Shown here in pieces: positions 1-64,000 of a DNA stretch of 64,000 nucleotides. Position 1 is the stretch's first letter. Each line of letters opens with the position of its first letter. The notes below the pieces were generated by a model. The model made no database searches. It saw only the letters and a list, made by a program, of their open reading frames with translations, and was not told where the DNA came from. Source of the DNA: Polyangiaceae bacterium (GTDB lineage Bacteria > Myxococcota_A > Polyangia > Polyangiales > Polyangiaceae); contig JAICQL010000004.1 in the NCBI GenBank assembly GCA_025937895.1, positions 1 through 64,000 of the forward strand. The letters are read 5' to 3'. The translations under genes and the position numbers were made by a program.

Positions 1-52
1 AGCTGAGTTGCAGAGCTGAGTTGCAGAGCTGAGTTGCAGAGCTGAGTTGCAC
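1..52. repeat. 13-bp tandem repeat, 4 copies, at left edge
   Basis: Four head-to-tail copies of the 13-mer AGCTGAGTTGCAG fill bases 1-52; the fourth copy ends in C instead of G. The array touches the window edge, so its full length is unknown. It is non-coding as far as can be seen. Confidence 0.9.
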
Positions 53-325
53 AGCCAGGTTTCACAGCAGGGTCCCCGGGGCCAGGTTGTTGGTGGCAAG
101 GTTCACGCCGCCAGGAGCATCCCATGCAGGTGGTCACGCCGAGGTTCTTCCCTGGCCCAGGTGCACCGCTCGTGACCTCGACACCGCCCTCGGGGCGATG
201 ACCAGTCCCTTGCAGTCACCTGCAGTTACTTGAAATGGCAACGGCGGCGCGCCAGCGGCGAGCCGCCCACCTGTCTCTATTGTCGGTCAGCCCCGCTGCA
301 CGTCAAGTAGATCTACGCAGATCCG
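53..325. other. Gene-free stretch upstream of the prfC stop
   Basis: Together with the 13-bp array this makes 325 bases without a supported gene. On the minus strand a short phrase (about 20 codons, reading DAPGGVNLATNNLAPGTLL then stop near base 61) looks protein-like, but an in-frame stop lies just upstream. It could be a decayed gene tail. Nothing else is recognisable. Confidence 0.4.
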
Positions 326-1909
<1,584 letters not shown>

Positions 1910-2020
1910 GTGCAGGGGTCGTTTCTGGCGAGACCGGCCCTTTGCGGGGCAGAGCCGGCGATGAGGATACAGGGCCTGGCAGGCAGCCGGGCGAGGCGGG
2001 CCAGACCAGACGGCTCGCGC

Positions 2021-3118
2021 TCAGAGCGCCAGCACGCCGGGGCAGTCTAGCGCCCCGAGGAAGGCCAGCAGCTGTGAGATTTCCGCATCGCTCAGCTGCT
2101 TGTCGATCATCTTCTGATCGAGATTGGGGTTTTTGAAGCCGCCGCCAGCCATGAAGCGCACCTGAGCCTCCAGCTTGGCCTGCGAGCCATCGTGACCGTA
2201 GGGGGCCGAGCGGCTGACGTTGCGCAGGGAGGGCGTCTTGAAGGCGGCCCAGTCCGAGGGGCTAGTGCTGACTTTCTGCCGGCCAGGGTCGACGGCTGCC
2301 CCTGGCTTGCCCTCCATGCCCATGCCCGTGTTGTGATAGGAGCCGCCCTCGGCCAGGTAGGCGTCGGAGAAGAACGGCGGCGTGTGGCAACCATTGCAGG
2401 CGGCCTTGCCTTGAAACAGCTGCAGTCCGGCTTTTTGCTCGCTGGTGAGCGCCTGGCTCTGGCCCGCCATGAAGCGATCATACGCCGTGTCGGCGCAGAA
2501 CAGCGTGCGCTCGTAAGCGGCGATGGCCTGTACCACCGTCTCTGCCGTGGCGCCATAGGCTGGAAACGCCGCGTCGAACAGCGCCCGGTACTCCGGGCTG
2601 GCACCGAGCTCTCTGGCCTTGGCCGAGAGATTCTCCTGTCCCACGCCCATGTTGTCGCCTGCCCATACCGCCTTGGCCTGAGCCTCCAGCGAGTCGGCGC
2701 GCCCGTCCCAGTACAGGCGCGGCAGGTACGCGACGTTCCAGAGGGTGGGGGCGTGGCGGGGGAGCGCCACGCTCTTGGCGCCGATGGCCAGCGGCTCGTG
2801 CCCACCGGTGCCGTCCTCATTCTGATGGCACGAGTAGCAGGAGCGGCTGCCATCGACCGACAGCGCCGGATCGAAGAAGAGCTTCTTCCCCAGCGCCACC
2901 TTCTGCGGGGTGGTCGGGTTATGGGCGGGGGTGCGCAGCGCGCCCAGCAGCTCTGGAGCCCGCGGCACGGGGGGCAGCGCCGGCGCAGCGGGCGCCGCGC
3001 TCGTGACAGGTGGCGGGGCGCTGCGCTGGGCAGCAGGCTCTTGCCTGTCGCAGGAGCAGAGCGCGAGCGAGCAGGCTGCAGCTCCCGAGCAGATCCCGAT
3101 GAGGACCGATGATCGCAT
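2021..3118 (-). CDS. Diheme cytochrome c peroxidase (MauG/CcpA family), exported
   Basis: Predicted periplasmic or lipid-anchored enzyme reducing H2O2 with electrons from cytochrome c. The 365-residue protein carries two heme c sites, CYSCH (residues 94-98) and CNGCH (241-245), in the order and spacing of the family. The N-terminus is hydrophobic and ends in a Cys-containing segment (LALCSC, about 18-23) followed by a Pro/Ala linker, suggesting a lipoprotein. An in-frame ATG 57 bases upstream exists, but the ATG at 3118 has a strong GGAGGTG eight bases before it, so this start is preferred. Substrate and physiological role cannot be told from the MauG-like relatives by sequence alone. Confidence 0.92.
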   Translation of the reverse strand: MRSSVLIGICSGAAACSLALCSCDRQEPAAQRSAPPPVTSAAPAAPALPPVPRAPELLGALRTPAHNPTTPQKVALGKKLFFDPALSVDGSRSCYSCHQNEDGTGGHEPLAIGAKSVALPRHAPTLWNVAYLPRLYWDGRADSLEAQAKAVWAGDNMGVGQENLSAKARELGASPEYRALFDAAFPAYGATAETVVQAIAAYERTLFCADTAYDRFMAGQSQALTSEQKAGLQLFQGKAACNGCHTPPFFSDAYLAEGGSYHNTGMGMEGKPGAAVDPGRQKVSTSPSDWAAFKTPSLRNVSRSAPYGHDGSQAKLEAQVRFMAGGGFKNPNLDQKMIDKQLSDAEISQLLAFLGALDCPGVLAL

Positions 3119-3126
3119 CACGTTCG

Positions 3127-3133
3127 CACCTCC
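3127..3133 (-). promoter_or_regulatory. Strong Shine-Dalgarno deciding the peroxidase start
   Basis: GGAGGTG on the minus strand, eight bases before the ATG at 3118. It separates the real start from the upstream in-frame ATG at 3175, which has no comparable site. Confidence 0.75.
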
Positions 3134-3258
3134 GCCTGCCGTTCTCCTAGCGCAATCCTGCGCGCGAGCAGGCATGCACTGGCCCGCAGTCGCGAATGAC
3201 CGCGCCGGCGCGCCAAAGGTCTGTTGCGCTGGAGCCGTGCCCCGCCGGGCGCTTGCGC

Positions 3259-3960
3259 CTACTGGCGGCGGCCCTTGAAGGAGTAGCTCAGGCTGCCGTC
3301 GAACTCCTGATCGCCGAGCCTCCCCGAGAGCGTGCCCTCCGCCGTCATGCTCAGCCGATCTCCCGAGAGGGTCACGGTGCCCGAGGTCATCTCCGCCTGG
3401 ATCGCGCCGTCACCCTCTGCCGTGAAGCAGGGCTGGCCACCGTCGAGCTGCGCCGAGTTGCCCTTTGCTTCCGCGGAGAGCTCACACAGATCGCTGCCGT
3501 CGGTGCTGTTGATGAGCACGATGCGCAGCTGCGTGGGCGAGTCGCTCTCGATGCGGATCTTGGCCTTCTCGTCGAGCTCCTCCCGCTCCGGCTGGCCCGA
3601 AATGCGGAAGACGGCCACGTCTCTGCCGGCGAACAGCCCCACGAAGGCCGGAGCATCCGCGCTCGCCGCCTTGTCGCTGTCGCTGACCTCCGAGACGTCC
3701 TCCAGGTTGGCCTCGCCATCGCTCTCTGGCTTCGCCTCTGCTTCTGCAGTGGCCGCGCTGGCCGCGGACTTGGGCGCAGGGCGGGGGCGTGAGGGCTTGG
3801 ATTTTGCGGCGCTGGGCTCTGCCTGCCTTGCGTTCTGCTCGGCGATGGCGAGCGGACCGAGCCCCAGCGGGGCGCTGCTCACCCTGGGCGTGCACCCCCA
3901 GCCGGCCGCCAGCCAGACCAGCGCAAGAGCCAGACCTTCGAGCGGCCGAAAAGAGAGCAT
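3259..3960 (-). CDS. Small secreted protein or lipoprotein of unknown function
   Basis: A 233-residue protein starting at ATG 3960, with a hydrophobic N-terminal segment ending in GWGC (about residue 23), compatible with lipid attachment though the -2 Trp is unusual. A Pro/Ala/Lys/Glu-rich spacer (about 40-95) precedes a beta-rich domain of about 130 residues with two cysteines. The reading frame stays open further upstream into purB, but the hydrophobic leader at 3960 marks the natural start. I do not recognise the domain. The gene lies 64 bases downstream of purB on the same strand and may be cotranscribed. Confidence 0.75.
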   Translation of the reverse strand: MLSFRPLEGLALALVWLAAGWGCTPRVSSAPLGLGPLAIAEQNARQAEPSAAKSKPSRPRPAPKSAASAATAEAEAKPESDGEANLEDVSEVSDSDKAASADAPAFVGLFAGRDVAVFRISGQPEREELDEKAKIRIESDSPTQLRIVLINSTDGSDLCELSAEAKGNSAQLDGGQPCFTAEGDGAIQAEMTSGTVTLSGDRLSMTAEGTLSGRLGDQEFDGSLSYSFKGRRQ

Positions 3961-4024
3961 GCTCGAGGATTTGAACCCAGGGGCCGTGATCGTCAAGCGG
4001 CTTGTTGGCCGACGGGCTGATGGA

Positions 4025-5458
4025 TCACAGCAGGCGCCCGGGCTGGTAGCTCGCGGCCTCGGGGCAGCGCTCGAGCCAGCGATCCACCTGTGCAAGAAAG
4101 TGAGCGACCTGGGCCTGGGCAGCGCCGGAGAGGGAGAGCGGTGCTCCCAGCGCCTGCTCGATCTGCGCGGTGGAGAGCGGCAGCGCCGGATCGGCGCCCA
4201 GGCGAGACACCAGATCGTTGTCGGCGACCCGACCGTGGCGCAGATCATCTGCCACCTGGATCGAGTGCTTCTGGATCAGCGAGTGCGCGCGCTCGCGGCC
4301 CAGCCCCGCGCGTGTGGCCAGGGTGAGCAGCTTGGTCACGCTCAGGAACGGCAGGTAGCGCGAGAGCTCGCGCGCGATGCTGGCGGGGAACGCGCCAAAG
4401 TCATCCAGCACGTGCAGCAGCGCCTCGAACAAGCCATCGAGTGCGAAGAACGCGTCGGGCAGCGCCACCCGGCGTACCACCGAGCAACTCACGTCACCCT
4501 CGTTCCACTGATCGCCGGCCAGCGCCTGCAGCATGCTGGCGTAGCCGCTCAGGATGGCGGTGAGGCCGTTGATGCGCTCGCACGAGCGGGCGTTCATCTT
4601 GTGCGGCATGGCGGAGGAGCCCACCTGGCCCTGCTTGAAGCCCTCGGTCACCAGCTCTTGCCCGGCCATCAGCCGCAGCGTCTTGGCCAGGCTGGAGGGG
4701 CCGGACGCCAGCTCGCGCAGGGTGTTGACCACCTGCAGATCGAGCGAGCGTGGATAGACCTGGCCCACGCTGTTCAGCACCTGCTTGAAGCCGAGGTGCT
4801 GGGCGACGCGCTGCTCCAGCTCTGCCAGCTTGTCGAAATCCCCGTCCAGCACGTCCAGCTGATCCTGCTGGGTGCCGACTGGCCCCTTCAGCCCGCGCAG
4901 CGGGTAGCCATCGATCAGGTGCTCCAGCGCCTGCACCGCCAGGAGCAGCTCTTCTCCCGCGTTGGCGAAGCGCTTGCCCAGGGTGGTGACCTGCGCCGGC
5001 ACGTTGTGCGAGCGCCCTACGATGGCCGTGTCGGCATGCTGTGACGCCAGGCTACCGAGGCGCGCCAGCGCTGCCACGGCCTGCTTGCGGATCGAGAGCA
5101 GCGCCGAGCGGATCTGCAGCTGCTCGACATTTTCGGTCAGATCGCGCGAGGTCATGCCGCGGTGGATCTGCTCGAAGCCGGCGAGCTCGCAGAACTCCTC
5201 GATGCGCGCCTTGACGTCGTGCCGCGTGCGCTCCTCGCGCGCCTCGATCGAGCGCACGTCGATCTGATCGATCACCCTGCGGTAGGCAGCGATGGCGCCG
5301 TCGGGGATGGCCACGCCGAGATCACGCTGGGCCTCCAGCACGGCGATCCAGAGCTGCCGCTCCAGCCGGATTTTATGCTCCGCCGACCACAGCTCTTGCA
5401 TGGGTGCGCTGGCGTAGCGCGCGGCGAGGACGTTCGGGATGACGCGGGGAGAGGCCAT
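4025..5458 (-). CDS. purB: Adenylosuccinate lyase
   Basis: Cytosolic homotetramer that splits SAICAR to AICAR and adenylosuccinate to AMP in purine synthesis. The 477-residue length is typical. Family marks are TSRD (103-106), GRSHNVPAQ with the acid His (about 151), and the fumarase/aspartase superfamily signature GSSAMPHKMN (280-289), whose Ser is the catalytic base. Start is ATG 5458. The gene is divergent from the HtrA protease gene, with 142 bases between them. Confidence 0.96.
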   Translation of the reverse strand: MASPRVIPNVLAARYASAPMQELWSAEHKIRLERQLWIAVLEAQRDLGVAIPDGAIAAYRRVIDQIDVRSIEAREERTRHDVKARIEEFCELAGFEQIHRGMTSRDLTENVEQLQIRSALLSIRKQAVAALARLGSLASQHADTAIVGRSHNVPAQVTTLGKRFANAGEELLLAVQALEHLIDGYPLRGLKGPVGTQQDQLDVLDGDFDKLAELEQRVAQHLGFKQVLNSVGQVYPRSLDLQVVNTLRELASGPSSLAKTLRLMAGQELVTEGFKQGQVGSSAMPHKMNARSCERINGLTAILSGYASMLQALAGDQWNEGDVSCSVVRRVALPDAFFALDGLFEALLHVLDDFGAFPASIARELSRYLPFLSVTKLLTLATRAGLGRERAHSLIQKHSIQVADDLRHGRVADNDLVSRLGADPALPLSTAQIEQALGAPLSLSGAAQAQVAHFLAQVDRWLERCPEAASYQPGRLL

Positions 5459-5600
5459 GAATCGGCCTCAACTACCCGAAGTCTGTCCAACAATCCAGCG
5501 CCACTCCCGCGCCCGGCGCCGGCGCGGGCCGCTGATTGCGCCGGGGCTGAAAGCCGCCCCGCGGGTTGACAGAGCCCGCAATCTCGCGGAATGAGAAGCC

Positions 5601-6905
5601 ATGTTGCGCTGGTGGCGAACCGGGCTGGGTGCCTTGATTGTGGTGGCGGTTTGCGTGATCAGCACCTGCCAGCACCGCAGCGCGGAGCGCATGGCGGAAG
5701 CAGATGAGACGGCGGAGGCTGAGCAGACGGCGCAGCCCGAGCAGACGGCGGAGCCCGAGCGCACGGCAGAAGCCCCGCAGTCACCCACCGCCAGCCTCAG
5801 TCCGGCGCCCGTACCCGCCCCCGGGGCACCAGCGCCTGCCCCTGGCGCGCCTGCGCCCGCTCCCGCGGTGCCCGTGCCCCCGCAGCAAGCCACCGCGGCT
5901 CCCGCCCCGATCGCGCCGCTCAGCGCCAACGCGAAGACGGAGGATGAGCGCAACTCCATCAGCGTGTTCGAGGCCGTGGCGCCCTCGACCGTGTTCGTCA
6001 CCAACAAGCGACGGGTGATCGACTTCTCGCGCCAGGTGACCGAGGTGCCCGCCGGCACCGGCTCCGGTTTCGTCTGGGACACCGAGGGGCACGTGGTGAC
6101 CAATCACCACGTGGTGCAGGGCGCGCAGTCCCTGTCGGTCACTCTGTTTGATCATCGCAGCTTCGAGGCGCGCGTGGTGGGGGTGGATCCGCACCGCGAC
6201 ATCGCCGTGTTGCAGCTGCTGGAGGCGCCCAACAACCTGCGGCCGATCCGGGTGGAGAAGGGGCTCGAGCTGTTCGTGGGCCAGAAGACGCTGGCCATCG
6301 GTAACCCCTTCGGCCTCGATCAGACGCTGACCACCGGCATCATCAGCGCGCTGGGGCGCAGCGTGCCCGGCCAGCGTGGGGTCACGATGCGTGACATGGT
6401 GCAGACCGACGCCGCGATCAATCCGGGTAACTCCGGTGGCCCGCTGCTCGACTCCAGCGGCCGCCTGATCGGCATGAACACCATGATCTTCAGCCGCAGC
6501 GGCGCCTCCGCGGGCATCGGCTTTGCGGTGCCGGTGAGCGCCATCATGCGCGCGGTGCCGCAGATCATCAAAGGCGGCAGGACGGGCCAGATCGGCATCG
6601 GCATCGTCATCGATCCAGACCGGCAGCTGGAGCGCACGTACGGCGTGGCAGGGGTGCTGGTGCTGCGTGTGCGCGCAGGCGGCCCGGCAGCGCGCGCCGG
6701 GCTGCGCGGCACCACCATGACTCGGCGCGGCGTCTCGTTCGGCGATGTGATCGTGGGCGTGGACGGTAAGCCTGTCAAAGACTTCGACGATCTGGCGACG
6801 ATCTTCGATGAGCACAACCCTGGCGACAAGGTCAAGCTGACCGTCCTGCGCGGCAACGAGAAGCTCACGGTACCGATCGAGCTGATGGTCTTGCCCTCGG
6901 AATGA
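5601..6905 (+). CDS. HtrA/DegP-type trypsin-like serine protease with PDZ domain
   Basis: Envelope quality-control protease. The 434 residues comprise an N-terminal membrane anchor (about 8-23), a Glu/Thr repeat stretch and Pro/Ala linker (about 30-110), a trypsin-like domain with catalytic His170 (TNHHVV), Asp200 (HRDIAVLQL) and Ser278 (NPGNSGGP), and one PDZ domain (about 330-430). The retained anchor suggests a membrane-bound periplasmic DegS-like enzyme rather than a soluble DegP, which usually has two PDZ domains. A patatin gene starts 13 bases downstream, so the two are probably one operon. Confidence 0.93.
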   Translation: MLRWWRTGLGALIVVAVCVISTCQHRSAERMAEADETAEAEQTAQPEQTAEPERTAEAPQSPTASLSPAPVPAPGAPAPAPGAPAPAPAVPVPPQQATAAPAPIAPLSANAKTEDERNSISVFEAVAPSTVFVTNKRRVIDFSRQVTEVPAGTGSGFVWDTEGHVVTNHHVVQGAQSLSVTLFDHRSFEARVVGVDPHRDIAVLQLLEAPNNLRPIRVEKGLELFVGQKTLAIGNPFGLDQTLTTGIISALGRSVPGQRGVTMRDMVQTDAAINPGNSGGPLLDSSGRLIGMNTMIFSRSGASAGIGFAVPVSAIMRAVPQIIKGGRTGQIGIGIVIDPDRQLERTYGVAGVLVLRVRAGGPAARAGLRGTTMTRRGVSFGDVIVGVDGKPVKDFDDLATIFDEHNPGDKVKLTVLRGNEKLTVPIELMVLPSE

Positions 6906-6918
6906 TGCGAGTGTTTTC

Positions 6919-7776
6919 GTGATCAAGCTGGTCCTGGAAGGCGGCGGCGCACGAGCCGCGTATTCAGCGGGGGTGGTGCACGCGCTGTGCAGCGAGGGCG
7001 TGTGCCCGCGCGTGGTCGTCGGCTGCTCCTCGGGCTCGATCAACGCAGCCTTCTGTGCCTCGGGGCAGACGGAGACGATGTGCGATCTGTGGGCCAACTA
7101 CGTCCCGGGCAACTACTTCATCAGCTGGCGGCGGCACCTCACGCCCTTCGCTCCACCCGGGCTGGCCATCGATGACATGCTCGATCGGGTGATGGTGGCG
7201 GAGGGGCGCTTCGACGTGGCGGCGGCCACGCGCGGCAACCCGGCGCTGTACGTGGCGGCCACCGACGTGGAGAGCGGCAAGGGTGTGCTGGCCCGGCCCA
7301 CGAAGGACAACGTGATCGAGTGGCTGCGCGCCTCGCTGGCCTTGCCGGTCGGGTACAACCGCATCGTGCGCATCGACGGGCGCGGCTATATCGACGGCGG
7401 GGTGGCCATGCCCGTGCCCTTCGACGAGCCGATCGACACCGAGCATGAGGGCCCGACGGTGGTGGTGCTGACCCGCAAGATGGATACGTCCAAGGCGCCG
7501 CCCAACTGGTGGGAGCGCATGTTCATCTGGTCCAGCGTGCCGCGTGCTGCCCGTTACGCCACCTTGCGGCAGCACGAGCTGCACAATGCGGTGATGGGCC
7601 GCCTGCGCGCCGCCGTGGGGCGCAACGAGGTGCTGCTCGTCAATCCACCGGATGAGCTGGCGCTCAAGCGCTTCACCCGCGACGCGCCCAGCCTGCGCGC
7701 CGGTATCGAGCTGGGCAAGCGAGTCGGGCAGAAGCTGGCGCGCGACCTGCGCGAGGCGGTGCCCGAGGTGGTCTGA
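6919..7776 (+). CDS. Patatin-like phospholipase
   Basis: Predicted serine acyl hydrolase with the Ser-Asp dyad of the patatin family. It shows the oxyanion loop EGGGARAAYSAG (7-18), nucleophile motif GCSSG with Ser37, and DGG with Asp159. The 285 residues are typical of the small bacterial single-domain form (YjjU-like). There is no signal peptide, so cytosolic or membrane-peripheral action is likely. Start is GTG 6919, only 13 bases after the HtrA stop. The pairing with an envelope protease suggests membrane maintenance, which is inference. It ends convergently with the next gene, with a GC-rich palindrome (7776-7787) spanning both stops. Confidence 0.92.
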   Translation: MIKLVLEGGGARAAYSAGVVHALCSEGVCPRVVVGCSSGSINAAFCASGQTETMCDLWANYVPGNYFISWRRHLTPFAPPGLAIDDMLDRVMVAEGRFDVAAATRGNPALYVAATDVESGKGVLARPTKDNVIEWLRASLALPVGYNRIVRIDGRGYIDGGVAMPVPFDEPIDTEHEGPTVVVLTRKMDTSKAPPNWWERMFIWSSVPRAARYATLRQHELHNAVMGRLRAAVGRNEVLLVNPPDELALKRFTRDAPSLRAGIELGKRVGQKLARDLREAVPEVV

Positions 7777-7785
7777 GCCCCGGGG

Positions 7786-9066
7786 CTAGCGACGGCGGCA
7801 GGCGAGCTCACAGCCGAGCTGGCCGCACGGCGTGCACTCCAGCGTGTCGTCGACCCCGCTGCCCCAGCGCTCGAGCGTGTCGTTGACGACCCCGGTCAGC
7901 GTGTCCCGGATGGACACGCCGACGTGCTGCTGGATGATGCTGCAGCGCTCGCCTCCAGACGTGAGCTGCACGTCCGCCTCGCTGTCCTCGATGATGGCAC
8001 CGTTGCTGAAGCTATCGGTGTGGCCGAGCGCCGTCTGATGGACTACCTGCCAGTAGCCGCTTTCGATTGCGGGCGGGGAGAGCGGGCTGAGCAGCGGCGC
8101 TACCGGGGTCTCGAGGCGCGTCTGTGCCTGGCCCGGCGACAGGAATGCAAAGCCATCGAACAGCTGGATGTTCCAGAAGCGGACCCTGGCAACGTATTCG
8201 CAGCGCTCCGGCGGATCGAGCAGCTCGAAGCTGACGCGCAGCGGCTCGCGCAGCCGGATCTCGCCACGCGCGGACACCTGCGTGTCCATGCCCAGCATGG
8301 GCGGCTCGAGCGCCATCTGCTGCGACTCCAGCACGATGCCGTTCACGGCGCAGCCCGGCTCGCCACCGGCACAGGTGCTGTCCGCACAGCGCCGGTATTC
8401 AAACGAGCCCACCCGGCCGTCGCGGCTGGGCAGGCAGAGTTGCTGGCCCTGCAGCGCGCCGTGCCGGTCTCGAAAGACCTCCGCTGCGATGTCCTCATAA
8501 CATGACCACTCGGGGCCGAGCTGACCGGGGTCGCCGCATTGGCCGCTGAGCGTCTCGCGGCAGGTGTTACCGGTACAGCGACCCCCCGCGCCCAGGAATG
8601 CGCACTGCGCGTGCGCTGCGCTCGCGGGCACGGGCGACAGCGGCCCAGCGAGGGCTTCCAGCGCTTCACCGCAGGCCTGCAGGCACTGTCGAGCGGGCGA
8701 GCCATCGGGGTAGCTACCGTACGTCTCGCACACCGCGTTCGGGTTGCCGCAGTCCGAAGCACTCTCACACGGCTGACTGCAGGTGCCGTTCAGGCAGCTC
8801 AGGCCACCGGTGCACTGCTCGTCAGCGCTGCAGGCGCGTGAAAAGCTGCTGGACGGCGCGGCGCTCGGATCCTGGCACAGTCCGGCCTGGCAGAGAAACT
8901 CGGGACCGAGCGCGCGGCAGTCGGAGGACTCACGACAGACGAGAAAGTGCGACTCGCTGTCGTTGCCGATAGCCGTCAGGTCCGTCGCGCGACCCGCGCA
9001 AGCTCCGCTGGATAGCAGCGCCAGCAGCGCGTAACCAGCAGCCCGGAAGCAGTTCTTACCTCGCAT
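7786..9066 (-). CDS. Cys-rich secreted lipoprotein of myxobacterial type
   Basis: The 426-residue product has a hydrophobic leader with a lipobox-like SGAC (about residues 22-25). The N-terminal half holds several short disulphide modules of the C-x4/5-DC-x-n-C-x3-C type (such as CRESSDC and CSADEQC) common in myxobacterial surface proteins. The C-terminal half is beta-rich and ends in another Cys cluster. The ATG at 9066 has GGAGG six bases upstream and is preferred over the upstream in-frame ATG at 9129. It overlaps the upstream gene by 11 bases, implying translational coupling. Molecular function is unknown. Confidence 0.82.
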   Translation of the reverse strand: MRGKNCFRAAGYALLALLSSGACAGRATDLTAIGNDSESHFLVCRESSDCRALGPEFLCQAGLCQDPSAAPSSSFSRACSADEQCTGGLSCLNGTCSQPCESASDCGNPNAVCETYGSYPDGSPARQCLQACGEALEALAGPLSPVPASAAHAQCAFLGAGGRCTGNTCRETLSGQCGDPGQLGPEWSCYEDIAAEVFRDRHGALQGQQLCLPSRDGRVGSFEYRRCADSTCAGGEPGCAVNGIVLESQQMALEPPMLGMDTQVSARGEIRLREPLRVSFELLDPPERCEYVARVRFWNIQLFDGFAFLSPGQAQTRLETPVAPLLSPLSPPAIESGYWQVVHQTALGHTDSFSNGAIIEDSEADVQLTSGGERCSIIQQHVGVSIRDTLTGVVNDTLERWGSGVDDTLECTPCGQLGCELACRRR

Positions 9067-10075
9067 CCCGTTCCTCCACGCCAGCCATGCCTTGCTCTGC
9101 GTCTGCCTGCACGTACTCTTCCTGCACAAATTGTCCCGCGTAGATGGTGACCGCCGAATACACGCCGGGGTGAGGGTGCTCGCGGTTGTAGTCCGCCACC
9201 CTCTGCCGCAGCTCCGAGCACTGGCTCCGGAAGCGCTTCAGCTGAGCGAGCGCCTCGGCCTCCAGCGGATGCCCGGGCCAGACGTCAAAGCTGTAGGTGC
9301 TGCCACCCACCGTCTCGCGCTCGGATGGGCCCGAGCGCAGGCGTGCGCCGATGGTGCGCACCAGCGCCTGAAAGTGATCGAAGACGGCCGCCTCCCAGCC
9401 CGTTGCAGCATCGCGCGGTATGAAGAATTGCTGCGCGGAGTATTGCTCACCTTGCGGCGAGGGCTGGCGAGAGATGCGGCCGCTCTCCACCAGGCGGGCC
9501 ACGCAGGCCTCCAGGCTCCCTCCGGGCACCAGCCGGCGCAGCTCCGCCATGCCGAGCGGCCCTTGCCGGTAGATGATCGCCCAGAGCAGCTCGTCGCTGT
9601 CCGCGCTGGCGCCGCTCAGCGTGCCGAGTTCGTCGGCGCTGGCGGCTCGATAGCCCGTGCCGTCGCCGCTGCCGGTGCGGAAGACCAGGCCGCTGTCGCA
9701 CAGGTCGTGCAACACGCCGCGCACCAGCTCCGGGTCATCGCGGTGGAAGCGCCGCAGCACCTCCGCGCGCAGCACCACCGCCGGGCTGCTCGTCTGCAGA
9801 TGCCGCAGCACGGCCTCCCACAGCGAGTGGCCGCGCTCCGTGGCGCCCTCCTCCAGGCGCTGGAGCTTGCGCAGGTAGGTGCGCAGGGCGAGCCCGAACA
9901 TGTCGGCGCTGACCTTGCGGCTCACGCCCTGGCGGCTGAGCTCCTGCGCCAGATCCAGGAAGACCTGGTTGGCCACATGTGCCAGCGGCGCCCGCACCCC
10001 CTGCGCCGTGGCCAGCTGCGCGATCAGGACGGTGGTCTGCCGGACGATGGAGTCGATCAAGAGTTGCAGGTTCAT
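9056..10075 (-). CDS. Conserved protein of unknown function, helical, possibly winged-helix
   Basis: A 339-residue soluble protein with no signal peptide. From memory, similar N-termini (MNLQLLIDSIVRQTTVLIAQ) recur in myxobacterial genomes, but I know no function. The middle part (about 75-200) looks like two helix-turn-helix or winged-helix units (HLQTSSPAVVLRAEVLRRF and IIYRQGPLGMAELRRLVPGG), so a regulatory or scaffold role is possible. Its 3' end overlaps the start of the Cys-rich lipoprotein gene by 11 bases, which argues that the two act together. Confidence 0.8.
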   Translation of the reverse strand: MNLQLLIDSIVRQTTVLIAQLATAQGVRAPLAHVANQVFLDLAQELSRQGVSRKVSADMFGLALRTYLRKLQRLEEGATERGHSLWEAVLRHLQTSSPAVVLRAEVLRRFHRDDPELVRGVLHDLCDSGLVFRTGSGDGTGYRAASADELGTLSGASADSDELLWAIIYRQGPLGMAELRRLVPGGSLEACVARLVESGRISRQPSPQGEQYSAQQFFIPRDAATGWEAAVFDHFQALVRTIGARLRSGPSERETVGGSTYSFDVWPGHPLEAEALAQLKRFRSQCSELRQRVADYNREHPHPGVYSAVTIYAGQFVQEEYVQADAEQGMAGVEERDAR

Positions 10076-10453
10076 GCACTGGCCGGAGCAGCGGGAGGGC
10101 AGCCACCGGGGGGCGGCATGCCTCGAAGACTAGGCTCCGCTCGCGGCCACGGGGAGTGGCAATCCTGACATGCCCGGTGGGCGGCGCGACCACCCCGGGA
10201 CCCCTGGTGTCGCCACGGCGCGGATCAGGTTGCTCCCGCGTTGATGTCGCCCTGCGAGCTCCTTTTCACTCGTCGAGCCGCAGCAGCTGCAGGTTGGTGA
10301 GCACCACGTGATCGGTGCCGGGCGTCTCGCTGACGATGCGGCGCAGCTCGGCGTAGTAGTCCAGCGGTCATCTCTCCTGACAGGCGTGGAAAAACCGTCC
10401 GCGCGGCGGCCCAGCATTTCACTGCGCACGCGCTCGAGCTATGAGGCCCGGCC
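10076..10453. other. Non-coding scar between a conserved gene and a dead integrase
   Basis: A stretch of 378 bases with no intact gene. It contains the orphan coding tail at 10266-10367 (annotated separately). No repeat, tRNA or attachment-site core could be recognised by eye. Confidence 0.5.
10266..10367 (-). pseudogene. Orphan C-terminal coding fragment
   Basis: 33 codons read PLDYYAELRRIVS, then ETPGTDHVV, then LTNLQLLRLDE and a TGA stop (10266-10268). The codon use and alternating hydrophobic pattern look like the true end of a protein, but an in-frame TGA (10368-10370) lies directly upstream and no start codon is available. It is probably the left-over 3' end of a gene deleted when the neighbouring integrase region was inserted or rearranged. 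The parent protein is not recognised. Confidence 0.5.
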
Positions 10454-11236
10454 GTGGCTGTCCGAAAACGTACGCGCGAGCGAGCTCCCGAGAGCGCCGA
10501 TGAGCCGAAGTGGGACACTGCCGTCCGGCCTCAGGCCACCGTGGCGGAGTTTGCCCAGCACTGGCTGAAGCAGCGCGCGCCCGGCACCCGCGGCGCAGAC
10601 GCGCAGCGCCTGCGCGACCACGTGCTACCGCTGCTCGGCAGCCGCCGGCTGCGCGAGCTCCGCGCCGAGGATGTGGCGCACGTGGTGCGCCAGACGCTGG
10701 CGAAGAAGGGCATGACCGTGAAGAGCGCGCGCAACGCGCACGCCGTGTTCGACGCGCTGCTGGCGGACGCGCTGCGGCGCCGGCTGCTCGCCACGGATCC
10801 GCGCTCCCTGCCGCCCGACATCTGGCCGGAGGAAGAGACTGGGCTGGTGCCTCGCTTCAGCCTGGAAGAGGTGGCCGCGCTCACCACTGACGAGCGGCTC
10901 GAGCCCGAGCAGCGCATCTACAACACGCTCGCCTTCCATTCGCGCCTGCCCAGCGCCGACGTATGTCAGCTCCGCTTCGGCGACTGGCAGCAACGCATCC
11001 CCGCGCCCGTTACCCCCGAGCTGGCGAGCGCTCTCGCCGGCTGGCAGCAGAGCGGCTTTGAGCGCGCCTTTGGCCGCCCCCCGGCGGACGAGGACTGGCT
11101 CGTGCCGCGGCGCTCCGACATCACGCAGCCCCACAGCGAAGGCTCCGCCTTCAAGGCCTTCCGGCGGGCGTGCGTCACGCTACAGATCAAGACCCGCTCC
11201 CCCCGCGCCGTGCAGAACACCTTCGGCGAAACCTGA
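10454..11236 (+). pseudogene. Degenerate tyrosine recombinase (phage-type integrase remnant)
   Basis: The 260-codon frame has a SAM-like core-binding region (about residues 30-110, VAEFAQHWLKQR onward) and the beginning of the catalytic domain with the box I region (SRLPSADVCQLRFGDW). Normal members are about 380-400 residues. The segment after box I appears shortened, the expected H-x-x-R of box II reads RAVQNTF, and the protein stops there, so the second Arg, the His and the nucleophilic Tyr are all missing. It cannot be catalytically active. Start is GTG 10454. It marks an old integration event. Confidence 0.75.
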
Positions 11237-11312
11237 GAAGAGCACTAACCCCGCGGACGTTCACGTCCACGTAGTCGTCAACGGGTTGGAGGGTTGCTGT
11301 TCTGGTGTGCTT

Positions 11313-12059
11313 TCAGTCGCACAGCTTGCTGAGCTGGTGGACGATGGAGTCGCTGAGCTCGTCGAGCAAGCTGAGGTCGCTCTGGCGAAAGGAGTGGTCG
11401 TAGCGGCCGAGCTCGATCAGGCCGCCCAGGCCGCCGAAGCTGACGGGCACGAGGGCCACGCCGGAGACGCGGGGGTGTGCCACGGTGCTGAGGCGGCGGG
11501 CGCTGCAGCGAGCCCAGTCGTCTTGCTCGGGCTGACCGAGGACGGCACTGGCCTCGCCGACCCGGCGAGCGTCGTCGTTCCAGGGCACCACCTCGCCCAG
11601 GTTCTGCCGCAGGCCGGGGCCGTGCACGCACGAGGTGACCAGGCCCACGTGCGGCGGCAAGGGGCGGTGCACCACGCCCACGCTGGCGCGCGTGGCCTGC
11701 ACGGCCACCTCCAGCGCCTTCTCCAGCAGCTTCTCGCCTCGCTGCACCTCGTGCAGCTGCCGCGGGTCGAAGCGCGGCGCGCGCAGCGCCTGTTGCACCG
11801 GCTCAATCTCGGGGTTCTGCTTCTGCGAGAACTGCCAGCGCCGCAGCGCCCGGATCTCTCGGATGTGATTTTGCTGCCGCCAGTTGGACCAGCTGTATTG
11901 TGCCACGAAGCAGTCGCGGCCCACCCGGCCGTGGGCGATGCCGCGCAGGAGCAAGCTGGTGTTGACGGGGCCGACGACCGCGTTGCCGTTGGTCACATAC
12001 CAGTTGCTCGCCTCCGGGGTGACACGGGCTTTCGTGATGCGATCCGAGAGGTTACTCAT
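11313..12059 (-). CDS. GYF_2-like domain protein with a C-terminal GAF-like region
   Basis: A 248-residue cytosolic protein. Residues about 18-60 (WYVTNGNAVVGPVNTSLLLRG) resemble the GYF_2/DUF4339 fold, in which a W-Y-x(n)-GPV pattern forms a peptide-binding surface. A basic linker follows, then a region of about 150 residues with the alternating pattern of a GAF-type sensor domain, which is a weaker call. Start may be ATG 12059 or TTG 12065; a GGAGA five bases before the TTG makes either possible. It is divergent from the transporter gene that starts at 12236. Confidence 0.7.
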   Translation of the reverse strand: MSNLSDRITKARVTPEASNWYVTNGNAVVGPVNTSLLLRGIAHGRVGRDCFVAQYSWSNWRQQNHIREIRALRRWQFSQKQNPEIEPVQQALRAPRFDPRQLHEVQRGEKLLEKALEVAVQATRASVGVVHRPLPPHVGLVTSCVHGPGLRQNLGEVVPWNDDARRVGEASAVLGQPEQDDWARCSARRLSTVAHPRVSGVALVPVSFGGLGGLIELGRYDHSFRQSDLSLLDELSDSIVHQLSKLCD

Positions 12060-12235
12060 TGACAATCGGTTCTCCGCGACGAGCCCGCGTGCCAGCCTTC
12101 AGGCAGGCCGCCGAGCGCTCTCTCGAGATTGTTCCTGAAGCCGCGCGGAGCGGCCAAGCAATGGGCGATCGAGAGCGCCGACTTATCAAAGGCGTTTCGG
12201 CTCCAGCGCCTTCGATCTAGGCTCGCGCCCATCGC

Positions 12236-13642
12236 ATGACCGACAGTGCTCCCCCTCCCGATCAGGCCGCAGCAACGGGTGAACGGCTCTCCACGCTGGA
12301 TCGCGTGCTGCGCATCGTGGCGGACGTGCGGGCAGGAGAGGGCTTGACGGCCCTGGGTCTGGCCACCGCGCTGTTCCTGCTGTTGCTCGCGTACTACATC
12401 ATCAAGCCCGTGCGCGAGGCGCTGATCCTGCAGCACCCCGCCGGCGCCGAGTACAAGAGCTGGATGGGCGCGGGCATCGCGATCTTGCTGCTGTTCGTGG
12501 TGCCGGCGTATTCCAAGCTGGCAGATCGCCTGCCGCGCAATCGCCTGGTCTCCGGGGTCACGCTGTTCTTTGCGTCGCACCTGGTGCTCTTTTACCTGGC
12601 CAGCTCCTCTCCCGGGTTGAGCGGCTCGCTCTGGCTGGGGCTGGGCTTCTTCCTCTGGGTGGGCATCTTCAACATGCTGCTGGTCGCGCAGCTGTGGGCA
12701 TTCGCCAACGATCTGTACCTGCCCGAGCAGGGCAAGCGCTTGTTCGTCATCGTTGGTGTGGGCGCGTCCATCGGCGCCATCGCCGGCGGCGCGGTGAAGG
12801 ACGCGCTGTCGAGCGTGTTCAACATCTTCCAGATGTTGCTGGTGAGCGCCGGAGCGCTGCTCGGGGTGGCGCTGCTGGTCGAGGCCTTGCACCGGCGAGA
12901 GGCGGGGCGAGCGGCGCGCCGCGCCGCCCAGCAATCGGAGCCGGAGCGGCCGGAGCAGCCGCCGGTCGCCCCGAGCGGCGCCTTCAGCATGCTGCGCGAG
13001 CACCGCTACCTGAGCTTGCTGGCCGCGTTTCACCTGGTGTTTACCCTGGTCAACACCAACGGCGAGTACCTGCTGGGCAAGCTGATCCAGGACGCCGCGG
13101 CGCAGGCCATGGCCGCGGGCACGCTCGCGCAGGATCAGCTGGGGGAGTTCATCGCCAGCAAGTACAACGATTTCTTCCAGTGGATGAATCTGATCAGCTT
13201 CGGCCTGCAGCTGTTCATTGTCTCGCGCCTGATCAAGCGCATGGGCGCGGGGCCCGCCTTCTTCATCCTGCCGGTGATCGCGCTGGTCAACTCGCTGGCA
13301 GTCTCGGCGGCGCCGGTGCTGAGCGTGCTGTTCGTGGGCAAGATGATCGAAAACTCGACGGACTACTCGCTCAACAACACCCTGCGCCACATGCTGTGGC
13401 TGCCCACCACGCGCGAGATGAAGTACAAGGCCAAGCAGGCGGTGGACACCTTCTTCGTGCGCATGGGTGACGTGGCCTCCGGCGGCTGGGTGGCGCTGGC
13501 CATCACCGTGCTCGATCTGGGGCTGCGCGGCTTTGCGCTGGGTAACGCGCTGCTGGTCGCCGTCTGGCTGTGGCTGGCTCTGGCCATCGTGCGCGCGCAG
13601 CGCTCGCCGGTGCTGCTCGCGCCGGAGGCTCAGCCCACGTGA
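12236..13642 (+). CDS. Nucleotide-transporter-like membrane protein (Npt/ATP-ADP translocase-type, MFS fold)
   Basis: A 468-residue integral membrane protein with about 11-12 hydrophobic segments and a charged central loop (about 225-245). The start (LLLLAYYIIKPVREALIL) and overall layout resemble the Npt1/Npt2 nucleotide transporters and their relatives in free-living bacteria. In those free-living relatives the substrate is not established, so ATP/ADP exchange should not be assumed. Its stop codon overlaps the GTG start of the next gene (GTGA), so the two are translationally coupled, hinting at a shared extracytoplasmic substrate or process. Confidence 0.75.
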   Translation: MTDSAPPPDQAAATGERLSTLDRVLRIVADVRAGEGLTALGLATALFLLLLAYYIIKPVREALILQHPAGAEYKSWMGAGIAILLLFVVPAYSKLADRLPRNRLVSGVTLFFASHLVLFYLASSSPGLSGSLWLGLGFFLWVGIFNMLLVAQLWAFANDLYLPEQGKRLFVIVGVGASIGAIAGGAVKDALSSVFNIFQMLLVSAGALLGVALLVEALHRREAGRAARRAAQQSEPERPEQPPVAPSGAFSMLREHRYLSLLAAFHLVFTLVNTNGEYLLGKLIQDAAAQAMAAGTLAQDQLGEFIASKYNDFFQWMNLISFGLQLFIVSRLIKRMGAGPAFFILPVIALVNSLAVSAAPVLSVLFVGKMIENSTDYSLNNTLRHMLWLPTTREMKYKAKQAVDTFFVRMGDVASGGWVALAITVLDLGLRGFALGNALLVAVWLWLALAIVRAQRSPVLLAPEAQPT

Positions 13643-15429
13643 AGAACGCGGGGGCGCGCAGGCGGCTCTTGGCGCTGGCGGCGGCAGGGCTGGTCGTGCT
13701 GGGGGCGGCCTGGCTGGTGCGGCGCTGGTATCGCAATCGCCCCTTGCCGGTGTCGCCCGCAGCGGACTTTCGCATCGGCTACAACATGGACTTTCCGGGG
13801 GACTGGACCAACCTTCCCCCGTTCATCGATCAGTTCAAGAACGCGCGCGCCATGTACGGTGCCTGCTCGGATGCCGATCCGGAGTGCCACCCCACGGCGC
13901 ACCTGGATCTGGACGAGCAGGGCTGGGTGCGCAGCCTGAAGTACCGCGATGATCCCTCGCGCTCCTATGCGTACGTGGAGGTGATCTTCAACACCAGCAA
14001 GCTCCGCTCGGATGTGGGGCAGCCGTTCGTGGTGACCTGGCAGGGCCAGGGTGAGGTGGAGGTGTATGGCGCTCCGGATGCCACTCGCGTCGAGGAGGAG
14101 CGGCGCATCACCTTCCGCTTGCCGAAGGACATCGCGCTCCTGCGCCTGCGCAACATCGATCCCAACGGCCGGGGCTTTTACCTGCGCAACGTGCAGATCT
14201 TCCGTGCCGACCACGAGGCGGCGCTGTCCGCGGGCAAGGTCTTCAACCCGGAGCTCCTGGACTATTTGAAGCCGTTCGAGAGCCTGCGCTTCATGGACTG
14301 GATGCAGTCCAACTCGCCGGGGCGCTGCAGCGGCGGCAGCCGCGATGGGGAGGCCTGCTATGCAGTCAGCAACGAGATCTGCGACGGCGGCGTGTGCCTG
14401 ATGCCCGGCAAGTGGTCGGAGCGTCCGACTCGGGATCAGGCGAGCTGGATCGACTCCGGCCAGTACCTGGATCGAGAGCGGCCAGAGCGTGGCACCAAGG
14501 TGGGGGGCTACCCGCTGGAGGTGATGGTTGCGCTGGCGAACGAGGCGCACGCCTCACCGCACTTCAACATCCCGGCAGACTCCGATGATGAATACGTACA
14601 GAAGTTCGCGGAGTATGTCCGCGAGCAGCTGGCGCCTGATCTGCCCGTGGCCATCGAGTATTCCAACGAGGTCTGGAACTGGAGCTTTCCGCAGGCAAAC
14701 TACGCGAAGGAGCGCGCCGCGCGGCTCTGGCCCGAGGTGGGCACCGGCTGGGTGCAGTACATGGCCCTGCGCACCCACAACATGTGCCGCATCTTCCGCC
14801 AGGTGTTCGCCGGGCAAGAGCAGCGGCTGCGCTGCCTGATCTCGCCGCAGACAGGCTGGCGTGGCATGGCGCCGGAGGTGCTGGACTGTCCTGCCTGGAT
14901 CGAGAGCCACCCCGAGGATGAGTCGTGCACCAAATACGTGGATGCCATCAACATCACCGGCTACTTCGCGGGCTGCTTGCCCAGCCACCCGCAGGTGATC
15001 AGCCGCTGGCTGGCAGAGGGGCGTGAAGCGGCGCTGAGGAAGGGCTTTGCCCAGCTGGAGCACGGCGGCCTGATCGAGGACTGCGAGGGCGAGGCCCTGG
15101 ATAACCTGGACCACACCATCGACAACTATCACTACTTCATGCAGCTGGCAGTGCGTCGCGGCCTGGCGCTCGAGGTGTACGAGGGCGGCACGCACTTCGA
15201 CTACTCGGGGGAGAGCAGCGCGGTGAAGCAGTTCCTCGTCGACATGACGCAGGATGCGCGCATGCAGGCGCTGTATCGGCGCAACTTCGAGGAGTTTCGC
15301 AGCGCGGGCGGGCAGACCTTCAACGTCTGGGGCTGGGTGGGCCCGGATGACGCCTGGGCCAACGCCAGTACCATCATCGATCGCAGTCACCCCAAGTATC
15401 GAGCGATCGTCGAAGCCGCCAGCAAGTAG
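13639..15429 (+). CDS. Membrane-anchored cellulose-binding/glycoside-hydrolase-like protein
   Basis: The 596-residue product has one N-terminal transmembrane anchor (about 6-28, flanked by Arg) and a large extracytoplasmic part. A beta-sandwich-like segment (about 40-190) precedes a probable TIM-barrel domain containing AIEYSNEVWNWSF, a phrase typical of proteins annotated as cellulose-binding or unclassified glycosidases; the Glu in SNEVWN is a candidate catalytic residue. Three Cys pairs probably form disulphides. The GTG at 13639 overlaps the upstream stop as GTGA and precedes the anchor; longer in-frame starts lie inside the transporter gene. It ends convergently with the Pro-rich gene, close to the cellulase gene. 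Confidence 0.72.
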   Translation: MKNAGARRRLLALAAAGLVVLGAAWLVRRWYRNRPLPVSPAADFRIGYNMDFPGDWTNLPPFIDQFKNARAMYGACSDADPECHPTAHLDLDEQGWVRSLKYRDDPSRSYAYVEVIFNTSKLRSDVGQPFVVTWQGQGEVEVYGAPDATRVEEERRITFRLPKDIALLRLRNIDPNGRGFYLRNVQIFRADHEAALSAGKVFNPELLDYLKPFESLRFMDWMQSNSPGRCSGGSRDGEACYAVSNEICDGGVCLMPGKWSERPTRDQASWIDSGQYLDRERPERGTKVGGYPLEVMVALANEAHASPHFNIPADSDDEYVQKFAEYVREQLAPDLPVAIEYSNEVWNWSFPQANYAKERAARLWPEVGTGWVQYMALRTHNMCRIFRQVFAGQEQRLRCLISPQTGWRGMAPEVLDCPAWIESHPEDESCTKYVDAINITGYFAGCLPSHPQVISRWLAEGREAALRKGFAQLEHGGLIEDCEGEALDNLDHTIDNYHYFMQLAVRRGLALEVYEGGTHFDYSGESSAVKQFLVDMTQDARMQALYRRNFEEFRSAGGQTFNVWGWVGPDDAWANASTIIDRSHPKYRAIVEAASK

Positions 15430-15430
15430 C

Positions 15431-15457
15431 GGGGCCGTCCAGCGCCTCGAAGGCCCC
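15431..15457. terminator. Possible hairpin between convergent genes
   Basis: GGGGCC (15431-15436) and GGCCCC (15452-15457) can pair around a 15-base loop directly after the stop at 15429, facing the gene that ends at 15481. No T-run follows, so termination is only a guess. Confidence 0.3.
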
Positions 15458-15480
15458 GGGCAGAGCACTGCCTCGGAGGA

Positions 15481-16308
15481 TCAGCTGGAGGAGCTGCTGG
15501 CGGGAGGACCTGCCCGGCGCTTCCGTAGCCAGACCACCACCAGACCCAGCGCGGCGCACACCGCGAGCCATGCGGGCCACTGCGGAGTGGTGTCCTCCAC
15601 CCGGCGCGAGGCAGGCGCGGAGCTGGACGAGCGCGGGCGCAAGCTGCGCGTCTCCACCTGCGGCTCCTCGACGACGGCCAGGGGCTCGTCGCTCTCGGGA
15701 TCCTGTTCCGCGTCCTGCTCCTGCTCCGGGTCAGCGAGTGGCTCCGGCTCGGGGCGAGTCACGGCAGACGCCGCGGCCACGCGAATGACCTCGGGCGAGA
15801 CGGGGGCTGCCACCTCGCGACGACGATTGCTGAGCACGGTGACCCCGTCCTCATTGAAAGCACGCAGCCGGCGCTTGAGCCCGTCCACCTCGGGGTCATC
15901 GTTGGAGAGCTGAGGCATCGGCACGCCCGTGCCCGATACCGGGCGGCGCTCCACCAGCGCCGGGTTACGCCGCTGTCGCTCGCGCATCCAGCCCTGCAGA
16001 TTCTCTGGCAGGCGCTGCGAGGAAGAGAGCGTCTTCAGCCCGGGTGGGGGAGGGGGCTGCTCAGGCTCGGCAGATGAACCGCCGCCGGCTCCGGCAGCTC
16101 CAGTGCTCGGCTCCGCCCCAGGCTGCGCCGGCGCGCTTGGCTCGGCTGCGATGGGCTCTGCGGGCGTGGGCTCGGTTGGATTGGGCTCGACAGGCTGAGC
16201 GGGCGCACCGGCGTCGGCGCTTTGAGCTCGTGCCGGACCGGACACGCTCAGCGCAACGACGAACAAGCTGCCCCGCATAGGGCCGCCCCACTTCGACCAG
16301 GACCGCAT
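15481..16308 (-). CDS. Pro/Glu-rich secreted protein with C-terminal membrane anchor
   Basis: A 275-residue protein with an N-terminal export signal (about 11-29), a long Pro/Ala/Glu-rich extracytoplasmic region, a short ordered stretch (about 100-165), and a C-terminal hydrophobic helix (about 243-263) ended by RKRR. It therefore probably spans the envelope with its tail fixed in the inner membrane. ATG 16308 has a GAGG four bases upstream; ATG 16278 is an alternative. It is the last gene of the minus-strand surface cluster, 50 bases after the cellulase gene. Function is unknown; a linker or scaffold role for its neighbours is inference. Confidence 0.72.
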   Translation of the reverse strand: MRSWSKWGGPMRGSLFVVALSVSGPARAQSADAGAPAQPVEPNPTEPTPAEPIAAEPSAPAQPGAEPSTGAAGAGGGSSAEPEQPPPPPGLKTLSSSQRLPENLQGWMRERQRRNPALVERRPVSGTGVPMPQLSNDDPEVDGLKRRLRAFNEDGVTVLSNRRREVAAPVSPEVIRVAAASAVTRPEPEPLADPEQEQDAEQDPESDEPLAVVEEPQVETRSLRPRSSSSAPASRRVEDTTPQWPAWLAVCAALGLVVVWLRKRRAGPPASSSSS

Positions 16309-16358
16309 GCAACCTCAGGCTTACGATACACCGTACGATTGTCCAGCCCGAGCCGCCA

Positions 16359-18296
16359 TCAGCGCCGGCCAGGGGGCGCGTAAGAGGTCGAAGATCTCGA
16401 CACAATGACGCCTTTTGCGCCCGCGGCTGCTTCCTGGGCTGATGCCGCTGGTTCATCAACGCGCCCTCGTTCATCGGCAAATGTGGCAATCCACGCCAGC
16501 GGCGCGTTCCAGTTGATGGCCACCTCGTTCACTGCCCAGGCATCGATGTGGTCCACGTAGCAGCGCTGCGGTGCGCAGCCCTTCAATCGCCCCGACGTCG
16601 GGTCTTGCAGTCGCGAGTTGGGGCCGCCCGCCAGCGCTCCCGGCGGTGGATGCGGGAATGAGCTGCGCTTCTGGTGGGCCCAGAAGCGATGATGTGGGTT
16701 CTCCAGTGCCAGCTCGCCAAAGCCACTGACGTAAGAGAAGCTGAGCGGATTGCGGCCGAGCAGATAGCCCAGCCCCTCGAGCGCGCCCTCGCGATACTTC
16801 TGCTCGCGCGTGAAGTCATGGGCGAGCGCCAGCACGATGGCGTTGTTGGCGACGAGCGAGTTGGAGCCCCATGGATAGTGGCCGTTGCTGCCGCGTGCGA
16901 TGGGGGTGCGGTAGCCCTGCTGCTCGATCAGCGCGAGGTATGCGTCAGCGGCGCGCGCGATGGCGGCGCGCAGCTGTGCCACCTCGGCCTGCGGCAGTGA
17001 GCTGGGCACCACGGCGAGCGAGATGGCGCCCAGCGCGGCGGTGGCTTGCCAGGTCATGGACGTGTGGTGCTTCACCCGCTCGTGACCCGTCTCGGTCGGA
17101 AACCTCAGGTGGTGAGGCGAGCTGCGCACCACCTCCAGGAGCTCCTCCGTGCCCAGAGCGAGGAAGAGCTCGCATGCGGCCCAGTACAGCTCGTCGCTGA
17201 CGTCGTTGTCGTCGTAGGGGCCGCCCCCACCGCCGCCGTAATTGACGGCATAGACGGCGGGGAAGCGCTGCGCCGCGTTCCAGGCGCGCACGGCCGCCAC
17301 CCGACAGCGCTCGGCAAACTCCGCGTCGAGCTCGCGCCAGAGCCGGAAGCACTGGGCGGCGGTGGCCGCCAGGTTCAAGGTGGCAGCAGTGCTCGGGGGA
17401 TGCAGGTAGCGCTCTTTCCAGCGCTCGGGCGGCACGCGGCCGAGCGTGCTCCACGCGCTGTCGTGCAGCTTGTGGTGAGCCATGCCCGATTTCTCGTGCC
17501 CTGGCGGCACCTGCATGGCGAGCAGGAACTCGATCTCCCAGCGCGCCTCATCCAGCACGTCGGGGATGCCGTTCTGGCTCTCCGGCATGATCAGCGCTCC
17601 GTCATCCAGCGCCGCGGTGTCGCCGTGCAAGTGGCGCGTGCGCTCGTATAGATTGAGCAGGGTCCAGACCGAGATGCCGCCGTTGACGACGTATTTGCCG
17701 TGGTCCCCCGCGTCATACCAGCCGCCCAGCGCGTTCAGCCGGTAGCCGCAGTCAGCGGCGCAGCCCACGTCCGCGTCGCTCAGGTGTCCGGGGCCGTGCG
17801 TCCACTTCCAGTCCCCCGCCCAGGGGATCTCGATCGGGGTGCCGCTGCGGTTGTGATAGAAGTAGCTGAACGCCGCCTTCTGCAGCGGCAGATACACGCG
17901 CGGCGCGATGCGAAAGGGAAAGCTCGCCTGCTCACCGCCCACGATCAGGCGGTAACCTTCGCCCTCCCGGGTGAGCGCGGAGAAATCGGCCCAGTGTACC
18001 TCGTCGCCCGAATCGACGTCGGGGCCCTTTACCTGCGTGCTGCCGCTGGCCGCCACCTCGCCCGCCGAGTCCACCACTTGCCAGGGCAGAGCACGGCGCT
18101 CGGTGCTCTGGACGATGGCGATCTTGCTGGCGCGGGGCAGGTACCCGAGCTGATTGAGGTGCACGTGGGGCACGCCGAGCGAGGCGCAGCCGAGAGCGCC
18201 AGAAACGAGAGCAACGGCACCGAGAGCAACGGCGCCGAGAGCGACGCCGCACGAGAGCAGCGCACGGAAAATTCGGCTGACGCAGGTGGGGCGCAC
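16359..18296 (-). CDS. GH9 endoglucanase (cellulase), surface lipoprotein
   Basis: Hydrolyses beta-1,4-glucan. The 645 residues contain a leader with lipobox-like ALGC (Cys37), an N-terminal Ig-like CelD_N domain (about 44-130, beginning HVHLNQLGYLP), and an (alpha/alpha)6 GH9 domain. Catalytic marks are DAGD (195-198, base and water-binding Asp), HHRF (535-538) and HIDAWAVNEVAINWN (Asp585, acid Glu591). A lipid-anchored GH9 fits surface-associated digestion rather than release into the medium. Start is GTG 18296 with a weak ribosome site. It follows the cystine-knot lipoprotein by 64 bases and may share its ECF-type promoter. Confidence 0.93.
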   Translation of the reverse strand: MRPTCVSRIFRALLSCGVALGAVALGAVALVSGALGCASLGVPHVHLNQLGYLPRASKIAIVQSTERRALPWQVVDSAGEVAASGSTQVKGPDVDSGDEVHWADFSALTREGEGYRLIVGGEQASFPFRIAPRVYLPLQKAAFSYFYHNRSGTPIEIPWAGDWKWTHGPGHLSDADVGCAADCGYRLNALGGWYDAGDHGKYVVNGGISVWTLLNLYERTRHLHGDTAALDDGALIMPESQNGIPDVLDEARWEIEFLLAMQVPPGHEKSGMAHHKLHDSAWSTLGRVPPERWKERYLHPPSTAATLNLAATAAQCFRLWRELDAEFAERCRVAAVRAWNAAQRFPAVYAVNYGGGGGGPYDDNDVSDELYWAACELFLALGTEELLEVVRSSPHHLRFPTETGHERVKHHTSMTWQATAALGAISLAVVPSSLPQAEVAQLRAAIARAADAYLALIEQQGYRTPIARGSNGHYPWGSNSLVANNAIVLALAHDFTREQKYREGALEGLGYLLGRNPLSFSYVSGFGELALENPHHRFWAHQKRSSFPHPPPGALAGGPNSRLQDPTSGRLKGCAPQRCYVDHIDAWAVNEVAINWNAPLAWIATFADERGRVDEPAASAQEAAAGAKGVIVSRSSTSYAPPGRR

Positions 18297-18360
18297 GGGG
18301 AGCTACCTAGTTAGCAGGCTTCCCCACCTGCGTTCAATGCGCCGCGCGCAGCGCCGTGGC

Positions 18361-19821
18361 TCAGCGAATCACGAGCGGGTATACACAGGCTCCGTTGGTG
18401 CAGGGGACGCTGCTGCAACAGTCGCTGCTCTGGCTACACGCCTGCCCGAACAGCGCACAGCTGTAGCTGGGCGGGCTCTCGCCAGCCGGTGGGTCCTCAC
18501 CGCCGCCCGGCGGAGTCTCACCGCCGCCGGGCGGCTCCTCACCCTGGGGCGGCGTGCCGCCGCCGCTGCTGCCGCCGCACACGCCCTGCGTGGAGCCGGG
18601 CAAGGAGGTGCACACCACCCCGGCGCAGCAGTCGCCGTTCACCGTGCAACTGCCGCCGCTCGGGATGCAGCCGGAGGGCTCTTCACTGCTCGCACAGCGC
18701 AGCTGACCCAGCGCATCGGCCACGCAGCGGCGGCCATCGCAGCAATCCATGGCGGAGGCGCAGGTGTCGCCCCCGGCGCGGCACTCGCTCAGACCGTTGC
18801 AGCGGGGTACGCCCAGCGGATCGAGCTGGCAGGCGCCGCTGTTGCCGGTCGCGCCGCAGCAGTTGTTGCGCGAGCTGGAGATGCTGCAGGTGTAGTCCTG
18901 ATAGTGGCAGACGTTGCCCTGCGGGCTGCAGCCCAGCGGGTTGCGGCAGACGCCCACGTCCGCGCCCGGCTCCTTGTCACAGGTGACGTTGCCGTCGCCG
19001 GGCAAGCCGGTGCCGGCAGCGCCGCAGCAGTCGCTGTCCTGCCGGCACAGATCGCCGTTCACGCGGCAGCCGCTGGCGGGCTGGCAGACGAACACGCCGC
19101 TGTCGCCGAAGGGAGCGCACAGGCGGCTGCAGCACTGACCGCAGCCGTTGCACAGGCTGCCGTCGATGCCACCGTTGCAGTTGCTGGCCCCCTCCGGGGG
19201 AGCGCCGCAGGTGCCCACCTTGGCCCCCTCGGCGATGCTGCACGTGCCGCCGCAGCACTCCGAGTTGGCGGCGCACAGGTCGCCAGCTTGCGTACAGAAG
19301 GAGCTGGCGAGCGAGCAGCTGCCGTCCTTGCACAGCCCCGAGCAACACTCGCTGCCCGCGTCGCAGGCGTTGCCGGCGGTGCGGCAGGTGAGGTTCAGCG
19401 CCGCGCAGCTGCCAGCTGCGCAGCTGCCGCTGCAACACTCGTCCCCGGAGCTACAGCTGCCACCGTCCGAGACGCAAGCCGCCTCGGAGCAGCTGCCGCT
19501 GCGGCAGCTCAGACTGGAACACTCCAGGCCATTCAGGCACTGCGCGCCCGGTGGCTGGCTGCTGGCGACGACGTGCGCGCCACCGGGGCTGGTGCTGATG
19601 GTGCCGGGCAGATGGTTCGGGGGCTGCGTTGCAGGCTGTTCGCCGGGCTCCAGGTTGGAGTCGGGAAAGAGCTCGACCGGCAAGCCCGGCGTCGAGGAGG
19701 CGCCGCCGCTGCTCGTAGCGGGCGTGACGGACGTGCCCTGGTGCGGCTTGTTGCTGCTGCCGCAGGCGATCAAAACGAACACGCTGGCGAGACCCAGCGC
19801 GCCACGAAGTGCTTTGCTCAA
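18361..19821 (-). CDS. Lipoprotein with tandem cystine-knot-like modules
   Basis: The 486-residue protein has a signal peptide with lipobox LIAC (Cys20), a Gly/Ser/Pro spacer, then about nine modules with the spacing C-x6-C-x5-CC-x3-C-x4-or-more-C (for example CRTAGNAC, DAGSECC, SGLC). This spacing equals the six-Cys framework of inhibitor cystine knots. A Pro/Gly linker (about 430-460) separates the last module. No catalytic motif is present, so binding, adhesion or armour is likeliest, by inference. Start is TTG 19821, supported by GAGAGGAT and by the leader. An RpoE-like promoter lies about 50 bases upstream. Confidence 0.85.
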   Translation of the reverse strand: MSKALRGALGLASVFVLIACGSSNKPHQGTSVTPATSSGGASSTPGLPVELFPDSNLEPGEQPATQPPNHLPGTISTSPGGAHVVASSQPPGAQCLNGLECSSLSCRSGSCSEAACVSDGGSCSSGDECCSGSCAAGSCAALNLTCRTAGNACDAGSECCSGLCKDGSCSLASSFCTQAGDLCAANSECCGGTCSIAEGAKVGTCGAPPEGASNCNGGIDGSLCNGCGQCCSRLCAPFGDSGVFVCQPASGCRVNGDLCRQDSDCCGAAGTGLPGDGNVTCDKEPGADVGVCRNPLGCSPQGNVCHYQDYTCSISSSRNNCCGATGNSGACQLDPLGVPRCNGLSECRAGGDTCASAMDCCDGRRCVADALGQLRCASSEEPSGCIPSGGSCTVNGDCCAGVVCTSLPGSTQGVCGGSSGGGTPPQGEEPPGGGETPPGGGEDPPAGESPPSYSCALFGQACSQSSDCCSSVPCTNGACVYPLVIR

Positions 19822-19826
19822 CGGAT

Positions 19827-19834
19827 ATCCTCTC
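19827..19834 (-). promoter_or_regulatory. Shine-Dalgarno supporting a TTG start
   Basis: GAGAGGAT on the minus strand ends about five bases before TTG 19821. No ATG or GTG lies between this site and the signal peptide, so it decides the start. Confidence 0.65.
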
Positions 19835-19868
19835 GGTCTGTGACTGGCGAAGTCGGGACGGCGCTACG

Positions 19869-19897
19869 TGAGACGGAGCAGCTGGCGGGAAAGTTCC
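19869..19897 (-). promoter_or_regulatory. Third ECF-type promoter, before the cystine-knot lipoprotein gene
   Basis: On the minus strand GGAACTT (19897-19891), 17 bases, then TCTCA (19873-19869), with CG just before and after the -10. It differs by one base in the -10 from the two sites flanking the sigma gene. Predicted transcription start is near 19862, about 40 bases before TTG 19821. Confidence 0.55.
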
Positions 19898-19946
19898 GCG
19901 GATGGTGTGGACGCGTCACTCTCACCGCCAGCTGCCCCTGCCAGGT

Positions 19947-20666
19947 TCAGAGGGCCGCGCGATACCCCACGAACAGCGACGTGCCGCCCAGGTGCGAGTC
20001 TCCAGTTGTGGTGTGCTGGAGCGGCGCCCAGTGTGGGAGCAGCTCGCCAAACAAGCTGCCGGGGCCCAGCTCGAGCTCTGCACCCAGCGGCACGCCGAAG
20101 CCGAGCTTCATCGAGCGCTCCGGCGTATCCTGAAAGCTCTGCCCGCCGGCCTTGCCCCGTACCACGCTCTCCAGGAAGTAGACGCGCGGTCCGATGCCGG
20201 CGTACGGGGTGAGCCGCTCCACGAGGCCCGTCAGGCGGTAAAAGAAGGTGGGCTGCAGCACCAGCTCCTTCTGCCGCAGCTCCCAGCTGTACGTTCCGCC
20301 ACCTGGAATGCGCTCCGGAACGAAGCTCTCGCTCTGGGTACCCTCGGCGCTGGGCGCAGTGTATTCGGCGGCGAGCACCACGGCCAGGCGCCCCCCCAGC
20401 GCAGCGAAGCGGTAACCCGCCTCGATGCCGAAGTGGGCAAAGGGGCTCAGGCCGTTGAAGGAGGCGAGGCCACCGACCTTGCCGGCGAACAGCAGGGCGC
20501 CGCCCTCGCTGTCTGGAGCCACCGCCTGCGGCGCTGACTGTACGCCGCCATCGGCGCTCAGCTCCGCGGCTGCGGCCCCGCTGGCCAGCAGCAAGCTGCT
20601 CAGCCCGAGCGCGCCCGCCGCCCACCCCGCACGGTTCACTGCACGGCCCACTGCACGTCTCATCAT
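19947..20666 (-). CDS. Outer-membrane beta-barrel-like protein
   Basis: A 239-residue exported protein. A basic start and Ala/Leu-rich signal peptide (about 1-34, ending SGAAAAE) are followed by alternating aromatic and hydrophobic strands (FAHFGIEAGYRF, LVLQPTFFYRL, LTPYAGIGPRVYF, SLFVGYRAAL), the look of an 8-10-strand OmpA/OmpW-like barrel. Two adjacent ATG codons (20666, 20663) follow GAGGGA; both are possible. The upstream gene ends at 20690, so the two are likely cotranscribed. A partner or porin role beside the surface lipoproteins is inference. Confidence 0.75.
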   Translation of the reverse strand: MMRRAVGRAVNRAGWAAGALGLSSLLLASGAAAAELSADGGVQSAPQAVAPDSEGGALLFAGKVGGLASFNGLSPFAHFGIEAGYRFAALGGRLAVVLAAEYTAPSAEGTQSESFVPERIPGGGTYSWELRQKELVLQPTFFYRLTGLVERLTPYAGIGPRVYFLESVVRGKAGGQSFQDTPERSMKLGFGVPLGAELELGPGSLFGELLPHWAPLQHTTTGDSHLGGTSLFVGYRAAL

Positions 20667-20689
20667 CGTTCCCTCGTTGCGCGAGCGCA

Positions 20690-23600
20690 TCACCACACCA
20701 CCGTTTCCGTCGAAGTCGTCACCCCGCTGCCGGTGTCACCGGCGAGCAGGAAGATGAAAGCGCTCTGGATCGAGCTGCCCATCAGGTACCGCGGGCTGGT
20801 CATCGTCAGCCCTTCGTTGTTCCAGGAGTTGTTGGCCAGCTGCGGGCTCGGGTCGACGAAGCCAGCGGCGATGGCGTTCGAGAGCGGAGCGCCGTTGCCG
20901 CTGCCCCCAAACACGAACAGGCGGTCGGCGGCGCCTGCCGAGCCGTAGCCGACGCGTGTGGAAGTGAAGTCCTCCACGGTGTCGCTGGGCCCGGCGATGT
21001 CGGCGAACGCGCCGAGCTCGCCACCCGCCTGCACCACACCTGCCTCGACCACGCCGCTGCGAGCGGACTCGTCGCCGAGCAGACCACCACCCAGGTAGAC
21101 ATAGGTCGTGCTGCCCGAGACGAACTGCGAGTCGACGCTGTCGATGGCCCAGGCGCCGTGCTGCCAGCGGCCCACCGCGGACTGCTCCGCACCCGTGGTC
21201 CACGCATCGCCGATCAGCTGGCGGCCGTTGTCGAGCACGGTGACGGGCAGGTACTCGTACGTCGTCAGACCGCTCGTGCCGTTGCGACCGAGCAGTGAGT
21301 AGACGTACCAGGTGCTGGGATCTGCCGGGTCCACCGCAGCCACTCCGCGCGCGCCTTCGCGAGCGGTGTTCAGGTCCGGCAGCGCTTGCCAGCGGCTGGT
21401 CGAGCCGAGCGGCAGCGGCGTCTCGCCGGGCACCAGCACGGCGCTGCCATCGTCGACGAGCTCCGTCACGCTCGCCGCCACCTCTGCCAGCAGTTGCTCA
21501 TCGCTGCCCGGTACGCCGTCCTTCGGGGTGCGGTAGACGCGGTAGCCCGTGATGCCGGTCAGGGCATCCCCCTGAGAGTCCGTGGGCGTCGACCAGTCCA
21601 GCTTGACCAGGATCGACCGATCCTGAGTCCCGCGCAGGCGCAGGATCAGCGCGTCGGACGCCAGTGTCTCACCGCCCAGGTTCTGCGGGTCGGCGTCGTC
21701 GATCAGAGCAGCCACGCGGTACGAGTAAGTGCCCGGCTCGAGGCCGGCGCCGCTCGCGCCGAAGCAGGCGGCGCTACCGCCGCCCAGGCACAGATCCACG
21801 TTGGCGATGCCCGGGATCTCTTCCGGTGAGAGCACCAGCGCGCGAGCACCGGAGGCGAGCGGACCGTTGCCGTCGTTGCCGCCGAAGACGTACAGGTAGC
21901 GGCCCAGGGTGGCGTCGGCCGCAAACGTGCGCGCCGCAGGCAGGGGCTGGCGGCTGGTCTGCCAGGGGTTCATGTTGCCGAACAGATCCACCGGTGCAAA
22001 CTCCACGCTGGAGAGCGCCGAGCTGACCGCGCCGCCATCGCCGCCGACGGCGTACACGAAGCGCGCGGCCGACGTGGCCTGGATGGCGGAGGAGGCCAGC
22101 GCCCGGCGCGCGACGTTCAGCGCGGGGCCCGGGCGCGGTGCCGACAGGTTGTAGGAGCTGTTGGTGATACCCACCGCGGAGAACTCGGCGTACACGCCGT
22201 CCTCGTTGGTCACCCGCGCCACGCACACGTCACCGGCGGCGAGCGTGCTGGTGTCGAAGGTGGCGCTCTGGGTGCAGCCGCTGGTGCAGGTCTCGGTGGC
22301 GCCGCTGCCCGCGATGGTGACCTCGCCGCCGCCCGTGGCGCAGCGCAAGCTCAGCTCCGCTCCGGAGAAGCCGGTGCCGCGCAGCTCCAGGGTCTGACCG
22401 CTGGCGTTGACCAGCGACTGTGGCACGGCATCAGTGACCGCGGGCAGCGCGCCGGTGACCGACGTGAACACGTCGCTCAGCACCGCGACGGCTCCATCCG
22501 GCCACACCAGGACCAGATCGTATTCACCCGCAGGCGTGCCGCTGGGCACGATGGCCGTGAGTGTGGTGGCGTTGATGGGGGTCACCGACTGCAGCTGCAC
22601 GGCGGGTTCGTCGCCCGCCGGGTTCAGGAACGCGCGCGGCACCCCGCCCGCGCTGGTCGCGCTGCCCAGGACGATGGTCATCGCCTGCGATGCGCTGGCA
22701 GAGCCGAAGGGGGGCGAGACCACACCCTGATCGATGCTCAGGTTGTCCGTGACGGTGATGGCGCGCGTCATCACTGCCGCGCAGCCGCTGCCGTCATTGA
22801 CTGCGATGTCGTATTCACCCGGCTCCGTACCCGCGGGCACGGTGGCTTGCAGCTGTGTGGTCTTGCCGGGCGCGAGCGCCGCCTCGAGGGTGATCGGCGT
22901 CGCGCTGGTGCTGCCGCTGGACCACATGGTGACCGTGAAGGGCGGCTGCAGCGCGGTGACGAACAGGTTTACCTTGGTGTTGATGTCGTTGTAGGCCACG
23001 GCGGGATCGGCGTTGAACAGCACCGGGCCGTCCGTACCCACGATCGTCTGGTGCGGCAGCGGGCGGTCCTGGCAGCCGTCGGGGTTCTGCACCACCAGGC
23101 TGCAGCTCTCGCCGGGCTCCACACCGGGGCCGAAGGTCATGCTGAGCTGGTCGCCGGCGCCGTTGACGGAGCTGGCGAGCGCCGTGAGCGTGGTGTTGCC
23201 GCAGGTCAGCTGCGCGCTGGCACCTGGCTGAAACGCAGACCCGGCCGCGACCAGCACGCTGCCGCCGCTGCAGACCGTGCCCGGCGCCACGCCGTCCACG
23301 CGGGGCGGCGGGTTGATGGTGAAATCGACGCTGGTGCCGGAGCTGCAACCCACCGGATCGGGGTTCGTCACCCGCAGTGAATACGTGCCCGGCAGGAACT
23401 GCTGGCTGGGCAGGGTGAAGACCAGACCGGTGCACAGCTCCATGCCGAAGCTCCCGTCGGTGCCCTCGGGCGGCGCGCAGCCGCTGAGCGACTCGGGCGC
23501 AAACGTGGTCTCGGCGCCGCCAGCGGCCACCACCGTGACGGTGGGGCGCAAGCTGCCGCCCACCACCGCGAAGGAGCCGCCTTCGACGGTGAGTGATTGG

Positions 23601-24493
23601 TCGTTCTGATCGAGGCAGACGCCCGTCGGGGCGACTCGGCTGACCAGCGGCGCGGGTACGACCACGAGCTGGTGGGGCTCCGCAGACTGGCAGGATGCAG
23701 GCTCCGCGCTGGTCACGACCAGCGAGTGCGTGCCTGGCGTGAACTCGTTCTGTCCGAGGGTCAGGGTCAGGCCGTCGCACAGCTCCAGCTGGCTGCCAGC
23801 GAACGTGCCAGGCACCTGCTGGCAGCTGGAGGTGGTCACGGCGTTCGCCGCCTGACCGCTCAAGGTCACGTGCGGCGGCGCACCATCCAGGCTCAGGAAG
23901 TTGCTGCCCGCGATGTTCACGGCGCGGCTGCCCTGGTCGGTGCACACTGCCAGCGGTGAGCTGGCGCTGGAGTCGCCGATGGCGAGCGAGCTCACCCTCG
24001 GCGGCTCGATCACCGCGAGGCTGCGCGGCAGGTTCTGCAGCGTCTTGCCGTCGGGGTTGGTGACCTGGACGTCATACAGGCCGGCGCCGAGCTCGACGCC
24101 GGGGTTGCCGCTTGCGGGCTCGGTGATGCGCAGGCTCAGCTGCTCGCGGCTCTGCCAGCTGAGCTCGCTCGCGTGCTCGCCCTGCGGCGCGCCGGAGAAG
24201 CTCACGGGCGCGCCGCTGGCCGCTCCGCCCGTGAGATCGGCCGTGCGCGTCAGGCTCACGCTGGGCAGGTTCAAGATCGGAGGCTCCGCCAGCACGTTGC
24301 TCGGCATCGGCGCGAAGCCGCTGCCGCTCAGCACCACGAAGGTCTCGGGCGTGAGGCGCTGCGCATTGCAGAGCAAGTCCGGACCGACGCTCTGTACGGT
24401 CAACTTCGGGCTCTCGACCTCGTGCGCACAGCCGACGGCGCACGTGCCGAAGATACCCGCCAACAAACCTAGATTGAGAGTTCTGTATGACAT
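20690..24493 (-). CDS. Large lipoprotein with IPT/TIG repeats and kelch-like segments
   Basis: A 1,267-residue exported protein. The signal peptide ends in a lipobox-like AVGC (Cys22). Several Ig-like IPT/TIG repeats follow (about 30-760), each ending in phrases such as YDVQVTNPDG, YSLRVTNPDP and CSLVVQNPDG. Kelch-like blades surround a fibronectin-III-like stretch in the C-terminal 500 residues (RFVYAVGGDGG, YLYVFGGNDGNG, RLFVFGGSGNG; ITGYRVYRTPKDG). Such proteins usually act as surface adhesins or carbohydrate-binding scaffolds. It starts 60 bases after the heptad-repeat gene and ends 24 bases before the barrel gene, so it sits mid-operon. Confidence 0.85.
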   Translation of the reverse strand: MSYRTLNLGLLAGIFGTCAVGCAHEVESPKLTVQSVGPDLLCNAQRLTPETFVVLSGSGFAPMPSNVLAEPPILNLPSVSLTRTADLTGGAASGAPVSFSGAPQGEHASELSWQSREQLSLRITEPASGNPGVELGAGLYDVQVTNPDGKTLQNLPRSLAVIEPPRVSSLAIGDSSASSPLAVCTDQGSRAVNIAGSNFLSLDGAPPHVTLSGQAANAVTTSSCQQVPGTFAGSQLELCDGLTLTLGQNEFTPGTHSLVVTSAEPASCQSAEPHQLVVVPAPLVSRVAPTGVCLDQNDQSLTVEGGSFAVVGGSLRPTVTVVAAGGAETTFAPESLSGCAPPEGTDGSFGMELCTGLVFTLPSQQFLPGTYSLRVTNPDPVGCSSGTSVDFTINPPPRVDGVAPGTVCSGGSVLVAAGSAFQPGASAQLTCGNTTLTALASSVNGAGDQLSMTFGPGVEPGESCSLVVQNPDGCQDRPLPHQTIVGTDGPVLFNADPAVAYNDINTKVNLFVTALQPPFTVTMWSSGSTSATPITLEAALAPGKTTQLQATVPAGTEPGEYDIAVNDGSGCAAVMTRAITVTDNLSIDQGVVSPPFGSASASQAMTIVLGSATSAGGVPRAFLNPAGDEPAVQLQSVTPINATTLTAIVPSGTPAGEYDLVLVWPDGAVAVLSDVFTSVTGALPAVTDAVPQSLVNASGQTLELRGTGFSGAELSLRCATGGGEVTIAGSGATETCTSGCTQSATFDTSTLAAGDVCVARVTNEDGVYAEFSAVGITNSSYNLSAPRPGPALNVARRALASSAIQATSAARFVYAVGGDGGAVSSALSSVEFAPVDLFGNMNPWQTSRQPLPAARTFAADATLGRYLYVFGGNDGNGPLASGARALVLSPEEIPGIANVDLCLGGGSAACFGASGAGLEPGTYSYRVAALIDDADPQNLGGETLASDALILRLRGTQDRSILVKLDWSTPTDSQGDALTGITGYRVYRTPKDGVPGSDEQLLAEVAASVTELVDDGSAVLVPGETPLPLGSTSRWQALPDLNTAREGARGVAAVDPADPSTWYVYSLLGRNGTSGLTTYEYLPVTVLDNGRQLIGDAWTTGAEQSAVGRWQHGAWAIDSVDSQFVSGSTTYVYLGGGLLGDESARSGVVEAGVVQAGGELGAFADIAGPSDTVEDFTSTRVGYGSAGAADRLFVFGGSGNGAPLSNAIAAGFVDPSPQLANNSWNNEGLTMTSPRYLMGSSIQSAFIFLLAGDTGSGVTTSTETVVW

Positions 24494-24553
24494 GAAGCTA
24501 TTCGTCCCCTGCCTGTCTCCGATCGTTTCCTTGCGCTGAGCTGCGCGTGCGCT

Positions 24554-25201
24554 CTACTTGCGACCTCCGCTGGCGCGGCGCTCCTGCGCCGCCGCGGGCA
24601 ACTCGGCGCTGCGGCGCCGTTCGGCGGCGGCCTGGCGGTGCTGCACGGCAGCGGCGCGCCGCTCCTGCGCGGCTGCGCGCCGCTCCTGAGCCTCGGCGCG
24701 GCGCTCGCCGGCTGCCGCGCGGCGCTCCAGAGCGCCGAGCCGCTGAGCCTGGGCGGCGTCGCGACGGGCGCTCGCCGCAGCCAGGCGCTCGCGAGCAGCC
24801 GCGAGCTGCTTCTGCACGGGCTTCTGGTGAGCGCTGCGCTGAGCTGCGCTCTTGCCCTGCTCGGAGCCGTTCACCGCCGCGCCGGCAGCTGCCGCGCGCG
24901 TGTGCTCGGCGCGGTGGCTGTCGCGCCGTGCGTGCGCCAGCCCGACATGGAGGCGAGCGCTGTCGGAGGCTTGCTCCGGTAGCTCGAACAGCGGCAAGGT
25001 GGGCAAGGGGGCGCGCTCTGCATCCGGCGCGGCGCGCTTGCTCTCGGCGGGCCGGTTCTGCTCCGGGCCGGGGCGTTCGCGCTCCGCCGCCTGAGCCTGG
25101 TGAGCGCCTCCCTGCGCCGCCTCCGGTGCTGGGTCCGCCGCCAGCACGGGCGCGGCGAAGACGGCGAAGAGAGCGGAGATCTGGAGAGTGCGTGCAATCA
25201 T
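24554..25201 (-). CDS. Secreted Arg/Ala heptad-repeat protein, divergent from the sigma factor
   Basis: The 215 residues comprise a clean signal peptide (1-21), a charged Pro-rich segment, the motif LPLFELPE (69-76), and a helical tail. The tail (about 159-200) is made of seven-residue repeats of the form ERRAAAQ and looks like one long basic amphipathic helix. AAAGGA eight bases upstream supports ATG 25201. The motif FELPE also occurs in the periplasmic part of the anti-sigma factor encoded across the intergenic region. The gene is the first of the minus-strand cluster behind an RpoE-type promoter. No family is recognised; an anti-sigma ligand, competitor or envelope sensor is inference. Confidence 0.75.
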   Translation of the reverse strand: MIARTLQISALFAVFAAPVLAADPAPEAAQGGAHQAQAAERERPGPEQNRPAESKRAAPDAERAPLPTLPLFELPEQASDSARLHVGLAHARRDSHRAEHTRAAAAGAAVNGSEQGKSAAQRSAHQKPVQKQLAAARERLAAASARRDAAQAQRLGALERRAAAGERRAEAQERRAAAQERRAAAVQHRQAAAERRRSAELPAAAQERRASGGRK

Positions 25202-25264
25202 CTTGGAGTTCCTTTCCGAAACGAGAGCGCAGCGTTGGTGCGAGCACCCGTGCGCCGACAGCCA

Positions 25265-25293
25265 TCAGACGAGACCCGCTGCGCGAAAGTTCC
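25265..25293 (-). promoter_or_regulatory. RpoE-type ECF promoter for the minus-strand surface cluster
   Basis: On the minus strand GGAACTT (25293-25287), 17 bases, TCTGA (25269-25265). The bases around the -10 read TCTCGTCTGATGGC, nearly identical to the promoter facing the other way. Predicted start of transcription near 25258 gives a leader of about 57 bases before ATG 25201. Confidence 0.7.
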
Positions 25294-25352
25294 CGCCCCT
25301 TCGTCGAGCGCGCGCTCACCTCGGTGTGCTCCAAAGAAAGAGCTGCAGACGG

Positions 25353-25380
25353 GGAACTTCGCGCCCGTACTCTCGTCTGA
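25353..25380 (+). promoter_or_regulatory. RpoE-type ECF promoter for the sigma/anti-sigma genes (autoregulation)
   Basis: GGAACTT (25353-25359), 16 bases, TCTGA (25376-25380); the -10 context TCTCGTCTGACGGC differs from the divergent site at one base. It matches the classical sigma-E consensus. Predicted transcription starts near 25387, directly before the sigma factor gene. Confidence 0.72.
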
Positions 25381-25405
25381 CGGCTTGGACGCCATTGCTT
25401 CAGAG

Positions 25406-25984
25406 GTGTTCCAGAAAGCTCGTGCGGGTGATCCGCAGGCTTTTCAGGAGTTGATTCGGCCCCACCTGGAGTCCGTGAGGCGCTTCGTGTTTTCATTGTC
25501 GAGCAACTGGCAGGACGCGGATGACATCACGCAGGAGGCCTTGCTCAAGGCGTTCCGTGCCTTCGCCAGCTTTGATGGCAGGTCCGCCCTCTCCACCTGG
25601 CTGTACGCGGTGGCGCGCACCACCGCCATCGATTGGCATCGCAGCCGGCTGGGGCAGGCAGGCCAGCGCGAGAACCCTCTGCCGAGCTCGCACCCCGCGC
25701 CCGTGTTGCAGCAAGACGAAGCCTGCAGTCAGCAGCAGGACAGCGAACGGCTGTGGCAGGCGATTCGTTGCCTGGCTGAGCGCAACCGCGTACCGCTGGT
25801 GCTGTTCGAGGTGGAGGGACTCTCCTACGAGCAGATCGCGGAGCTGGAGGGCGTGCCCGTCGGCACCATTCGCTCCCGGCTGAGCCGCGCGCGGGCCGAG
25901 CTGCGCGAGCGCCTGGCCGAGCTGCAGCCGCGCAGCGGCGTGCAAGGTGAGGCGCCCGCCTCGCTGCGGAGGATGCACGGATGA
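25406..25984 (+). CDS. ECF-family RNA polymerase sigma factor
   Basis: Directs RNA polymerase to RpoE-type promoters. Region 2 runs from FQELIRPH to WLYAVARTTAIDWHRSR (including DADDITQEALLKAF), and region 4 from RVPLVLFEVEGLSYEQIAELEG to VGTIRSRLSRARAELR, the standard helix-turn-helix. The frame is open upstream to 25100, but that stretch overlaps the divergent gene and the promoters. The predicted transcription start near 25387 makes GTG 25406 (192 residues) the first usable start; TTG 25385 is an alternative with seven more residues. The stop overlaps the next start as ATGA, the usual sigma/anti-sigma arrangement. Confidence 0.9.
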   Translation: MFQKARAGDPQAFQELIRPHLESVRRFVFSLSSNWQDADDITQEALLKAFRAFASFDGRSALSTWLYAVARTTAIDWHRSRLGQAGQRENPLPSSHPAPVLQQDEACSQQQDSERLWQAIRCLAERNRVPLVLFEVEGLSYEQIAELEGVPVGTIRSRLSRARAELRERLAELQPRSGVQGEAPASLRRMHG

Positions 25985-26970
25985 ACGACGCACAGCTCAG
26001 CGAGCAGCTCCGCGCGCTGCGCCAGCCTGCACCGGACGCGGGCTTCGAGGCCCGCCTGCAGCAAGCGCTGTGGCGTGAGGCGCAGGCGCTGCGCGCCGAG
26101 CGTGCGCTCGCGCAACCCGCTCCTGCACGGCGGCGGCGGCTGTCGCGCTGGAGCGGGCGCCTGCTCGGGGCTGCTCTGGTGCTGGGTGCGACCGCTGCCG
26201 CTGCTGCGGCGGGTGGCGTATGGAGCCTCGTCTCCGGGCGCGCGCTCGTCTCGCCCGCCATCGAAGCGGGGCCGGCAAGCGGCGCTGCCGCGGGCGCGAA
26301 GCGGCGCGCTGCAGCCACGAGGGCGGAGCCGCAAGCCCCCGAAACCGATCCTGTTGCCCCCGCGCAGCCAGCGGAAGCGGCGGAGCTGTCGCCTGCTGCT
26401 GCAATACCTTCCGCCGCAGTGCCCGCCGCGGCAATTCCCGCTGCACCTGCAGCGAGCCCCGCGCATGATGCTGCCCCCGCCCAGAAGGCGCTGGCTGCGC
26501 CACGTGGCGCCCTGGAGAGCCAGGAGCGCGCTCCGGCCCCTCGCACGCGCGGCACGCGCGGCGGCGGCGCCGGAAACGAGAGAGGCGCTCGGGCCCTGCC
26601 GCCGAGCGGCGAGACGATCGGCGCTGGCGCGCCGGGAGCTGCAGGCGCGCAGGGGGCGCAGCCTGTTGCACCCCTGCTGCTTCCTTTCGAGCTGCCCGAG
26701 CACCCGCGGCCGGCGGCTCCCTCGCAGCAGGAGCGGAGCGCACGAGAGCGACCGGCGCCAGAGCGCGGCAGTGCCCGGCCGGAGCGCGAACGGCGGCCGC
26801 CGCCTGACCTGGCGGCGCGCGGGGAAGGACGGCGGGCGCGGCCAGACCGTCGGGAGCGGGAGCGCGGCGCGTGGGCGCCCGGCAGAGACATCGCGCGCGA
26901 GCGCTCCCGGCGGGACCACGCCGAGCGCGGCCTGGAGCGGGCGAGGGAAGCGCGTGAGCGCAAGAAGTAG
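25981..26970 (+). CDS. Putative membrane anti-sigma factor with periplasmic FELPE motif
   Basis: A 329-residue single-pass protein. A cytoplasmic helical N-terminus (1-50, MNDAQLSEQLRALRQ onward) would bind the sigma factor; there is no zinc-type H-x3-C-x2-C motif. A transmembrane helix (about 60-82) follows, then a long Ala/Pro-rich periplasmic arm, the motif LLLPFELPE (232-240), and an Arg/Glu-rich tail ending in REARERKK. Function is inferred from the ATGA overlap with the sigma gene and from topology, not from sequence family. The FELPE motif and charged tail mirror the divergent secreted heptad protein. Confidence 0.78.
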   Translation: MNDAQLSEQLRALRQPAPDAGFEARLQQALWREAQALRAERALAQPAPARRRRLSRWSGRLLGAALVLGATAAAAAAGGVWSLVSGRALVSPAIEAGPASGAAAGAKRRAAATRAEPQAPETDPVAPAQPAEAAELSPAAAIPSAAVPAAAIPAAPAASPAHDAAPAQKALAAPRGALESQERAPAPRTRGTRGGGAGNERGARALPPSGETIGAGAPGAAGAQGAQPVAPLLLPFELPEHPRPAAPSQQERSARERPAPERGSARPERERRPPPDLAARGEGRRARPDRRERERGAWAPGRDIARERSRRDHAERGLERAREARERKK

Positions 26971-28834
26971 AGTCTGCCCGGCAGGTACGCTGGCGGCCGT
27001 GCTCGCGGCCCTGTCGGTGGTATCTCCGGCGCCAGCGCGGGCCGAGCGCGCCCTGCGAGCAGCTGGCCCGGCGCCGCACGCGCCGGCGTCTGCGCAGCGG
27101 CTGAGCCTCGCGGCGGAGCACTTTGGAGCGGGGCGCTATGCGGCAGCGCGCCAGCTCTTTGATGAGCTGCTGGCCGGCGACGCGGGCCTCGGCGAGCGCG
27201 ACACCATCGCCTTCAATGCCGCCGTGGCGAGCTACGCGCTGGCAGAGTACGCGGACGCGCTGCGGCGCTTTCGAGACGTCGAGCGCGCGCATCCCCGCCT
27301 GGCGGCGCTGGCGCGCATCAACGCGGGCTTTGCCGCGCTGCGTTCCGGCGACCTGGCGCTCGCCGAGCGACAGGCGCGCGCCCTGGAGCCTCTAGCGCAG
27401 GAGCTGGAGGTGCGCCGGCAGAAGCTCCTGGCGGAGCTCGAGCAGACGCGCGAGCTGGCGCGCGGCGAGGCTCGCCAGCAGGAGCTAGAGGTTGGGTTCA
27501 CCGAGCTCGCGGAGCAGCGCTGGCAGTCCGCTCGAGAGCATTTTGCGCGTGCGCTGTCGGGCGCCCCAGGCAGCGATCGCGAGACGCTGGCGGACGCGCA
27601 CTATGGCCTCGGCCTGGCCGCCGCGCAGCTGGGAGAGACGCAGGCGGCGCAGCGCCACTTCGAGCAGAGCCTGCGGCTCCGCCCGCACGACGGGCGCTCC
27701 CTGCTCGGGCTGGCTCAGCTCGCCGAGGACGGCGCAGATCCGCTGCGCGCCGAGCGCGCGTACGAGTCGGCGCTGGAGCAGCCGCTCGACGAGTCCGAGC
27801 AGCGGGACGCGCAGCGCGGGCTGCTGCGCCTGTATCCCTTGCCGCGCAGCGGGCCCACCGCCTACCTGGCGCTCGGAGCAGGCATCGATGGCAATGCCAC
27901 CCAGTCCGGCTCGGGCGATCTGCTGGCGACCGGAGCGCCCGAGCGCCAGTCCAGCCCTTACGCTTCGGGGCTGGTGGAGCTCGGCATGGCACTTCGAGCC
28001 TCGCGCCGCAGCGCGCTGGGCCTGAGCTACACGGGAGACGTGCTGGCGCTGTTGCACGCTGGCGTGGACGACTCGAGCCTGCAGGCGCACGAGCTGGTGG
28101 CGCGCTGGCAGTGGGCGCCCACGCCCGCCCTGCGCTGGCGCCTGGATGCCGGTGTCGCGCACGTGCTCGCCGGGCTCTCGCCGGTGCGCAGCTTCGAGTG
28201 GGATGGTGTGCTCGCGCTCACCATGGATCTGCAGACGGGCGCGCGCTCTCGAGCTCGGGTGCAGCTCGGCGATCGGCTGGTGCAGGCCACCGAGCTGTCG
28301 TATCTGGACGGACATCGCCTGCACCTGCTGGCGACCGAGATCTGGTCGCTGGGCGGCTGGGAGCTCTCGCTGCAAGGAGCGCTGCGCTACGTATCCGCCG
28401 GCACCGAGCGCGTGGCGCTGGCCGCCGATGCCCTGGAGTCGTGCAGCCCGAGCTGCGAGCGGCGCAGCTATCACAACCCCTACAGCTACTGGTCACCGGC
28501 GCTGGGCGCCGGGCTCGGCTGGCAGGCGATCGAGCGCCTGCGCTTTGCCTCGCAGCTGCGCGCGGAGTATCGCGGCTACCTGGAGCAGAGCTCGATCACG
28601 GGTATTCCCGACAGCCACGACCTCCGGCGAGATCTGCGCCTGCGCGGCCAGCTGGGCGCGGAGCTGAGCCTGGATGAAGCAGGTCGCTTTCGGGTGACCC
28701 TTGACCAGACGCTGCTGGCCAGCATCTCCAGCGTGGCCTGGGACCCGGCGCACCCGAGCCACCAGTATGACTACGGGGATCGCAACTTCCTGCAGCCCAC
28801 CACGGAGCTTGGAGTGTCGGCGAGCTTTCCGTAG
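26954..28834 (+). CDS. TPR protein with C-terminal outer-membrane beta-barrel
   Basis: A 626-residue exported protein with a signal peptide (about 1-31, ending PAPARA). TPR-type helices occupy about 40-290 (LSLAAEHFGAGRYAAARQLF; ADAHYGLGLAAAQLGETQAA). The C-terminal 320 residues are beta-rich (YLALGAGIDGNATQSG, SALGLSYTGDVLAL, LRFASQLRAEYRGY) and end in a polar/aromatic strand, SASFP. TPR plus barrel resembles BcsC- or SLAM-like outer-membrane exporters, though no specific family is claimed. GTG 26954 overlaps the anti-sigma gene by 17 bases, so sigma factor, anti-sigma factor and barrel form one operon. Confidence 0.78.
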   Translation: MSARSRVCPAGTLAAVLAALSVVSPAPARAERALRAAGPAPHAPASAQRLSLAAEHFGAGRYAAARQLFDELLAGDAGLGERDTIAFNAAVASYALAEYADALRRFRDVERAHPRLAALARINAGFAALRSGDLALAERQARALEPLAQELEVRRQKLLAELEQTRELARGEARQQELEVGFTELAEQRWQSAREHFARALSGAPGSDRETLADAHYGLGLAAAQLGETQAAQRHFEQSLRLRPHDGRSLLGLAQLAEDGADPLRAERAYESALEQPLDESEQRDAQRGLLRLYPLPRSGPTAYLALGAGIDGNATQSGSGDLLATGAPERQSSPYASGLVELGMALRASRRSALGLSYTGDVLALLHAGVDDSSLQAHELVARWQWAPTPALRWRLDAGVAHVLAGLSPVRSFEWDGVLALTMDLQTGARSRARVQLGDRLVQATELSYLDGHRLHLLATEIWSLGGWELSLQGALRYVSAGTERVALAADALESCSPSCERRSYHNPYSYWSPALGAGLGWQAIERLRFASQLRAEYRGYLEQSSITGIPDSHDLRRDLRLRGQLGAELSLDEAGRFRVTLDQTLLASISSVAWDPAHPSHQYDYGDRNFLQPTTELGVSASFP

Positions 28835-29073
28835 GTATCCTGCACTACGAACGCTGGGGAGCGAGCGGCAAGGTAGCGAGCCTGGTCGAGCAGTTCAGAG
28901 AGCTGGAGCTCGCCCGCAAGAGCCGCTGCAGAGACCCGGCACCTGGCCACGCGCACTCGCGCCCGCAGCGCCAGCGCTACCGCGGCGAGGCAGCGCTCTG
29001 CCGCCGCCGAGCGCTGGTCTGGCCCGTTCGGCACGGAGGTGGTGTTCGCTGCTCACATGCGGCCGCAGAGTGA

Positions 29074-29115
29074 AGCAGCAGCAAACCAGGCAGCAGCAGC
29101 AGACCAGGCAGCAGC
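29074..29115. repeat. 18-bp direct repeat, 2.3 copies
   Basis: AGCAGCAGCAAACCAGGC (29074-29091) is repeated with one change at 29092-29109, and six more bases follow. It ends just short of the PilZ stop codon. The remaining bases 28835-29073 show no supported gene. Confidence 0.75.
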
Positions 29116-29116
29116 G

Positions 29117-29488
29117 TCAGTTCGAGCGATCGTGCACGTACGCGATCGTGCGCACCGCGTGCACCAGACGCTCGCGATCTTCCGGCGTGATGTCGACGAA
29201 CAGGATGCCCATGCCCGGATTGCGATTGTCCAGCATGCGCACCGGGTTGATCCACTGCACCGCGCCCTTCAAGGTGAAGGATGCCTCGCTGCCCGGCGGG
29301 GAGAAGCGCAAGGTGACCAGGGTGCCCACCTCCAGCGGCTCGCGCGTCTGCACGAAAATGCCGAGGGCAGACACGTTTCGAATGGATGCGTAGAGGAAAG
29401 TATCCTCAGTTTCGCAGTCCACATCCCACGATACGTCGATGCGCTCGGACTCCCTGCGATTCGACGCACCGGCTTCTCCGGAGTCCAT
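29117..29488 (-). CDS. PilZ domain protein
   Basis: A 123-residue stand-alone PilZ domain, the usual cyclic-di-GMP receptor. RRESERIDVSWDVDC gives the R-x-x-x-R binding loop (about 11-15), and NVSALGIFVQT corresponds to the second motif, where the canonical D/N-x-S-x-x-G is present as NVSALG. The barrel continues through VTLRFSPP and GAVQWINP. The type is close to the paralogous PilZ family abundant in Myxococcus. It stands alone with about 200 bases on each side, so its target is unknown. Confidence 0.9.
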   Translation of the reverse strand: MDSGEAGASNRRESERIDVSWDVDCETEDTFLYASIRNVSALGIFVQTREPLEVGTLVTLRFSPPGSEASFTLKGAVQWINPVRMLDNRNPGMGILFVDITPEDRERLVHAVRTIAYVHDRSN

Positions 29489-29694
29489 CAGCCCTACCTA
29501 ACTTCGTTTTGCTCAGCTGTCACGCCTGGAGTGCGAAACGACAGAAACTGCTCGGGCGGCCGCGCTGGATCTGTGCCCTGAATGTGGACACCGGAGTGTG
29601 CCTACATCGACCCCAGGCTCGATCTGAAGCTCTGTTCCGGCGCAGCACGGCCCGCCTCCGTCGCACACCTCGCGGCGGCCCAGCTCGTCGTGGA

Positions 29695-32229
29695 TCAGTC
29701 GATCACCAGCGTGCCGCCGATGATGCGATCATCGGTGTGATCGCCGCGGCGTACCGAGAGCCGCCGGTCGCCCACGAACAGGCCGAAGTACACCTGGTAC
29801 GTCGCACCTGCGAAGTGTGGGTCAAACTGGAAGCGGTGCACGTCGGTGATGAAGTCACCGGTCTGCCAGTACTTCAGCGGATATTTGCCCTGCAGCGTCT
29901 CGTGATCGCCGTTGTAGCGCCGCCCCTTGCCGTCGATATGGATGAAGGTCTTCCAGTTGTTGCCGAGCGGCTCGAGCACTTCCCAGTAAATGCGAAAGTC
30001 GTACTCCGTGCCGGTCTTGGCCAAAGTCACGCTCCGCCCCTCCGGGTCGGTCAGCGCCCAGCCCAGGCAGCGTAGCTGTCCGCTCAAGTCCACGTCCAGC
30101 GGCCGTTCCGGCGCGGGCGGCACATTGGACACCCAGGCCTGCAGCGGATTTTCATTGAGCTCACCCGGGGCAAGGCGGTTGGAGGCCAGCAGCACCTCGC
30201 TGGAGGCGGCGTCCAGGATCGGTAGGTTGACGGCGGGCTGGCTCTGCTGGCGAAAGAGCGAGTTGAGCTGACCCAGATCGCGGGCACCCAGCACCAGCCA
30301 GCGCCGCTGCTCGGAACCCGTCATCAGCCACTCGAAGCCCGCCCTGGCGTCCGCCGGCGTGGCGACAGCTGCCCCCGCATAATAAGGTGCCACGCGCGAG
30401 GCCTGCCCCAGCACGGCCAGCGCCTCACCTGGCTGACTGCGCTCGCGAAAGGACTCGAACACGTCGCGCGGCGAGAGCTGCGCCGCGAGCGCCGGATAGT
30501 AGCCCAGGCTCAGCGCCAGACCGAAGCCGCTCAGGCCAATCATGCCCAGGCGCGGGCGCGGCAATGGCAGCCTGACCAGCAGCTGGAGCAGGGTAAAATA
30601 CAGATCGCGGGCGAGAAAGAAGAGCAGCGGTGCCAGCACGCCTGCTGGCACGATCAGGTACGCGAGGCCGAGCGGCTCCGCCGCGCTGCCCAGGCGCTCC
30701 AGCAGCGGGCTGGGCCTGCCGCGCGACTCCAGGAAGCGCAGCACGGGCAGCACGCCGAGCAACAGAGTGACGGCCGCCAGCACCTTCACCAGCCGCCCTC
30801 GCCAGCGCTGGCTCAGCCAGCGCAGCCAGCGCAGGTATTCGCCGGCGGGCTCGGGCAGCTTCTGGCTGGGGGGCGGCGGCAGCTCGGCCAGCGCCAGCGC
30901 CACCAGCGCCAGGCAAGGCGCCGCCCCGTATTTGATCCAGCTCTTGGCCGCGGCCGCGAAGCTCTCGGGGAAAACCGCGTCTTTCACCGCAAACGGCAGC
31001 AGCGCTTCCGTCGGGTACGAGCGCAGATCGAAGGCCAAGATGATGAGCAGCGCCGCTGCGCCCAGGGCCACCAGGCGCGTGCCCCGCGCGCTCAGCTCTG
31101 CGCGGCGGAACGCCAGCCCGATGGCGGCGGCCAGCGCAAAGGTGGCCACGAAGGGGATGTTGCCCACGTACGGGGCGCTCAGACCATGCAGCGCGAGCGC
31201 CACTCCAAACACGCTGACCAGGCACACGCTGAGCGCGCCGCTCTCCTCGTCTGGGCCCAGCACCATGGCCAGCGCGAAGGGCGCGACGGCGCTCCACGGG
31301 AACAGCCCGAAGCCGAGCTGATGCAACACCGCGTCGTGCGTGGGCAGCTTGCTCGGCGGGCTCAGGCTCGCGCCCAGCAGCTCCAGGCAGAGCGCGGGCT
31401 GCGCCGAGAGCAACGCCCACAAACCCAAGCCCAGCGCGATGGCGCCCACCCCGAGCGAAGCCCAGCCCAGCGCCTCTGCGAAGCCGTCGCGGCTGCGCCT
31501 GCCCGCGGAGCGCCAGGCGAGCCAGCCCAGACCCACACCCAGCGCCGGCGTGGCCACCCCGAGCAGCACACCGCGGCTGGCAAAGCCCGCGGCCAGGCCC
31601 GTGAGCGCCAGCGCGAGCCAGCCAGCGCGCGACCGCGCGCTGGGGCTGCCGGGAGCGAAGACGCCGAGGCCGAGGCCCGTGCAGGCCAGCGCCACCGCGC
31701 TCATCGCCACGATGTCCCCCAGCAAGGTGCGCGCCTGCAGGAAGTACAGCGGCATGCTGGCCAGAGCGATGCTGGCGTAAGCAGCGGCGATGCGATCGCT
31801 CGCGCGCGCCACCAGCGCGAAGGTGGCGGCGATGCCCAGGAGCCCCCACAGCGCCAGCGGCAGGCGCCCCGCCCAGTCTTGCAGCCCGAAGAGCTGAAAG
31901 CCCAGCGCCACCGAGCTGAAGGGCAGCTGACCGCGCCCCAGCTCTGCCAGGGTCGGCACGGTGTTGTTCGCGCCTTCCAGCGCCAGGTCCTGCGCGCCGT
32001 GCAACGCCAGCGCGATGCGTCGCGACAGCTCCGCCGTCTCCAGCTCATACGGGGCCCATAGCCCGCTCCAGCCCAGCGGCAGCAGCAAGCTCGACAGGGC
32101 GATCAACGCGGCGGTGATTTCGGGCCACCAGCGCGCGCCGGCGAATCGGCTGCCAGCCTGGTCAACCTGGGCGGTCTCTGGTGAGTCCAGCGGCAGAGCG
32201 CTGGTTTCCGGATCGTTTGCTGGGATCAT
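29695..32229 (-). CDS. ArnT/PMT-like membrane glycosyltransferase
   Basis: An 844-residue membrane protein. About ten to twelve transmembrane helices occupy residues 35-600; the first periplasmic loop carries WAPYELETAELSRRIA, where an acidic residue after the first helix is the expected metal/base site of GT-C enzymes using polyprenyl-phosphate sugars. The C-terminal 240 residues form a soluble domain ending in a beta-rich module (FRIYWEVLEPLGNNWKTF onward). Acceptor (lipid A, protein or another glycan) cannot be told. It is divergent from era with a 128-base gap. Confidence 0.85.
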   Translation of the reverse strand: MIPANDPETSALPLDSPETAQVDQAGSRFAGARWWPEITAALIALSSLLLPLGWSGLWAPYELETAELSRRIALALHGAQDLALEGANNTVPTLAELGRGQLPFSSVALGFQLFGLQDWAGRLPLALWGLLGIAATFALVARASDRIAAAYASIALASMPLYFLQARTLLGDIVAMSAVALACTGLGLGVFAPGSPSARSRAGWLALALTGLAAGFASRGVLLGVATPALGVGLGWLAWRSAGRRSRDGFAEALGWASLGVGAIALGLGLWALLSAQPALCLELLGASLSPPSKLPTHDAVLHQLGFGLFPWSAVAPFALAMVLGPDEESGALSVCLVSVFGVALALHGLSAPYVGNIPFVATFALAAAIGLAFRRAELSARGTRLVALGAAALLIILAFDLRSYPTEALLPFAVKDAVFPESFAAAAKSWIKYGAAPCLALVALALAELPPPPSQKLPEPAGEYLRWLRWLSQRWRGRLVKVLAAVTLLLGVLPVLRFLESRGRPSPLLERLGSAAEPLGLAYLIVPAGVLAPLLFFLARDLYFTLLQLLVRLPLPRPRLGMIGLSGFGLALSLGYYPALAAQLSPRDVFESFRERSQPGEALAVLGQASRVAPYYAGAAVATPADARAGFEWLMTGSEQRRWLVLGARDLGQLNSLFRQQSQPAVNLPILDAASSEVLLASNRLAPGELNENPLQAWVSNVPPAPERPLDVDLSGQLRCLGWALTDPEGRSVTLAKTGTEYDFRIYWEVLEPLGNNWKTFIHIDGKGRRYNGDHETLQGKYPLKYWQTGDFITDVHRFQFDPHFAGATYQVYFGLFVGDRRLSVRRGDHTDDRIIGGTLVID

Positions 32230-32357
32230 CGGCCGCAGGCAGCCTATGACACTGAGCGGCCGGTGACCATGGTTCCAGTGTCCAAAGTGGGACGCTCGCG
32301 CTGCTGCATTTAGGCCTGCGCGACGCGGGAGGGGCTGCTACATCCCGCCCCAGAACC

Positions 32358-33311
32358 ATGCGCTACGGCACGATCGCCATCGTCGGACGCAGCAACGTCG
32401 GCAAATCTACCTTCCTGAACAGCGCCCTGGGCATGCCCCTGGCCATCGTGTCGCGCGTGCCGCAGACCACTCGCGACGCGCTGCTGGGCGTGGTGAACAG
32501 CGGAGACGCGCAGCTCGCGTTCGTGGACACGCCCGGCTTGCACCACCCGAAGAATGAGCTCGGGCGGCGCATGAACCAGGAGGCCACGGAGAGCCTGCGC
32601 AACGCCGACGCTGCGCTGTTCATGACGGACAGCCACGAGCTGGAGGGCGCTGCCGCCGCGCCGGGGAAAGACTCGTCGCGCGCCAGGCCGCGCTCGCGTG
32701 CCACCAGCACCGATCGCAGCGACGCAGAGCTGCTCGCGCTCCTGCCGGCGCAGCTGCCGACCGTGCTGGTGATCAACAAGATCGATCGCATGCACGACAA
32801 AACCCGCCTCTTGCCGCTGCTTCAGGGCATGGCTGCCCTGCACCCGTTCGCCGCGGTGGTGCCCATCAGCGCCAGGTCGGGCGACGGCGTGGAGCGCGTG
32901 CTGGCCGAGGTGGCGAAGCTCTTGCCCGAGCAAGAGCAGCGCTTCGGGGCCGACGAGGTCACCAATCGTCCCGTCTCGTTCTTTGCGCGCGAGTACATCC
33001 GCGAGCAGGTCCTGGTCATGGCCAGCCGTGAGGTGCCGCACGCGGTGGCGGTCACGCTCGATCAGATCGAGGAGTCGGCGCAGGGCCTGCATGTGGCCGC
33101 CACGGTGCACGTGGAGAAGCAGGGGCAGCGCGCCATCCTGGTGGGCAAGGGCGGAGAGATGATCCGCGAGATCGGTAAGGCGGCGCGGCAGCGCCTGATG
33201 GAGCTGACAGAGCAGCCGGTGCACCTGCGTCTGTTCGTGCGCGTCACCGAGCGCTGGCGAAACGTGCCGCGCCAGCTGGCGGAGCTGGGCTACGCGCCGG
33301 AAAGCTCGTGA
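32358..33311 (+). CDS. era: GTPase Era with an inserted loop
   Basis: Essential GTPase for 16S rRNA 3'-end maturation and 30S assembly. The 317 residues show G1 GRSNVGKS (10-17), G2 TTRD (37-40), G3 DTPG (57-60), G4 NKID (140-143) and the KH domain (GQRAILVGKGGEMIREIG). Between G3 and G4 there is an extra, low-complexity basic/acidic stretch of about 30 residues (94-123) where E. coli Era has only a few. The motifs themselves are intact, so the protein should be active. Confidence 0.95.
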   Translation: MRYGTIAIVGRSNVGKSTFLNSALGMPLAIVSRVPQTTRDALLGVVNSGDAQLAFVDTPGLHHPKNELGRRMNQEATESLRNADAALFMTDSHELEGAAAAPGKDSSRARPRSRATSTDRSDAELLALLPAQLPTVLVINKIDRMHDKTRLLPLLQGMAALHPFAAVVPISARSGDGVERVLAEVAKLLPEQEQRFGADEVTNRPVSFFAREYIREQVLVMASREVPHAVAVTLDQIEESAQGLHVAATVHVEKQGQRAILVGKGGEMIREIGKAARQRLMELTEQPVHLRLFVRVTERWRNVPRQLAELGYAPESS

Positions 33312-33382
33312 TCTCGGGCAGGTGTGTGCGAGTGTGGCCACAAATTGGACACCCCTGCACCTGAACGAGTAACACTGAACGG

Positions 33383-33688
33383 ATGAACCCACAGCGCTTG
33401 CCTCGCCGTGTGCTCCGGTTGCTGCTCTCCAGCCGGCAAAAGGATGAAGCCATTGATTTCATGGACCTGTGCTGGGCCTGTGCCGCACGGCCCTACGCGG
33501 TGCTGAGAGCGCTGCGCTCACTGGCCGCCGCCGGGCTGGTGGACCCGATCCGCCTGCGCCTCACATTCCAGGGGCTCGCGGTGGCCTCGGCGCTCTGTGC
33601 GGCGCCGCGGGGCGGCGGTGCGCGCGGGGCGCCCGCGCGCACGCAGCCGCCGGGAGCCGGGCCAGGCTCCGCGCGCTGTGCGGCATGA
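33383..33688 (+). CDS. Small winged-helix-like protein with a repeat-derived tail
   Basis: A 101-codon frame. The first 68 residues form a convincing small winged-helix (LRLLLSSRQKDEAIDFMDL; YAVLRALRSLAAAGLVDPI; LRLTFQGLAVASALC). The remaining third is low-complexity Gly/Ala/Pro, and the TGA stop is supplied by the first unit of the 15-bp tandem repeat that follows. The natural end of the gene may have been lost through repeat growth. No family name is known to me. It lies 71 bases after era on the same strand. Confidence 0.6.
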   Translation: MNPQRLPRRVLRLLLSSRQKDEAIDFMDLCWACAARPYAVLRALRSLAAAGLVDPIRLRLTFQGLAVASALCAAPRGGGARGAPARTQPPGAGPGSARCAA

Positions 33689-33780
33689 GGCTGTGCGGCA
33701 TGAGGCTGTGCGGCATGAGGCTGTGCGGCATGAGGCTGTGCGGCATGAGGCTGTGCGGCATGAGGCTGTGCAGCATGAGG
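33676..33780. repeat. 15-bp tandem repeat, 7 units
   Basis: Seven head-to-tail copies of CTGTGCGGCATGAGG; six are perfect and the last has one base change (CAGCATG). The array overlaps the 3' end of the winged-helix gene and is followed by a diffuse repeat of GTAGA(A)GCCCACCCCGT-type phrases (33780-33845). It is not a CRISPR: there are no spacers. Confidence 0.95.
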
Positions 33781-33865
33781 TTGTAGAAGCCCACCCGTCA
33801 TGGGGCCGACCGTCGTAGAGCCCACCCCGTTGTAGAACGAGCCGCAGTCGCCTACTGCTAGCGCC

Positions 33866-35368
33866 GTGAGCTGGCTCGACATGACCGCCGCCGGCACGGG
33901 GCTGTTCGGCGCCGCACTGGCAACGCTGCTGATGGTGGTCGCCTTCGTCGTGTTGCCGCGGGGCGAACGGTATCTGGCGCGCGGCCCCCTGGTGCTCTTG
34001 CTGCTGCACCTGCTCGTGGTGCGGATCGAGGACACCCTGCCGCCCGAGGGCCTTGGCCGGCAGTTTCTCAGCTTCATCGCCGCCGCCGCGATCTTTGGCT
34101 CGATCGCCCGCAGCATCTTCCTGATCGGGGTGCTGTCCAGCATCGCCCGGCGTTTTACCCGGCCCTGGCCGCGCATCTTGCGCGACCTGTTGCAGGGCTT
34201 CCTGTACTTCGGCGTCGCGCTGCTGGCCTTGCGCACCGCCGGGGTGGAGCCCACCTCACTGCTCGCCACCTCGGCGCTGCTCACCGCGGTCATCGGTCTG
34301 TCCTTGCAGGAGACGCTGGGCAACCTGTTTGCCGGGCTGTCGCTGCAGGCGCAGCCGCCGTTCTCCGTCGGTGACTGGCTGCAATTTGCCGAGGGCCCCG
34401 ACGGCACCGGGCGCGTGCTGGAGATCAACTGGCGCGCCACCCACCTGGTCACCTTGAGCGAGATCGAGGTGATCGTGCCCAACGGCGTGATCGCCAAGGC
34501 CGCGCTGAAGAACTTCTCGCGCCCGACCCCGCTGGTGCGCCACAGCACCAGCGTCATCTTCTCCGACGCCGTCTCGCCGCAGCGGCTGCAGGAGCTGGTG
34601 CAGCGCGTGCTGGCTGATCTGCCGGGCGTGCTCGCGGCGCCCGCGCCGCTGGTGCAGCTGGGCCATTTCGTCGAGCGCGGCGCCACGTACAACATCCGCT
34701 ACTTCGTCGAGGACTACGCGCGCATCGAGCCGACGGAGGGCGAGTTTCGCAAGCGCCTGTGGTACGAGCTGCGGCGCGCCCAGCTGGAGCTGCCGGCGAA
34801 TCGCAGCCGGGTGGAGGCCACGCCGGCGATCATCACCTCCCTGCGCGATCCACCGAACCTGGCCGCCAGCGAGAAGCCGCTGAACGAGCGGCTGGCGCAG
34901 GTCGATTTCCTGGCGGGGGTGAGCCCCGAGGTGATCGAGCGCCTGCTGCCGGGCACCAGCTCGGCCAGCTACGCCCCCGGCGAGGTCATCATCCGCGCGG
35001 GTGATCCTGGCGGTGAGCTGTTCGTGCTGGAGCGCGGCAGCGTGGAGGTGCTGGCCAGGCGCAAGGGGGGGCCGGAGGCCAGGGTCGCGGCGCTCTCGGC
35101 GGGGCAGTTTTTCGGTGAGGCGGCGCTGAACTCCGACGAGCTGCGCTCGGCCACCGTGCGCGCCACCGCCGAGTGCCAGGTGCTGGTGATCAGCGCTGCG
35201 TCGCTGCGCGCCGCGGTGGAGCTGGACCGAGCCATCGCCGAACGCCTCACCGCCCGCCTCGCCACCCGCCTGGTCGAGCTGAATCAGGCGCTGGCCGAGC
35301 ACGCCGATGGCGACGAAGAGCGGAGGAGCCTGCAGCTCATCGACATGGTCAAGCGCTTCTTCGCCTGA
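33866..35368 (+). CDS. MscS-like channel with C-terminal cyclic-nucleotide-binding domain
   Basis: A 500-residue inner-membrane channel. Four or so helices lie in the first 180 residues, including the pore-lining Ala/Gly helix (TSLLATSALLTAVIGLSLQETLGN region). The MscS beta domain (about 185-240, FSVGDWLQF) and alpha/beta vestibule follow. A cNMP-binding domain (about 345-465) includes YAPGEVIIRAGDPGGELFVLERG and FFGEAALNSDELRSATVRA, which contains the phosphate-binding cassette (GEAAL plus R-x-A-T-V). This is the bCNG layout, whose known members gate by cyclic nucleotides and respond weakly to tension. Start is GTG 33866. Confidence 0.92.
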   Translation: MSWLDMTAAGTGLFGAALATLLMVVAFVVLPRGERYLARGPLVLLLLHLLVVRIEDTLPPEGLGRQFLSFIAAAAIFGSIARSIFLIGVLSSIARRFTRPWPRILRDLLQGFLYFGVALLALRTAGVEPTSLLATSALLTAVIGLSLQETLGNLFAGLSLQAQPPFSVGDWLQFAEGPDGTGRVLEINWRATHLVTLSEIEVIVPNGVIAKAALKNFSRPTPLVRHSTSVIFSDAVSPQRLQELVQRVLADLPGVLAAPAPLVQLGHFVERGATYNIRYFVEDYARIEPTEGEFRKRLWYELRRAQLELPANRSRVEATPAIITSLRDPPNLAASEKPLNERLAQVDFLAGVSPEVIERLLPGTSSASYAPGEVIIRAGDPGGELFVLERGSVEVLARRKGGPEARVAALSAGQFFGEAALNSDELRSATVRATAECQVLVISAASLRAAVELDRAIAERLTARLATRLVELNQALAEHADGDEERRSLQLIDMVKRFFA

Positions 35369-35433
35369 GGCAGCAGCCCGCTCGCAGCCGATTTCCAGGC
35401 ACCTGGCGCGGCGGAGTTGATATATGCCGCGGC

Positions 35434-35751
35434 ATGAGCAGCGAATTGTCCAATGTCACCGTCACGGCGAAGGCCAATGTCTATTTTGATGGCAAGGTGG
35501 TCAGCCACAGCGTGCGCCTGGCCGATGGCAGCAAGAAGACGATCGGGCTGATCTACCCCGGCGAATATCACTTCGGCACCCAGGCGCCGGAGCGCATGGA
35601 GATCATCGCCGGCAGCTGCACGGTGCGCCTCGACGGGCAACCGAGCAGCAAGGAATATTCTAGCGGCAGCTTCTTCGACGTGCCCGGCAGCAGCGGCTTC
35701 ACCATCCAGGTGCAGGGCGGCATCACCGAGTACATCTGCTCCTTCGGTTGA
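35434..35751 (+). CDS. ppnP: Pyrimidine/purine nucleoside phosphorylase (DUF1255)
   Basis: A 105-residue single cupin that phosphorolyses nucleosides to free base and ribose-1-phosphate. It matches PpnP across its length: MSSELSNVTVTAKANVYFDG at the start, KKTIGLIYPGEYHFGT, and GSFFDVPGSSGFTI near the end. ATG 35434 is chosen because all family-conserved sequence begins there; the frame extends further upstream without meaning. It is a single gene between the channel and a GH3 gene. Confidence 0.93.
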   Translation: MSSELSNVTVTAKANVYFDGKVVSHSVRLADGSKKTIGLIYPGEYHFGTQAPERMEIIAGSCTVRLDGQPSSKEYSSGSFFDVPGSSGFTIQVQGGITEYICSFG

Positions 35752-35790
35752 CGCCGGCGCGGGCTCTGAACGAAGCTGGAGCCCGCCGCC

Positions 35791-37383
35791 ATGAAGTACA
35801 CGCTCCAGCTCACATCTCAAGCGCGCACCCTGGCCGAGGGCCTGTCGCTGCGCGAAGCCTGGCTCCAGGTTTGTCTGCCGCTGCTCAACTTCGAGCCGCG
35901 TGAGCCGCTGGGCGGCGCGCACATCCCGCGCGGCCCGCGCGACAAGGTCCAGGCTCAGGCCGCCGCCTTGCGGCGCGCCTGCAGCACCCCGGAGCGCGCC
36001 ATCCCGCCACTGTGTACGGCCGATCTCGAGTGCGGCGCCGGGCGCGCCGTGCTCGGCTGCACGGAGTTTCCGGATCTGATGGCGCTGGGCGCCAACGACT
36101 CGGAGGAGCTGGCGTACGAGGTGGGCAAGGTCACCGCGCTGGAGGCGCGCGCGGCCGGCATCAACTGGAGCTTCTCGCCCTGCGTCGACCTGGCCGCGCT
36201 GGCAGACAACCCGGTGGTGTCCACGCGCAGCGTGGGGCGCAACGTGGAGCAGGTCATCCGCGTGGCGCGCGGCTACCTGCGCGGCCTGCAGGAGCACGGC
36301 GTCGCCGCCACGCTCAAGCACTTTCCCGGCGACGGTCACTCCACCTTCGATCAACACCTGACCACCTCGCACAACCCGCTGTCGCGCCCCGCCTGGTGGG
36401 AGGGGCCGGGCCGCGTGTATCGCGAGCTGATCAAGGCTGGCGCCCGCACCATCATGGCTGGCCACATCGCGTTGCCTGCGTTTGACGCCGCGGACGCGCG
36501 CGGCCTGTATCCGCCGGCCACGGTCTCGCGCCGGCTGCTGACGGATCTGCTGCGCGGTGAGCTGGGCTTCGAGGGCATCATCGTCTCCGACGCCATGGGC
36601 ATGGGTGGCGTGGCGGGCTTCGTGCCCCCGTTCGAGGCCTACGCGCGCTTCCTGGAGGCGGGTGGCGACTGCGTGCTGTTCGCGCGGGTGACAGAGCGCC
36701 GCTTCTGGCCCGAGTTCGAGCGCGCGCTGCGCGAGAAGCTCATCAGCGAGCAGACGGTGTACGAGCGCGCCGCGCGCATGGTGCAGTTCAAGCTGGATCA
36801 GGGCTTACTGCGGGCCGAGGGCGGCGCCGAGCCGGCGGCAGACCCGGCGTTTGACGGCGTGGCTCACATCCGCCTGGCGCAGCGCGTGGCGGAAGGGGCT
36901 GCCACTCTCGTGCGTGATCGCGAGCAGACCTTGCCCTTCAAGCTGGAGCGCCAGACGAGGGTGCTGCACGTCGTGCTCGCTGGCCCCAACTACCCGCAGT
37001 ATGAAGATCAGCTGGCCGCCTATGCTGCGCTGACGCGCGCCCTGGGCGAGCGCTGCCACGTGGAGGAGCTGACGGATCCCGGGCCCCACGTGCTGTTCGA
37101 GCGGGTGGACCAGTTCGATCTGGTGGTGTGCTCGGTGGGTGCCGCCACCAGCTGGGGCGTGAGCGTGGCGCGCCTGCATGGCCCGCTGTGTCGCAACCTG
37201 ATGGAGGGCTGGATGCGTCTGGGCACGCCCGTCGTGTTCGTGAGCCACATCCACCCCTTCGTGCATCAGGAGTTCGAGCCGCTGATGGATTGCGTGATCA
37301 ACACCTTCCGCAGCTTGCCCTCCAGCGGCGCGCGCATCGTGCGCGGCATCACCGGCGAGCAGCCGTTCACGGGTACTTTCTGA
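35791..37383 (+). CDS. GH3 glycosidase, NagZ-like
   Basis: A 530-residue cytosolic GH3 enzyme without signal peptide. It carries KHFPGDGHSTFDQH (176-189), the NagZ-type mobile-loop acid/base pair with Asp187 and His189, and the nucleophile in IIVSDAMGMGGV (Asp267). After the barrel it has an additional C-terminal sandwich domain (about 360-530), unlike the one-domain NagZ of E. coli. Probable activity is beta-N-acetylhexosaminidase in cell-wall recycling, but beta-glucosidase cannot be excluded. A second GH3 gene starts 26 bases downstream, so both are likely expressed together. Confidence 0.88.
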   Translation: MKYTLQLTSQARTLAEGLSLREAWLQVCLPLLNFEPREPLGGAHIPRGPRDKVQAQAAALRRACSTPERAIPPLCTADLECGAGRAVLGCTEFPDLMALGANDSEELAYEVGKVTALEARAAGINWSFSPCVDLAALADNPVVSTRSVGRNVEQVIRVARGYLRGLQEHGVAATLKHFPGDGHSTFDQHLTTSHNPLSRPAWWEGPGRVYRELIKAGARTIMAGHIALPAFDAADARGLYPPATVSRRLLTDLLRGELGFEGIIVSDAMGMGGVAGFVPPFEAYARFLEAGGDCVLFARVTERRFWPEFERALREKLISEQTVYERAARMVQFKLDQGLLRAEGGAEPAADPAFDGVAHIRLAQRVAEGAATLVRDREQTLPFKLERQTRVLHVVLAGPNYPQYEDQLAAYAALTRALGERCHVEELTDPGPHVLFERVDQFDLVVCSVGAATSWGVSVARLHGPLCRNLMEGWMRLGTPVVFVSHIHPFVHQEFEPLMDCVINTFRSLPSSGARIVRGITGEQPFTGTF

Positions 37384-37409
37384 GCGCCGCACGGCTTTCG
37401 GCTGGCGGG

Positions 37410-39446
37410 GTGACGGCGCGGCAGGCTCAGCGGGTGCGGCCGTCTTTGGCGCGCGCACTCGGCCCGTCGCTGCTGCTCTCGTCGCTGCTGCTCTCTTCGT
37501 TGTCGGCGTGCTCGCGGCCGCAGCGCGCCGCGCCCGCGCCTGCGCAGGCCACCAACCAGGACCCGGTGTTCCAGCCCGCGGCGCCCGCTGGCCCCATGCG
37601 CTGCTTGCCACCAGCGCAGCCGCACGCGGTCGTGCAAGCCGCTCGCGAGGCGGAGGGCTTTCCCAGCAAGAGCTGCCTGGCCCGGGCGCAGGCGCTGCTG
37701 AGCCAGATGACCCTGCCGGAGAAGGTGGGGCAGATGCTGCAGGCGGATCGTACGCGCGTGCAGGGCGATCAGATCGCACGCCAGGCATTTGGCTCCATCC
37801 TCTCCGGCGGTGGCTCCGGGCCGGAGCAGAACACGCCCGTCGAGTGGGCGCGCATGGTGAATGGCTATCGCGCTCAGTCGCTGCAGAGTCGTCTGGGCAT
37901 CCCGCTCCTGTACGGGGTGGACGCGGTGCACGGTCACAACAACGTTGGTGGCGCCGTGATCTTTCCGCACAACATCGGCCTGGGCGCGAGCCGCGATGCC
38001 GGGCTGGTGCAGCGCATCGGTCGCGCCACGGCGCTGGAGGTGGCCGCCACGGGGGTGGACTGGACCTTCGCGCCGGTGGTCACGGCCGCGCGCGACGAGC
38101 GCTGGGGCCGCACGTACGAGGCATTCGGCGAGGCGCCGGAGCTCGCTGAAGAGCTGGGCCCGGCGCTGATTCGCGGCCTGCAGGGCGAGCGGCTGGGGGC
38201 GCGCCCCGACAGCGTGCTGGCCTGCGCCAAGCACTACCTGGGCGACGGCTACACGCAGGGCGGGCGCGATCAAGGCAACAGCGTGCTCTCGCCCGAGCAG
38301 CTGGAGCGCGAGGTCTTGCCCGCGTACCGGAAGGCCATCGCCTCGGGCGTGGGCTCGATCATGGTCTCCTTCAGCAGCGTGGATGGGGTGAAGATGCACT
38401 GCCACGGCCCGCTGCTGAATGACGTGCTCAAGGGGCAGCTCGGCTTCGGCGGCCTGTTGGTGAGTGACTGGCGCGGCGTGGAGCAGCTGCCGGGTGACGC
38501 GCTGGCGCAGCTGGCCAGTGGCATCAACGCCGGCATCGACATGGTCATGGCGCCCAGCGCGCACCTCGGCTTCCTGGAGCAGCTCGCGCAGCTGGTGCCG
38601 GATCGAGTGCCGCTGGCGCGCATCGATGACGCCGTGACCCGCATCCTGAGCGTCAAGTGTGCGCTCGGTAAGCTGGACGGCAGCCGCTTCGCGCGCGGGC
38701 CCGATGGCGCGCTGGCGCTCTCGAAGGATCTCGAGCGGGTGGGCTCTGCGGAGCACCGCGCGCTGGCGCGGGAGGCAGTGCGCTCGTCGCTGGTGTTGCT
38801 GGAGAACTCTGCTTCACTGCTGCCGCTGAAGAAGTCGCTGCGCCGCATCCACGTGGCCGGTAGCCATGCGGACGACATCGGCAATCAGAGCGGCGGCTGG
38901 ACCATCAAGTGGCAGGGCCAGCCGGGCGCCATCACCGAGGGCACCACCTTGCGCGAGGCGGTGCAGGCAGCCGTGGCTCCGGGCACCGAGGTCAGCTACT
39001 CGCTGGACGGCAGCGGCGCGGAGGGGGCCGACGTGGCCATCGCCGCCATCGGTGAGCGGCCGTACGCCGAGGGCCACGGCGATGACGCGCGGCTCGAGCT
39101 GCCGCCCGCGGGGCGCGAGCTGGTGACCCGGCTGAAGGCAGCGGGCCTGCCCGTGGTGGTCGTGTTGATGACGGGGCGGCCGCTGCTGCTCGGCGAGCTG
39201 CCGCGCACGGCGGATGCGCTGGTGGCTGCATGGCTGCCCGGCACTGAAGCGCAGGGCATCACCGACGTGCTGTTTGGTGATCACGGCTTCACGGGCAAGC
39301 TGCCGCACAGCTGGCCGCGCACCCTCGAGCAGGTGCCGATCAACGTCGGGGATGCCAGCTACGATCCGCTTTACGCCTACGGCTTTGGCCTGAGCTACGC
39401 GCCGGCAGCGAGCCCTTCGCCCGCAGCGAGCCCTGCGCGGCGCTGA
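37410..39446 (+). CDS. GH3 beta-glucosidase-type lipoprotein
   Basis: A 678-residue exported enzyme, probably cleaving terminal beta-glucosyl residues. The N-terminal leader ends in LSAC. The GH3 barrel begins near MTLPEKVGQMLQ and includes KHYLGDGYTQGGRDQG and the nucleophile in LLVSDWRGVEQL (Asp353). The C-terminal alpha/beta sandwich follows (LVLLENSASLLPL; GERPYAEGHGDD; the latter holds the candidate acid/base region). The layout matches ExoP- and barley-like exo-glucanases. Start is taken as GTG 37410, upstream of the leader; GTG 37434 is possible. It is coupled with the upstream NagZ-like gene. Confidence 0.9.
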   Translation: MTARQAQRVRPSLARALGPSLLLSSLLLSSLSACSRPQRAAPAPAQATNQDPVFQPAAPAGPMRCLPPAQPHAVVQAAREAEGFPSKSCLARAQALLSQMTLPEKVGQMLQADRTRVQGDQIARQAFGSILSGGGSGPEQNTPVEWARMVNGYRAQSLQSRLGIPLLYGVDAVHGHNNVGGAVIFPHNIGLGASRDAGLVQRIGRATALEVAATGVDWTFAPVVTAARDERWGRTYEAFGEAPELAEELGPALIRGLQGERLGARPDSVLACAKHYLGDGYTQGGRDQGNSVLSPEQLEREVLPAYRKAIASGVGSIMVSFSSVDGVKMHCHGPLLNDVLKGQLGFGGLLVSDWRGVEQLPGDALAQLASGINAGIDMVMAPSAHLGFLEQLAQLVPDRVPLARIDDAVTRILSVKCALGKLDGSRFARGPDGALALSKDLERVGSAEHRALAREAVRSSLVLLENSASLLPLKKSLRRIHVAGSHADDIGNQSGGWTIKWQGQPGAITEGTTLREAVQAAVAPGTEVSYSLDGSGAEGADVAIAAIGERPYAEGHGDDARLELPPAGRELVTRLKAAGLPVVVVLMTGRPLLLGELPRTADALVAAWLPGTEAQGITDVLFGDHGFTGKLPHSWPRTLEQVPINVGDASYDPLYAYGFGLSYAPAASPSPAASPARR

Positions 39447-39460
39447 GCGCGTAACGGCGC

Positions 39461-40429
39461 TCACAGCCACTTGGCGGCGCGAAAGCGCAGATACAGAAAG
39501 CAGCAGACGCTGACCATCAAGGCCAGCGCCGCCGGATATCCGTACGTCCATTGCAGGTCCGGCATGTGGCTGAAGTTCATGCCCCAGATGCCGGCCATGG
39601 CCGGGATGACCGCCACGATGGCGGCCCACGCCGCCAGCCGCTTGGTGACCTCGCTCTCCTCGATCGTCACCATCGACAGGTTCACCTGGATGGCAGTGGA
39701 GATGGTGTCGCGGATGCTCTCGGTGGCGCCGTTGATGCGGCGCAGGTGATCGTACACGTTGCGAAAATACTCCTGGCTCGGAGCGCAGAGCGTCGGCACA
39801 CGGCTGCCGGTGAGCTTGCCCACCGCCTCCATCAGCGGGCTCACCGCGTGGCGCAGCTCACTGACCTTGCCCTTGAGCACATACAGGCGCTCGATGTTGT
39901 TGCGCCCGGCGCCGCGCGTGAAGATCTGGCCTTCGATCTGATCCAGCTCTGCCTCCAGCGCCTCCAGCACGGGGAAGTAGCGATCGACCACTGCGTCCAG
40001 CAGCGCGTACGCGACGAACGCCGAGCCCTGCCGCAAGAGGTGCGGCTCGCGCTCGGCGCGCGCGCGCACCCCCAGAAAGCCGTGCTCGCTCCGGTTGCGC
40101 ACCGAGACGACGTAGTGAGGGCCGACGAACACGTCCACCTCGCCCAGGCGCAGCTCGCCTTGCACCAGCTCCACCATCGGCACGACGAAGAACAGCGAGT
40201 CGCCGTACTCCTGGATCTTGGGGCGCTGGTGGCCCTGCACCGCGTCCTCCACCGCCAGCTCGTGCAGGCCGAACTGCCGCTGCACGATGGCCAGCTCCTC
40301 CGGAGTGGGATCCTTCAGCGCCACCCAAACGAAGCTGTCCTCCTCCTCTGCTGTCCAGCAGCTGTTCTCGTCCATGGGGATGTCGCGGATCTTCTTCCCC
40401 TCCTGGTACAGCACGCAGTTGATCAGCAT
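39461..40429 (-). CDS. corA: CorA-type magnesium/cobalt transporter
   Basis: A homopentameric inner-membrane channel for Mg2+, Co2+ or Ni2+. The 322 residues end in two transmembrane helices with the selectivity loop GMN (283-285, in IWGMNFSHMPDLQW) and a basic end (RAAKWL). The N-terminal soluble funnel begins MLINCVLYQEGKKIRDI. Length is normal. The gene is single and convergent with the GH3 gene; no Mg-sensing leader was seen in the 149 bases upstream. Confidence 0.94.
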   Translation of the reverse strand: MLINCVLYQEGKKIRDIPMDENSCWTAEEEDSFVWVALKDPTPEELAIVQRQFGLHELAVEDAVQGHQRPKIQEYGDSLFFVVPMVELVQGELRLGEVDVFVGPHYVVSVRNRSEHGFLGVRARAEREPHLLRQGSAFVAYALLDAVVDRYFPVLEALEAELDQIEGQIFTRGAGRNNIERLYVLKGKVSELRHAVSPLMEAVGKLTGSRVPTLCAPSQEYFRNVYDHLRRINGATESIRDTISTAIQVNLSMVTIEESEVTKRLAAWAAIVAVIPAMAGIWGMNFSHMPDLQWTYGYPAALALMVSVCCFLYLRFRAAKWL

Positions 40430-40578
40430 GGGCCTCTACCTCGGCGAGCGCGCAACGTGGCCGCGCGGGCACACCACCTGGCTCGCCTGGCCCCGGTAGC
40501 CTTTCGCGGGCCTCCAGGCAACCCGTCTGGCCCGCTCGTGCGCCGTTCATCCGCCGCGAGCGCGGCACCCTCGCGGCT

Positions 40579-41208
40579 TCAAGCCTTGCGGATCGGATCG
40601 CTCCGTGTTCCAGAGCGGAAGGTCGGAGCACTTTGCAACGCCGCGGGCGAACGCGCCTCAGGCGGCGCCGCACCGAGGGCACGGGCTCGGGGATGCGCCC
40701 GTGCAGGGCCGCCGGGCACGCGGCTCTCCTCCAGCCGGGGTGAGCACCAGTGGCGCAGGCTGGGGCTGAGCGCCACTCCGCCCGCATCCAGCAGCTCGAC
40801 CGCGCAGGTCAGGGCCTCGTGAAAATCCGTGAAATACCGGGTGGGCCGTGCGGGCCGATAGAGCCACTCGATCGCCGTCATCGCGCCGCGGATCAGCGGC
40901 GAGTCCACGATCACGATCGCGCCCAGCGACCACTTCGCCGCGTCGCTCGCAAAACGAGCGGACTCCTCGGCGAAGCGCCGGCGCGTCTTTGCGTCCGGCA
41001 TGGCCTGCGACGCGCGCACGTCACTGACCGCGACGAAGCGGAGCTGACGCCGGCACAGCCAGCGATAGTACTCGAACACGCCGGGCACATCGGTCGCGGT
41101 GAGCGTGCGCCGCGTCACCAGCAAGCTGATTGGCAACAGCTCCTCGTAAAACTCGTATCCCTCCGCGCTGCTGCTGACAGAATGCGCAGGCTGCCTCGTG
41201 GGTCCCAT
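40579..41208 (-). CDS. Cytosolic protein of unknown function (STAS/sensor-like fold guess)
   Basis: A 209-residue protein without signal or membrane segment. The core (about 25-140) has an alternating beta-alpha pattern (PISLLVTRRTLTATDV; RQLRFVAVSDVRASQAMPDA; WSLGAIVIVDSPLIRGAMTAIEWL; PTRYFTDFHEAL), reminiscent of the small STAS-like or single-domain sensor proteins of myxobacteria. The last 40 residues are low-complexity. ATG 41208 is preferred over GTG 41247 because GAGGTG lies next to it. No neighbour gives a functional hint. Confidence 0.65.
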   Translation of the reverse strand: MGPTRQPAHSVSSSAEGYEFYEELLPISLLVTRRTLTATDVPGVFEYYRWLCRRQLRFVAVSDVRASQAMPDAKTRRRFAEESARFASDAAKWSLGAIVIVDSPLIRGAMTAIEWLYRPARPTRYFTDFHEALTCAVELLDAGGVALSPSLRHWCSPRLEESRVPGGPARAHPRARALGAAPPEARSPAALQSAPTFRSGTRSDPIRKA

Positions 41209-41351
41209 CACCTCGGGCAGGAAAGGAACCGTGAGACACCAGCTCACGTCAAGAGGCGTTGCTCGAGCGAGCTGTTTCGACCGAAAAGCCGAGCCCAGCG
41301 CGGAGCGAGCGTGCCGGGTGGAAACAATCGCGCAGTCCGGCCGGCGCGGCT

Positions 41352-42494
41352 TCAGATCGCCTCACCCTCGATCACGTTGATGGTCGGAAAGCGAAACACG
41401 CGACGGTAGCGGAACCCCGCCTGCTCCAGTAGCCCCTTGAACTCCGCCACGTCCCGCTCGCGACCGTCATCGCAGACCACCGCCATCTGCAGGTCGGCAC
41501 GCGTGGCGAGCAGGTCGCGCGTGCAGCGCTCCGCCAGCGCCTCACACAGAATCATGCGTGCGCCGACTGAGGCGGCACGGCGCACGTTCTGCAGCAGGCG
41601 CACGCAGGTGGCGTCGTCCCAGTCGTGCAGGATGTTCTTCATCAGGTACGCGTCGCAGCCGGACGGCACGGACTCGAAGAAGCTGCCCGGGCTGAGCTCG
41701 ATCCGGTCCGCGACCCCGCGCTGCTCCAGCAGCTTCTGCGCAGAGACGAGCACGCCGGGGCTATCCAGCAGAACACCGCGCAGCCTGGGGTGGCGCAGCA
41801 CGAGCTCGCTCAGCAAGAGCCCTCGGCCACCGCCCACATCGCACAGGCGCTGCACCTCGCCGAATGGGTACAGCTGGGCGATGGCCGGTGCGTCGGCGGC
41901 AGTCAGCCCCATCATGCAGTCCGCAAAGATCGCGCGCTCGTCCGGGTGCGCCTCGAACCAGTCCCACACGCTCGCGCCATGCACCTTGCGGAACGCGCTC
42001 TGGCCCGTGCGCAAGGTCTCGGACAGCTCGCTCCAGGCGGCCACGTTGGAGCCGGAGGAGAAGTACAGCAGCCACTCGCGCACGCGCGAGAGCTGGCCCG
42101 AGCGCAGCGGCAGGGACAGCCGGTTGTTGGCGAACGTGCCGTCGCTGCTCATGCTGAAGATACCGCGGTTGGCCAGCTCGCGCAGCGCACGGTGCAACAC
42201 GCCGGCGTTCAGACCCAGCTCCCGCGCGATCACCTCGGCGGTGGCGGGCCCGCGAGTGGCCAGGAAATCGGCGATGTCAAAGCGCGCGATGGCGCCCAGC
42301 AGCGCCGTCTTGCACACGCCCGTTGCGTGCTCAAACAGGGTCAGCTCCGCAGGCGACAGCAGCTCCGTCAGCCGCACCAGCGCGTTGCGCACGGCCAGCA
42401 TGCAACGCACCGCCGCGGCAGGAGGAGGAGCGGGCAGCGCGGTGGCTGGCAGCTCGAGCCGGGAGGGGGGAGGGAGCGGTAGATAGGTCGGCAT
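41352..42494 (-). CDS. SAM-dependent O-methyltransferase (COMT/CrtF type)
   Basis: The 380 residues fit the two-part layout of small-molecule O-methyltransferases: a helical dimerisation/winged-helix domain (about 40-140, IADFLATRGPATAEVIARELG) and a Rossmann domain with VGGGRGLLLSELV (SAM binding) and LMKNILHDWDD, where the catalytic His lies in LHDW. These enzymes act on phenolic, carotenoid or polyketide hydroxyls. No biosynthetic cluster surrounds it, so the substrate is open. The frame is open upstream, but ATG 42494 fits the family start. Confidence 0.85.
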   Translation of the reverse strand: MPTYLPLPPPSRLELPATALPAPPPAAAVRCMLAVRNALVRLTELLSPAELTLFEHATGVCKTALLGAIARFDIADFLATRGPATAEVIARELGLNAGVLHRALRELANRGIFSMSSDGTFANNRLSLPLRSGQLSRVREWLLYFSSGSNVAAWSELSETLRTGQSAFRKVHGASVWDWFEAHPDERAIFADCMMGLTAADAPAIAQLYPFGEVQRLCDVGGGRGLLLSELVLRHPRLRGVLLDSPGVLVSAQKLLEQRGVADRIELSPGSFFESVPSGCDAYLMKNILHDWDDATCVRLLQNVRRAASVGARMILCEALAERCTRDLLATRADLQMAVVCDDGRERDVAEFKGLLEQAGFRYRRVFRFPTINVIEGEAI

Positions 42495-42670
42495 CGTGCT
42501 CAGGTTCGCATGCCTTGCGGCCGGGGCGGCGAGCTTTGCGATGACGAACGCGGCGCGTTCCGCGACGCCACTGGAGCACGAGATTCTGCTCCGAGCCTGG
42601 CAGCCCGGGCTGGATAACCGGGTGCGGCGCGGCTCGTACCCGGGCGGCGCCAGCCCGCAGCGGGAGCGGC

Positions 42671-43429
42671 TCAATCCATGCTGTCGCTGAGCAGTGAGCT
42701 GCGGGGCGCGCCGCGGCCCCCGCCTGCGGAGCTGCCGTCGAGACCGGCGCTCCCGGCGCCGCCGCCGGAAGATGAGCTCCCGGCGCCGGCGCCGGAAGAT
42801 GAGCTCCCGGCGCTGCCGCCGGAAGATGAACTCCCGGCGCTGCCGCCGGAAGGTGAACTCAGCGGCGGTGTCCCGAGCCGCTGCGCCAGGGTGCCCTGGG
42901 CCGGCACGGGCCGCAGCGACTTGGTCAGGTGCAGGATCAGCTCGTCATCGAGGCGCACCAGCTCGCCCTCCTGCACGTAGCGATCTTCATACGTCACGCC
43001 CAGCCCATCGGGCACGTATCCGCGCTCGGCGTACAGGCGCTGCGCGGCATTGTAACCTGGATGTAGGCCCACACCCACGGCGACGAAGGCCGCGCGCGTG
43101 GCGGCGCTCTGCTCCGCACGGTCCAGCAGGCGGCTGGCGATGCCGAGGCGACGGAACGCCGGCAGCACGTTCAGATCCTGGATCTCAGGCACGCCCTTGC
43201 CGGCGATGCCGGGGTACAGCGGGTTCCAGTGCAGGGTGACATAGCCGGCAAACGTGCCATCGTGCAGGGCCGCCCAGCACTGCCGGATGGACTGCTGCTG
43301 CTCGGCGATGTACCGCGCGAACTGCCGCACCGGGCGGTGCACACCCACCTCCGCAAACGCTTGCGAGATGACGCTGGCGTCGCGCTCGAGCAAGGGGCGC
43401 AGCCGGAGTGGATCGCGCTGGGTTACCAT
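42671..43429 (-). CDS. GNAT acetyltransferase with Gly/Ser repeat tail
   Basis: The first 165 residues form a GNAT domain (LRLRPLLERDASVISQAF; VPEIQDLNVLPAFRRLGIAS with the acetyl-CoA loop R-R-L-G-I-A; YNAAQRLYAERGYVPDG). The last 65 residues are low-complexity and include about four copies of a nine-residue Gly/Ser unit encoded by a 27-bp tandem repeat (about 42749-42858). The tail has no family counterpart known to me and may vary in length between strains. Substrate is unknown. Start is ATG 43429. Confidence 0.85.
   Translation of the reverse strand: MVTQRDPLRLRPLLERDASVISQAFAEVGVHRPVRQFARYIAEQQQSIRQCWAALHDGTFAGYVTLHWNPLYPGIAGKGVPEIQDLNVLPAFRRLGIASRLLDRAEQSAATRAAFVAVGVGLHPGYNAAQRLYAERGYVPDGLGVTYEDRYVQEGELVRLDDELILHLTKSLRPVPAQGTLAQRLGTPPLSSPSGGSAGSSSSGGSAGSSSSGAGAGSSSSGGGAGSAGLDGSSAGGGRGAPRSSLLSDSMD
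42749..42858. repeat. 27-bp tandem repeat inside the GNAT gene tail
   Basis: About four imperfect copies of a 27-mer beginning GATGAGCTCCCGGCGC and ending GCCGGAA. On the minus strand each codes for nine residues of the GGSAGSSSS or GAGAGSSSS type. The period is a multiple of three, so copy-number change would keep the frame. Confidence 0.85.
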
Positions 43430-43599
43430 GCGGAGAACTGACCGACGTTAGCTGATTCTCCGCTGCGGGTCGACGGCCATCGCCAGGCGACGGTGTAGGC
43501 AAGCAGGCCTACCGCTTTATCGCTGCTGCAGCGGCTGCAATCGTGCTGAAAAACCTCGGGCCCGGCGTGTTGCACTGGCTTTTGGCACCACTCATCGGC

Positions 43600-44979
<1,380 letters not shown>

Positions 44980-45276
44980 CTATGATTTCCTCCCGCGGCG
45001 GCGGCGCACGGAGCGAGCGCGCCGGAGGCCGCCGGACACGGCACCGGTCTTTAATGCGACCATTTCGCTGAGGCGACGAGAATTTCGCCTGGCGCTCGTG
45101 CCGTACACCGCCGTGCCTTTCTCGCGGGTTTCGCGCGCCGCCTTGGAGCCGGGCGCGGCCCCGTGCGGGAGCCGGTAGCTGCTTGCTGCTCGGCGGGCCG
45201 ACCCCGAGGGAGGAGCACGTCTCTGGGAGCCACGACTGCGACCGCTGTCCGCCCAGGGATGATAAGGGCAGCCCCG

Positions 45277-46521
45277 ATGGTCGAGCTGTTCCCGGTCTGG
45301 AGCTTGCTGCCGTTCAGCTTCCTGGTGCTGGGCATCGCGATCCTGCCGCTGCTCTTCCCGCACCTCTGGGAGCGCGGCTCGGCGCAGCTGGGCTTCGTGG
45401 TGCTGTGCGCCGCGCCGGTGGTCGGCTACTGCCAGGCGCTGGAGCGTACGGCGCCGCTGCAGCACGCGCTGCACGGCTACCTCTCGTTCGTGCTGACGAT
45501 CGGCGCCCTGTACGTGGTGGCCAGCGGCGTGTTGCTGCTGGGAGACATCGAGGCCACCCCCCGCAACAACGTCATATTCTTGCTGCTGGGCTCGCTGCTC
45601 GCCAGCTTGATCGGCACCACGGGGGCGAGCATGCTGCTCTTGCGGCCCCTGCTGCGCACCAATCAGCAGCGCCAGCACCGCGAGCACCTGGTGCCGCTGT
45701 TCATCCTCACGGTCGCCAACGCCGGCGGCATGTTGACCCCGCTGGGCGATCCACCCCTGTTGATGGGCTATCTGCAGGGCGTCCCCTTCTTCTGGACGCT
45801 CTCGCTGCTGCCGTACTGGGTCTGGTACGTGGGCGGTATCTGTGGCTTTGCCTACTGGGTGGAGCGCAAGGCCTATGCACGCGAGGCTGCGCCCGACCTC
45901 GCGCGGGATCGGGCCGAGGTGCAGCCCCTCGCCCTGCGCGGCGTGCACAACCTGCTGTTGCTGGCGCTGCTGGTGGGGGCCGTGACCTTGCGCTCCGGGC
46001 TGCGCGAGCTGGCGCTGCTGGTGCTGGCGCTCGGCTCCTACTTCTCCACTTCGCGCGCCCTGCACGAGCAGAACAACTTCTCCCTGGCGCCGATCCGCGA
46101 GGTCGCCGTGCTGTTTGCCGGGCTGTTCGTGTGCCTGGTGCCGATCGAGGTGAACCTGGCGGCAGCGGCGCCCCAGCTGCCCCTGCGTGAGCCCTGGCAG
46201 CTGTTCTGGTCTGCGGGGGCGCTGTCGGCGGTGCTCGACAACGCCCCCACGTACGCGGCCTTCCTGGCGCTCTCGCGCGGGCTGAGCCACGCCGAGCCGG
46301 AGCTGGTGGCGGGTGTTGCACCACTGTTGCTGACGGCCGTGAGCGTGGGCTCGGTGGTCATGGGCGCCACCACGTACATCGGCAACGGCCCCAACCTGAT
46401 GGTGCGCGCCATCGCCGAGCGCTCGGGCTTCACCATGCCCAGCTTCGCCCGCTACGCGGTATTTGCCCTGCTGGTGCTGCTGCCGCTGCACCTCGGCACC
46501 ACGCTGGCACTGCTACGGTAG
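45277..46521 (+). CDS. NhaD-like sodium/proton antiporter (citrate-transporter superfamily)
   Basis: A 414-residue membrane protein with about eleven helices. The half-repeats carry the ion-transporter-superfamily hairpins IGTTGASMLLLRPLL and TYIGNGPNLMVRAIAE, with NAGGMLTPLGDPPLLMGYLQG between them, which fits NhaD-type antiporters. ATG 45277 begins just before the first helix; longer in-frame starts would add a non-hydrophobic arm. It is divergent from amtB; the 297 bases between show no clear gene or riboswitch. Confidence 0.84.
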   Translation: MVELFPVWSLLPFSFLVLGIAILPLLFPHLWERGSAQLGFVVLCAAPVVGYCQALERTAPLQHALHGYLSFVLTIGALYVVASGVLLLGDIEATPRNNVIFLLLGSLLASLIGTTGASMLLLRPLLRTNQQRQHREHLVPLFILTVANAGGMLTPLGDPPLLMGYLQGVPFFWTLSLLPYWVWYVGGICGFAYWVERKAYAREAAPDLARDRAEVQPLALRGVHNLLLLALLVGAVTLRSGLRELALLVLALGSYFSTSRALHEQNNFSLAPIREVAVLFAGLFVCLVPIEVNLAAAAPQLPLREPWQLFWSAGALSAVLDNAPTYAAFLALSRGLSHAEPELVAGVAPLLLTAVSVGSVVMGATTYIGNGPNLMVRAIAERSGFTMPSFARYAVFALLVLLPLHLGTTLALLR

Positions 46522-46606
46522 CGGCCTCGCTGCGCGCGGGGCGCGGCTCTGCAGGCCGGCCGCGGGCTTGACCGAGGGGTCTGGGTCGTGACAGCGTCGC
46601 GCGCCG

Positions 46607-47146
46607 GTGAAACCGCTACTCGCGCTGAGCAAGGGTATCGACTGGGTCAGCACCCAGCTGGGGGTATTCGCCAACTGGATGGTGCTGCTTTCGTGCCTGG
46701 TCAGCGCCGGCAACGCCACCTCGCGCTACCTGTTTCACATCGGCTCCACCGGCTGGCTGGAGATCCAGTGGTACATGTTCGGCGCCATGGTGCTGCTGGG
46801 CGCGCCCTACACGCTGCTCGTGAACGAGCACGTGCGGGTGGATCTGCTTTACTCCTTCGCCTCGCCACGCCAGCGGCTCTGGATCGACGTGTTCGGCATC
46901 CTGCTCTTCCTGATGCCCATCTGCTTGATCCTGGTCTACTTCACCTGGCCCTGGTTTGTCGGCTCCTGGACGATCAATGAGGTCTCACCCAATGCCGGCG
47001 GGCTGATCCGCTGGCCCGTGAAGCTGCTGCTGCCCGTCGGCTTTGGCTGGATGGCGATGCAGGGGCTGTCCGAGCTGATCAAGCGCGTGGCCGCGCTCCG
47101 CGGCCAGGTCGCCGCCGACTTCACCTACGAGAAGCCGCTGCAATGA
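46607..47146 (+). CDS. TRAP transporter small permease (DctQ type)
   Basis: A 179-residue membrane protein with four helices (VFANWMVLLSCLVSAGNATSR; YMFGAMVLLGAPYTL; VFGILLFLMPICLILVYF; LLLPVGFGWMAMQGL). The phrase EIQWYMFG, and EHVRVDLLY in the first loop, are typical of DctQ subunits for mannitol/chloroaromatic-type TRAP systems. GTG 46607 starts it. It overlaps the large permease gene as ATGA. No substrate-binding protein (DctP) is encoded nearby. Confidence 0.92.
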   Translation: MKPLLALSKGIDWVSTQLGVFANWMVLLSCLVSAGNATSRYLFHIGSTGWLEIQWYMFGAMVLLGAPYTLLVNEHVRVDLLYSFASPRQRLWIDVFGILLFLMPICLILVYFTWPWFVGSWTINEVSPNAGGLIRWPVKLLLPVGFGWMAMQGLSELIKRVAALRGQVAADFTYEKPLQ

Positions 47147-48480
47147 GCTTCCTCCGCGACAACCTCGCCGCCTTCATGTTCGGCGGCATGATCCTGTGCA
47201 TGCTCATCGGCTTTCCGGCGGCCTTCTCGCTGGCGGCGGCGGGCCTGGCCTTCGGCTTTCTGGGCATCGAGCTTTCGCTGCTGCACCCGGATTTTCTGGG
47301 CAACCTCACGTACCAGCTGTTCGGCATCGTCTCGAACGATCTGCTGCTGTCGATCCCGTTCTTCACCTTGATGGGCGCCATCCTGGAGAAGTGCGGGCTT
47401 GCGGAGGATCTGCTCGACTCCATCGGGCAGCTGTTTGGGCCGGTGCGCGGCGGGCTCTCGTACGCGGTGATCTTCGTCGGCGCGGTGCTGGGTGCCATCA
47501 CCGGCACCGTGGCGGCCTCGGTGATCGCGATGGGCGTCATCGCGCTGCCCACCATGCTCAAGTATGGCTACTCCACCCGCCATGCGCTGGGTGTGATCGC
47601 CGCGTCGGGCACCATCACTCAGGTCATCCCGCCGTCGCTCGTGCTGGTCGTGCTCGCCGATCAGCTGGGGCGCTCGGTGGGCGACATGTACGCCGGCGCG
47701 ATCGGGCCCAGCCTGATCCAGATCGGCCTGTTCACGGCCTGGGTCGCCTTCCTGAGCATCTTCCGCCCGCACGAGGTGCCGGCGCTGCCGCGTGAAGCGC
47801 GCACGCTCCGCGGCCTGGCGCTGTGGATCAAGTGTGCCCGCGGCATCGTGCCCTCACTCGGGCTGATCTTCCTGGTGCTCGGCACCATCTTCATGGGCTG
47901 GGCCACCCCGACGGAGGCGGGTGCGCTCGGGGTGGTGGGCGCGCTGCTGCTGGCTGCGATGAACCGCACCCTCAATCGCAAGCTGGTGTACGAGGCGATG
48001 GCCACGACCATGCGCATCACCGCCATGGTCGTCTACATCCTGATCGGAGCGCGCGTCTTCAGCCTGGTCTTCAACGGGGTCGGCGGGCGGGAGTGGATCG
48101 CAGACCTGCTGGCCTCGCTGCCTGGCGAGCAGCTGGGCTTCTTGATCTTCGTCAACCTGTTCATCTTCGTGCTGGCGTTCTTCCTCGACTTCTTCGAGAT
48201 CGCCTTCATCGTCATCCCGCTGCTGACCCCGGCCGCGGAGAGGCTGGGCATCGACCTGGTGTGGTTCGGTGTCCTGATCTGCGCCAACGTGCAGACCAGC
48301 TTCATGCATCCGCCGTTTGGCTTTGCGCTGTTCTACCTGCGGCGCATCGCGCCACCGTCGATCAAGAGCTCTGAGCTCTACTGGGGCGCCATCCCCTGGG
48401 TGGCCTTGCAGCTCGTGTTGGTGGCGATTCTCATCTTCTGGCCCAGTTCCGTCACCTACTGGCTCGGCACGAGTCACTAG
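47143..48480 (+). CDS. TRAP transporter large permease (DctM type)
   Basis: The 445-residue ion-coupled permease subunit, with about twelve helices. Family phrases include LLLSIPFFTLMGAILEKCGLAEDLLDSIG, GAITGTVAASVIAMGVIALPTML, GTITQVIPPSLVLVVLADQLG and the C-terminal NVQTSFMHPPFGFALFYLR, all read in order. Together with the small permease it imports an organic acid or sugar acid using a Na+ gradient. The missing binding protein must be encoded elsewhere or lost. Confidence 0.94.
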   Translation: MSFLRDNLAAFMFGGMILCMLIGFPAAFSLAAAGLAFGFLGIELSLLHPDFLGNLTYQLFGIVSNDLLLSIPFFTLMGAILEKCGLAEDLLDSIGQLFGPVRGGLSYAVIFVGAVLGAITGTVAASVIAMGVIALPTMLKYGYSTRHALGVIAASGTITQVIPPSLVLVVLADQLGRSVGDMYAGAIGPSLIQIGLFTAWVAFLSIFRPHEVPALPREARTLRGLALWIKCARGIVPSLGLIFLVLGTIFMGWATPTEAGALGVVGALLLAAMNRTLNRKLVYEAMATTMRITAMVVYILIGARVFSLVFNGVGGREWIADLLASLPGEQLGFLIFVNLFIFVLAFFLDFFEIAFIVIPLLTPAAERLGIDLVWFGVLICANVQTSFMHPPFGFALFYLRRIAPPSIKSSELYWGAIPWVALQLVLVAILIFWPSSVTYWLGTSH

Positions 48481-48870
48481 AGCGGCACAGGAGCCAGGAA
48501 GTGCAGGCGCGGCAGGCACGCGCTGAGCACAGTTGGGACACACAGGTACGGCCAGCGCCGGCGAGCACCGCCTCGTTGCACTGAGCAGCGTCGCGGTAGA
48601 GCCATTCGCGAGCCGTTTGGCTGGTGTTTGTTGCCCTCGTTTGTCTGGTGTTCAGTTCCAGGTAAGCCCGCAGCAGCCGATCACGGATCGGGCGACGGAG
48701 CGCTTCGTGGTGCGTCTATCTAGATCGATTCCGCCGTCGCTGTTCGATCTGCGGATGACCTCAGAGAGGCGAATCGATCCCGTTTCATTTGGAAAATGTC
48801 ACGAAAAGCAACTAGGGAGAAATGTTGGTCTTCTGTCGGTCTCAGGGCGGATTCAGTGCGGAGTGACAGC
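48481..48870. other. 390-base gap upstream of aat, AT-richer than its surroundings
   Basis: No gene is supported. Bases 48700-48850 are clearly less GC-rich than the rest of the window (for example TTTCATTTGGAAAATGTCACG), as expected for a promoter zone of aat, but no clean -35/-10 pair was identified. Confidence 0.4.
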
Positions 48871-49758
48871 ATGTCGACGTATTCTGACAGGGCCATCAAT
48901 CAGCTACAGAAGGGGCGGGAGCTGCTGCGCAATGCATGCGCCGGGGCCTCTCCCAGGGCGCGCCGCTTGCTGGGCTTTGCCAGCACGCGGCTCACCAACC
49001 ATCCCTTCGACGGGCTGTGCGGTGTCCAGGATGGTGTGCCGCTCAGCGCGGCGCAGATGATCCTGGGCTACAGCCAGGGCCTGTTTCCCATGGATAACGG
49101 CGGGAGGCTGCGCTGGCACTGCCCCGATCCGCGCTTCGTGCTGCACCTCTCGGAGCTGCGCCTCTCGCCCAACATGCGGCGCGACATCCGCAAGAGCAAC
49201 TTCACCCACACCTTTGATCGCGAGCCGAAGGCCATTCTCGAGGGCTGCGCCGATCGCGCGGAGGGTACATGGCTGAGCCCGCGGCTGCGCCAGCTGTACC
49301 TGGAGCTGTTCGATCTGGGCGTGATGCACACCATCGAGACGTGGAAAGACGGCGCGCTGGTGGGCGGCAGCTTCGGCGTGGCCATCGGGCGCATTTTCAC
49401 CGGAGAGACGATGTTTCATCGGGTGCCGGAGGCGGGCAAGTCATCGTTTGCCTGCCTCGCCCAGCACCTGCGCGAGCGCGGCTTCACCTGCATCGACGCG
49501 CAGGATCACTCCGATCACATGGCGCGCTTCGGCGCGCGTGAGGTGCCCTTCGCCGAGCACCGCAAGACGCTGGCGCTGGGGCTGATTCGCTCCGTGCAGT
49601 TCCTGGACGGCGCTGCTGCGGCTGCGCAGCAGCCGGAGCCCGCCAAGCCGGTGAGCGAGGTCAAGACAGCACCGCACGTGTCGGCGCACCAGGCCATCCG
49701 AGTGAATGAGGTCTCGGAGCCAGCGGCCGCGCCCTTGCGCGAGCAGCTGCCGTCTTGA
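48871..49758 (+). CDS. aat: Leucyl/phenylalanyl-tRNA-protein transferase
   Basis: Adds Leu or Phe to N-terminal Lys/Arg of proteins, tagging them for ClpS/ClpAP degradation (N-end rule). The protein is 295 residues. LSAAQMILGYSQGLFPMDNGG, LRWHCPDPRFVL and GGSFGVAIGRIFTGETMFHR are family motifs. The catalytic GNAT-like core ends near residue 240; the remaining ~55 residues, rich in Ala/Gln/Pro, are an extension beyond the usual ~235. GGAGTG before ATG 48871 favours it over the upstream ATG at 48796. Confidence 0.93.
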   Translation: MSTYSDRAINQLQKGRELLRNACAGASPRARRLLGFASTRLTNHPFDGLCGVQDGVPLSAAQMILGYSQGLFPMDNGGRLRWHCPDPRFVLHLSELRLSPNMRRDIRKSNFTHTFDREPKAILEGCADRAEGTWLSPRLRQLYLELFDLGVMHTIETWKDGALVGGSFGVAIGRIFTGETMFHRVPEAGKSSFACLAQHLRERGFTCIDAQDHSDHMARFGAREVPFAEHRKTLALGLIRSVQFLDGAAAAAQQPEPAKPVSEVKTAPHVSAHQAIRVNEVSEPAAAPLREQLPS

Positions 49759-49792
49759 CGAGCTGCGCTGGCGCTGAAACGCTACGCAGCGG

Positions 49793-50095
49793 ATGGCGAC
49801 GCACCCGCAACGGCTCCAGCAAGCGCTGGCAGGGGCGGCACCGAAGACCTTGAAGGAGCTCTCGCGCGAGCTCTCGCTCTCCGAGAAGGAGCTGGTGCCG
49901 CTGCTGGACAAGCTGCAGCGCAGCTCGGGCCAGGGCCGGGCAGGGCTGTGCATCGAGCCGGCGCGCTGCATCGGTTGCGGCTTCGAGTTCAAGGGCCGCA
50001 GCCGTGCTGCCAGGCCCAGCCGCTGCCCGGAGTGCCGCTCCGAGCGCATCGCACCGCCGCGCTTTTGGGTCGAGGGCGGGGCGGCGGATGACTAG
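49793..50095 (+). CDS. Small HTH/zinc-ribbon transcriptional regulator (COG3357-like)
   Basis: A 100-residue protein. Residues 5-50 form a helix-turn-helix (TLKELSRELSLSEKELVPLLDKLQRS); residues 59-81 form a zinc ribbon, CIGC and CPEC with C-x2-C-x15-C-x2-C spacing. This layout equals a small predicted regulator family found in archaea and some bacteria. Target genes are unknown. It sits between aat (34 bases) and the DUF3025 gene (15 bases) on the same strand, so the three may be one operon. Confidence 0.82.
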   Translation: MATHPQRLQQALAGAAPKTLKELSRELSLSEKELVPLLDKLQRSSGQGRAGLCIEPARCIGCGFEFKGRSRAARPSRCPECRSERIAPPRFWVEGGAADD

Positions 50096-50110
50096 AGTGC
50101 GGAGCGCTCC

Positions 50111-50893
50111 GTGCCCAAGTCTGGTCAGCCGTGGATGGTGGGGTTTCTGCAGCAGAGCCCGCTGCTCCGTCACTTTCACGAGCTCGGGCGGCCGCTGCAC
50201 CGGCACAGCTGGCCCACCCTGGACGAATACACGGCGTTCGCGGAGGCCGAGCGCCAGGCGCGCGCCGCCGAGCTCGAGCCAGTTCGCTTTGCGCCGCCTG
50301 CGCCGCGGCCCCGGCGCGCACGCCGCTCCGACCGGCTGGAGCTGAGCCAGCTCTATGACGCGCGCATCGCGCTGCAGCGCGAGGTGCCCTGCTTGACGTC
50401 TAGCTATCATGACCTGCTCAACGTGCTGGCGTGGGCGGCCTTTCCGCGCGCCAAGCGCGCGCTCCACGCGCGCCAGTACCGGGCGCTCGCCGCCTGGCTG
50501 CCCGGCGGCGGCTCACGCCTGCCGAACCGGCGCACGCGCGAGCAAGACGCGCTGACCCTGTTCGATGAGGGTGGGTCCGTGCTCGTCGCCACTCCGGAGC
50601 TGGTGGCGCGGCTGGTGGATGCAGCGCCTCGCGCAACGGCCCTGGCGGACGAGCCCGGCGCGCGCGTGGTCCTGTTCGGCCACGCCTTGATGGAGCACAT
50701 CATCCGCTACCGCACCACCGTGCGCTCCGCCGCGCTGCTGCTGGCGCTGGAGGGGCCGCTGCCCGAGGGGCTGCCCTTGCTGGAGCTGGTCGATCAGGAG
50801 CTCGAGCGGCGGCTCCTGGACGATGCGCAGTTCCAGGAGCCGAGCCCGTATCGCGTGCTGTCGATCGAGCCGCCCGGGGCAGCCTGGGTCTGA
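50111..50893 (+). CDS. DUF3025 family protein
   Basis: A 260-residue soluble protein whose centre has the family phrase HDLLNVLAWAAFPRAKRALHARQ (about 97-119, quoted in part), with LTLFDEGGSVLV and HALMEHIIRYRTTVRS downstream. The biochemical function of this family is not known; an acidic/His set (HDLLN, DEGG, HALMEH) suggests metal binding. Start is GTG 50111, 15 bases after the regulator stop. Confidence 0.85.
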   Translation: MPKSGQPWMVGFLQQSPLLRHFHELGRPLHRHSWPTLDEYTAFAEAERQARAAELEPVRFAPPAPRPRRARRSDRLELSQLYDARIALQREVPCLTSSYHDLLNVLAWAAFPRAKRALHARQYRALAAWLPGGGSRLPNRRTREQDALTLFDEGGSVLVATPELVARLVDAAPRATALADEPGARVVLFGHALMEHIIRYRTTVRSAALLLALEGPLPEGLPLLELVDQELERRLLDDAQFQEPSPYRVLSIEPPGAAWV

Positions 50894-50910
50894 GCGCGCG
50901 GGCGGCAGCG

Positions 50911-51681
50911 CTAGCCCGCCGGCTCGGCCAGCACCATCACGTTGAAGTGCGGCCGCAGCCGCGCGGCGAGCCCCGGCTCCAGCTTGAACAGCGTGCGATC
51001 CAGCTGTTGCACGCCCCAGCGCCAGGGCCGCTTCCAGGACTCGCGCAGCGGCAGCTCCAGATCCTCGTGATCCCAGGTGTAGAACTGATCGAGCACGCGG
51101 TAACCGGTATCTGCCAGCGTGGCCAGCGCCGTCTCGATCGTGAAGTAGTGCAGGTGCCCGAACTCGCGCCGCATCTCCAGCATGTGGCGCGAGCCGCGCA
51201 GCACGCTCTGCGCGTGTAGATCCAGCGGGATGTGGAAGATGAAGCGGCGCCCGCGCGCGCGCAGCTGAGTCAGAAAGCTCAGGTAGTCCGGCACGTGCTC
51301 GAAGACGTCGAGCACCAGCACCAGATCGCAGGGGTCGGACGCCTCGCGCGAGAAGTCTCCCTGCCGGAAGCTGAGGTTGTCGGCCTCCTTCTTCTTGGCC
51401 AGCGCAATGGCGTGTGCCGAGATGTCATAGCCCACCAGGCGCAGGCCCGGGGCCTCCGGCGCGAGCGCCTGCTGAGCCATCAAGCGGGGGCGCAGCAAGG
51501 CCAGGATCTCGCCCGCGCCGCAGCCCACGTCGCACACGCTCGAAGGCCTCAGCTGGTTGCGCTCGATCATCTCGAACACCTTGCCGGCCTTCCACGCCGA
51601 GTCCCCGGCGTGCCAGTCGGGGGCGTGCTCCAGGTACGTGCCCCCCGTGTAGCGCTCGGTAAATGTTGCTTCGGCTGACAT
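50911..51681 (-). CDS. Class I SAM-dependent methyltransferase
   Basis: A 256-residue cytosolic enzyme. Motif I is CDVGCGAGEILALL (50-63), followed by VGYDISAHAIALAKKK and the acidic motif DLVLVLDVFEHVPDY, the UbiG/methyltransferase-11 pattern. A late domain (RVLDQFYTWDHEDLELP) probably selects the substrate. A GAGG upstream of ATG 51681 lies inside the end of the hydroxylase gene, only six bases away, so the two genes are translationally linked and may modify the same molecule. Confidence 0.88.
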   Translation of the reverse strand: MSAEATFTERYTGGTYLEHAPDWHAGDSAWKAGKVFEMIERNQLRPSSVCDVGCGAGEILALLRPRLMAQQALAPEAPGLRLVGYDISAHAIALAKKKEADNLSFRQGDFSREASDPCDLVLVLDVFEHVPDYLSFLTQLRARGRRFIFHIPLDLHAQSVLRGSRHMLEMRREFGHLHYFTIETALATLADTGYRVLDQFYTWDHEDLELPLRESWKRPWRWGVQQLDRTLFKLEPGLAARLRPHFNVMVLAEPAG

Positions 51682-51687
51682 CGAACC

Positions 51688-52743
51688 TCAGGAGACGTTC
51701 TCCAGCAGCCAGCGCAGGCCCTCGCGCACGCGCTCCGGCACCACGTTCTTGAACAGGCGCACGCGCTCGGTGTAGCGCTCGCCGTTGCGCAGCACGCCGA
51801 GCCGGATGACATCTCCAGGCCGAAAGCGCAGGTGCACGTAGTCGAGCGCGGTGCGAGCCACCTCACAGGTATCCACGTCGTTGACCGAGTAGATGATGTC
51901 GTCCACGTAGATGGGCGCGCGGACCAGGCGAGCGAACGGATGGCGCACCTCCACCCGGCACGCAAAGCCCTGTGGCTGCAGGCCCAGGTGCTTCTTCTCT
52001 GCAAGAGACAGCGGCTCGGCGTGGGCAAAGGAGAACGTGCGCGACGGGTTGTCCAGGCTCGCGCGCCGCCAGGCCTCATCGTTCTCCACACCCGGAGAGA
52101 ACTCTGCCTTGTCCAGCAGCACGGCCAGGCGCGGGTTCGGCTGCACGTCGAAGATCAGGTGGGTGCGCACCTCGTCCCCGTTCACCACGGCGTGGATGGT
52201 TTGATTGTCAAAGGTCCAGACCTCCCCCACGTTGAAGTGGATGGCGTTCTTCTGGGACAGCAGCAGTGCGCCGTCATTCGTGGTGATGGGGATGTGCACC
52301 CGGAAGGGTACCTGCCATGCTGGATCATCGTCCGTGTGGGGGCGGGCCACGCCCAGCGGGCGCATGCGGAAGATGAAGGCATAGGTGACATCACCAAAGG
52401 GACCATCGGGCGAGATCAGCGAGCGGATGTAGGGCAGCTGATCCAGCACGGCGTGATCCGACACCTGCTGGGTCGTGAAATCCTCGGCCGTGCCCTTCTT
52501 GCCGCCGCGCAGCAGCAACATGTTGGAGGAGAAGTGAGCGCCCCAGTGCGTGCTGGACCAGGCATCTGCCGGGATGGAGCGATACTCATCCAGCAGCGCG
52601 GGCACGTTCACCTCGACGGGCAGCCGCAGAAAAGAGCGCTTCACGTGTGGCCAGGACGCCACGATGCTCCGGGTGGAGGGGTCCGCGGACGAGCCACCGG
52701 GGGATCCTGTAGGCACGTGCATGGATGCTTGATTCATGGTCAT
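51688..52743 (-). CDS. Aspartyl/asparaginyl beta-hydroxylase fused to a PDZ domain
   Basis: A 351-residue protein without signal peptide. The first domain (about 35-215) is the Fe(II)/2-oxoglutarate cupin of the AspH family: RPHTDDDPAW (His136, Asp138), TIHAVVN (His184) and the 2-oxoglutarate-binding RTHLIFDV (Arg193, His195). The second domain (about 252-330) reads as a PDZ: LGLQPQGFACRVEV, VDDIIYSVNDVD, RPGDVIRLGVLRNGE. GTGAGG five bases upstream supports ATG 52743. The PDZ probably holds the peptide substrate, by inference. It is coupled to the methyltransferase gene. Confidence 0.88.
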   Translation of the reverse strand: MTMNQASMHVPTGSPGGSSADPSTRSIVASWPHVKRSFLRLPVEVNVPALLDEYRSIPADAWSSTHWGAHFSSNMLLLRGGKKGTAEDFTTQQVSDHAVLDQLPYIRSLISPDGPFGDVTYAFIFRMRPLGVARPHTDDDPAWQVPFRVHIPITTNDGALLLSQKNAIHFNVGEVWTFDNQTIHAVVNGDEVRTHLIFDVQPNPRLAVLLDKAEFSPGVENDEAWRRASLDNPSRTFSFAHAEPLSLAEKKHLGLQPQGFACRVEVRHPFARLVRAPIYVDDIIYSVNDVDTCEVARTALDYVHLRFRPGDVIRLGVLRNGERYTERVRLFKNVVPERVREGLRWLLENVS

Positions 52744-53008
52744 CAGGGCCTCACGAGATGGAAGATCCAGGAGACGCGCAGCGCAGCTCGCGGTCGCTCT
52801 CCCCTCAAAGAGCGAACGGTTAGCATGGCGTCGCAGACGTCGCCACCTTGGCCCAGAAGACGAGGCTCGAGTGTTTCGGCTCGCCACGTTCACGCGTACT
52901 TGCGCGTGCGTGGTTACCGATGTGCCGGCTCCGGCCGGGCCCGCGGGACCAGACGGCCAACGCCGTCCCCGTCCCGCGCGCCAGGCTCGGCGGACACTGA
53001 GGCTGCGC

Positions 53009-54655
53009 TCAGCGGTTGCGCCCGGCGCCCGCCTCGTAAGCTCGCGGCCGGTAATCGAAGTAGTCGAAGTCTGCCGGCAGGGCGGCGCCCGACAGATCCT
53101 GGCAGGCCATGCCCACGAAGGCGCCCGTGAAGTTGGGCGCGCCGATCTCGGTCGCTTCATCCGACAGGATGCTCGCGTCGAACTGCTGCGGCAGCCAGAC
53201 GAGCGGGCCATCGCCGACGCGGTAGCCAAAGTGCAGCCGCTCGAAGTCTACCTCCACCCGCAGCTCGATCGGAGCGCCGCTCGCGATCGGAATCGGCTCC
53301 GACTGCGCGAAGGTGCGGACCTGATCCGGCAGGCGCGTCATCACCCGCAGGTACTTGCCGAGCTGCTCGTCGTGCGAGACGAACAGGTAGTGATATTTCG
53401 AGGTGTTGTAGTAGCAGATGAGCCCGGCCAGCTGCTGGTAGTGGCGCGGCTCGAAGTGCATCGACGTTGCCGCGCCGTAGCAGTGGGAGTCTTGCCGGCG
53501 GGCCACCAGCGCTTGCCGGAACACGCTGCCCAGTGACTCGCGCCCGAACAACCGCAGGTGGCCCGGGCGGTCCTTCAAGCTGAACAGCTCCTCCGGCCAG
53601 GGTGAGCGCAGCCACTGGAAGGCGGGCGGCAACGTCTGGCTGTCGAAGTGCTCGCGCACGGGCTCTGCCGGCGGCGGCTTCTGCGCGGGCAGCTCCGGTG
53701 CAGCAAACTCCGCCATGGGCAGGCCCTGGCCGTCGAGCGTGCGCAGCCAGCCGTCATCGCACCAGCGCATGGGCTGCATCGCCGTCTCGCGCCCCAGGGT
53801 GCAGCGGCCGCGGTTGGGGATGGGGCGGCCGCACAGGTACACCATGTACGTCTCGCCCGCCGGGGTCTCGACCAGATCGGCGTGCCCGGCGCGCTGCAAC
53901 GCCGCATCGGGGCGATGCCGAGCCGAGAGGATGTACTTGTCCGGATGCAGCTCGTACGGACCGGTCAGGTTGCGCGAGCGCGCCATCGTCACCGCGTGGC
54001 CGAAGCCGGTGCCGCCCTCCGCCGTGATCAGGTAGTAGTAGCCGCCGCGCCGATACAGGTGCGGCGCCTCGGTGAAGCCGATCTCGGTGCCGGTGAAGAT
54101 GACCTTGCGCTCGCCGATCAGCCGGCGCTCGCTCTCGGAGAACTCCTGCAGCGCGATGCCGCCGAACGGGTTCTTGCCGGCGCGATGATCCCACAGCATG
54201 TTCACGACGTACTTCCGGCCGTCGTCGTCGTGGAACAGCGAGGGATCAAAGCCGCTGCCGTTCAGGTAGATGGGGTCAGACCAGGGGCCGTCGATGCTGG
54301 TGCTGGTCACCACGTAGTTGTGCATGTCCCGGAAGGCCACGTTGCCATCCACGGCGCGGCCGTAGCGCTTCATGTCGGTGTAGACGAGGTAGAACTTGCC
54401 CTTGTCGTGGGTCAGGCACGGGGCCCAGATGCCGCAGGAGTCCGGATCGCCCAGCATGTTCAGCTGGCTGGCGCGGCTCAGCGGGCGGCTCACCAGGCGC
54501 CAGTGCACCAGGTCGCGAGAGTGGTGGATCTGCACCCCGGGGTACCACTCGAAGGTGGACGTGGCGATGTAGTAGTCCTCGCCCGCTCGTACGATGGAGG
54601 GGTCGGGGTTGAATCCCGGCAGGATGGGGTTGGTAACGGTGGCGCGCTGGCTCAT
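53009..54655 (-). CDS. GH43 beta-xylosidase/alpha-L-arabinofuranosidase
   Basis: A 548-residue inverting glycosidase without signal peptide, so probably acting on imported oligosaccharides. The five-bladed propeller has the three catalytic acids: base Asp18 (PGFNPDPS), pKa-modulating Asp137 (GSGFDPSLF) and acid Glu196 (GFTEAPHLY). A C-terminal beta-sandwich (about 345-540, FDYFDYRP at the end) is the subfamily 11 domain that completes the active site. Length agrees with GH43_11 xylosidases (about 530-550). It is divergent from the kinase gene. Confidence 0.94.
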   Translation of the reverse strand: MSQRATVTNPILPGFNPDPSIVRAGEDYYIATSTFEWYPGVQIHHSRDLVHWRLVSRPLSRASQLNMLGDPDSCGIWAPCLTHDKGKFYLVYTDMKRYGRAVDGNVAFRDMHNYVVTSTSIDGPWSDPIYLNGSGFDPSLFHDDDGRKYVVNMLWDHRAGKNPFGGIALQEFSESERRLIGERKVIFTGTEIGFTEAPHLYRRGGYYYLITAEGGTGFGHAVTMARSRNLTGPYELHPDKYILSARHRPDAALQRAGHADLVETPAGETYMVYLCGRPIPNRGRCTLGRETAMQPMRWCDDGWLRTLDGQGLPMAEFAAPELPAQKPPPAEPVREHFDSQTLPPAFQWLRSPWPEELFSLKDRPGHLRLFGRESLGSVFRQALVARRQDSHCYGAATSMHFEPRHYQQLAGLICYYNTSKYHYLFVSHDEQLGKYLRVMTRLPDQVRTFAQSEPIPIASGAPIELRVEVDFERLHFGYRVGDGPLVWLPQQFDASILSDEATEIGAPNFTGAFVGMACQDLSGAALPADFDYFDYRPRAYEAGAGRNR

Positions 54656-54794
54656 TACCGGGGAGTCTTAGGCGATTTTCCTTGCCGTTCGGACAGAATC
54701 TGCGGCCCCGGCGGCCCAAATCCGGCTTGCTCGCTGGCTTTCCGACCCGCCATCGCCTCGATTCCGTCGAGTCGAGGCGCTATCCTGGGCCGCA

Positions 54795-56636
54795 ATGGGC
54801 GGCGAGCGCGACACCTGGCACCACTGTCCCTCCTGCAACGCTGCGATCCCGGGCAACGGCGCTCGCTGTCCCACTTGCGGGCGTCCGGTTCCCGCGTCAT
54901 CCTGCGCAACATCCCGGGCAACATCTCGGGCAATGGCGCATAATCCTGCCGTTTTGCACACCGCCGCTGCCGGCGGCGCGAGCGCTCCCAGCGGAGGGCC
55001 GCCCAGCTCCGAGGCGGAGCCGGAGATCGGCTCCACGCGCAGCGGCTTGCCACCGATGCGGCTCGCACGCGGCACGCGCGTGTCGGTGTACCGGATCGAG
55101 TCCGTGCTGGGGGAGGGCGGGATGGGCGTGGTGTATCGCGCCTGGGACGAGGTGGTGGGGCGACCGGTGGCCATCAAGTGTCTGCACACCAACCTCGCCG
55201 GTGATCCAGACATTCGCCGCCGCTTCGCGCGCGAGGCGCGCGTGCTGCGCTCGTATCAGCACGCGAACGTGATCCAGGTCTACGACTTCGTCGAGTTCGA
55301 CTACCTGCTCGGCATCGTGATGGAGCTCGTGGACGGGCCGACCCTGGTGCAGTACCTGAGCAAGTGGCGCGGCCGCATGCCGCTGGGCGAGGTGCGGCAG
55401 CTGTTCTCCGGCGTGCTCCAGGCCATCGGCGAGGGGCACAACCAGGGCATCGTGCATCGCGACCTGAAGCCGGACAACATCCTGGTCAGCGGGGAGGGGG
55501 ATCTGCGCCACCCCAAGGTGGTGGACTTCGGCATCGCCAAGATCCTGGAGGGCACCACGTACACGATGAGCGGCGCGTTCCTCGGCACCTGCTGCTACAT
55601 GTCCCCCGAGCAGGTACAGCATCCCGCGGCTGCGGATCACCGCGCGGACATCTACTCGCTGGGGGTCACCCTGTACCAGATGTGCACCGGGCGGGTGCCG
55701 TTCGAGGGCAATCATTTCTCGGTGATGATGGCGCACGTGCAGCAAGCGCCGCGCCCGCCGCGCGAGCTGCGCCCCGACATCCCCGAGCCGCTGGAGCGGC
55801 TGATCCTCGACTCGCTGGCGAAGGACCCCGCTCAGCGCCCGGCCACCTGTGAGCTGTTTCACCAGCGTCTGGAGGAGGCGCTGCAGAGCATCCCGCGGGG
55901 CCCTTCGCGCGCGCAGATCGCCTCCTTGCCACCGGTGGTGAAGGCAGAGGCCGGGGTGGAGATGATCCTGGTGCCCGCGGGCAGCTTTCAGATGGGGCGC
56001 GAGCGTCGCAGCGTGTACCTCGACGCGTTCTACATGGACGTCACCCCGGTCACCAACCGAGACTACTTCACCTTCGTCGAGACCACCGGCTATCGCCCCA
56101 CGGACGAGGGCTCGGGCAGGTTCTTGAGCCACCTGCACCAGCGCAAGCTCCCGAAGGGCAAGGAGAACCATCCGGTGGTGTTCGTGTCCTGGCGGGACGC
56201 CAACGCCTACGCCGCGTGGGCCGGCAAGCGCTTGCCCACGGAGGCCGAGTGGGAGAAGGCGGCGCGCGGCTCGGACGGCCGCAAGTACCCCTGGGGTCGG
56301 GCAGAGCCCACGCCGCTCACGGCCAACTACGGCAAGATGCACGGCGATACCATCCCGGTGGGCTCGCTGCCGGAGGGCGCATCGCCGTACGGCATCCTGG
56401 ATCTGGCCGGCAACGTCTGGGAGTGGTGCGCCGACTACGACGACCCGAGCTTCTACACCGATGGCCCGCCCAACAATCCGCGCAACACCCGCGGCGGCAA
56501 CAAGGCGCGGCTGGTCATGCGCGGCGGCTCCTACATGTACGGCCCCGGCTCCTTGCGTACCTTCAGCCGGACCAGCTTCGAGGCCCACTACCGCTTCGGC
56601 GACGGCGGGTTTCGCTGTGTGCGCTCGGTGGAATAG
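54795..56636 (+). CDS. Zinc-ribbon Ser/Thr kinase fused to an FGE-like domain
   Basis: A 613-residue cytosolic protein. Residues 11-28 are a zinc ribbon (CPSC, CPTC); 98-375 an RD-type kinase with GEGGMG (107-112), Lys128 (VAIK), HRDLKPDN (221-228), DFG (244-246) and MSPEQ; 385-613 a formylglycine-generating-enzyme-type domain (EMILVPAGSFQMG; LPTEAEWEKAARG; LAGNVWEWC; GGFRCV). The Cys pair of true FGEs is absent (RGGSYMYGPGSLRTFSR), so this domain is probably a binding module. No transmembrane helix is present. Comparable kinase-FGE fusions occur in myxobacteria and chlamydiae. Confidence 0.93.
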   Translation: MGGERDTWHHCPSCNAAIPGNGARCPTCGRPVPASSCATSRATSRAMAHNPAVLHTAAAGGASAPSGGPPSSEAEPEIGSTRSGLPPMRLARGTRVSVYRIESVLGEGGMGVVYRAWDEVVGRPVAIKCLHTNLAGDPDIRRRFAREARVLRSYQHANVIQVYDFVEFDYLLGIVMELVDGPTLVQYLSKWRGRMPLGEVRQLFSGVLQAIGEGHNQGIVHRDLKPDNILVSGEGDLRHPKVVDFGIAKILEGTTYTMSGAFLGTCCYMSPEQVQHPAAADHRADIYSLGVTLYQMCTGRVPFEGNHFSVMMAHVQQAPRPPRELRPDIPEPLERLILDSLAKDPAQRPATCELFHQRLEEALQSIPRGPSRAQIASLPPVVKAEAGVEMILVPAGSFQMGRERRSVYLDAFYMDVTPVTNRDYFTFVETTGYRPTDEGSGRFLSHLHQRKLPKGKENHPVVFVSWRDANAYAAWAGKRLPTEAEWEKAARGSDGRKYPWGRAEPTPLTANYGKMHGDTIPVGSLPEGASPYGILDLAGNVWEWCADYDDPSFYTDGPPNNPRNTRGGNKARLVMRGGSYMYGPGSLRTFSRTSFEAHYRFGDGGFRCVRSVE

Positions 56637-56684
56637 AGCCTCTCGGCTTGCCAGCCCGCCGCTTGCCTCCTAAAACGTGCGGCC

Positions 56685-58283
56685 ATGAATCAGAAGCCGG
56701 CCAAGGCCAGCACGTCGAAGGACGGCGCCTCGAAGGACAGCTCCCAGAAGAGCGGCAAGCAAGTCGCGCCGATCACCACGCGCGCGCAGGACTACGCGCA
56801 GTGGTACATCGACATCGTGCGCAAGGCGGAGCTGGCCGACCACTCCGGCGTGCGCGGCTGCATGGTGATCCGCCCGCACGGCTACACCATCTGGGAGAAG
56901 ATGCAGCGCGAGCTGGATGATCGCTTCAAGGCGACGGGGCACGTGAACGCTTACTTCCCCATGTTCATCCCGCTCAGCCTGCTGGCACAGGAGGAGAAGC
57001 ACGCCGCGGGCTTCGCCAAGGAGTGCGCCGTGGTCACGCACCACCGGCTGAAGGCCATCGACGGCGAGGTGAAGGTGGATCCCGAGGCAGAGCTGGAAGA
57101 GCCGCTGGTGATCCGCCCGACGAGCGAGACGGTGATCTGGCACCAGTACAAGAACTGGATCCAGAGCTACCGGGATCTACCGCTCCTGATCAACCAGTGG
57201 GCAAACGTGTGTCGCTGGGAGATGCGCACCCGGCTGTTCCTGCGCACGGCGGAGTTCTTGTGGCAAGAGGGCCACACCGCGCACGCCAGCGAGGCAGAGG
57301 CGCGGGAGGAGACGGCGCGCATGCTCGACGTGTACGCGGACTTTGCCGAGAACGTGATGGCCATGCCCGTCATCCGCGGCCACAAGACGCCGGGCGAGCG
57401 CTTCGCCGGCGCCATCGACACGCTCAGCATCGAGGCCATGATGCAGGACGGTAAGGCGCTGCAGTCGGGCACCAGCCACTACCTCGGGCAGAATTTCGCC
57501 AAGAGCGCCGACGTGCAGTTCCTGAACCAGGACGGCAAGCTCGAGTACGTGTACGCCACCAGCTGGGGTGTCTCCACCCGCCTGATCGGCGCGCTGATCA
57601 TGACCCACTCGGACGACGTAGGGCTCGTGTGTCCGCCCAAGCTCGCGCCGATCCATGTGGTGATCGTGCCCATTTTCCGCTCGGACGAGGAGCGCGCCAA
57701 GGTGCTGGAAGAGGCGCAGCGGGTGCGCCAGGCGCTGGTGGCTCAGGGCTGGACGGTGAAGCTGGACGATCGCGAGAACATGACCCCCGGCGCCAAGTAC
57801 TACGAGTGGGAGTTGAAGGGGGTGCCGCTGCGGGTCGAGATCGGGCCGAAGGACATCGAGAAGCAGAGCCTGTGCATCGTGCGGCGCTTCGTGCTGGCTG
57901 CGCCGGGTGAGGACGAGGCGGCGCTGCGCCAGAAGAAGAAGCAGTTCTTCCCGCGGGAGGAGGCGCTCGCCAAGGTCCCGGAGCTGCTGGCGCAGATGCA
58001 GCGCGAGCTGTTCGAGCGCGCGCTGCGCCTGCGTGAGGAGAAGAGCCGGGTCATCGATACCATCGAGGAGTACGAGCAGTTCTTCGCCCAGGGCGGCGGC
58101 TTCGCCTGGGTGCACTGGGCCGGTGACGCCGAGCAGGAAGACGAGCTGGCGCGACGCTTCGAGACCAGCATCCGCTGCATCCCGTTCGCGAATCAGCTCC
58201 CGGAGGCCGCACGCGGCGAGGGCAAGTGCATCCTCACGGGCAAGCCGTCTGCGCAGCGCGTGGTGATGGCGCGCGCGTATTGA
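56685..58283 (+). CDS. proS: Prolyl-tRNA synthetase, archaeal/eukaryote-like type
   Basis: Charges tRNA-Pro. The 532 residues are of the short type 3 form: no editing (INS) domain, and a C-terminal zinc-binding-like extension ending in Tyr (VVMARAY), a hallmark of that type. Class II motifs are seen as YFPMFIP, RPTSETVIW, and CRWEMRTRLFLRTAEFLWQEGHT for motif 2. The anticodon-binding domain starts near VVIVPIF. The Lys/Ser-rich first 25 residues are an extra tail. Start ATG 56685. Confidence 0.96.
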   Translation: MNQKPAKASTSKDGASKDSSQKSGKQVAPITTRAQDYAQWYIDIVRKAELADHSGVRGCMVIRPHGYTIWEKMQRELDDRFKATGHVNAYFPMFIPLSLLAQEEKHAAGFAKECAVVTHHRLKAIDGEVKVDPEAELEEPLVIRPTSETVIWHQYKNWIQSYRDLPLLINQWANVCRWEMRTRLFLRTAEFLWQEGHTAHASEAEAREETARMLDVYADFAENVMAMPVIRGHKTPGERFAGAIDTLSIEAMMQDGKALQSGTSHYLGQNFAKSADVQFLNQDGKLEYVYATSWGVSTRLIGALIMTHSDDVGLVCPPKLAPIHVVIVPIFRSDEERAKVLEEAQRVRQALVAQGWTVKLDDRENMTPGAKYYEWELKGVPLRVEIGPKDIEKQSLCIVRRFVLAAPGEDEAALRQKKKQFFPREEALAKVPELLAQMQRELFERALRLREEKSRVIDTIEEYEQFFAQGGGFAWVHWAGDAEQEDELARRFETSIRCIPFANQLPEAARGEGKCILTGKPSAQRVVMARAY

Positions 58284-58287
58284 TCGG

Positions 58288-58318
58288 GCGCTGGAGAGTC
58301 AGAGCGCTGGAGAGTCAG
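58288..58318. repeat. Duplicated 15-mer (period 16) between proS and mepA
   Basis: GCGCTGGAGAGTCAG occurs at 58288-58302 and again at 58304-58318. The second copy contains the stop codon of mepA (58315-58317). Confidence 0.85.
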
Positions 58319-59208
58319 GGCGCCGGCGGAGTGAGCGCAGCCTCCCGCCCGGCGCCCTCCTTGCCCGGGCTCCACTCCGCCACCTTCTTGCAGCTGTCGG
58401 GCAGCTTGGGCTGGGCGCCGACCCTCTTCTGGTACGACTCCACGCCCTTGTTGCGGTCCTTCACCGCCTCGGGGCTGAGCCACCAGTCCACCTCGTCACA
58501 GCCATCGCCCGCGGGCAGCGGCGGCTGTGCCTGACACTCGGGGCTGTCTGCCGGACAGGCCAGGCGCACGTGAAAGTGCTCGTTATGGCCCCACCAGGGC
58601 CGCAGCTTGCTCAGCCAGGAGCGATCTCCCTGGGCGCTCTGGCACAGCTCCCGCTTGATCAGGGCGTTGATGAAGATGCGCGCCACGCGCGGATCTTTCG
58701 CTGCCAGCTCCAGCATCACGGGCACCCGCTGGCTCCAGTAGGGGCTCGTCTTCTGCGCCTCGAGATCGACCACGGAGTGCTGCTGCGCTCCGGGAGTACC
58801 GGCCTCGAACCACAGGTCCACGTCCAGGCCTGACTGGTGGCTCGCGTGCCCGTTCGGTGCGGGGCCGCCGCGGGCCTGCCCCAGATCGCCCACGGCGAGC
58901 GGGCCCAGCTTCTTCTGTTCCAGCCCGACACCGAGCTTCACGACGAAATCGATCAGCGCCGGGTGACCAAAGGTGCGGCGGCGTTCGGGCCGCATCACCA
59001 GGTAGCGGCCGCCCTCTGCAGGCGAGGGCAGCTCCTTGGCGCCTTGCACGCAACCGCCCGAATACGAGCCGATCGACAGCGGCGCGCCGCGCGCCGGCGA
59101 CTTCACCTTGCTCCAGATGCTCTCGGCACCCGTGGCCGCGGGGGCCAGGAAAAGAGCCGTAGCCACGCCGGCAGCAGCCAGCCCCGTTCCGATCCAATCC
59201 CGGCGCAT
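58315..59208 (-). CDS. mepA: Penicillin-insensitive murein DD-endopeptidase
   Basis: Periplasmic zinc enzyme (peptidase family M74) cutting D-Ala-meso-DAP cross-links in peptidoglycan. The 297 residues have a signal peptide (1-28) and the zinc ligands in HASHQSGLDVDLWF (His124, Asp131) and GHNEHFHVRL. Six cysteines, as in E. coli MepA, would form three disulphides. The C-terminal ~25 residues are Pro/Ala-rich. It is convergent with proS. Confidence 0.94.
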   Translation of the reverse strand: MRRDWIGTGLAAAGVATALFLAPAATGAESIWSKVKSPARGAPLSIGSYSGGCVQGAKELPSPAEGGRYLVMRPERRRTFGHPALIDFVVKLGVGLEQKKLGPLAVGDLGQARGGPAPNGHASHQSGLDVDLWFEAGTPGAQQHSVVDLEAQKTSPYWSQRVPVMLELAAKDPRVARIFINALIKRELCQSAQGDRSWLSKLRPWWGHNEHFHVRLACPADSPECQAQPPLPAGDGCDEVDWWLSPEAVKDRNKGVESYQKRVGAQPKLPDSCKKVAEWSPGKEGAGREAALTPPAP

Positions 59209-59518
59209 TTACGCAGCTTAGCCCGGGCAGGGGCCTCGGACCAGTTTGCCTCCGGCTCGACCAGTTGCTGCGACAGGGCAGGGCGGGTGGCGTGAACGGC
59301 GATGTAGGGTCCTCGTCGCACAGGTGTGAAGCGCCATGGCTGCCGCGGCGCTGGCACGAAGGCGTTCGGGATCGGCACGGTCGGAAGTAGCGGAGCGGCG
59401 CTGCCAGTGCTCTGCGAGCACGGTCGTGCGCTCCCGCTGGCCGAAAATCGCTGCTTCAGGGCTGCGCGGGCCGCGCGGGGCTTGAATTGTGCGGCCGCGT
59501 CGACCAGCGTGCGCCGCC
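59209..59518. other. 310-base divergent gap between mepA and serB
   Basis: It must hold promoters in both directions. No gene, repeat or recognisable promoter pair was found. Confidence 0.4.
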
Positions 59519-60727
59519 ATGAGCTCTGCTGAGAAGCGCGTGCTGGTGACGGTGGCCGGCAATGATGCGCCCGGAATCACTGCCAACCTGACCGGCTTGA
59601 TCGCCGCCGGCGGCGGCCGCCTGTGCGACATCGAGCAGGTCGTGGTGCAGGGTCAGCTCACCCTGTGCTTCGTGGTCGCGGTCGAGGCAGAGCAAGGCCA
59701 CGGATCGCCCCTGGTGAAAGACCTGCTCTTCGCCGCCAAGGAGCTGGGGCTCGCGCTCGATTTCGAGGTGCTGGACGACGCTCCGCCTCCCAGCCGCGAG
59801 GCCACGTCCCTGTACGCGGTCACCGTGATCGGCGACGCGGTGGACGCGCCGGCGGTGCACGCGCTGACCAGCGCGCTCGCTCGCCACGGCGCCAACATCG
59901 AGACCATCAAGCGGCTGTCGGAGGTGACGCTCAGCTCGCTGGAGATCGTGGTGGCGGTGCCGCGCAACGAGGCGCTGGTGCTCGCGCTGCACAAGGAGCT
60001 GGTCAGCCTGGCGCTCGACCACAACGTCGACATTGCCTTCCAGCGCGAGCGGCTCACCCGCAGGAGCAAGCGCCTGGTGGTGATGGACATGGACTCGACC
60101 TTGATCCGCATCGAGGTGATCGACGAGCTCGCGCGCGCGCACGGCGTGTACGAGCAGGTGGCGGCCATCACCAGCCGGGCCATGCTGGGCAACATGCCCT
60201 ACGAGCAGAGCCTGACCGAGCGCGTGGCGCTGCTGGCGGGCATGCCCCTGAGCGAGGTGATGAAGGTGGCGGGCGATCCACCGCTGATGGACGGCGCGCC
60301 CGAGCTCTTGCGAGCCCTGCGCGCGCTGGGCCTGAAGACGGCGGTGATCTCCGGCGGCTTCTCCTTTGCGGCCGACGCGCTGCGCGCCCGCTTCGGCCTG
60401 GACTATGCGTACTCCAACACGCTCGAGGTCAAGCAAGGCGTGCTCACCGGGCGCGTGCTCGACCCCATCGTGGGGCCACAGCGCAAGGCAGACCTGCTGG
60501 ACGCCCTTGCGCAGCGCGAGGGCATCCCCCTGGAGCAGACCGTGGCCGTCGGAGATGGCGCCAACGACCTGCTGATGATCGAGAAGGCCGGGCTCGGCAT
60601 CGCCTTCCACGCCAAGCCCAAGCTGCGCGCGGCCGCCGACACCAGCCTCACCCAGGGCGGCCTCGACCGCATCCTGTACCTGCTGGGCTTGCGCGCACGG
60701 GACGTGAAAGAGCTCTTCGAAGACTGA
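59519..60727 (+). CDS. serB: Phosphoserine phosphatase with N-terminal ACT domains
   Basis: Last step of serine synthesis, removing phosphate from O-phosphoserine. The 402 residues hold two ACT-like domains (about 5-75, VLVTVAGNDAPGITANLTG, and 95-165, YAVTVIGDAVDAPAV) and the HAD phosphatase domain with nucleophile MDMDSTLI (Asp190, Asp192), VISGGFSF and VGDGANDLLM. The double-ACT layout is that of SerB2-type enzymes regulated by serine. ATG 59519 starts just ahead of the first ACT domain; an upstream ATG at 59489 is possible. Confidence 0.95.
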   Translation: MSSAEKRVLVTVAGNDAPGITANLTGLIAAGGGRLCDIEQVVVQGQLTLCFVVAVEAEQGHGSPLVKDLLFAAKELGLALDFEVLDDAPPPSREATSLYAVTVIGDAVDAPAVHALTSALARHGANIETIKRLSEVTLSSLEIVVAVPRNEALVLALHKELVSLALDHNVDIAFQRERLTRRSKRLVVMDMDSTLIRIEVIDELARAHGVYEQVAAITSRAMLGNMPYEQSLTERVALLAGMPLSEVMKVAGDPPLMDGAPELLRALRALGLKTAVISGGFSFAADALRARFGLDYAYSNTLEVKQGVLTGRVLDPIVGPQRKADLLDALAQREGIPLEQTVAVGDGANDLLMIEKAGLGIAFHAKPKLRAAADTSLTQGGLDRILYLLGLRARDVKELFED

Positions 60728-60829
60728 AGAGCGACGCACCCGTCAACGATGACGACAACGCCGACGGCTTCGTGATCCCCCCGTGGTCGTGGCCGTGCAC
60801 GTCTCGCCGCGGGCCTAGCTCGCGCGCCA

Positions 60830-61573
60830 TCAGCGGTCGCACACCGGCGCCGCGAGCGGCGCATCGGTGGCGAGCTCGACGGTCATCGCCGGTGCACCGA
60901 TGACCGCCGTGTCGAGGCTGATGTCGAGGACCAGCTCGCTGGGCAAGCGCGTGGTCTCGTTCCACGTCACGATGCCCTCGGCGCGCTGTGCGATGGCGCT
61001 GCTCGGGTAAAATACACCGAGCTCGCACTCGTTCGGGTTGGTGCCGACGGTGCCCGACTCCAGGCGCCAGCCCACCGGCACGCGCGCGCCGATGCCCTGG
61101 CGGCCATAGTCTCCGCAGTTGTCGAAGGTGAGCTGCACACAACGAGCCGGAGACGTCTGCGTCATCGTCACGAACACGCTGTCACAGTTCCGGCCGTATG
61201 AGCCCTCGCTGTACGTGCACGCCGCAAACACCGCGGCTTGACTGGCGCCTCCTGCCGCTGGCTCGCCGCCGCTTGCCGGGTTGCCGGGTGTCGTTTCGGC
61301 ATCGCCCGCTGGAGCCGCTGCTCGCGGCGCGCTCGGCATGTTTGTAGCGGGCGGGGTCGCCGCGGCAGGGCTCGTGGACGACGCCGCGCGTGTCTCGTCG
61401 CTCGCGGGCGTGCTGGTCATGGCCGGTGCCAGCGTCATTTCGGTCTGGCTATCGCCCGGCGAGCCGCTGTCGTTTTCACTGTCTCCCGAGCCACAGGCGA
61501 GCGCCAGCAGGTACACGCAGGCAAGTGCGGCGGGCGTTCGTGATGCTGAGCTCGAGCTCGCTGATGGAGTCAT
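60830..61573 (-). CDS. Lipoprotein with Thr/Ala/Pro-rich linker, unknown function
   Basis: A 247-residue exported protein. The lipobox is LALAC (Cys27). A low-complexity linker (about 30-110) leads to a small beta domain of about 130 residues with six cysteines (FAACTYSEGSYGRNCDSVFV; LTFDNCGDYGRQ; NECELGVFY; APVCDR), plausibly three disulphides. It is convergent with serB. The fold is not recognised. Confidence 0.75.
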   Translation of the reverse strand: MTPSASSSSASRTPAALACVYLLALACGSGDSENDSGSPGDSQTEMTLAPAMTSTPASDETRAASSTSPAAATPPATNMPSAPRAAAPAGDAETTPGNPASGGEPAAGGASQAAVFAACTYSEGSYGRNCDSVFVTMTQTSPARCVQLTFDNCGDYGRQGIGARVPVGWRLESGTVGTNPNECELGVFYPSSAIAQRAEGIVTWNETTRLPSELVLDISLDTAVIGAPAMTVELATDAPLAAPVCDR

Positions 61574-61797
61574 GAGGAACCTCGCTCTACCCGTGCGGAA
61601 GCGGGCAGCGGGGCGAGGCTAGCGGAGGAACAGGGCAGCGACCAGGGAGCACTGCCCGCCAGTGCGCTCGGATGCAAAATGTTTGGTGCTGCGCGCCGGC
61701 CCGAAGAGCCCCGCTGCGTGGGGGCCGGCCTGACTCGTAGCGCCGGTGCCGAGCGGCTCCGTCCAGCGCTGAGCCCGCAGCTCGGCGCTGGCGGCCG

Positions 61798-62751
61798 CTA
61801 CAGCCGGGTGAGCGTGTTGATGCTCACGTGAGGCCAGGCGATCAGGCCCGGCATGCCGTCGTCGCGAGGGAAGAACTCCAGCATGACGATCTGCAGGTAC
61901 TGCAGCCTCATCTTGGGCCGGCCTTGTGCATCGCGTTCGGCCAGCTCCTGGATCCAGAAGAGCGAGCGCATCTGTGCGGCGTTTGCCTGCTTGTGGATGA
62001 AGGGGGTGTTAGCGATGCCGCCCGTGGACACGGTGGTGGACACATCCAGCTGAGTCGTCTTCACGATCTCCACGTCCTGGTTGGCCGCCTCCAGCAGCTT
62101 GTAGGGCTCGACCGGATCGAACACGCCCTGGAACGGATGCGCGTGGAAGTGCTGGTACGGTGCCAGGTACGCGCTGTCGAGCAGCGGCGGACCGCCGATG
62201 GGCAGGCCGCTGATGCGCGGAATGTCGGGCGGCCCTGCGATGGTCTGGCTCGTGCCCAGCGCCAGAACGGAGTCTCCGTGTGGCACGGTCGACAGGCGGG
62301 CCACATCGAGCCCCTCCGTGGTCTGGTTCTTCATGTGGATCCACAGGCCCGGCTCGTGGTGGATGGCCGCGCCGCGCGGGCCTTCCTGTCCGCTCTCGGG
62401 AAAGTCCGCCGCCTCGATCTGGTGGATGGACTGCCGGTAGTCGAGCGTGACCGAGAACTGGTCCGTCTGCTCCACCCCGCGGCCCTCGATGCCGCGGTTA
62501 GGTACGGCCTTGTCCACCAGCGAGAAGCTGATCGTCTCGTTGTACTGGTTGAGCAGCAGCCGGTAGTTGATGTTCGGCGTCTTGAAGGGGAGGGCGATCA
62601 GGTTCCAGCCACGCCCGGGGAGCGACGGCTCGTTTGCCCACTTGCCGGGCAGCTCCGCGAGCGGGCCCAGATCCGGGTCCCCGGGCTCCGCGGCTTGCTT
62701 GATGCGGCGGCCCGGAGTGACCAGTTGCTCGAGGTGCTTGGGGTTTGACAT
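61798..62751 (-). CDS. Heme-binding/nitrobindin-like beta-barrel protein
   Basis: A 317-residue soluble protein. The opening GPLAELPGKWANEP and GRGWNLIALPF resemble the start of the ten-stranded heme-binding (THAP4/nitrobindin-like) barrels, followed by YRLLLNQYNETISFSLVDK. A central loop rich in His (YQHFHAHPFQGVFDP) could supply a metal ligand, but ligand binding is not proven by sequence. AAAGGAG nine bases before ATG 62751 decides the start against 62796. It lies 41 bases downstream of the glucosidase gene and is probably cotranscribed. Confidence 0.68.
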   Translation of the reverse strand: MSNPKHLEQLVTPGRRIKQAAEPGDPDLGPLAELPGKWANEPSLPGRGWNLIALPFKTPNINYRLLLNQYNETISFSLVDKAVPNRGIEGRGVEQTDQFSVTLDYRQSIHQIEAADFPESGQEGPRGAAIHHEPGLWIHMKNQTTEGLDVARLSTVPHGDSVLALGTSQTIAGPPDIPRISGLPIGGPPLLDSAYLAPYQHFHAHPFQGVFDPVEPYKLLEAANQDVEIVKTTQLDVSTTVSTGGIANTPFIHKQANAAQMRSLFWIQELAERDAQGRPKMRLQYLQIVMLEFFPRDDGMPGLIAWPHVSINTLTRL

Positions 62752-62792
62752 GTGCTCGTTCTCCTTTGTCGCTGGTGACCGGTGCTGCGCGC

Positions 62793-64000
62793 TCACTCCG
62801 CGGCAGCGCGCTGCCCTGATGCAGGTGCGTCGCTCGCGGCGCGCAGCGGCTCGCGGCCCTGCCAGCTGGCTTGCTGGGTGATCAGCTTGGCGACCAGGCT
62901 GGTCCAGCCCGTCTGGTGAGACGCGCCCAGCCCCGCGCCGTTGTCGCCGTGGAAGTATTCGAAGAACAGGATGTTGTCCTTCCAGCTCGGATCCTCTTGC
63001 AGCCGGGTCACGCCGCCGTAGCAGGGGCGGCGGCCATCGGCGCCGGGCTCGAACGTGGCGATGAGCCGCTGCGAGAGCTCACTCGCCACTTGCCACAAGG
63101 TCTGCGGCGTCTGCCCGGGCCGCTCCAGCCGGAAGTCCTCCCCCAGCACGTAGTCGTAGCGCTGCAGCGCCTCGATCAGCAGATAGTTGATCGGGAACCA
63201 GACGGGCCCGCGCCAGTTCGAGTTGCCGCCAAAATCCCGGGTAACGGACTCGGCGGGCGCGTACCGCAGCTCGAAGCTCTGATCGGCCAGCTGCATGTAA
63301 TACGGGTTCTGCTCGTGATACCTGGACAGCGAGCGAATACCGTACGGCCCCAGAAACTCGTTTGGATCGAGCATGCGCGCCAGCAAGCTCTTCGCTCGCT
63401 CGGGGCTGACCAGGTAGAGCAGGACGCGCCCGGCGGTGGTGTTCACCTTGGCGGAGGGCCCGGCGTCCGTCAGATCCACCACCTGGCTGATCACCGCGCG
63501 GTGCGTCTTCAGGAAGGCCTGGAAGCGCTCACCGAAGGCGCCGGAGTCCGGATCGAGTAGCTCGGCCGGGAAAGAGTCCACAGCGAGCAGCGGCAGCAGC
63601 CCGACGAGCGAGCGCACCTTCACGCGCTCGGTGCGCCCATCGGGATGCTCGAGCACGTCGTAGAAGAAGCGATCTTGCTCGTCCCAGAGCTGGGCTTCCG
63701 GCGTGCCATCACCGAAGGAGTTCAGCGCATCGGCGATGAGCACGAAGTTCTGGAAAAACTTGAACGCGAGCTCGTGGTACGCTGGCTCGGTCTGCGCCAG
63801 CTCCAGCGCCATGCGCAGCATCATCAGCGAGAACAGCCCCATCCAGCTGGTGGCATCGGACTGGAACAGCTGGTAGCCCGGCGGCAAGCGGTTCCGATCG
63901 AACGGACCGATGTTGTCCAGACCGAGGAAGCCGCCGCTGAACAGGTTGTCGCCGCCCGGATCCTTGCGGTTCGTCCACCAGGTGAAGTAGACGAGCGAGC
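62793..64000 (-). CDS. GH63/MGH1-type glucosidase, C-terminal part (runs off window)
   Basis: The frame is open to the right edge, so only the last ~402 residues are seen. They form the (alpha/alpha)6 catalytic domain of GH63: GGFLGLDNIGPFDRN, then FQSDATSWMGLFSLMML with the general-acid Asp, GGNSNWRGPVWFPINYLL, and FFEYFHGDNGAGLGASHQTGW, which holds the base Glu. Bacterial relatives act on alpha-glucosidic or mannosylglycerate-like bonds. Substrate is not predictable here. It is the first gene of a pair with the heme-binding-like protein. Confidence 0.9.
   Translation of the reverse strand, partial: SLVYFTWWTNRKDPGGDNLFSGGFLGLDNIGPFDRNRLPPGYQLFQSDATSWMGLFSLMMLRMALELAQTEPAYHELAFKFFQNFVLIADALNSFGDGTPEAQLWDEQDRFFYDVLEHPDGRTERVKVRSLVGLLPLLAVDSFPAELLDPDSGAFGERFQAFLKTHRAVISQVVDLTDAGPSAKVNTTAGRVLLYLVSPERAKSLLARMLDPNEFLGPYGIRSLSRYHEQNPYYMQLADQSFELRYAPAESVTRDFGGNSNWRGPVWFPINYLLIEALQRYDYVLGEDFRLERPGQTPQTLWQVASELSQRLIATFEPGADGRRPCYGGVTRLQEDPSWKDNILFFEYFHGDNGAGLGASHQTGWTSLVAKLITQQASWQGREPLRAASDAPASGQRAAAE

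Follow-up and report, generated by a model that had tools for sequence, protein, structure and literature searches.

A divergent pair of probable ECF-type promoters beside an ECF sigma factor gene of a Polyangiaceae bacterium is conserved with the sigma family

Two nearly identical promoter-like elements point away from each other ahead of an ECF sigma factor gene in a 64,000-nucleotide stretch of a Polyangiaceae genome (the window), which raises the question of whether this sigma factor reads both of them and so controls the genes on either side. A preliminary description had proposed this, with one sigma factor driving its own operon and a divergent surface gene cluster, and had suggested a genome scan with the promoter pattern and a comparison with related genomes as checks. 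Direct reading and a pattern search recovered both elements to the base at the coordinates, strands and spacings given there, with the −10 contexts as quoted (Table 1). GGAACTT and TCTGA are the wording of the E. coli RpoE promoter, to which the window sites are nearly identical in wording and spacing, and AAC at −35 and CGT at −10, as expected of ECF promoters, are present at the sequence level in both. Transcription would be expected to start near 25258 from the minus-strand element and near 25385–25387 from the plus-strand element. No sigma-70-like promoter was scored between 17900 and 29700.

Table 1 Features of the sigma factor locus in the window
Feature	Position	Strand	Sequence or basis
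Cys-rich putative lipoprotein gene	18361..19821	minus	ORF list
Third promoter candidate, ECF-type	19872..19897	minus	GGAACTTTCCCGCCAGCTGCTCCGTC; about 50 bases ahead of the Cys-rich gene
Small putative outer-membrane protein (by eye)	19947..20696	minus	Overlaps the 20690..24493 gene; no family match
Putative surface lipoprotein with Kelch motifs	20690..24493	minus	Weak Kelch matches; IPT/TIG-like repeats and lipobox by eye
First gene of the divergent set	24554..25201	minus	Charged protein rich in Arg and Ala, with an apparent signal peptide; ATG preceded by an AAGGA-like ribosome site
Candidate promoter of the divergent gene set	25293-25265	minus	GGAACTTTCGCGCAGCGGGTCTCGTCTGA; GGAACTT-N17-TCTGA, core GGAAC-N17-CGTC; sequence and pattern search
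Candidate promoter of the sigma operon	25353-25380	plus	GGAACTTCGCGCCCGTACTCTCGTCTGA; GGAACTT-N16-TCTGA, core GGAAC-N16-CGTC; sequence and pattern search
ECF sigma factor gene (sigma2 + sigma4)	25385..25984	plus	Pfam/NCBIfam, start-codon comparison, alignment
Putative membrane-bound anti-sigma factor	25981..26970	plus	Overlap with the sigma stop codon; alignment with genes at the same position in relatives
TPR domain and predicted 14-strand outer-membrane beta-barrel	26954..28834	plus	Predicted structure, fold matches

The pair is close to unique in its genome. With spacers of 15–18 bases, the strict GGAACTT/TCTGA pattern matched twice in the window and never in 100 dinucleotide shuffles; with spacers of 14–18 bases, the scan of all 8,569,221 bases again returned two matches, both at this locus, against one for the pattern read backwards (the source assembly is fragmented, with 425 contigs, 92% completeness and 8.57 Mb). 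By our own arithmetic, two random matches would both fall within 116 bp with a probability of about 3 × 10−5. The loose core GGAAC-N16/17-CGTC had 161 matches genome-wide versus 448 for its backwards control, and given this lack of excess no regulon was read from it; among the 48 of the 161 matches that were examined, none outside this cluster was convincing. One loose match with spacer 17 in the window (41225–41250, plus strand) has no T before CGTC and looks like chance. Another, the minus-strand match GGAAC-N16-CGTC at 25388..25412, falls within the first part of the sigma gene, carries G rather than T before CGTC, and is probably also due to chance.

The sigma gene encodes 199 amino acids with Sigma70_r2 at residues 23–88 and Sigma70_r4_2 at 121–173; by this domain content, sigma2 and sigma4 only with a linker of fewer than 50 residues, the predicted product is a general ECF (group IV) sigma factor. 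The label RpoE-type, applied to the locus earlier, fits the promoter sequence and fails for the protein: the sigma-E equivalog model TIGR02939 gives 97.9 bits against a cut-off of 236.15, so an RpoE ortholog was rejected. A candidate promoter almost in E. coli wording is found here with a sigma factor that is no ortholog of RpoE and with a neighbouring gene that lacks a family match. Comparison with relatives suggests TTG at 25385, with GTG at 25406 as the alternative, because the N-terminal length that results from the former fits the family; as this TTG coincides with the expected transcription start, the message would be nearly leaderless if that start is used.

To follow the sites among relatives, we built a profile from four sigma factors, which identified ten members among 184 genomes of the order (206–356 bits, versus at most 146 for every other ECF sigma factor); the ten-member profile added ten more in the class (177–239 bits, the last three being the least secure). 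The resulting 20 loci, for all of which the surrounding DNA was taken, include the window and, apart from G001 (same genus, nearest by taxonomy), come from other genera or families. A related-locus search of genome contigs gave general ECF genes only, and these served as controls. The control comparison covered 23 further ECF genes from the order and 80 unrelated ones, with 11 same-order control loci omitted since the rule used left their orientation unsettled.

The core GGAAC-N16/17-CGTC is present upstream of the sigma gene (−330 to +20) in 16/20 family loci, with exact sites on both strands in 8/20, compared with 1/23 among the remaining order-level ECF genes and 10/80 among unrelated ECF genes, none of which has a pair. 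The motif is therefore kept with the sigma gene in related genomes, the outcome on which the initial proposal depended. Between −250 and +20, the ten order-level loci hold 13 exact sites, against a mean of 0.10 in 500 shuffles (maximum, 2). Position is conserved as well: an exact plus-strand site lies 39–57 bases ahead of the start of the sigma match in 6/10 order-level loci (window included) and 116–191 bases ahead in 8/10 class-level loci. All exact sites have a spacer of 17, except for the sigma-side site of the window and the weak match at 25388–25412, both with 16. T directly precedes CGTC in 25/33 sites and A is third after it in 22/33, in agreement with the context TCGTCTGA, which yields a family consensus of GGAAC-N17-CGTC, usually with that T and that A. 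The GGAACTT/TCTGA wording, exact in the window, is in its full form particular to this genome, and the conserved part is GGAAC...(T)CGTC..A. The four loci without an exact upstream core are G001 (CGTT one-mismatch versions only, spacer 16, on both strands), G033 and G189 (a site at the anti-sigma gene only) and G274 (no exact site).

GGAAC/CGTC is a widespread ECF consensus, and another of the many ECF sigma factors of this genome (about 49 ECF-like matches to the window sigma) could therefore share the sites; the local sigma factor would then be a target and not the driver, and ECF-to-ECF cascades of this type have been proposed (PMC3817407). We consider it unlikely that another factor is the main reader, given that across 20 genomes the sites accompany this sigma family and occur before just one of 23 further ECF genes from the order, and that a shared regulator would be expected to have left more than the two strict sites present in this genome.

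The genes on the divergent side also recur among relatives. The product of the first one has a counterpart in G148 (39% identical over 116 amino acids) that is likewise Arg/Ala-rich, G112 carries a similar Kelch-like gene beside its sigma gene, and Cys-rich genes adjoin the sigma gene also in G112, G111, G219 and G222; neighbour genes recur on both sides of the sigma gene in relatives. Divergent-side products of relatives are secreted and highly charged, with ADKKE-type repeats in G306, G307 and G309 and EF-hands in G001 and G063. This very variation in content (Arg-rich proteins, EF-hands, charged repeats) could mean that the sigma-side promoter alone is functional and that the circuit does not involve the divergent genes; in addition, two loci, G090 and G033, reach contig ends on the divergent side. 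Such a reading has little chance of being correct: an exact divergent site accompanies the sigma-side one in 8 loci, G148 and G063 keep the divergent site where no exact sigma-side site is seen, and the divergent genes, for all their variety, repeatedly encode secreted proteins. Least probable of all, to the point that we give it almost no weight, is that the two sites, which form an imperfect inverted repeat with 36-nt arms (72%), are a chance or duplicated repeat or the operator arms of a dimeric regulator, because, leaving out the TCTCG adjacent to the −10 element, the spacers resemble each other no more than shuffled bases do, so that the likeness resides in the promoter elements, and because relatives keep −35/−10 pairs at fixed spacing while their spacers and inter-site distances differ.

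Site co-conservation and the recurrent divergent genes thus support the proposal that a single ECF sigma factor serves both the operon it belongs to and the divergent cluster of surface genes, and co-conservation is also what points to recognition of the sites by the adjacent sigma factor. We regard this local circuit, taken as a whole, as very likely. Both elements would act as promoters for RNA polymerase carrying the adjacent sigma factor: the plus-strand one would drive sigma, anti-sigma and TPR-barrel genes, giving positive autoregulation, and the minus-strand one would drive the gene of the secreted protein on the divergent side together with those that follow it. At rest, the membrane-bound putative anti-sigma factor would hold the sigma factor, which an envelope signal would set free.

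The two elements first described are both present, and further copies exist, ahead of the Cys-rich gene in the window and ahead of the anti-sigma gene in relatives. The former would drive the Cys-rich lipoprotein, and like-placed sites precede Cys-rich genes in G222 and in G219, where they form a divergent pair. In eight relatives, an extra exact copy precedes the anti-sigma gene, at or just beyond the 3′ terminus of the sigma gene. In seven of them it lies inside the sigma gene, where CGTC closely precedes the anti-sigma start and is 21–28 bases upstream of the point at which the sigma stop codon ends; in G063 it lies just past the stop. At the order level, 7 such copies were found versus 0.02 expected. 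Both codon phase 0 and codon phase 1 occur among the intragenic copies, an indication that the DNA, rather than the protein, is what has been conserved there. The window, the main sigma copy of G001 and G148 lack this copy. We found no clear precedent in the literature searched for a sigma-dependent promoter within a sigma gene before the anti-sigma gene, an absence that in itself proves nothing. If active, the anti-sigma promoter of the eight relatives would offer simple tuning of the sigma to anti-sigma ratio.

A second, partial sigma gene lies at a contig end in G001 (locus L026, C470:8000-14291). Over 72 amino acids it shares 57% identity with the window sigma. Its 3′ end carries a core site, and the anti-sigma reading frame that comes next ends after about 46 codons; this copy may have decayed, or the assembly may have truncated it. 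Four loci (L025, L058, L059 and L061) carry an exact core site after the TPR-barrel gene, about 3.6–3.8 kb downstream of the sigma start, which in G033 precedes a putative Cys-containing lipoprotein gene.

In the anti-sigma candidate, a short N-terminal segment (LRALRQPAPDAGFEARLQQAL) precedes a hydrophobic stretch, interpreted as a single transmembrane helix, and a long Arg-rich C-terminal part follows. The zf-HC2 zinc finger is typical of anti-sigma factors; the candidate has no Pfam match of its own, zf-HC2 (zinc-finger class I) included, and the same-position genes of the two class-level relatives tested, G307 and G222, both have this domain. In alignments, class-level members combine the zinc-finger N terminus with a conserved C-terminal domain resembling a beta-sandwich, and order-level members have a short N terminus with either this C-terminal domain or a tail rich in Arg, a pattern that would fit a loss of the zinc finger. 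The short cytoplasmic segment before the transmembrane helix recalls, by layout alone, the CnrY-type short anti-sigma factors (class II; PMC8103513), from which the zf-HC2 proteins of class-level relatives differ. The Arg-rich tail and the secreted protein of the divergent side both contain FELPE, but homology between them was rejected, as BLASTP found none.

The protein encoded next has a predicted structure with a mean pLDDT of 86, a pTM of 0.69 and, by our own count, 14 strands, and its matches listed by Foldseek include BcsC, OmpG and PelB, which are among the top ones, and CymA. It shares an N-terminal TPR part, a C-terminal barrel and 14 predicted strands with Slam/DUF560 and BcsC/PelB proteins (PMC8406197); Slam proteins join TPR repeats to a barrel (PMC8406197), and the TPR domain with 14-strand barrel that marks Slam and type XI secretion is present in the predicted structure. 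Unlike Slam, the protein has no DUF560 match in Pfam scans (TPR_Slam appeared below the cut-off, in one relative only), and no Slam structure is among the fold matches listed, outside which one may still lie.

ECF systems are characterized by AAC/CGT promoters, a neighbouring anti-sigma gene and autoregulation, the last of which has been used to mine ECF promoters (PMC8103513, PMC3817407). The window locus shares with autoregulated group IV factors the protein of sigma2 and sigma4 only, a GGAAC/CGTC-type self-promoter and a putative anti-sigma gene overlapping the sigma stop (PMC3817407, PMC8103513), and differs in its recurrent divergent second promoter, in the copies before the Cys-rich gene (window) and the anti-sigma gene (relatives), and in strict sites that are local and not spread over the genome. 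Two divergent units driven by the same ECF sigma factor are found in the EcfG/PhyR-NepR general stress locus of Alphaproteobacteria (PMC8103513); the divergent gene there encodes the regulator PhyR, and here secreted or surface proteins. Given known autoregulation and these divergent units, the circuit is of a known kind, to which it adds another case: there are earlier examples of ECF sigma factors that autoregulate and also have divergent targets, and the conserved multi-copy promoter layout is the feature of its own. In a bacterial group that has received little study, a promoter pair spotted by eye marks a local regulon that is conserved. More tentatively, and with more doubt than confidence on our part, the circuit may be class-wide, with sigma factor, anti-sigma factor and secreted cargo each under its own promoter copy, the anti-sigma copy giving an extra sigma-dependent dose as a built-in shut-off, and a TPR-barrel exporter and surface lipoproteins under control; the window genome would then represent a branch that has lost the intragenic copy. 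Elsewhere in the window, an open reading frame at 33690–33790 (plus strand) translates as a repeated LCGMR peptide, which reflects a short tandem repeat (about 15 bases) in the DNA.
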